Part shown: positions 1 to 22,962 of the stretch, one piece after another
How positions within the stretch are numbered: position 1 is the first letter of the stretch
How the letters are laid out: every line of letters starts with the position of its first letter
Position numbers and translations under genes: made by a program
IMG/VR virus record: IMGVR_UViG_3300047300_000302
Location: 1 to 22,962 of that record
Direction: 5' to 3' (one strand)
DNA length: 22,962 nucleotides
DNA from: a virus
Notes under the pieces: model-generated
Seen by the model: only the letters and a program-made list of their open reading frames with translations
Databases searched by the model: none
What the model was told of the DNA's origin: nothing

Positions 1-1263
1 ACTGTACATAGTGCAGAAGAAGTCTGGAAGATTATCTTTGAAAGTAATCAGCCTTGGACTCTAAGTGCTAACGGCACTATTTTTAAGTACGATATGAAGG
101 GTATTATTCCTGGATTGTTGGAAAGGTGGTATGCAGAAAGAAAAGAACTCCAAGCAAAAAAGAAGACCGCAGAAACTAAGGAAGATGCCGCGTTCTGGGA
201 CAAACGCCAGCTCGTCAAAAAAATTAACCTCAATAGCTTATACGGCGCAATCCTCAATCCAGGGTGCCGTTTCTTCGATCAACGTATTGGGCAGAGCACA
301 ACGCTTACTGGGCGCATCATCGCCAAGCACATGGACGCAACCGTTAATGAGGCAATTACAGGCTCGTATGACCACGTTGGTTCAAGTATTATCTACGGTG
401 ACACAGACTCAGTATACTTTAGTGCGTGGCCGGCGCTTAAAGAAGAAGTAGAAGCAGGACGCATGGAGTGGAACAAAGACATTTGTATCCAAGTCTATGA
501 TAACATTGCTAATATGGTTAATGAAAGCTTCCCAGAGTTTATGGAACGTGCTTGCCACTGTCCACGTGAAATGGGTGCTATTATCAAAGGCGGTCGCGAA
601 CTGATTGCAGAGAAAGGCTTATTCATTAAGAAGAAGCGTTACGCTGTACTGATTTTCGACTTAGAAGGCAAGCGACTTGATGCTGATGGTAAGCCAGGTA
701 AAGTTAAAGCCATGGGTTTGGACTTGAAGCGTTCAGATACTCCTAAGTTTGTGCAGGACTTCCTAAGTGAAATTTTGCTTGATGTGCTAACAGGTGCAGA
801 GCGCGAAGCAGTAATCGATAAGGTGCGTGAGTTTAAGCTTGCGTTCCAAGAACGCCCTGCGTGGGAAAAGGGTACACCTAAGCGTGTAAACAACTTGACC
901 AAGTATACCGCAGAAGAAGCACGGTTAGGTAGAGCCAATATGCCCGGACACGTTCGAGCCGCAATGAATTGGAACAACCTAAAGCGTATGCACGGGGACA
1001 ACTATTCGGCTGCTATCGTTGACGGTATGAAGACTATTGTGTGTAAACTAAAGGATAATCCGCTAGGCTACACATCAGTTGGATACCCCACAGACGAAGC
1101 ACGTATTCCGCAATGGTTTAAGGAACTGCCATTTGACCAAGACCTAATGGAGTCGGGCATCGTGGATCAAAAGGTCGAGAACTTGCTAGGTGTGTTGGAT
1201 TGGAAGATTAGCGAAAGCACAGACACCAAATCAACATTTGACAGTTTGTTTACGTTCGAGTAA
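1..1263 (+). CDS. 43: DNA polymerase, family B (T4 gp43-like), C-terminal part
   Basis: Replicative DNA polymerase of the phage; the 5' end lies outside the window, so about 420 C-terminal residues are visible and the frame is open from base 1. Two family B signatures are clear: motif B around visible residues 70-83 (KKINLNSLYGA) and motif C at about 132-139 (YGDTDSVY), which holds two metal-binding aspartates. The palm and thumb follow. The protein ends with FDSLFTFE (1237-1260), placed like the clamp-binding C-terminal tail of T4 gp43. Nine bases separate it from the next gene, and the sliding clamp lies two genes downstream, as expected for a T4-type replication block. The family is certain; the exact start cannot be seen. 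Confidence 0.96.
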   Translation, partial: TVHSAEEVWKIIFESNQPWTLSANGTIFKYDMKGIIPGLLERWYAERKELQAKKKTAETKEDAAFWDKRQLVKKINLNSLYGAILNPGCRFFDQRIGQSTTLTGRIIAKHMDATVNEAITGSYDHVGSSIIYGDTDSVYFSAWPALKEEVEAGRMEWNKDICIQVYDNIANMVNESFPEFMERACHCPREMGAIIKGGRELIAEKGLFIKKKRYAVLIFDLEGKRLDADGKPGKVKAMGLDLKRSDTPKFVQDFLSEILLDVLTGAEREAVIDKVREFKLAFQERPAWEKGTPKRVNNLTKYTAEEARLGRANMPGHVRAAMNWNNLKRMHGDNYSAAIVDGMKTIVCKLKDNPLGYTSVGYPTDEARIPQWFKELPFDQDLMESGIVDQKVENLLGVLDWKISESTDTKSTFDSLFTFE

Positions 1264-1271
1264 AATATACT

Positions 1272-2204
1272 ATGAAATTAAGCGAACTAGTTGACCTAAG
1301 AGAAAGGCTAAAAGCAGCCTTCTATCTAGACCCTGTATTAGCCAGCGTTGACAATCTACGTCTAAACCTAAGTCTAGTAAATCAAAATGTAGCCGAAAAC
1401 TACAGTGGTATGCTGGACTTGTTAGTTAAAGACTACAGAGAATTACGCAACGCTGTTACTGCGCCTAGCGATCGTGTACACACAATCATTGACGAGATTA
1501 ACAAGGAGATTAGTTCCAAGAGCAGTCACTTCTTCTTAGATAACTACGAAATGGAGCTTAACTACGAAGATCCAGACAACATTCGTAGAGTCCGTATTAT
1601 GTACATTCCAGCACAGGTGCAACAGGAAATCGAAAGTCGCATTGCACTATATGCTAGCTGGAAGTATCCAGGATTGGAAATCGGTTGCAGAGACGGGGAA
1701 TGGACGCGACATCTAGTTGCATCGGATCCGTTATACATGACCGATACACACCAAGATTTCCTAGATAGTGCTATTAAGGACTATGCCCCAGAGTATCAAC
1801 GACGTGTACGTCAATACTTAATCAAAGACAGCGACTATGGCATATTGCCACAGAATCAGTTTAACTTTATCTTCTCTTGGAATCATTTTAATTACCGTAG
1901 TTTAGATACGGTTAAGCAAACACTAAAGCAGATCTATAACTTACTGCGCCCAGGCGGCGTGTTTATGTTTAGCTATAACAATGGTGACTTACCTGCAGGT
2001 GCTGCCTACGCAGAAAGTTATTTTATGAGTTACATACCAAAGAGTATGCTAATACCAGCTTGCCTACAGATGGGATTTGAGGTTGTGTACACGCAAGACC
2101 ACGAGCCTGCTGTTAGTTGGGTTGAACTACGCAAACCCGGTGAATTGACTACTGTAAAAGGACATCAAGCCATGGGCATTATCAAAGAAAAAGGACAGGT
2201 CTAA
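1272..2204 (+). CDS. class I SAM-dependent methyltransferase with N-terminal helical region
   Basis: The C-terminal half has a Rossmann methyltransferase fold: motif I LEIGCRDGEW at residues 135-144 (SAM-binding loop), a likely acidic ribose-binding residue near D158, then a motif IV-like FSWNHF and the post-motif LLRPGGVFMF characteristic of Methyltransf_11/25-type enzymes. The first ~110 residues are helical and charged with no recognised domain. The substrate cannot be read from sequence: no DPPY or similar DNA amino-methyltransferase motif is present, so a small-molecule, sugar or protein target is more likely than DNA. It sits between polymerase and clamp genes. The ATG at 1272 follows the polymerase stop by 8 bases with no strong ribosome binding site. 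Confidence 0.8.
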   Translation: MKLSELVDLRERLKAAFYLDPVLASVDNLRLNLSLVNQNVAENYSGMLDLLVKDYRELRNAVTAPSDRVHTIIDEINKEISSKSSHFFLDNYEMELNYEDPDNIRRVRIMYIPAQVQQEIESRIALYASWKYPGLEIGCRDGEWTRHLVASDPLYMTDTHQDFLDSAIKDYAPEYQRRVRQYLIKDSDYGILPQNQFNFIFSWNHFNYRSLDTVKQTLKQIYNLLRPGGVFMFSYNNGDLPAGAAYAESYFMSYIPKSMLIPACLQMGFEVVYTQDHEPAVSWVELRKPGELTTVKGHQAMGIIKEKGQV

Positions 2205-2205
2205 C

Positions 2206-2235
2206 TTGACAGGTCTAAATACAATCATCTATAAT
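2206..2235 (+). promoter_or_regulatory. sigma70-type promoter for the clamp gene, with embedded CTAAATA element
   Basis: A perfect -35 box TTGACA (2206-2211) and a perfect -10 box TATAAT (2230-2235) are separated by 18 bases, immediately after the methyltransferase stop. Predicted transcription starts near 2242, and AGGAG at 2246-2250 precedes the ATG at 2256. The spacer contains GGTCTAAATAC (2212-2222), which resembles a T4 late promoter core (TATAAATA) and recurs at the folE promoter. This would give the sliding clamp and following genes host-polymerase transcription independent of the polymerase gene. Confidence 0.8.
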
Positions 2236-2255
2236 CAATCAATACAGGAGTAATT

Positions 2256-2990
2256 ATGCAAGACTATCTAAAAGACATCGTACAACATACACAAGCACTG
2301 GGCTTTATTGACCTAGTTAAGATCATCGGGGACACTAACGAAACTCGCCTCATCGCACTAGCAGAAGACAAAACTGTTGTTGTAGATGCCAAGTTCAAAA
2401 ACCCTGTTCCAGAGTTTATGGGCACATTTGGTATGCCTAACTTGGGCAAGCTAAACACAATCCTTGGTATTCCCGAATACAAGGAAAATGCTAAACTCAG
2501 CATCACCACAAAGAAAGATGCTAACGGCGCTGATATCCCAGATGGTATCCATTTTGAAAACGCCGCAGGTGACTTTAAGAACGACTATCGTTTCATGACC
2601 GCTAACGTTATTAACGATAAGCTAAAGAATCAAAAGATGCGTCCAGTTAAGTGGCACGTTGACATTGTGCCTACAAATCAAAACATTCAACGTTTGCGTT
2701 TCCAAGCTATGGCGAACTCGGAAGAAACAACGTTTACTGCCAAAACAGATAACGGTAACCTAAAGTTCTTCTTCGGTGATCACAGCTCACACGCAGGTAA
2801 CTTTGTTTTCCAAGATTCTGTAAGCGGCACATTAGCAAAGAGCTGGTCGTGGCCAGTTAACGCTTTCATTGCTATTCTAGCATTGCCGGGCGACAAGACA
2901 GTTAAGATTAGCGACGAAGGTGCCGCAATGATTACTGTTGATTCAGGACTTGCTGAATATTCATACATCTTGCCAGCTCAAACCAAGTAA
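2256..2990 (+). CDS. 45: sliding clamp, DNA polymerase processivity factor (T4 gp45-like)
   Basis: A protein of 244 residues (T4 gp45 has 228) with no catalytic motif and a beta-rich pattern of two similar halves, as in PCNA-fold clamps. The segment around residues 50-75 (EFMGTFGMPNLGKLNTILGI) matches the position where T4-type clamps have their FLGILSL-like helix, and the C-terminal strand YSYILPA resembles the end of phage clamps. A trimeric ring around DNA is expected, holding polymerase and other clients, and in T4 also activating late transcription. Context supports the call: it follows the polymerase and has its own strong promoter and a good AGGAG ribosome site 5 bases before ATG. Sequence similarity is modest, as usual for this family. 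Confidence 0.82.
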   Translation: MQDYLKDIVQHTQALGFIDLVKIIGDTNETRLIALAEDKTVVVDAKFKNPVPEFMGTFGMPNLGKLNTILGIPEYKENAKLSITTKKDANGADIPDGIHFENAAGDFKNDYRFMTANVINDKLKNQKMRPVKWHVDIVPTNQNIQRLRFQAMANSEETTFTAKTDNGNLKFFFGDHSSHAGNFVFQDSVSGTLAKSWSWPVNAFIAILALPGDKTVKISDEGAAMITVDSGLAEYSYILPAQTK

Positions 2991-3625
2991 TGCTTGAGCA
3001 CTTAATACCAAGAGGTTATCAACCCCAGGGCGGATTAATTTCGCCCGAGGGAGTATTCTGCTTAAACATTCCCAAGAATGCCAGCACATACATCACTAAC
3101 CTCTTGGTACACAATGGTTGGACGTACAGCAAGTGCGATAACCCAACTATTAAAAAATATATTGTAATCTTGCGTGATCCACTAGAACGTTGGGTCAGTG
3201 GAATGGCTACTTATACTGCATCCTGGATTCTAGGACCAAGTTATGGTAGCGAAGCGTTTAATGATGACTTTAACGATCTAACCGAACGTTTTATATTCGA
3301 TCAAATTGTATTTGACGATCACACTACTCCGCAAGTACAATTCATTAAACAACTAAACACCAGCATACCAACCACGTATTTTGCGTTGAACTACGATTTG
3401 CGTACTAACTTAGAAAATTTTCTAAATACTAAGCTAGAAGTACCAGAGGAAATCAACAGTAACGTAACTGAAAACAATTACGACACAAAAAATATAGCTA
3501 CAAAGATTCAGTTCATTGTCGACCAGAATCCCAACTATAAAGCTCGAGTAATTGATAGGTTCAGCGAAGATTACGAGCTACTACGCAAAATACATTTCTA
3601 CGATTTTTACAATGAGTCAAGATGA
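2990..3625 (+). CDS. sulfotransferase-like protein (Sulfotransfer_2 type)
   Basis: A protein of 211 residues. The motif IPKNAST at 27-33 matches the 5'-phosphosulfate-binding loop of PAPS-dependent sulfotransferases (PKxGST type), and LRDPLERWVSG at 61-71 matches the 3'-phosphate-binding RDPxxRxxS motif. These two motifs in order, at normal spacing for small carbohydrate sulfotransferases, support transfer of sulfate from PAPS to a hydroxyl, usually on a sugar. No membrane segment is visible, so it would act in the cytoplasm. Its ATG overlaps the clamp stop (TAATG), and its end overlaps the next gene by 14 bases, implying translational coupling. The acceptor is unknown; a glycan or tail/capsid decoration is possible. 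Confidence 0.72.
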   Translation: MLEHLIPRGYQPQGGLISPEGVFCLNIPKNASTYITNLLVHNGWTYSKCDNPTIKKYIVILRDPLERWVSGMATYTASWILGPSYGSEAFNDDFNDLTERFIFDQIVFDDHTTPQVQFIKQLNTSIPTTYFALNYDLRTNLENFLNTKLEVPEEINSNVTENNYDTKNIATKIQFIVDQNPNYKARVIDRFSEDYELLRKIHFYDFYNESR

Positions 3626-5159
3626 TTTAACAAGCAAGCAGAAAGACTACGCAGTATTCTTGCCTGCTATCTCCGGCTTTTACGCTACCTTTATCGGAAA
3701 GCAACGTGTTAACAACGACTATGTTGATCCTGCACGTTTCCCGCAAGGTCAGCCTACTAAGCTAACACATATGGACCAGATGGACTGGCTAAATGCACAA
3801 CAAGCACTATTCCCTTACAAGTGGAGTCTATACTCAGGTGGACATGCTAACTTGGACTTAACTAAAGAAGATCCAAGCGAAGACATGGTACGTAAGCGTG
3901 ACCCTAACACTATCATGCTAGGTGATTCTGGTGGATTCCAGATTGCTAAAGGCTTGTGGGAAGGCGATTGGAAAGCCAACTCAGGTTGCCCTAAAGCACA
4001 AAAGAAACGTGAAGCTGTACTAAAGTGGTTAGATAGCATTAGTAACTACGGCATGGGGTTGGATATTCCTACTTGGGTTATCCACGATAAGAAAGCCAGT
4101 GATGCTTGCCAAATTAAAACACTAGACGAAGCTGTTGCGGCAACCAAGTTCAACAACGAGTACTTTATTAAGAACCGCAAGGGCAAAGACAACGGTGGTG
4201 CTAAATTCCTAAACGTGTTGCAAGGTGACAATCACACGTCAGCTGAAGAATGGTATCAAGAAATGAAACAGTTCTGTGATCCTAATGTTTACCCAGATCG
4301 TCACTTTGATGGCTGGGGCATGGGAGGTCAGAACATGTGTGACGTACACTTAATTCTAAAACGTCTAGTAGCACTACGCTATGACAACTTGTTACAAGAG
4401 GGCAAACATGATTGGATGCACTTCTTGGGTACAAGTAAATTAGAGTGGGCAGTTCTCTTAACTGTCATTCAACGAGCAGTGAGAAAATATGTCAATCCTA
4501 GTTTTACTATTTCTTTTGATTGTGCTAGTCCATTCCTTGCAACGGCGAACGGGCAAGTCTATTTTGAAAACGTTTTTCCGCACGATGAAAAGTGGAGCTA
4601 CAGAATGGCACCAAGCGCAGACGACAAAAAGTACGCAACAGACACAAGACCCTGGGCGCAAGGTGTAGTACAAGACGGTATCTATCCACGTTGGCAAGAT
4701 TCGCCTATTAGCGACATGTTGCAGATGCGAGATATTTGTATCTACAAGCCCGGCGACCTAAATAAGATTGGTAAAGAGGGAAAAACGTCTTGGGATAGTT
4801 TCTCGTATGCATTACTAATGGGACACAATGTCTATATGCATATCACTGCTGTACAAGAAGCTAACCGTCGTTTTGATGCCGGCGAACATCCTGCTATGAT
4901 GCGTTACTCTGCTCCTAGTGCCGATTACTTTGAAGATATTGTAGAGCGGATCTTTGCCGCACCCACACGTGAAGAAGCAGAAGCTATCATTGAGCAGTAC
5001 GATAGCTACTGGATGGAAATCGTTGGAACTCGTGGCTTTAAGGGCAAGAAAGCCAAGAATTCGAACACTATGTTTAATTCATTGTTCAGTGTCGAAGAGG
5101 AAGAAGACGACACAGACCTTGACACAACCGCGTTAGATGATTTGGAGAACAACGCATGA
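3612..5159 (+). CDS. dpdA: DpdA-like DNA guanine transglycosylase (tRNA-guanine transglycosylase superfamily)
   Basis: A protein of 515 residues. Tandem TGT-family landmarks appear in order: LGDSGGFQ at 103-110 (base-binding/catalytic Asp), GLDIPTW at 149-155 in place of the tRNA enzyme's FDEC, VLQG at 202-205, GWGMGG at 234-239, and ISFDCASPF at 300-308, whose Asp303 matches the nucleophile of MFDC in tRNA enzymes. The CxCxxC zinc site of tRNA TGTs is not recognisable; only one Cys and a later GHN remain. This divergence, the phage context and folE/queD/queE downstream point to exchange of guanine in DNA for a 7-deazaguanine (DpdA family) rather than tRNA modification. Residues 488-495 (FNSLFSVE) resemble the polymerase C-terminal tail, followed by an acidic end. 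The ATG at 3612 was chosen; an upstream TTG at 3552 would deepen the overlap. Confidence 0.82.
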   Translation: MSQDDLTSKQKDYAVFLPAISGFYATFIGKQRVNNDYVDPARFPQGQPTKLTHMDQMDWLNAQQALFPYKWSLYSGGHANLDLTKEDPSEDMVRKRDPNTIMLGDSGGFQIAKGLWEGDWKANSGCPKAQKKREAVLKWLDSISNYGMGLDIPTWVIHDKKASDACQIKTLDEAVAATKFNNEYFIKNRKGKDNGGAKFLNVLQGDNHTSAEEWYQEMKQFCDPNVYPDRHFDGWGMGGQNMCDVHLILKRLVALRYDNLLQEGKHDWMHFLGTSKLEWAVLLTVIQRAVRKYVNPSFTISFDCASPFLATANGQVYFENVFPHDEKWSYRMAPSADDKKYATDTRPWAQGVVQDGIYPRWQDSPISDMLQMRDICIYKPGDLNKIGKEGKTSWDSFSYALLMGHNVYMHITAVQEANRRFDAGEHPAMMRYSAPSADYFEDIVERIFAAPTREEAEAIIEQYDSYWMEIVGTRGFKGKKAKNSNTMFNSLFSVEEEEDDTDLDTTALDDLENNA

Positions 5160-5344
5160 CTTATAAAAATCGAATTGCCCATTTAGAGGAGCAACACCAT
5201 CTTTTGGATAAACAAATTGCAGAACATGAGCGAACTGGTAAATTTACCGACAATGAATTGCACGAAATGAAGAAACAGAAGTTGCATTTCAAAGACGAAA
5301 TTGCTAAACTAGAACGACTAATGCGAGAAACAGGACACGAATAA
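5156..5344 (+). CDS. small coiled-coil protein, DUF465/YdcH-like
   Basis: A 62-residue, highly charged, almost entirely helical protein with a hydrophobic-charged heptad pattern. The second half (DNELHEMKKQKLHFKDEIAKLERLM, described by its KKQKLxxKDEIAxL core) resembles the DUF465 (YdcH) family, in which a xLKKxKLxLKDEIxxL helix is typical. The family is widespread in proteobacteria and phages and has no settled biochemical role. The start codon overlaps the dpdA stop (ATGA-type junction), so it is probably co-translated with it. No enzymatic residue is apparent; it may pair with another protein through its coiled coil. Confidence 0.6.
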   Translation: MTYKNRIAHLEEQHHLLDKQIAEHERTGKFTDNELHEMKKQKLHFKDEIAKLERLMRETGHE

Positions 5345-5853
5345 TGGATCGCCCCGGACACGAAGATGTAAACTTCTTTTACGGCACAGAAGTAGAACAC
5401 ACTCCTGCATACGGTATGGAGACTCTATTTGTAGTAGGTGTGCAACCTAAAGAAGAAATCACTCCTAGACTTAAAACTCCGGGACAGCACATTTACTTTG
5501 GTGCTAATCAAAGTTTTCCTAATCCCGAAATCAATGACTTCCCAGTATGGGATGCCTGGACCAAAATGATTGTACACTATCTAGATCAAGGGTACTTGTG
5601 TACACTAGACATTGACGTATCATGCGTTGAAGGTCTAGGCGAAGGTGTATTGTGTGAATATGATAATTTTATTCCGATGATTTCGGTTAAAATGCCTTAC
5701 ATTCACTTGCTTAATTACAATACAACTGTTAAAATTGATGACAAAGACTTTAAGGCTACTAACCCCGGCGTCTGGTGCCACAGCCTTCACGACCTAATGG
5801 ACCGTAAAGCTTTTACCGGCTGGTCTAAATACACAAAAGATGAACCACTATGA
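5344..5853 (+). CDS. hypothetical phage protein (169 aa)
   Basis: Not recognised. A globular, mildly acidic protein rich in aromatic residues (FFYGTEVEH near the N-terminus, WDAWTKMIVHYLDQGY in the middle, MPYIHLLNYNTTVKIDD late) without signal peptide, membrane segment or nucleotide-binding motif. The alternation of strands and a central helix suggests a compact alpha/beta fold. The start overlaps the preceding stop (TAATGG), and the end overlaps the next ATG by 4 bases, placing it in the middle of the operon running from dpdA. The last codons contain GGTCTAAATAC (5822-5832), a sequence also present in two promoters. Function unknown; a small accessory protein of DNA metabolism would fit the position but is only a guess. 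Confidence 0.75.
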   Translation: MDRPGHEDVNFFYGTEVEHTPAYGMETLFVVGVQPKEEITPRLKTPGQHIYFGANQSFPNPEINDFPVWDAWTKMIVHYLDQGYLCTLDIDVSCVEGLGEGVLCEYDNFIPMISVKMPYIHLLNYNTTVKIDDKDFKATNPGVWCHSLHDLMDRKAFTGWSKYTKDEPL

Positions 5854-6290
5854 CACATGACGAACGAGAAAAAGTTAACCGCATCATGGATCGTGCAGAG
5901 CGCAAGATCTGGGTTACCTTCCGTAAAGAAGGCATTCACAAATATCCGGCTGCGGCATCTGATCCCGCTTTGGCGACCGGTGATGAGTATGATGTTAGTT
6001 TTCTGGGTGTTCCTCACCGCCATATCTTCCATTTCAGAGTATGGCTGGACGTTTTCCACAACGACAGAGATGTCGAATTCATCCAGTTCAAACGCTGGTT
6101 GGAAAATCTGTACAGAGACGGAACCCTGCAACTCGACTTTAAGAGTTGTGAAATGATGAGCGATGATCTGTATCTACAGATTGCCGCAAAATATCCAGAC
6201 CGTAGTGTTTGGATTGAAGTAGCCGAAGATGGTGAAAACGGCGCACTTATTAAATACGAAACCCACCTACCACAACTTATTAGCGTTTAA
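5850..6290 (+). CDS. hypothetical phage protein (146 aa)
   Basis: Not recognised. Starts with a charged helix (THDEREKVNRIMDRAERKIWVTF) and continues as a mixed alpha/beta domain with HRHIFHFRVWLDVFHNDRD and an acidic C-terminal part ending in LISV. His-rich HRHIFHF at about residues 56-62 is notable but does not form a known metal motif. Overlaps the preceding gene by 4 bases (ATGA) and is followed by a 12-base gap with an AAGGA ribosome site for the next gene. No transmembrane segment. Its codon use and coding density match the neighbours, so it is a genuine gene. Confidence 0.75.
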   Translation: MTHDEREKVNRIMDRAERKIWVTFRKEGIHKYPAAASDPALATGDEYDVSFLGVPHRHIFHFRVWLDVFHNDRDVEFIQFKRWLENLYRDGTLQLDFKSCEMMSDDLYLQIAAKYPDRSVWIEVAEDGENGALIKYETHLPQLISV

Positions 6291-6302
6291 GGAAATAATA
6301 AA

Positions 6303-6569
6303 ATGGCACAAGAATGGATTAGAAAGTATCTTCGCATGAAGCCAGAAGTTACTAACATTTTTGACGAACTAGATGATTATCTAGAATTCTGCAAAAAGCA
6401 AGGATACGTCTTTGACGAATCCCATCTCGGCAACGAGAAAACACCATGGGGTGAGTGGCAACGGGTTAAAGCGGGCAAGCCGCCGAAGGACAATTGGAGT
6501 CCGTATCCAAAAGAGCCACGTCGTGACTTTAAGCCACGCGATCGCAACACAAACTGGAAGTACCGCTAA
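6303..6569 (+). CDS. hypothetical small basic phage protein (88 aa)
   Basis: Not recognised. An N-terminal helical half (KYLRMKPEVTNIFDELDDYLEFCKKQGY) is followed by a proline-, arginine- and lysine-rich tail (GKPPKDNWSPYPKEPRRDFKPRDR) that looks disordered and could contact nucleic acid. Preceded by AAGGA about 8 bases before the ATG, the best ribosome site in this part of the operon. The stop overlaps the next ATG (TAATG). One cysteine only, so no zinc motif. Confidence 0.72.
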   Translation: MAQEWIRKYLRMKPEVTNIFDELDDYLEFCKKQGYVFDESHLGNEKTPWGEWQRVKAGKPPKDNWSPYPKEPRRDFKPRDRNTNWKYR

Positions 6570-7000
6570 TGGGTGCCGCTCGAGAACCAGGTCAAGCAGA
6601 CTTTGATCTCGAGCGCTTCATTGAGATGTTCGACGAAGCATTAACTAGCAACGACGAACGTGTAGTGAACGCTCTCCGTAGTCTAATGATGATGGTTATT
6701 CTAACCAAGTCAGAAGTCGATGTAAAGCATGATCGTAATCGTGGACCATTGCGACAACTGTTTGATGACATGCACAATCTAAATCGTCGTATGCATCAAA
6801 TGGAAGAAGCTTTGCGTCAAAGTCAAGAATACCGTTATGCTAGGGAAGAAAAGTATAAGTGGGACGACTTGAAGAAGTATAGTATGCAAGATGTTTACCA
6901 TACTAATGCATTCCACGACCAGCTACAAAATGCTCTACAAAAAATTAATGGCGGTTATCATCAAACTAATGCCGTTAGTAACAAGAAGGTACCTAAATGA
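6569..7000 (+). CDS. hypothetical helical phage protein (143 aa)
   Basis: Not recognised. Predominantly helical and charged: residues 10-55 form amphipathic helices (FDLERFIEMFDEAL, VVNALRSLMMMVIL), then a long coiled-coil-like stretch at about 66-100 rich in R, Q, H, E and M. The hydrophobic MMMVIL patch is too short for a membrane span and probably packs in a helical bundle. The start is the ATG in the TAATG overlap with the preceding stop; the end overlaps the glycosyltransferase ATG by 4 bases, so it belongs to the same operon. No enzymatic motif. Confidence 0.72.
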   Translation: MGAAREPGQADFDLERFIEMFDEALTSNDERVVNALRSLMMMVILTKSEVDVKHDRNRGPLRQLFDDMHNLNRRMHQMEEALRQSQEYRYAREEKYKWDDLKKYSMQDVYHTNAFHDQLQNALQKINGGYHQTNAVSNKKVPK

Positions 7001-8196
7001 GACGATTATATTACATGGGCTTAGAGTCATACAAAGCCCGATACACATTACAATTAACAGAATGGAACAAGCGTGTATTCGACAAACGCGGATACGATGT
7101 GCGCTATGTTCCCGGTCTTACACTAGAAAACGGCGAGAAGATTGTTGTAGGGCAAGTTCTAGACGCACACGGGCGCAGTTACTTTGGCATGAGCCAACTA
7201 ATGAATCTTGTGCGCCTAATGCAACAAGGAGAAGTTACAAGTGAAGATGTTGTTTACTTCGAAGACATGTTCCAACCTGGCATCGAATCTTTGCCGTACA
7301 TCATGGATCAAGTACCGGCGAACATGCGTCCTAGAATCTTTGTACGGTGTTTGGCGCAGTCAATTGATCCTGATGATTTTGTTCACGTATGGGGAATGTC
7401 CAAGTGGATGGGTCTCTACGAGCAAATGGTTTGCGAACTTGTACGCAAAAGCGGCGGCGCGGTTCTAGCAAGCAATGAAGAAATGGTCATGCACATGAAA
7501 GTAGCTGGCTGGGAAGCCCCAATCTACAATATCTCTGGACTTGCATTTGGCAAGGACGAAGTGCGTAGCCGTGTAAACAATTACATTAGACCATTTGGAG
7601 AACGTGACCATCGTGTTGTGTTCTCTGCTCGTTGGGACCAGGAAAAGCAACCTAACTTCTATATGGATGTTATTGAAGCTTGGCACAAGCGTCATCCAGG
7701 TTCGGGTGTAGAGTTCTGTGTTTGCTCAGGTGCCGCACTAAAGAGCAACAACGACAGCTATATGCAACGTACTCGTGACATGCAGGCCGCTGGTAAACTA
7801 ACTGTATACGAGGACCTAGAGAAGAATGATTATTACACCATCGTTAACAATGCTCGCGTTGTTTTTAATTGTGCTTTACAAGATTGGGTCTCCAACACAG
7901 TTTCAGAAGCTGACGCTTTGGGATGTAATGTATTATATCCTGCTTATAGATCTTTCCCTGAGACTTTTGCAAATGATCACACCCGTCTTTACACGCCTTG
8001 GAGCATAGAGGACGCACTAGACAAACTGGAACATTTACTGAAGAAGCCAAGCGAGAACATGGGCCGAATCAGTGATTGGACTGATGGTACTGTAGGTCGT
8101 ATCTGCGATATCATTGAAGGCAAGGGAGAACAATGGTTGCGTATGAGCACCGACTATCGTAAACACACACATGAAGGAAAATATAACAATGGCTAA
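6997..8196 (+). CDS. GT-B fold glycosyltransferase (GT4-like)
   Basis: A 399-residue enzyme expected to move a sugar from a nucleotide-sugar donor to an unknown acceptor. The C-terminal donor domain is recognisable: it opens with VVFSARWDQEKQPNFYMDVIEAW (about 207-229), the usual beta-strand-helix after the interdomain hinge, and contains SNTVSEADALGC at 299-310, equivalent to the acidic donor-binding EX7E segment of GT4 enzymes. The N-terminal ~200 residues would be the acceptor domain; VYFEDMFQPGIESLPY and VWGMSKW are conspicuous there. No membrane segment, so cytoplasmic. A GalE-type epimerase lies 1.3 kb downstream. Targets could be modified DNA bases, as in T-even phages, or host surface or virion glycans; the sequence does not decide. 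Confidence 0.8.
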   Translation: MRRLYYMGLESYKARYTLQLTEWNKRVFDKRGYDVRYVPGLTLENGEKIVVGQVLDAHGRSYFGMSQLMNLVRLMQQGEVTSEDVVYFEDMFQPGIESLPYIMDQVPANMRPRIFVRCLAQSIDPDDFVHVWGMSKWMGLYEQMVCELVRKSGGAVLASNEEMVMHMKVAGWEAPIYNISGLAFGKDEVRSRVNNYIRPFGERDHRVVFSARWDQEKQPNFYMDVIEAWHKRHPGSGVEFCVCSGAALKSNNDSYMQRTRDMQAAGKLTVYEDLEKNDYYTIVNNARVVFNCALQDWVSNTVSEADALGCNVLYPAYRSFPETFANDHTRLYTPWSIEDALDKLEHLLKKPSENMGRISDWTDGTVGRICDIIEGKGEQWLRMSTDYRKHTHEGKYNNG

Positions 8197-8380
8197 AATC
8201 ACCAAACTCACAAAAGTCAATGACTCTATTACTGTTAACCGTTACGATAACGGTTGGATGGTTGAAATCGGCGGACGCAATAAGAAAGATGACTGGGCAA
8301 ACACTAAAATTATGTGCGCCACAGAAGACGAACTTATTGCTGTAATTAAAGAATACAACACAATGGACGTTGCGGAGTAA
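8189..8380 (+). CDS. hypothetical small phage protein (63 aa)
   Basis: Not recognised as a named family. The start ATG at 8189 is preceded by AAGGA at about 8174, inside the end of the glycosyltransferase gene; an ATG at 8171 is also in frame but lies before that ribosome site. The sequence reads as two or three beta strands (SITVNRYDNGWMVEIGG, TKIMCA) followed by an acidic helix (EDELIAVIKEYNTM). This strand-strand-helix layout recurs in the proteins at 21683 and 21955, suggesting a small phage domain family. Role unknown. Confidence 0.7.
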   Translation: MAKITKLTKVNDSITVNRYDNGWMVEIGGRNKKDDWANTKIMCATEDELIAVIKEYNTMDVAE

Positions 8381-8382
8381 AC

Positions 8383-9099
8383 ATGGCTACTTGGAACCTA
8401 TCACCACAGTATAAAAAGTCTGCTGTTGAGAAGATGTTCTTCTACAAGGACGGCATGATTATCTCAATTGAACAAGGGTTCCGTTGGGCTAACTTTACTG
8501 TAGAATCCGATACTCGTCCCTTAACTGATGACGAGTTAAAAAACGAAGACGGCTACGAGCTAGGCTGCATTGATAACGACGAGTCGTGGGAAATGCAAGA
8601 CATGACTGACGGTTGCTGGCTGGAGATTACCCGGGAAAACGATAAGGTTACAGACGAAGAACTTGAGAAGTTTGAAGCCGCGTGGGAAGAAGATAGCTAT
8701 TCAGGAGTAGAAGAGCTAGGTTGGAGTAATGACGATACCGAGTATTACTACTATGGCCCACTAGAACTTACTAATGAAGATACCGGCGCTGTATACCAAG
8801 GCGAACCCGAAGAAAACATTAGTGTAGGCGGAGTACCTGTTAAAACTGAGGAAGAGCTGAGAGCAGAGTTAGATGATCTAATTGCTAGTATGCCCGAAGT
8901 CCCTGCTGTGGAAGAACCAGAAATGACTGATTGGTTCCCAGTTGATACTAAGCCTGCATACAAAGGCTTCTACGAAGTATTAACTAAAGAATCTATTAAC
9001 TGGCCGTTCCCTAACAAAGCAGAATGGACTGGTAAGAAGTGGGTATTCTTAGACCAAACTGTAACCCAATGGCGTGGCCTTGCAAAGAAACCGGAGTAA
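8383..9099 (+). CDS. acidic hypothetical protein with DUF551-like C-terminus
   Basis: A 238-residue, strongly acidic protein. The C-terminal ~50 residues (TDWFPVDTKPAYKGFYEVLT ... WTGKKWVFLDQTVTQWRGL) follow the pattern of the DUF551 family: a Trp-rich start with KP, GFYEV strand, a W..KKW turn and a final VTQWRGL, common in phage proteins of unknown role. The N-terminal ~180 residues are low-complexity acidic (DDTEYYYYGPLELTNEDT, EEELRAELDDLI) with no recognised domain. The start follows the previous stop by 2 bases with GGAG inside the preceding GAG-TAA; this exact 15-base junction recurs before the next gene. A DNA-mimic or chaperone-like role for the acidic region is possible but unproven. 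Confidence 0.7.
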   Translation: MATWNLSPQYKKSAVEKMFFYKDGMIISIEQGFRWANFTVESDTRPLTDDELKNEDGYELGCIDNDESWEMQDMTDGCWLEITRENDKVTDEELEKFEAAWEEDSYSGVEELGWSNDDTEYYYYGPLELTNEDTGAVYQGEPEENISVGGVPVKTEEELRAELDDLIASMPEVPAVEEPEMTDWFPVDTKPAYKGFYEVLTKESINWPFPNKAEWTGKKWVFLDQTVTQWRGLAKKPE

Positions 9100-9101
9100 A
9101 C

Positions 9102-9314
9102 ATGGCAACAACTCGTAAGAAAAAAGAAACAGTCAACGTGCCAAGCGGCGGTTGGCCTGTAATTAATCAAGGTACTCACTTAACTGTGAAGACATTTGAA
9201 GACGGTCGTACAGAATTAATCTGGGACGATGAAGCATTGGAACGCGAAGTTCGCGAAGCAATTGCTAGTGTAGAAATCCCTACAACACCAAAACGTAAAA
9301 CTAAAGGAAAATAA
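9102..9314 (+). CDS. hypothetical small protein with basic ends (70 aa)
   Basis: Not recognised. N-terminus TTRKKKETVNV and C-terminus PKRKTKGK are lysine-rich and flank a short folded core containing GGWPVINQGTHLTVKTFEDGRTELIWDDEAL, read as a beta hairpin plus an acidic helix. The start is the ATG at 9102, 2 bases after the previous stop, with GGAG in the preceding codons; an earlier in-frame ATG at 9039 lies inside the upstream gene and is unlikely. A nucleic-acid-associated role is suggested only by the basic tails and the histone-like neighbour. Confidence 0.68.
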   Translation: MATTRKKKETVNVPSGGWPVINQGTHLTVKTFEDGRTELIWDDEALEREVREAIASVEIPTTPKRKTKGK

Positions 9315-9315
9315 A

Positions 9316-9501
9316 ATGACAGATCTACAACCACTATTTGATGCATACTTGGCAGAGAACGCAAAGTTTGAAGGTGGCAACAATGCCGCAGGCACTCGTG
9401 CTCGCAAAGCATTAGCAGAACTAGGTAAAGCAGTTAAGGCTCGCCGCAACGAAATTACCGAAACTAAAAACGCACGAGCTGAAGCTAAAGCAAAAGCATA
9501 A
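9316..9501 (+). CDS. histone H1-like small basic protein (Hc1 type)
   Basis: A 61-residue helical protein. The core FEGGNNAAGTRARKALAELGKAVKARRNEI resembles the chlamydial Hc1/bacterial histone H1-like N-terminal domain, in which a GNxAAxxRxR segment precedes a K-rich helix; the end is an Ala/Lys-rich tail (ARAEAKAKA). Such proteins bind DNA non-specifically and compact it. The phage copy lacks the long lysine tail of bacterial H1-like proteins; a separate AAKK-repeat protein is encoded at 17519. ATG follows the previous stop by one base, preceded by AAGGA; the stop overlaps the galE-like ATG (TAATG). Confidence 0.65.
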   Translation: MTDLQPLFDAYLAENAKFEGGNNAAGTRARKALAELGKAVKARRNEITETKNARAEAKAKA

Positions 9502-10487
9502 TGAAAACTGTTATTGTAACAGGTGGATGTGGCTACATTGGTAGCCATGTCGCACGAGCATTTAAGCAACGCGGAGACCGCGTTATTGTTATTGACCGTG
9601 TTAAACGTGACCACACACTAAAGGGTATCGACGGTTATTATATTAGTGACTTTGCATCAGAAGAATCGTTATCAACAATATTTGATTTATCGCCGGATAT
9701 TATTGTTCACTGTGCAGGTACAAGCTTAGTTGGACCGTCAATGACCAATCCCGCAGAGTACTACGAAAACAACATTATCAAGACTATTGCTATGCTAGAT
9801 GTTATCAAAAGCATGGACAAGAAGCCTGTGATTATGTTTAGCAGTAGTGCAAGTGTTTACGGAAACCCTGTTGCATTACCTATTCCTGAGACTGCACCCA
9901 AAGGCCCTATCAGTCCTTACGGCAATACCAAGTACATGACTGAACTAATCCTACGTGACTATTGTTCAGCATACGGCATTAACAGTATTTGTTTCCGTTA
10001 CTTTAACGCCGCAGGTGCAGAACCTTTTAATTACGACCTAGGACAGGAGCCCGGTGCTACACACATTGTTGCCCGTGCGCTAGAAGCTAGTTTAGCAAAT
10101 CGAGCATTTACCATTAACGGGGACGACTACAATACTCCAGACGGAACTTGCATTCGTGACTATGTGCATGTTTGGGATATTGCTATGGCGCACCTTAAGG
10201 GTGCAGATTTTGTTGATAGCATTACTGATGCTAACACTACAGCGGTAGCACTAGTGTTCAATCTAGGATCTAACAAAGGTGTAAGCAATAAGCAAATTGT
10301 TGACTATGTGTATGGACGGTATGGCTTGCCTCATGTGAACTTTGGTCCACGACGTGCTGGTGATCCAGACGAACTAGTTGCTGACCCACATTCGGCACAC
10401 GACTTGTTAAATTGGTATCCAGAACTCAGCGATATCGAAACAATCATTGACTCAGCATATAAATGGTATTCAAGTGGCATTCGATAA
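9501..10487 (+). CDS. galE: UDP-glucose 4-epimerase-like NAD-dependent epimerase
   Basis: A 328-residue extended short-chain dehydrogenase/reductase. The NAD-binding GGCGYIGS lies at 8-15, the catalytic SSSASVYG at 114-121 and the Tyr-x3-Lys pair at Y140/K144 (YGNTK); RYFNAAGA near 165 and the YVHVWDIAMAH segment are typical of GalE. Expected reaction: interconversion of UDP-glucose and UDP-galactose or their N-acetyl forms. Together with the upstream glycosyltransferase and the downstream aminotransferase it suggests a nucleotide-sugar route supplied by the phage. Full length for the family (E. coli GalE 338). Substrate specificity among close SDR epimerases cannot be settled by eye. Confidence 0.85.
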   Translation: MKTVIVTGGCGYIGSHVARAFKQRGDRVIVIDRVKRDHTLKGIDGYYISDFASEESLSTIFDLSPDIIVHCAGTSLVGPSMTNPAEYYENNIIKTIAMLDVIKSMDKKPVIMFSSSASVYGNPVALPIPETAPKGPISPYGNTKYMTELILRDYCSAYGINSICFRYFNAAGAEPFNYDLGQEPGATHIVARALEASLANRAFTINGDDYNTPDGTCIRDYVHVWDIAMAHLKGADFVDSITDANTTAVALVFNLGSNKGVSNKQIVDYVYGRYGLPHVNFGPRRAGDPDELVADPHSAHDLLNWYPELSDIETIIDSAYKWYSSGIR

Positions 10488-11082
10488 AATATTAAAATTT
10501 GAACAAGCATTAGCAGAGTATACGGGTGCTCCTTATGCTATTATGACAGACTGTTGCACACACGCTATTGAGATGTGCTTGCGTTACGATAAGACCAGTG
10601 CGTGTACATTTACTCCGTACACTTACTTGAGCGTTCCAATGACTATGCACAAGCTAGGTATTATGTATAGCTACTATCCAGATCACTTAGAGCATAGACA
10701 GCATTGGGTAGGTGAGTACAAGTTTGAATTTACCCGCATCTGGGATAGTGCTAGACGATTGGAAAAGAATATGTACCGCGAAGGCCAGATGCAATGTCTA
10801 AGCTTTGGACACGGTAAGCCATTGCATATCGGACGTGGTGGTGCTATTCTATTAGACGACAAAAAGGCCTATGATGAAATTATTCGTATGCGCTACGATG
10901 GGCGTGACTTAAACATCGCTCCCTGGCAGGAACAAAAAACGTTCCGAGTAGGCTATCACTACAAACCAACCATTGAAGAAGCAGAGTTAGGTATCGCACT
11001 ACTAGAAGGTCTAAAGGAAAATCCCAAGGAACCTGTATTTGTAGAGTACCCAGACTTGCGTTTAATTAGTATTGTAGATTGA
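10474..11082 (+). CDS. shortened DegT/DnrJ/EryC1/StrS-type aminotransferase
   Basis: A PLP fold type I protein of about 202 residues from the chosen GTG at 10474, which gives a 14-base overlap with galE; a TTG at 10447 would add nine residues. FEQALAEYTGAPYAIMTDCCTHAIEMCLR matches the N-terminal region of sugar aminotransferases. SFGHGKPLHIGRGGAIL aligns with SFHxTKxLxxGEGG of the family, putting the PLP-binding lysine at the K of GKP. The PLP-domain end GYHYKPTIEEAELGIALLE matches GYNYRMTELQAAxGLAQLE. The usual C-terminal ~150 residues are absent, and the gene stops inside a 21-base tail-to-tail overlap with the minus-strand ligase. It may be a natural compact form or a truncated copy. Confidence 0.68.
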   Translation: MAFDKILKFEQALAEYTGAPYAIMTDCCTHAIEMCLRYDKTSACTFTPYTYLSVPMTMHKLGIMYSYYPDHLEHRQHWVGEYKFEFTRIWDSARRLEKNMYREGQMQCLSFGHGKPLHIGRGGAILLDDKKAYDEIIRMRYDGRDLNIAPWQEQKTFRVGYHYKPTIEEAELGIALLEGLKENPKEPVFVEYPDLRLISIVD

Positions 11083-12147
11083 CTTTAACAAAGATCTAGA
11101 AACCTTGCCCGTTGCATTTAGTGGGATAGCATCCACAGCTTCTACTAACGCAGGGCGGCAATGGTTTCCTAGAGTCTTAAGGAAGTCTGTAATAGCATCG
11201 GCAGTACATGTGCCAACGTATACACAATTAACTGAGCTATTGCCAAATACTGCACATTGCTCTAGGCCTGGTATGTTTTCTAGTAATTGCTTTTCTAGGC
11301 TTCCGGGATTTAACTTTAGCCCACGTACATTGATTTGATCTACAGCCCGACCAAGTATGCGATAGTATCCTGCAGAATCTTGTTCTGCTAGGTCACCAGT
11401 ATCAAACCATTGATTGTTAGTTGTAGGGCCACAGATGTGTAAACAATTGTCAACTACCCGTGCGTTAACACCGCTAGGTAAACCAACTGTACCAATACGT
11501 TGCTCGCCATATAAAGGATTAGTAAAACAATGACTCATAGCTTCTGTCATGCCGAATGCTTCTATCACAGGTACTGAATACTTGTCTTTTAATTTGTTGT
11601 ACAAACTGTCACTTAACGGTGCGCTAGCAGACCTAATGAACCTCAAATCCTGCAGATCCATGTTACTTATTGCGCCTAGTATGTCGGGTATAGCTGTTAC
11701 AAACGTAGGAGCATAATCGGGAAGTTTTCTTAGTTCTTTTGCAGTTAAGTAGTTGGTTTCACATCCTGCTAGCTGTGTTGCCCAATAGAATCCTTGTCCA
11801 TGGGCGTGCCACAAATTCATAACACTCACATATCTATCATTAGGAGACAACTTATAAACATCGCAAATTGTTTTGGCCATATGATCTAGTTGTTCTTGGC
11901 TAAAACTACAAAACTTACTATCGCCTGTTGTGCCACTTGTGTACCATAGCACTCGCTCATTGTGATACTCTGCACCGTCCCGGAACTTTTCTTCTGTATC
12001 AGTTATCAACAAACTCCAATCAGAGTTTTCTAGTAGATAACGGTTACGGGATTCGGTTGCATTTGGATTCAGAATCATTATGCTATATTCATTTAAGCGA
12101 GGAATATAATCATGTGGATTACTTACACATAGAACAGCACGGCGCAT
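11062..12147 (-). CDS. compact AMP-forming acyl/aryl ligase (ANL superfamily)
   Basis: The only gene on the minus strand; 361 residues. All core adenylation motifs are present: A3 YTSGTTGDSK (69-78, phosphate loop), A5 FGMTEA (198-203), A7 DTGD (249-252), A8 hinge GRAVDQINVRGLKLNPGSLE (266-285) and A10 with the catalytic lysine K348 (NATGKVSR). It would activate a carboxylic acid with ATP to an acyl-AMP, then a thioester or other acyl product. It is about 100-150 residues shorter than usual at the N-terminus, similar in size to short MenE-like ligases. Substrate unknown. Start ATG (12145-12147) has AAGG upstream and a late-like promoter at 12178-12185. Convergent with the aminotransferase gene, it looks like a separately acquired unit. 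Confidence 0.82.
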   Translation of the reverse strand: MRRAVLCVSNPHDYIPRLNEYSIMILNPNATESRNRYLLENSDWSLLITDTEEKFRDGAEYHNERVLWYTSGTTGDSKFCSFSQEQLDHMAKTICDVYKLSPNDRYVSVMNLWHAHGQGFYWATQLAGCETNYLTAKELRKLPDYAPTFVTAIPDILGAISNMDLQDLRFIRSASAPLSDSLYNKLKDKYSVPVIEAFGMTEAMSHCFTNPLYGEQRIGTVGLPSGVNARVVDNCLHICGPTTNNQWFDTGDLAEQDSAGYYRILGRAVDQINVRGLKLNPGSLEKQLLENIPGLEQCAVFGNSSVNCVYVGTCTADAITDFLKTLGNHCRPALVEAVDAIPLNATGKVSRSLLKSIYNTN

Positions 12148-12177
12148 TGGACAAACCTTATGGATGAATTTGTTGAG

Positions 12178-12185
12178 TATTTATT
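12178..12185 (-). promoter_or_regulatory. possible late promoter for the minus-strand ligase
   Basis: On the minus strand this reads AATAAATA followed by CTC, matching the T4 late promoter core TATAAATA at 7 of 8 positions. It lies about 31 bases before the ligase ATG, leaving room for an AAGG ribosome site. A match of this quality is expected by chance several times in a window this size, so position is the main support. Confidence 0.4.
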
Positions 12186-12212
12186 GACATGTAGGTCTAA
12201 ATACTATACAAT
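12184..12212 (+). promoter_or_regulatory. sigma70-type promoter for folE, with embedded GGTCTAAATAC element
   Basis: TTGACA (12184-12189), 17 bases, then TACAAT (12207-12212): a near-consensus promoter in the 105-base divergent gap. The spacer holds GGTCTAAATAC (12194-12204), as in the clamp promoter. Predicted start of transcription is near 12219, one base before an in-frame ATG at 12220. The gap 12148-12252 also carries the minus-strand promoter candidate and the folE ribosome site; nothing else was seen in it. Confidence 0.75.
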
Positions 12213-12241
12213 CAACAAAATGACATCCACGTCATTAACTC

Positions 12242-12246
12242 GGAGA
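12242..12246 (+). promoter_or_regulatory. ribosome binding site supporting a TTG start for folE
   Basis: GGAGA is followed after 6 bases by an in-frame TTG at 12253, which is proper spacing for initiation. It decides between this start and the ATG at 12220, which has no ribosome site but would be used on a leaderless transcript. Confidence 0.6.
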
Positions 12247-12252
12247 AATAAA

Positions 12253-12999
12253 TTGACAGATAAAAAAGAAACAGGATTAGACGCCATGGCAGGCGACGGC
12301 GGCTACGGACTAGCTAAAACGTGCGATCACCTTCGCTTTAAATTTAAACGTGACGGAAAACGTTTTTGGGCAGGAGATAACGTCAGTGAGTACATCACTG
12401 AAGAAATGAAAGAGCAACTAATTGACGAAGCCACAACAGCGTTTGAGGGTGTACTAGACGCACTACTAATTGATAGAGAAAATGATCCGAACTCAAAAGG
12501 CACAGCTCGCCGTCTTGCAAAAATGTACTACAACGAAATCATGGCGGGCCGATACGAACCTACGCCTAATGCGACAGCTTTTCCGAATGATACAGAAGGC
12601 AAGTACGAAGGGATGTTGGTTGTGCGTAGCGAGCTTAAGAGCATGTGTAGCCATCACCACCAACCTGTTTCGGGCGTTGCGTATATCGGAATCATTGCTG
12701 GTCCGAAACTTATTGGTCTTAGTAAATACACCCGGATTGCACAGTGGTGTGCCCGCCGCGGAACACTTCAGGAAGAACTCTGTATGGACATTGCTCGTGA
12801 AATCGAATTCGCCACTGGTTCAAAAGATGTTGCCGTTTATATTCAAGCTACCCACGGATGTTGTGAGAATCGCGGCATTATGGCACATTCTAGCCTCACA
12901 CAAACTACGGTTCTAAAGGGTGCATTCCAAACGGATCAAAGTACTAAGAAAGAGTTCTTTGATAACATTAAGCTACAACAGGAATTCGCCCCTCGTTGA
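12253..12999 (+). CDS. folE: GTP cyclohydrolase I
   Basis: A 248-residue enzyme from the TTG start (a leaderless ATG at 12220 would add 11 residues). Converts GTP to 7,8-dihydroneopterin triphosphate and formate, the first step of folate and of 7-deazaguanine synthesis. Zinc ligands are recognisable: C132 and H135 in CSHH (family CEHH), and C203 in HGC. Other family blocks: ARRLAKMY near 85-92, IGLSKYTRIAQWCARRGTLQEEL at 154-176, and the C-terminal THGCCENRGIMAHSS for HxCMxxRGV. The first ~50 residues, rich in Gly and charged, exceed the core. In this window it feeds QueD and QueE; a link to the DpdA-like protein makes a DNA-modification role more likely than folate supply. Confidence 0.92.
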   Translation: MTDKKETGLDAMAGDGGYGLAKTCDHLRFKFKRDGKRFWAGDNVSEYITEEMKEQLIDEATTAFEGVLDALLIDRENDPNSKGTARRLAKMYYNEIMAGRYEPTPNATAFPNDTEGKYEGMLVVRSELKSMCSHHHQPVSGVAYIGIIAGPKLIGLSKYTRIAQWCARRGTLQEELCMDIAREIEFATGSKDVAVYIQATHGCCENRGIMAHSSLTQTTVLKGAFQTDQSTKKEFFDNIKLQQEFAPR

Positions 13000-13024
13000 C
13001 CCTAAAAGACAAGAGTGCTACAAT
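12996..13024 (+). promoter_or_regulatory. sigma70 extended -10 promoter for the alpha/beta hydrolase gene
   Basis: TTGACC (12996-13001), a 17-base spacer ending in TGC, and TACAAT (13019-13024). The -35 box overlaps the folE stop codon. The ATG at 13030 begins only 5 bases after the -10 box, so transcription should start at or near the A of the ATG and no ribosome site is present in between. Confidence 0.72.
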
Positions 13025-13029
13025 AAAGT

Positions 13030-13791
13030 ATGAAACAATTACTTGTAACACTTTTGTTTGCTTGCACAACATCTGCGTTTTGCGATGAAGTAATACAGAT
13101 TCCCTCTCCAGAGACGGGATGGTTTTCTTCATCTGCCAAGACCGATGTTGTCTTTTGGGGAAACGAAAACGCAAAGGGGACGGTTTTGTTCTTACCCGGA
13201 GGCGAAGGTACATTTAACATTAGCATTGCTTCCCAACGGGAAACTGCTTATAAAATTGGTGTTGTTGGTGCATTGATAGATATACCATCGTGGAACTCTG
13301 CTGCTGTTAACAGTCCTTATGGACTAGGGATGGGAAATGTAGGGGCACGACACACTACCGGCCACCTAGATAGGGTTATTAGTGCAATACAAACAATAAA
13401 AGAAAAAACAAACAACAAGCCAGTCTGGATACACGGGCATAGCAATGGGTCTGTATCTGCGTTTGCTACATATTCAAGATTACAAAAACTAGGACAAGAA
13501 AATCTTATTGCGGGTGTTATTGTGTCAGGCAGTAGAGACATCGTAGAAATCCCTAAAGAAATTAAAGTTCCTGTGTTATTTGTGCATCACACAAACGATA
13601 TGTGCATGGAAACTTCATTGCATGGCGCTATGCGAAACTTCGATACTGCAAAGTCTAGAACTTCTAGTCGTATTGAATTCGTATCAATTAGCGATAACCC
13701 AACTGGCGGCGGTTGCAGAAGCGGTAGTCATATGTTCTATGGTTCCCGCCCTTACCTAACAAAAGCTATTAACAATTTTATAAACCAATGA
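13030..13791 (+). CDS. exported alpha/beta hydrolase
   Basis: A 253-residue protein with a clear Sec signal peptide: MKQ, hydrophobic LLVTLLFACTTSAF, predicted cleavage before D19 or nearby (the C at 18 follows a weak lipobox, SAFC, so a lipoprotein is possible but less likely). The mature part has an alpha/beta hydrolase layout: oxyanion region LPGGEG at 55-60, nucleophile elbow GHSNG with Ser138, acid Asp190 (HHTND) and His234 (SGSHMF). Esterase, lipase or peptidase activity is expected in the periplasm or outside. Four cysteines in the mature region could form disulfides. Its own promoter and lack of an obvious ribosome site set it apart; it interrupts folE and queD, looks host-derived, and might act on the envelope. 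Confidence 0.82.
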   Translation: MKQLLVTLLFACTTSAFCDEVIQIPSPETGWFSSSAKTDVVFWGNENAKGTVLFLPGGEGTFNISIASQRETAYKIGVVGALIDIPSWNSAAVNSPYGLGMGNVGARHTTGHLDRVISAIQTIKEKTNNKPVWIHGHSNGSVSAFATYSRLQKLGQENLIAGVIVSGSRDIVEIPKEIKVPVLFVHHTNDMCMETSLHGAMRNFDTAKSRTSSRIEFVSISDNPTGGGCRSGSHMFYGSRPYLTKAINNFINQ

Positions 13792-14108
13792 TTGCATTAC
13801 CACCTGGCGTTACTGTTAACTACTTTGTTGCAATTGAAATAGATAAGCTCACCGACGACATGGTTGAGTGGTTCCGAATGATTGGTGGTGAAGTTAGTTA
13901 CAAATCAGATTGGGACCGAAAAGGTCGAGAAACCACAAAGCCACTAGTAAAGTACGGCAAAGGCAAGCAAAGCTACTATCGTCAAGACGGATCCGGCGGA
14001 GTACGACTAAACTTCCACGGTGACGATGCTAGCACCGCAAGCGTATTCATTGTTAAATTCTTTGAGCACGTTCAACAACACAACCTAAACGAGAAACACT
14101 ATGTCTAA
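13788..14108 (+). CDS. hypothetical phage protein (106 aa)
   Basis: Not recognised. Beta-alpha-beta pattern: VNYFVAIEIDKLTDDMVEWFRMIGGEV at the start, a basic middle (DRKGRETTKPLVKYGKGKQSYYR) and DASTASVFIVKFFEHVQQHN at the end. The first 20 residues are hydrophobic but interrupted by charges, so no membrane span. The start overlaps the hydrolase stop by 4 bases (ATGA) and its end overlaps the phosphoribosyltransferase by 8 bases, so it is translated as part of that operon. No motif to assign a function. Confidence 0.7.
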   Translation: MIALPPGVTVNYFVAIEIDKLTDDMVEWFRMIGGEVSYKSDWDRKGRETTKPLVKYGKGKQSYYRQDGSGGVRLNFHGDDASTASVFIVKFFEHVQQHNLNEKHYV

Positions 14109-14631
14109 AAAAGTCTACTACACACAGCAAGATATCGAAGGGTACCTGCACAATGTTATCCGCGGGATGGTTGCAGACAACTGGCGTCCTGACTACATTG
14201 TTGGTCTAACTCGCGGTGGTCTTATCCCTGCCACAATGCTTAGTCACTACATGAATGTGCCCATGCATACACTTAACGTTCGCCTACGCGATGGTGTAGA
14301 TGATGGCAGTGAAAGCAACTTGTGGATGGCAGAAGATGCCTTTGGCTACGATGATGGTGGTACACAAATCGTCAAGCGCCACAACATTTTAATCATCGAC
14401 GATATCAATGATCAAGGGTCTACTATTAACTGGATTATCAAAGACTGGCAAAGCGGTTGCTTGCCCAACGATCCAGCATGGCAAGACGTATGGGGTGCTA
14501 ACGTTCGTGTAGCAGTCCTTATTAACAACGAAGCAAGTTCATTTAAAGATGTAAGCTACGTTGGACACAGCATTAACAAGGCAGAACAACCCGAGTGGTG
14601 TGTTTTTCCTTGGGAAAACTGGTGGGCATAA
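14101..14631 (+). CDS. phosphoribosyltransferase (PRTase type I)
   Basis: A 176-residue protein with the PRPP-binding signature ILIIDDINDQGST at 96-108, including the two acidic residues and the DxGST loop, and the earlier PPi-loop region VGLTRGGLIPA at 34-44. These make it a purine-type PRTase close to the Gpt/Hpt group. The C-terminal VFPWENWWA is typical of xanthine-guanine PRTases. It could salvage guanine released when DpdA exchanges bases, or handle a 7-deazaguanine base; both are inferences from the neighbouring genes. It overlaps the upstream gene by 8 bases and ends just before a promoter region. Confidence 0.82.
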   Translation: MSKKVYYTQQDIEGYLHNVIRGMVADNWRPDYIVGLTRGGLIPATMLSHYMNVPMHTLNVRLRDGVDDGSESNLWMAEDAFGYDDGGTQIVKRHNILIIDDINDQGSTINWIIKDWQSGCLPNDPAWQDVWGANVRVAVLINNEASSFKDVSYVGHSINKAEQPEWCVFPWENWWA

Positions 14632-14634
14632 ATA
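14627..14634 (+). promoter_or_regulatory. possible late promoter upstream of queD
   Basis: CATAAATA followed by CTTG, 7 of 8 matches to the T4 late core, overlapping the stop of the phosphoribosyltransferase gene. It begins the 90-base gap 14632-14721, which otherwise holds an extended -10 box and the queD ribosome site; no convincing terminator hairpin was seen. Confidence 0.35.
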
Positions 14635-14693
14635 CTTGTCTACCTCAGCGGCCTTTCTGGCATTCATCCCGCTATACAAATTCTGCAAGCCTA

Positions 14694-14714
14694 TGCTAAA
14701 ATTTAACATAGGAG
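14694..14714 (+). promoter_or_regulatory. extended -10 promoter candidate and ribosome site for queD
   Basis: TGC-TAAAAT (14694-14702) has the form of an extended -10 box, with no good -35 at 17 bases. It is followed by AGGAG (14710-14714) 7 bases before the ATG at 14722, the strongest ribosome site in this block. The promoter call is tentative; the ribosome site is convincing. Confidence 0.5.
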
Positions 14715-14721
14715 AAAAAGC

Positions 14722-15225
14722 ATGACCTTACCAACAGTACAATACAAGTACACAAGCACAAAAGAATACCACAACGCCTTCCCTGTTGCATACAGACAAT
14801 GGCGTGCTGATAGCCACTGTAACCTAATTCATGGCTACGCATTTAGCATGAAGTTCTATTTTGGAACCAATGACCTAGATGTACGCAACTGGGCCGCTGA
14901 CTACGGCGGGCTTAAAGAACTTAAAAAGCAATTAGAAGATCAATTTGACCATACACTTATTGTTGCACAAGATGATCCAGAAATGGCGACATTTAAATTG
15001 TTACAAGAGAAGAAAATGGCCAAGATTGTTGTGTTACCAGCACTAGGTTGCGAAGCACTCTCTGATATGCTTTACAAGTATGTTAATGGCGTTTACATTC
15101 CTGAAATGTGGGGCCCAGGCGAAGCAGAACGTCTGTGGTGCTATCGTGTAGAAGTTAGAGAAACACAAAGCAACATGGCATACCGCGAAGGACATCGTGA
15201 ATGGAACGAGGATCTGCTTGCGTAA
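14722..15225 (+). CDS. queD: 6-carboxy-5,6,7,8-tetrahydropterin synthase-like protein
   Basis: Converts dihydroneopterin triphosphate to 6-carboxytetrahydropterin in 7-deazaguanine synthesis. 167 residues (E. coli QueD 121). AYRQWRADSHCNLIHGYAF (23-41) aligns with the QueD start AAHRLP...CGRLHGHSF: the catalytic Cys (C33) and the first His of HGH (H37) are kept, but the family's first zinc His and the last His of HGH are tyrosines here (Y24, Y39). D76-H77 (FDHT, for LDHH) and E147 (VRET, for VKET) keep the other catalytic residues. DYGGLKELKKQLEDQFDH fits the DFAELK...LDH block. H32 next to the cysteine could replace a metal ligand. Placed between folE and queE, which supports the call. Confidence 0.82.
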   Translation: MTLPTVQYKYTSTKEYHNAFPVAYRQWRADSHCNLIHGYAFSMKFYFGTNDLDVRNWAADYGGLKELKKQLEDQFDHTLIVAQDDPEMATFKLLQEKKMAKIVVLPALGCEALSDMLYKYVNGVYIPEMWGPGEAERLWCYRVEVRETQSNMAYREGHREWNEDLLA

Positions 15226-15242
15226 TCGAGTGGAAAGAGTAT

Positions 15243-15443
15243 ATGACTGAAATGCAAGCCTTGCTAAATGAGGAAGCATTTTACTCTAATAACGGGCGTG
15301 GAGATTCAGAAGAGCGTCGACAACTCCACACCCTAATTAGATTAAAGCGCAGTGACATGCCACCGCCACCTTGCTTTGGCGAAGACGATTGCTCAACACT
15401 AGCATTAAGCACATGCCCTTGGCGCATGGACTGTGGTACATGA
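15243..15443 (+). CDS. small cysteine-motif phage protein (66 aa)
   Basis: Not recognised by name. The N-terminal half is a helix (TEMQALLNEEAFYSN ... ERRQLHTLIRLKR); the C-terminal half is PPPPCFGEDDCSTLALSTCPWRMDCGT, with four cysteines as two CX5C pairs separated by eight residues, a likely zinc or disulfide knuckle. The ATG at 15243 follows queD by 17 bases with a purine-rich GGAAAGAG. The stop overlaps the next ATG (ATGA). Possibly a small metal-binding adaptor; no enzymatic motif. Confidence 0.65.
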   Translation: MTEMQALLNEEAFYSNNGRGDSEERRQLHTLIRLKRSDMPPPPCFGEDDCSTLALSTCPWRMDCGT

Positions 15444-15598
15444 AAAAATTATGGCGACTATGGGCAAAGGCCTTAGGTGAGAAAGCAGGTAATACGGACA
15501 AAGAAGCTGACCGTGTTGCTTGCATTCGTACGGCAATTGTGCTAACATACATTATAACCAACCTGTTTATTGTAGCAGGTGTAATTAGACATTGGTAA
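15440..15598 (+). CDS. small single-pass membrane protein (52 aa)
   Basis: Starts with a basic amphipathic segment (MKKLWRLWAKALGEKAG), continues with a short charged linker, and ends in one hydrophobic span at about residues 30-48 (TAIVLTYIITNLFIVAGVI) closed by RHW. The basic N-terminus predicts a cytoplasmic N-terminus. The family is common in T4-like aquatic phages, from memory of similar sequences, with unknown function. Overlaps the preceding stop by 4 bases; the next gene follows after 3 bases. Confidence 0.68.
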   Translation: MKKLWRLWAKALGEKAGNTDKEADRVACIRTAIVLTYIITNLFIVAGVIRHW

Positions 15599-15601
15599 AC
15601 T

Positions 15602-15892
15602 ATGAACGCAAAAGAAAACGAAATCCTGCTTATTACCCAAGAGGAATGTGCAGAAGTGACACAAGCTATCAGCAAGTGTTATCGCTTTGGTTTAGATAAC
15701 TTTAAGCCAGGCAAACCCAAAACAAACAGAGAACACTTAGCAGAAGAACTAGGCGACTTACAAGCAATGATTGACTTGTGTGTTGTTAGCGGTCTAGTTA
15801 GCAAGGAAGATCTTGATCGTGCAAGCGATAATAAGATTGCAAAACTAAAGGTTTGGTCGGACATTTTTAAAGAAGAAACTAATGAAAATTAA
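15602..15892 (+). CDS. MazG-like nucleotide pyrophosphohydrolase
   Basis: A 96-residue all-alpha NTP pyrophosphatase. The two metal-binding helices are visible: ITQEECAEVTQAISK with E15/E18, and EELGDLQAMIDL with E49/D52, the ExxE...ExxD arrangement of MazG/dUTPase-type proteins. Single-domain length fits phage MazG. Hydrolyses (d)NTPs, or in other systems alarmones, to the monophosphate. Overlaps queE by 11 bases, so it is translated with it; it may shape nucleotide pools for the altered DNA or clear unwanted nucleotides. Specific substrate not determinable. Confidence 0.82.
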   Translation: MNAKENEILLITQEECAEVTQAISKCYRFGLDNFKPGKPKTNREHLAEELGDLQAMIDLCVVSGLVSKEDLDRASDNKIAKLKVWSDIFKEETNEN

Positions 15893-16739
15893 AGTAAGTG
15901 AACTATTCTATTCAGCACAGGGCGAAGGCCGCTTTGTTGGTGTGCCGTCAGTTTTCCTCCGCACATTCGGGTGCAATTTTACTTGCTCCGGTTTTGGTTG
16001 TGCGCCAGGTGAAAAGAGTACGGAAGCAGACAAAGTGGCAGAAAACATCCACTTGTATAAAGACTTTCTTGAACTCCCACTCGTTAATACCGGTTGTGAC
16101 AGTTACGCTTCCTGGCACCCGGCCTTTAAGGATCTCTCTCCCACTAAAGAAACCTCACAGTTGGTGGAAGACATACTGGCATTAACTCCCAACCACAAGT
16201 GGGTACAAGACAACGGCAATGATGTACATCTTGTTATTACAGGTGGCGAACCATTGCTAGGCTGGCAACGTGCTTATCAAGAGCTATTAGAGCATCCACG
16301 CATGGCAGACTTACGTAACATTACATTTGAAACAAATGGTACCCAAACTCTGCAAAGCAAGTTTATTGATTACTTGTTAGACTGGAGCGAGATTGCTGGC
16401 AATGAAATTACATTCTCTGTAAGCCCTAAGCTTAGTGCAAGTGGCGAAGCATGGGATGAAGCTATCCGTCCAGAGATTGTGCGTATGTATCAAGACTATG
16501 GCTTTACTTACTTGAAGTTTGTTGTGGAAACAGAACAGCACTTTGCAGAAGTAGACAAGGCTGTGGGACAGTATCGTGCTCAAGGATTCAATGGCCCTGT
16601 GTACGTAATGCCACAAGGTGGTGTTGTTACTCCTTATGCACAGAATCGTGTTCGTGTTGCTGATTGGGCATTAACTAAAGGCTATAACTATAGCCCGCGT
16701 TTACACGTTGACTTGTGGGGCAACGGCTGGGGCAAATGA
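15882..16739 (+). CDS. queE: 7-carboxy-7-deazaguanine synthase (radical SAM)
   Basis: A 285-residue radical SAM enzyme converting 6-carboxytetrahydropterin to 7-carboxy-7-deazaguanine. Start region SELFYSAQGEGRFVGVPSVFLRTFGCNFTC is the QueE signature. Cluster cysteines C31 and C35 are spaced CX3C, but the third is not at the usual CX3CX2C position: candidates are C40 (SGFGC) and C72 (NTGCDSYASW). The SAM-binding GGEPLLGWQ lies at 121-129 and FETNGTQ follows. The insert between the first cysteines and GGEP is longer than in E. coli QueE (223 residues). Overlaps MazG upstream and the next gene downstream (ATGA). Confidence 0.9.
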   Translation: MKIKVSELFYSAQGEGRFVGVPSVFLRTFGCNFTCSGFGCAPGEKSTEADKVAENIHLYKDFLELPLVNTGCDSYASWHPAFKDLSPTKETSQLVEDILALTPNHKWVQDNGNDVHLVITGGEPLLGWQRAYQELLEHPRMADLRNITFETNGTQTLQSKFIDYLLDWSEIAGNEITFSVSPKLSASGEAWDEAIRPEIVRMYQDYGFTYLKFVVETEQHFAEVDKAVGQYRAQGFNGPVYVMPQGGVVTPYAQNRVRVADWALTKGYNYSPRLHVDLWGNGWGK

Positions 16740-16969
16740 TAGATAAAATGACCGCTGAGTTATACTTCCAAGATTGGTTTTATCGCCGATGTGTTGGATG
16801 GGAATTAAAATTCTTACTGTGGCCTCGTAAGTGTTACCTCAGCGGCCGTACTATGTGGCTAGAGTTTGCGTACAGAGGCACTAGCGTACTAACAGGGCCA
16901 GGGGATTCTATTATAGACTACCGCTGGCACGATAAGGCAGAGCATCTTATCTTTAAACTTAAACAATGA
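16736..16969 (+). CDS. hypothetical small aromatic-rich protein (77 aa)
   Basis: Not recognised. Dense in Trp, Tyr, Phe and Arg (YFQDWFYRRCVGWELKFLLWPRKCYLSGRTMWLEFAYRG). Probably a small beta fold. Two cysteines nine-plus residues apart do not form a known site. No signal peptide or convincing membrane helix. Start ATG overlaps the queE stop (ATGA); its end overlaps the oxygenase ATG by 4 bases. Its position directly after queE might mean it assists that pathway, but there is no direct evidence. Confidence 0.65.
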   Translation: MIDKMTAELYFQDWFYRRCVGWELKFLLWPRKCYLSGRTMWLEFAYRGTSVLTGPGDSIIDYRWHDKAEHLIFKLKQ

Positions 16970-17529
16970 TCTATCATACACGGATTAATTTAGATGGGTG
17001 GCAACAGGCCGCAGATAGGGTGTACAAATATGTAAAGAATAACACCCCCATTATGCACGGCAAGGCATTCTGGACTATATTAGACCGCACAAAACACAAG
17101 CCATGTTACGATGCGCTCGATCCTATTTTCCAACCATTAGGTTTTAATCTGTTACGTGTTTCGTTCTTGATAGTTAATGAGCCAGAAATAGACATACACC
17201 AAGATAAAGATTTTATTCCCGGATACCCCGACCGGTCTGCTAGGATAAATATTCCTATTATCAATTGCGAAAAGTCTGAAACTAGATTCTACAGTTCAAT
17301 TAACTGGAATCCAATAACTAAGACTTTGCCCAACGGCATCAAGTACACATATCACAATCTAGAAGACTGCAAGTTAGAATCTACTGTTACAGTATCTGAG
17401 CCTACTGTATTACGAGTAAGAGAATTACATAATGTTACTACAACTGGATCATACCCGAGAATTGCGTTAACTTGTGCAGTTGACCCTGATCCAATTTATC
17501 TATTAGAAGGAAATCAAGATGGTAGCTAA
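16966..17529 (+). CDS. Fe(II)/2-oxoglutarate-type oxygenase
   Basis: A 187-residue protein with the double-stranded beta-helix metal triad: H78-x-D80 (IHQD), H155 (RELHNV), then R165 (SYPRIALT) as 2-oxoglutarate anchor, with RINIPI between. Spacing and order fit the aspartyl/asparaginyl hydroxylase-like or PHYH-like small phage oxygenases. It would hydroxylate an unknown substrate, which may be a protein side chain or, less likely, a nucleobase; the window does not show a TET/JBP signature. It overlaps the upstream gene by 4 bases and the downstream AAKK protein by 11 bases. Confidence 0.75.
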   Translation: MIYHTRINLDGWQQAADRVYKYVKNNTPIMHGKAFWTILDRTKHKPCYDALDPIFQPLGFNLLRVSFLIVNEPEIDIHQDKDFIPGYPDRSARINIPIINCEKSETRFYSSINWNPITKTLPNGIKYTYHNLEDCKLESTVTVSEPTVLRVRELHNVTTTGSYPRIALTCAVDPDPIYLLEGNQDGS

Positions 17530-17992
17530 GAAAACACCAGCTAAGAAAACAGTAGCAAAGAAACCTGTTGCTAAAAAGACTGTAGAAAAAAAGACAGTAG
17601 CGGCTAAGAAGGCACCTGCTAAAAAGCCTGTGGCTGCTAAGAAGGCGCCAGCAAAGCCAAAGCTAACTGTCAAAGGTAAGAACCCCAAAGACTTAGCTAA
17701 TGCCGCAGGCGAGCCTTACATCAGCATTGTAAGCGTAGAACTAGATCCAGACAACATAGGTAACGGTGCATTCGAACTAGATTGGAACGATAAGTTTATT
17801 GCACAACTAGTACGTGCAGGATATCAAAGCAAGCCCGGCGAAGAAGAAAGCATTATTGTTGACCGCTGGTTCCAGACGGTCTGCCGCAACGTTATTGCCG
17901 AAAACTACGAACAGTGGGCCGCTAACCAACCTAATGGTGGCCGTGCTCCTACACAAGAAGATCTAGGTAACGGCAAAACTTCAGTGAGTTAA
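17519..17992 (+). CDS. AAKK-repeat basic protein with C-terminal globular domain
   Basis: 157 residues. The first ~50 are built from AKK-P/T-V repeats (for example VAKKTPAKKTVAKKPVAKK), as in histone H1-like tails and HU proteins with lysine-rich extensions; this part should bind DNA without sequence preference. The remaining ~100 residues form an acidic-to-neutral domain (ISIVSVELDPDNIGNGAFELDWNDKFIAQLVRAGY ... WFQTVCRNVIAENYEQW) that is not recognised. The start overlaps the oxygenase by 11 bases and is preceded by AAGGA. A role in packaging or DNA compaction is inferred; together with the Hc1-like protein at 9316 it gives the phage two histone-like products. Confidence 0.75.
   Translation: MVAKKTPAKKTVAKKPVAKKTVEKKTVAAKKAPAKKPVAAKKAPAKPKLTVKGKNPKDLANAAGEPYISIVSVELDPDNIGNGAFELDWNDKFIAQLVRAGYQSKPGEEESIIVDRWFQTVCRNVIAENYEQWAANQPNGGRAPTQEDLGNGKTSVS
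17523..17664 (+). repeat. coding repeat encoding the AAKK tail
   Basis: Degenerate tandem units on the pattern GCTAAGAAGGC-CCTGC-AA and GTAGCAAAGAAA, within the lysine/alanine/proline-rich N-terminus of the overlapping gene. The repetition follows the codons and is explained by the protein; unit number may vary between relatives by slippage. Confidence 0.7.
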
Positions 17993-17994
17993 AT

Positions 17995-18249
17995 ATGGAA
18001 GCTATCAAGCCACCTAAAACTCTCAAGTACTATCAGTTGATTAGAATGTCAACCAAGACCGGCTTGAACATTTCGAGCTGTGGTGCCGCACCAGCCGGCG
18101 GAGCTAACTATATCGGGCACGGCATGTTCACAACTCTGCAAGAAGCAGAACACAATCGTACTATAGAACTGCTTAAAGACACTGATGCGGCATTTAACAC
18201 ATATCATGTGTTTGAACTAGAGTTTCCTAATCCTGCTTACCGAGAATGA
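17995..18249 (+). CDS. hypothetical small protein (84 aa)
   Basis: Not recognised. MEAIKPPKTLKYYQLIRMSTKTGLNISSC, a Gly/Ala-rich turn (GAAPAGGANYIGHGMF) and an acidic helical end with EAEHNRTIELLK and a closing strand YHVFELEFPNP. Probably a small alpha/beta fold. Starts 2 bases after the preceding stop; its end overlaps the next gene by 4 bases. Confidence 0.68.
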   Translation: MEAIKPPKTLKYYQLIRMSTKTGLNISSCGAAPAGGANYIGHGMFTTLQEAEHNRTIELLKDTDAAFNTYHVFELEFPNPAYRE

Positions 18250-18587
18250 TTCGAGTTCATTTAAATGGGCTAAAGTTGATTCCTGGAATTGACTATAGTG
18301 CTACTAATAATACCGTCAGCTTCAACGAAGCTCCTTCTGCCGGCGACGAAATACTAATTACGTCAGATATACCCGGGGGTTCCGGTGCCCACATGCAACG
18401 ATTCACTGGCAATGGATCACTGTTCTTGTATCAACTTGATAGTGCTTTCCAAGAGCGAATGAAGCTACAAGCCGTATTAGATGATGCGTGGACTTACCAA
18501 GGTGTTCCTGCTGTTCAAGATGTGCTAGCGCAATTAAAAGTAGTTATTGAACTTGTGAAACAAGATACACCACTAAAAACAAAATGA
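18246..18587 (+). CDS. small fibre/neck-like beta-domain protein (113 aa)
   Basis: The first ~45 residues (VHLNGLKLIPGIDYSATNNTVSFNEAPSAGDEILI) match the short beta repeat of phage tail-fibre and collar proteins, of the form VxVNGxxLxxGxDY....TVTFxxAPxxGDxI. The rest is GGSGAHMQRFTGNGS followed by helices. It probably is a virion accessory or fibre fragment, though far shorter than a fibre. Overlaps the preceding and following genes by 4 bases each, and it sits in a non-structural operon, which is unusual for a virion protein. Confidence 0.6.
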   Translation: MIRVHLNGLKLIPGIDYSATNNTVSFNEAPSAGDEILITSDIPGGSGAHMQRFTGNGSLFLYQLDSAFQERMKLQAVLDDAWTYQGVPAVQDVLAQLKVVIELVKQDTPLKTK

Positions 18588-19321
18588 TTCTCTACATCAA
18601 CGGTGACAGTCACAGCGCAGGTGCAGACGTTGCAAACCCTTACAGCTTCGCAAATGACAGCGATAAGCACTTTAACACGCCACATAGACATGGGCACAGA
18701 GATAACTTACAAGAATGCTTTGGGGCACAGGCCGCAAAGCAATTAGGATGGGGCTGGATTAATCAAGCCGAAAGTGGTGGATGTAACGACCGCATTATTC
18801 GCACTACAGAAATCTTTTTAGAAACTTCTAAAATAGAAGACCTGTTTATCCTTATTGGGTGGACAACTTGGGAACGCGAAGAATGGCTACACAAGGATAT
18901 CTACTATCAAGTTAACGCAAGTGGCAGGGACCAGGTACCGCCAGAATTGCAAACTAAATACAAAGAGTGGGTTATCAATCAAGACGATACCGAACGTGAA
19001 CGTAAAATGCTTGCATGGCATGAGCGCATTTATCAGTTCCACATGAGTTTACGTGCCCGTGGTATACGACATTTATTCTTTAATACCTACGCTGATTTTG
19101 CGCCAATTGGCCGCAACCAAATTACCACAACACACCAAAATCCCGGATTGCACAATTGGCATAACAGCTATATAGATCCTTACAACCAAGACCTAACCTA
19201 TTACTACTGGCTCCAAAATTTAGGATTCAAAACGGTTGCAGAAGGCAACTACCATTATGGTAGAGATGCTCATGCAAAATGGGCAGAGCACCTTGTAACT
19301 CAATTGACTGCTTTAGCATAA
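18584..19321 (+). CDS. SGNH/GDSL-hydrolase-like protein
   Basis: 245 residues. NGDSHSAG at 6-13 carries the block I Ser (S9), SGGCNDRI at 64-71 matches the block III GxND, and GRDAHAKWAEHL near the C-terminus holds the block V Asp228-x-His230 pair. The middle is aromatic and helical. Members of this superfamily are esterases, and phage versions may remove acetyl or other esters from sugars or virion glycans. No signal peptide, so it acts in the cytoplasm or as a virion part. The final codons lie over the -35 box of the following promoter. Confidence 0.72.
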   Translation: MILYINGDSHSAGADVANPYSFANDSDKHFNTPHRHGHRDNLQECFGAQAAKQLGWGWINQAESGGCNDRIIRTTEIFLETSKIEDLFILIGWTTWEREEWLHKDIYYQVNASGRDQVPPELQTKYKEWVINQDDTERERKMLAWHERIYQFHMSLRARGIRHLFFNTYADFAPIGRNQITTTHQNPGLHNWHNSYIDPYNQDLTYYYWLQNLGFKTVAEGNYHYGRDAHAKWAEHLVTQLTALA

Positions 19322-19332
19322 TATGCTATTAT
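19304..19332 (+). promoter_or_regulatory. sigma70 extended -10 promoter for the 5' nuclease gene
   Basis: TTGACT (19304-19309), a 17-base spacer ending in TGC, and TATTAT (19327-19332). The -35 box lies inside the end of the SGNH-like gene. The ATG at 19339 begins 6 bases after the -10 box, so the transcript is predicted to start at about the ATG itself, with no ribosome site. Confidence 0.75.
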
Positions 19333-19338
19333 TACTAC

Positions 19339-20364
19339 ATGAAATATCTAATCGTAGACACAGCTAACACATTCTTCCGTGCCCGTCATGCGGCACATCG
19401 TCAAAGTGACACTTGGGACAAACTTGGCTTTGCTCTACACGTTACACTAAGTTCTGTTGCAAAAGCATTCAGAGAACAGAAAGCAAACCACGTTGTTTTC
19501 TGTTTAGAAGGTCGTTCGTGGCGTAAGGACTACTATGAGCCGTACAAGAAAAACCGTGCAGTTGCGAGAGCAGCACTCACCGAAACTGAAGCAGAAGAAG
19601 ATAAACTCTTTTGGGAAACTTTTGACGAACTCAAAGCGTTCATCACAGAAAAGTCCAATTGTACTGTTCTCCAGCACAGCAACTTGGAAGCGGATGACCT
19701 GGTGGCAGGATGGATTCAAGCACACCCTCACGATGAACACGTGATCGTATCAAGCGACAGCGACTTCCACCAATTGCTGGCAGAAAACGTAACTCAATAT
19801 AACGGGATTGCAGATGAGCTCCATACCCTCCAAGGCATCTTTGACAAAGCCGGTAAGCCAGTCCAAGATAAAAAGACTAAAACGCCAAAAACTATTCCAG
19901 ACCCTAAATGGATACTCTTCGAAAAATGTATGCGAGGAGACCCGTCGGATAACATCTTCTCTGCATATCCTGGCGTCCGCACTAAGGGGACTAAGAACAG
20001 AATCGGGCTTATTGAAGCGTTTGAAGACAAAGACAAAAAAGGCTTCGCGTGGAACAATCTAATGTTGCAGTCTTGGACCGACCATAATGGCGAAGAACAT
20101 CGTGTGCTAGATGACTACCTACGCAATGTTGTACTAGTTGACCTAACTGCACAACCCGATGCGGTTAAGGTGCAGATTGCAGAAACTATTGCCACTAATA
20201 GTGTAGTTAAGAAAGTTCCGCAAATTGGCACACACTTCTTAAAGCTTTGTGGCAAGTTTGATCTAAAGCGTGTCAGCGAAAACGCTAGCGGCTTTGTTGC
20301 ATTTCTAAGCGCAGAATATCCCGAAGTTGAACAAACAGCAAGCATCTTAAGGAACACAAAATGA
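19339..20364 (+). CDS. rnh: 5'-3' nuclease of the FEN/T4 RNase H family
   Basis: 341 residues. Metal-binding acidic sites occur in family order: D7 (LIVDTANTFFRAR), the helical-arch region WRKDYYEPYKKNR at 61-73, EADDLVAGW at 118-126, SSDSDFHQL at 138-146 and RGDPSDNI at 199-206. T4 RNase H (305 residues) has WRRDFAYYYKKNR, EADD, SSDGDF and GDKKDN at the same places. It removes RNA primers and flaps from lagging-strand fragments, working with polymerase and the single-strand-binding protein. The helix-hairpin region follows RTKGTKNR. The start ATG lies just after a promoter and lacks a ribosome site; an upstream in-frame start at 19279 is inside the previous gene and less likely. Confidence 0.85.
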   Translation: MKYLIVDTANTFFRARHAAHRQSDTWDKLGFALHVTLSSVAKAFREQKANHVVFCLEGRSWRKDYYEPYKKNRAVARAALTETEAEEDKLFWETFDELKAFITEKSNCTVLQHSNLEADDLVAGWIQAHPHDEHVIVSSDSDFHQLLAENVTQYNGIADELHTLQGIFDKAGKPVQDKKTKTPKTIPDPKWILFEKCMRGDPSDNIFSAYPGVRTKGTKNRIGLIEAFEDKDKKGFAWNNLMLQSWTDHNGEEHRVLDDYLRNVVLVDLTAQPDAVKVQIAETIATNSVVKKVPQIGTHFLKLCGKFDLKRVSENASGFVAFLSAEYPEVEQTASILRNTK

Positions 20365-20537
20365 TTCCACATACACCATATGAACGCCTTATGCTACTAG
20401 AAGAACTTGAGCGCGGAGAGAAAGTTGTACTACCAGTCAGCTACGAACATGCTGAAGTTATGTTAAGAGTTGCTAGCTTTTACATTCAAGAGCATCACAA
20501 GGCCACAATGGATGCATTAAAGAAAGATTACACATGA
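20361..20537 (+). CDS. small helical protein (58 aa)
   Basis: A short gene between the nuclease and the next small gene, with ATGA overlaps on both sides (ATG at 20361 over the nuclease stop; its TGA over the ATG at 20534), which argues strongly that it is real. The product runs MIPHTPYERLMLLEELERGEK, then VVLPVSYEHAEVMLRVASFYIQEH and a lysine-rich end. Two amphipathic helices are likely. No motif; not recognised. Confidence 0.68.
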   Translation: MIPHTPYERLMLLEELERGEKVVLPVSYEHAEVMLRVASFYIQEHHKATMDALKKDYT

Positions 20538-20743
20538 GTAAAATTAAAAATCCTAAATTTTTTGAAATCGCATTAGAAGTAGGTGGCAGTCACTATCCAG
20601 AAGTTGGCGGTGAACTATTAGAAAAGTTCGGAGAAGCTATTGTTAGAAAATGCGCCGAAGTTGCTGATAGTAAGGAACCGTTGAATACTTGGTCTAAGCG
20701 TTATTCTACAGCAATCACAGATCACTTTGGGATTGATAAATGA
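20534..20743 (+). CDS. hypothetical small protein (69 aa)
   Basis: Not recognised. Reads as IKNPKFFEIALEVGGSHYPEVGGELLEKFGEAIVRKCAEVADS then a Trp/Tyr stretch ending HFGIDK. Mostly helical. Overlaps the upstream and downstream genes by 4 bases each. Similar short proteins ending in HFG are a feature of aquatic T4-like phages, from memory only. Confidence 0.68.
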   Translation: MSKIKNPKFFEIALEVGGSHYPEVGGELLEKFGEAIVRKCAEVADSKEPLNTWSKRYSTAITDHFGIDK

Positions 20744-20970
20744 CGTTTGTAACTCGTGAATCAAATATACGTACTATCCGTCAAGATGATCCTGACTTTA
20801 AGTTAGTAGACGGGTTAACAGTATATCCACGAGCTATGGTGCATATACTGCCCCAATGCCCTTGGCAAGTGCGTGATCAAATTAACTTTGCCCTAGCCAA
20901 GGGCTACTTAAAACTGGTAGCACACGTACCAGACAACCAACTTGTGTGGGAGAAACTAAGCAATGATTGA
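20740..20970 (+). CDS. hypothetical small protein (76 aa)
   Basis: Not recognised. FVTRESNIRTIRQDDPDFKLVDGLTVYPRAMVHILPQCPW is followed by a helix (VRDQINFALAKGYLKL) and VAHVPDNQLVWEKL. The pattern suggests a small winged or ferredoxin-like fold, but no motif is decisive. 4-base overlap with the previous gene and 8-base overlap with the next. Confidence 0.68.
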   Translation: MTFVTRESNIRTIRQDDPDFKLVDGLTVYPRAMVHILPQCPWQVRDQINFALAKGYLKLVAHVPDNQLVWEKLSND

Positions 20971-21340
20971 AGCCGTATTAACCCTGCTAGTCCTGTTACA
21001 AATCAAACACTGGTACGTTGACTTTGTTAATCAGTCAATGGAAGAAGTTGTAAGCAAGGGCATTTATGGAGACTCTGCTGGCATTGATCACAGCGCCAAG
21101 CAAGCAATTGGCACAATGATTGCAGTCTTGTGTGTAACTGGCATGGATTATATTGCGTTTGCTGGTGTGCTAGCATTCATTGACTTTGTTTTACACTATC
21201 ACATTGACTGGGCGAAAATTAACATTAACAAACGCAAGAACTACACAGTCAAAGACTCAGAGTTTTGGATGTGGCTGGGCTTCGATCAACTGTTACATCA
21301 ACTAACTTACTTGTTTATTATCTGGATGGTATTTGCATGA
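20963..21340 (+). CDS. DUF3307-like integral membrane protein (125 aa)
   Basis: Three or four hydrophobic segments: residues 3-20, 49-72 (GTMIAVLCVTGMDYIAFAGVLAF, beginning near T51) and 105-125 (LHQLTYLFIIWMVFA). The histidine and aspartate pattern in membrane helices (QIKHWYVDFVNQS near the start, FIDFVLHYHIDW mid-way, FDQLLHQLTY at the end) fits the DUF3307 family, found in bacteria and phages with unknown function. Inserted in the inner membrane. Overlaps its neighbours by 8 and 4 bases. Confidence 0.72.
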   Translation: MIEAVLTLLVLLQIKHWYVDFVNQSMEEVVSKGIYGDSAGIDHSAKQAIGTMIAVLCVTGMDYIAFAGVLAFIDFVLHYHIDWAKININKRKNYTVKDSEFWMWLGFDQLLHQLTYLFIIWMVFA

Positions 21341-21690
21341 TTAAAAATATTATGGCCAGTGGTCGTTATATGCAAGTAAGTGGGAGTAATGCTAGCACTT
21401 ATGTAAATGGATATGGTGGGGCACAAGGTGTAGGTAACATGCGCTACAACACTTCCAGTCAAAACATGGAAGTATTTGACGGCAATAATTGGGTTGCCCT
21501 TAACATGAGCCATAGCTCTGTTGGGCTTACTCACGAAGCAGAAACACTACTTGATTGGGCTAGACAAAAACGCGACGAGGAAGTTGTACTACAATCTATG
21601 TTAGAAAAACACCCAGGGTTAAAAGAAGCTTACGAGCGTCTTGAAATTATGAAAGCACTTTGTTTAGAAGAGGAAAAGAAACATGATTAA
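21337..21690 (+). CDS. small fibre-like virion accessory protein (117 aa)
   Basis: Starts at the ATG overlapping the preceding stop. The N-terminal ~55 residues contain GNMRYNTSSQNMEVFDGNNWV, the typical beta motif GxxRYNTSxxxxEVYDGxxW of phage tail and neck fibre proteins and of the chaperone-of-endosialidase type. The C-terminal half is a charged helix (LTHEAETLLDWARQKRDEEVVLQSMLEKHP ... LEEEKKHD). Its size suggests an assembly factor or small whisker. Overlaps the next gene by 8 bases. Confidence 0.62.
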   Translation: MIKNIMASGRYMQVSGSNASTYVNGYGGAQGVGNMRYNTSSQNMEVFDGNNWVALNMSHSSVGLTHEAETLLDWARQKRDEEVVLQSMLEKHPGLKEAYERLEIMKALCLEEEKKHD

Positions 21691-21958
21691 TTGGCTACGA
21701 ACTAAATTGCACAACTTTATCTTCCCGCAGGATTCTGTCGCATCAAATAGTATTACTGTTCGCGAAACCCACGAAGCAGATATTGACGGTATGAGATTTA
21801 CTGTTATGGTAGCAGAGGGCGGTACAATTGTACAAATGCGTACATACGATCGCCGCAAGGACGAAAACAACCACAAGACGTATGTTATTCCAGACTCCGA
21901 ACAGGACATTGCACATCGCATCGGACAAATTGTTGCAATGGAGTTGATTAAGCTATGA
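21683..21958 (+). CDS. hypothetical small protein, paralogue pair member (91 aa)
   Basis: Not recognised as a named family. INWLRTKLHNFIFPQ is followed by a beta-rich part (RFTVMVAEGGTIVQMRTYDRR, HKTYVIPD) and a final helix DIAHRIGQIVAMELIKL. The same strand-strand-helix plan is seen in the adjacent protein at 21955 (GGYIVSLSHR ... LHIVTEDKDLGTEIGKIITMSCLK). Overlaps the neighbours by 8 and 4 bases. Possible ancestral duplication. Confidence 0.66.
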   Translation: MINWLRTKLHNFIFPQDSVASNSITVRETHEADIDGMRFTVMVAEGGTIVQMRTYDRRKDENNHKTYVIPDSEQDIAHRIGQIVAMELIKL

Positions 21959-22245
21959 GCATAGCGACACAAAACGCAGTATATACTGGGCCTATTCCCG
22001 GTGGCATGGCGGGTGCTATGCCGGGCACCTTACTAGGTGGCACATACTCAATTGGCGTACAACACGAATTTGAAGCAGGTATGGATTTACGTATTACACC
22101 AGCACACGGCGGCTACATTGTTAGCCTTAGCCATCGCAATACCGGTACTGTCCCGGAGTTACACATCGTAACAGAGGACAAAGACCTGGGCACAGAAATT
22201 GGTAAGATTATTACCATGAGCTGTTTAAAGAAGGACAACAAATGA
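21955..22245 (+). CDS. hypothetical small protein, paralogue pair member (96 aa)
   Basis: Not recognised as a named family. A Gly/Pro/Met-rich N-terminus (YTGPIPGGMAGAMPGTLLGGTYS) precedes a domain matching the preceding protein: a GGYIVSL strand, LHIVTED, and a DLGTEIGKIITMSCLK helix. The N-terminal part is likely flexible. Overlaps both neighbours by 4 bases. Confidence 0.66.
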   Translation: MSIATQNAVYTGPIPGGMAGAMPGTLLGGTYSIGVQHEFEAGMDLRITPAHGGYIVSLSHRNTGTVPELHIVTEDKDLGTEIGKIITMSCLKKDNK

Positions 22246-22700
22246 ACGCCGTAGCAAAACCAGTCGTTAAGAACAAATACTGGATCGTAGAAGAAGGTGG
22301 TAACAAGGTCGCTACTATCCAAGCAGTGGATGAAGGCGGATTTGCTTTTGTGCATGATAATACACGCGAGAAGTTTGCGTCTATTAAAATGATCAGCAAG
22401 AAATACAATATCGAATTTGTAAAAGCTGAAAAGACTAAAGCACCCAAGAACTCGGATGTGTATGGCTTTCCTTGCAAAGGCAGTAGCTATAATGAGATTT
22501 ATGATGTAGCACGCCGCTTGCCGATATATACTAAGAGTCTCAAAAGCCGCAGTTATTTCTGTGCAGGACACTACTTAATCAAGTTCAACAACAGTTGGAT
22601 CAAAGAGTTTTGCCCCAAGCTCATTACACTAAATCGCTATGAGTTTGCAGGGCCATTTAAAACCGAAGCCGAATTACAGGAACACAAAAATGGACGTTAG
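22242..22700 (+). CDS. conserved hypothetical phage protein (152 aa)
   Basis: A basic protein. N-terminus NKYWIVEEGGNKVATIQAVDEGGFAFVHDNTREKFASIKMI is a beta domain; the middle has GFPCKGSSYNEIYDVARRLPIYTKS, followed by RSYFCAGHYLIKFNNSWIKEFCPKLITLNRYEFAGPFKT. The C-terminal block resembles a protein I recall as common in T4-like aquatic phages, with unknown function. Three to four cysteines, including FCAGHY, could bind a metal. Overlaps the previous gene by 4 bases and the next by 11. Confidence 0.72.
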   Translation: MNAVAKPVVKNKYWIVEEGGNKVATIQAVDEGGFAFVHDNTREKFASIKMISKKYNIEFVKAEKTKAPKNSDVYGFPCKGSSYNEIYDVARRLPIYTKSLKSRSYFCAGHYLIKFNNSWIKEFCPKLITLNRYEFAGPFKTEAELQEHKNGR

Positions 22701-22905
22701 TATTCACATTAAAAACTTTAACGATCGAGTTAAAGCAATGAACCAAACACACAGCCGCGAGCTTACGTTGTCTGCACAGGACGCACGTAGCCTACACGCA
22801 GACATTTTCGCTGTGCTAGCACACGTAACAGAACTCAGCGCAATTGTAAACAGCGGCGGCGAGCAAGTTGTCCAAATCAGCATGGATGGCGGTAGTTTCA
22901 AATAA
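22690..22905 (+). CDS. hypothetical small protein (71 aa)
   Basis: Not recognised. Helical: HIKNFNDRVKAMNQTHSRELTLSAQDARSLHADIFAVLAHVTELSAI, with a short ending NSGGEQVVQISMDGGSF. Alternating hydrophobics suggest a coiled coil or bundle. The start ATG lies 11 bases inside the previous gene and its end closes the operon; a hairpin and promoter follow. Confidence 0.66.
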   Translation: MDVSIHIKNFNDRVKAMNQTHSRELTLSAQDARSLHADIFAVLAHVTELSAIVNSGGEQVVQISMDGGSFK

Positions 22906-22910
22906 ACTAC

Positions 22911-22934
22911 ATAGTTATTGAGATAAATAACTAT
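22911..22934 (+). promoter_or_regulatory. perfect inverted repeat containing a late promoter motif
   Basis: ATAGTTATT (22911-22919) and AATAACTAT (22926-22934) form a 9-bp perfect palindrome around a 6-base loop. GATAAATA (22922-22929), 7 of 8 matches to the T4 late core, spans the loop and right arm. No T-run follows, so a classic terminator is unlikely; an operator or a late promoter inside a small hairpin is more plausible. The gap 22906-22951 separates the early-type operon from the next gene. Confidence 0.55.
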
Positions 22935-22951
22935 ATCAAGGAAAATTGTAT

Positions 22952-22962
22952 ATGTCAAGACC
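22952..22962 (+). CDS. start of a gene cut by the window end
   Basis: ATG TCA AGA CC after AAGGA about 9 bases upstream (22938-22942); only M-S-R-P is visible. The new ribosome site and the late promoter motif suggest a new operon, possibly late or structural. Identity cannot be told. Confidence 0.5.

Follow-up and report, generated by a model that had tools for sequence, protein, structure and literature searches.

A phage-encoded DpdA-like DNA guanine transglycosylase carries a putative sliding-clamp docking peptide resembling the C-terminus of the viral DNA polymerase

Gene organization of the locus

The window, i.e. the whole stretch of viral DNA that was analysed, comprises positions 1 to 22,962, and its start cuts the DNA polymerase gene, of which only the C-terminal part is present. 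Contigs carrying close relatives reach 354 kb, and the phage is regarded as a giant (jumbo) one. From left to right, the end of the polymerase gene is followed by genes for a protein with a methyltransferase domain, a sliding clamp, a protein with weak likeness to sulfotransferases and the DpdA-like enzyme, and then by folE, a phosphoribosyltransferase gene, queD and a queE-like gene. The clamp gene (2256-2990) thus lies between the genes of the polymerase and the DpdA-like protein, as had been stated in a preliminary description of this DNA. The features of the locus are:

1..1263, plus strand: family B DNA polymerase, C-terminal 420 aa (Pfam DNA_pol_B, E 1.7e-24; phrog_262, E 2.2e-83)
1237..1260, plus strand: C-terminal tail of the polymerase, FDSLFTFE, used as reference clamp peptide
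2256..2990, plus strand: PCNA-type sliding clamp, 244 aa, proposed docking partner (AlphaFold2 model and fold search)
3612..5159, plus strand: DpdA-like putative DNA guanine transglycosylase, 515 aa (TGT fold; DSGGFQ and ISFDCASPF motifs)
5028..5120, plus strand: predicted disordered segment of the DpdA-like protein, residues 473-503, which holds the peptide (pLDDT <50)
5073..5096, plus strand: putative clamp-docking peptide FNSLFSVE, residues 488-495 of the DpdA-like protein, conserved; core F-x-x-L-F at 5073-5087
5130..5147, plus strand: second, semi-conserved tail element ALDDLE, residues 507-512 (L508 75%, L511 74% and E512 61% in 57 sequences)
12160..12999, plus strand: FolE (GTP cyclohydrolase I), 7-deazaguanine pathway (Pfam, E 6.1e-39)
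14722..15225, plus strand: QueD-like protein of the PTPS family (Pfam, E 8.8e-15)
15882..16739, plus strand: QueE-like radical SAM protein (Pfam Radical_SAM, E 0.0013, below the curated cut-off)

With folE, queD and the queE-like gene, the window encodes the 7-deazaguanine pathway components that are expected to accompany a DpdA. Likewise, the PA5oct-like phage PAC2 has a gene annotated as 7-carboxy-7-deazaguanine synthase near its dpdA, and a 7-deazaguanine system has also been noted for PA5oct itself (PMC7824862).

Several further observations were made at this and related loci. The genes for the methyltransferase-domain protein (1272-2204) and the sulfotransferase-like protein (2990-3625), located between those of polymerase, clamp and DpdA, diverge fast, and no recognisable copy of the latter was seen in several relatives. 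By its annotation, the gene that divides the polymerase gene of PAC2 into two parts (L081 1605-6831) codes for a Hef-like homing endonuclease. QueD ends with REGHREWNEDLFA or a similar sequence in three jumbo phages (G001 205759-206313, G003 86267-86767, G004 162895-163392) and with NEDLLA in the window (15193-15222); this end could be a clamp-like tail or just C-terminal conservation. In distant homologues of the DpdA-like protein, KLxxLE is found in place of the tail element ALDxLE.

Identity of the DpdA-like enzyme and of the clamp

The DpdA-like protein of the window had no match in the Pfam, PHROGs and NCBIfam model libraries, and the sole match of its profile to PDB sequences was judged to be due to chance; its identity therefore rests on fold and motifs. 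An AlphaFold2 model, based on an alignment of 57 sequences, reached a pLDDT of 90 and displayed the (beta/alpha)8 fold of tRNA-guanine transglycosylases (TGT; Foldseek match to 3bl3 with E 7.5e-8; 2ash with Z 18.8 over 306 residues). The aspartates D105 (in DSGGFQ) and D303 (in ISFDCASPF) are invariant in the 57 sequences; from knowledge of the family we take them to be the catalytic aspartates of the TGT enzymes, with the nucleophile in ISFDxxSP. The curated DpdA model NF041059 gave no match to the window protein. As the DpdA of phage 9g itself scored far below the cut-off, the reach of this model is bacterial DpdA, and the phage families are not defined by it. Only weak similarity was seen between the window family and the DpdA2 of phage nt-1. 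The window enzyme is hence described here as a putative DpdA-type DNA guanine transglycosylase, predicted from its fold to insert a 7-deazaguanine into DNA.

For the clamp, the AlphaFold2 model (pLDDT 94.1) matched the PCNA fold (PDB PCNA, E 3.9e-11; VIA, Z 18.1, 225 residues, rmsd 3.4), and the gene at the equivalent place in PAC2 is annotated as PCNA. When the clamp profile was compared with PDB sequences, ribosomal proteins L24/L26 came up (best E 0.0015); these were regarded as chance matches, the identity having been settled by the fold search. A phage-encoded clamp of the matching, PCNA-like type is thus present in the window.

A conserved peptide in the disordered tail of the enzyme

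The preliminary description had proposed that the enzyme carries a copy of the polymerase's clamp-docking tail. FNSLFSVE is indeed located at residues 488-495 (5073-5096), 20 residues before the end of the protein, and shares five of its eight positions with the polymerase end FDSLFTFE. The tail, which had been called probably disordered, has a pLDDT below 50 for residues 473-503 in the AlphaFold2 model, so that the motif is placed outside the folded core.

About 200 DpdA homologues were read, of which 117 remained at less than 90% identity (nr90) and 57 below approximately 80% identity. Of the 117 nr90 homologues, 80 have the pattern F..LF in their C-terminal 60 residues, compared with a mean of 1.7 and a maximum of 6 in 200 shufflings, and it did not occur elsewhere in any of these proteins. 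The pattern usually starts 25-40 residues before the C-terminal end. In the 57 divergent sequences F492 is conserved to 95%, L491 to 81% and F488 to 72%, and the flanks are far less conserved, with means of 43% for residues 470-487 and 36% for residues 496-515. Several synonymous codons are in use for the Phe and Leu residues of the peptide, so selection acts at the level of the protein. In a few homologues the peptide is weakened, as in L023 (FNRLVEF), L210 (YNKLMIV) and L111/L246 (F..HF). Taking all related or similar phage enzymes together, nearly all of the approximately 270 examined have such a peptide. Single queries with the PA5oct-type DpdA or that of Vibrio phage 2.275.O matched no viral contigs, whereas an alignment query did find them.

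The possibility that the resemblance arose by chance in a low-complexity acidic tail may be judged at this point. A mere 8 residues were compared initially and the tail is compositionally simple; however, the shuffling, codon and conservation results, together with the family of 76 9g-type sequences described below, speak against it. Chance is refuted by the conservation over about 200 homologues, and we reject it as having a negligible probability.

Likeness to the cognate polymerase and relocation of the motif

In the homologous loci that were read, the polymerase ends with an [LF]F peptide of the FDSLFTFE kind, and the short hydrophobic-acidic peptide of the DpdA resembles that of the polymerase of the same phage. 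In L059 the polymerase ends with FTSLFSFE and the DpdA contains FNALFSFE; in PAC2, in which the DpdA is only 32% identical, the polymerase terminus HFDSLFGW corresponds to SFNSLFDVD; in Vibrio phage 2.275.O both proteins end with the peptide, NNTDLFDW in the polymerase and NNNDLFGW in the DpdA, as they do in L172/L174 (FFEF and NEFFEF). Covariation of FF and LF between the two proteins was discarded as proof, since it comprises two independent events, is not significant and is contradicted by L014, where the polymerase has FDSFF and the DpdA FNQLF. The T4 tails, read as a calibration, end with SLDFLFG (gp43) and SLDFLYEAND (gp55).

The position of the motif in the DpdA tail is not fixed. Nine of the 14 sequences without the inner motif have a motif at the very C-terminus instead (for instance VLDNNLFGE, VLNPELFGE, ILNPDLFEV or VDLDNPLFEF), compared with 3 of the 129 sequences with the inner motif (Fisher p 7e-9, ignoring kinship). 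A tree built for the core of the enzyme gives at least 6 changes of position; this count is preferred to the Fisher value, and it was taken from a quick tree with several open forks and unsure long branches (L083). Because the position shifts between lineages, a convergent short linear motif describes the peptide better than a copy of the polymerase tail; the resemblance itself, as claimed in the preliminary description, stands.

Within whole proteomes the motif is rare. In three jumbo-phage contigs of 331-354 kb, F..[LF]F near the C-terminus was present in 7-10 of the 432-508 predicted proteins, and its retention in an acidic tail was confined to two ortholog groups, those of the polymerase and the DpdA. 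In the three other ortholog groups listed it occurs in conserved contexts that appear folded or membrane-like.

The 9g-type DpdA family

Profile comparison revealed no significant similarity between the 9g-type DpdAs and the window family, and homology of the two families beyond the shared TGT fold was therefore not adopted. Among 76 9g-type DpdAs with less than 90% identity, 69 end with Qx(1-2)[LF]F, typically QIGLF, QMGLF or QELF, and all 76 have [LIMF]F at most 14 residues from the end or, in the case of L385, just inside it. The loci showing these beta-clamp-type ends are L305 (3007-3960), L313-L322 and L329-L408, and only two non-DpdA frames with such an end were present among 1191 plus-strand open frames of the 9g-type loci. 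The published bacterial beta-clamp motif is Q-aliphatic-x-[LM]-[FL] (PMC11139829); its strict consensus was found in 22 of the 76 tails (0.7 in shuffled tails) and a relaxed consensus in 67 (4.8 in shuffled tails). The distant DpdAs of Dp-1 and R5C end with RQRRLF and AQVSLF, respectively. The genes of this family are ordered folE-dpdA-clamp-polymerase, 74 of the 76 loci have a clamp homologue, and the clamps of 9g (E 1e-5) and PSTCR7 (E 9e-9) matched the dnaN model, both below the curated cut-off. The strict beta-clamp motif was present in none of 197 jumbo-phage DpdAs and F..LF in none of the 76 9g-type DpdAs; the peptide thus follows the type of the clamp.

DpdAs without the peptide and modification levels

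No C-terminal clamp-type peptide was present in the DpdA2 of nt-1 or in the DpdAs of mycobacteriophages, a Microbacterium phage and a Cellulophaga phage that were read. Where such DpdAs come from mycobacteriophages or the Cellulophaga phage, they adjoin genes with a ParB-like nuclease domain and no clamp gene (L324 1-1574, L325 202-2050, L326 2393-3567). The DpdA of Tinciduntsolum, a close relative of Rosebush, lacks the motif, and in Rosebush approximately 28% of G is modified (PMC6884629); clamp docking is thus no general requirement for a high level of modification. In coliphage CAjan, for which a dpdA-deletion mutant exists, approximately 32% of dG is modified (PMC6884629).

Proposed mechanism and alternative explanations

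From these sequence patterns we consider it very probable that the PCNA-type sliding clamp encoded by the phage has the DpdA-like enzyme among its clients. This docking had been proposed in the preliminary description, together with conservation of the motif and its location outside the folded core as checks; both came out in its favour, and the relocation after loss, the agreement between DpdA and polymerase tails in remote phages and the beta-clamp-type peptides of the 9g-type family add to the case. The C-terminal tail of the enzyme would serve as a flexible tether whose hydrophobic-acidic peptide FNSLFSVE would enter the clamp pocket that also receives FDSLFTFE, the end of the polymerase. 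For a PCNA-type ring, a trimer offering three sites is expected; polymerase and transglycosylase could therefore occupy one ring together or alternate on it. In this way the enzyme would be held on duplex DNA behind the polymerase, where it would exchange guanine for the 7-deazaguanine base made by FolE, QueD, QueE and other proteins encoded nearby. That enzyme and clamp bind physically, that the pocket is shared and that the exchange is timed at the fork is what we infer from the evidence given above; phage enzymes that keep the peptide very probably travel with the replication machinery.

A link in vivo between base exchange and DNA just synthesized at the fork is a separate matter, and we regard it as plausible. 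Docking could also be real and the base exchange nevertheless be untied to new DNA, if docking served only to raise the local concentration of the enzyme on phage DNA, or to control how other clients such as polymerase, repair and transcription reach the ring. The alpha-glucosyltransferase of T4 binds gp45 (Sommer 2004, confirmed in PMC13216743), yet the share of modification in vivo is mostly set by its expression level and not by gp45 binding (PMC13216743), so docking need not mean fork-coupled modification; moreover, T4 gp45 also serves late transcription (PMC2988020), and a high level of modification is possible when the peptide is absent, as in the case of Rosebush. The location of dpdA beside the clamp and polymerase genes in both jumbo and 9g-type phages favours a role in replication without proving it, and we consider the uncoupled alternative possible but rather unlikely. 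A further alternative is that the partner of the peptide is not the clamp but some other protein, or a second copy of the enzyme in a dimer, the likeness to the polymerase tail then being convergent. Motifs that are short and hydrophobic serve many purposes, and the second conserved tail element ALDxLE may bind something else; however, the likeness to the polymerase tail recurs in distant phages, the peptide changes place within the tail, and the 9g-type family has a peptide of the beta-clamp type beside a beta-type clamp, a match with the clamp type that self-contact would not produce. Binding to a non-clamp partner is accordingly seen as very improbable.

Clamp docking remains the preferred reading, and a wider one is suggested by the two families together. 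We lean, with some reserve, towards the view that phage DNA guanine transglycosylases are replisome components, at least two DpdA lineages of no detectable sequence similarity carrying peptides matched to their clamps (the polymerase-tail type on PCNA-type clamps, the beta-clamp type on dnaN-type clamps) and acting on new duplex DNA. This bears on how up to a third of the guanines can be exchanged before restriction enzymes cut: if the reading is correct, the clamp tether would bring the enzyme directly to newly formed duplex DNA. Additionally, the tail peptide can be used as a signature in sequence data to tell clamp-linked DpdAs from DpdAs that lack it.

Comparison with known systems

A DNA-modifying enzyme that is tethered to the PCNA ring behind the fork is known from eukaryotes in DNMT1, which maintains methylation through its PIP box and is unrelated to DpdA. 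In phages, the proven gp45 ligands of T4 are the tails of gp43 and gp55, which are interchangeable and carried on flexible linkers (PMC2988020). As proposed for the DpdA, the T4 clients gp43, gp55 and gp33 of one clamp share a hydrophobic-acidic C-terminal peptide on a flexible linker; in contrast to it, they are the polymerase and late transcription factors and not DNA-modifying enzymes. The bacterial beta-clamp motif is comparable to the ends of the 9g-type enzymes beside their phage beta-type clamp, whereas the window DpdA has F-x-x-L-F and a PCNA-type clamp.

A TGT fold, together with genes of the 7-deazaguanine pathway in one phage, is common to the window and to the DpdA and DpdA2 proteins of Hutinet 2019; the window family differs in having no match among the DpdA library models, and a clamp is unmentioned in that paper (PMC6884629). 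No description of clamp docking by a DpdA was found in the open-access literature, outside which most subscription papers lie. The statement in the preliminary description that such coupling had not been described therefore holds for DpdA in the open literature, but it left unnamed the binding of T4 alpha-glucosyltransferase to gp45, which is the nearest precedent for a clamp-bound DNA-modifying enzyme. As proposed for the DpdA, the alpha-glucosyltransferase is a phage DNA-modifying enzyme on the phage's own clamp, and modification alongside replication has been proposed for it. Unlike the DpdA, it glucosylates hydroxymethylcytosine, and a gp43-like tail was looked for at its C-terminus and not seen. 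The idea of a clamp-bound DNA-modifying enzyme was thus already known from T4, whereas its extension to a DNA base-exchange enzyme, and to two DpdA families, is apparently new.
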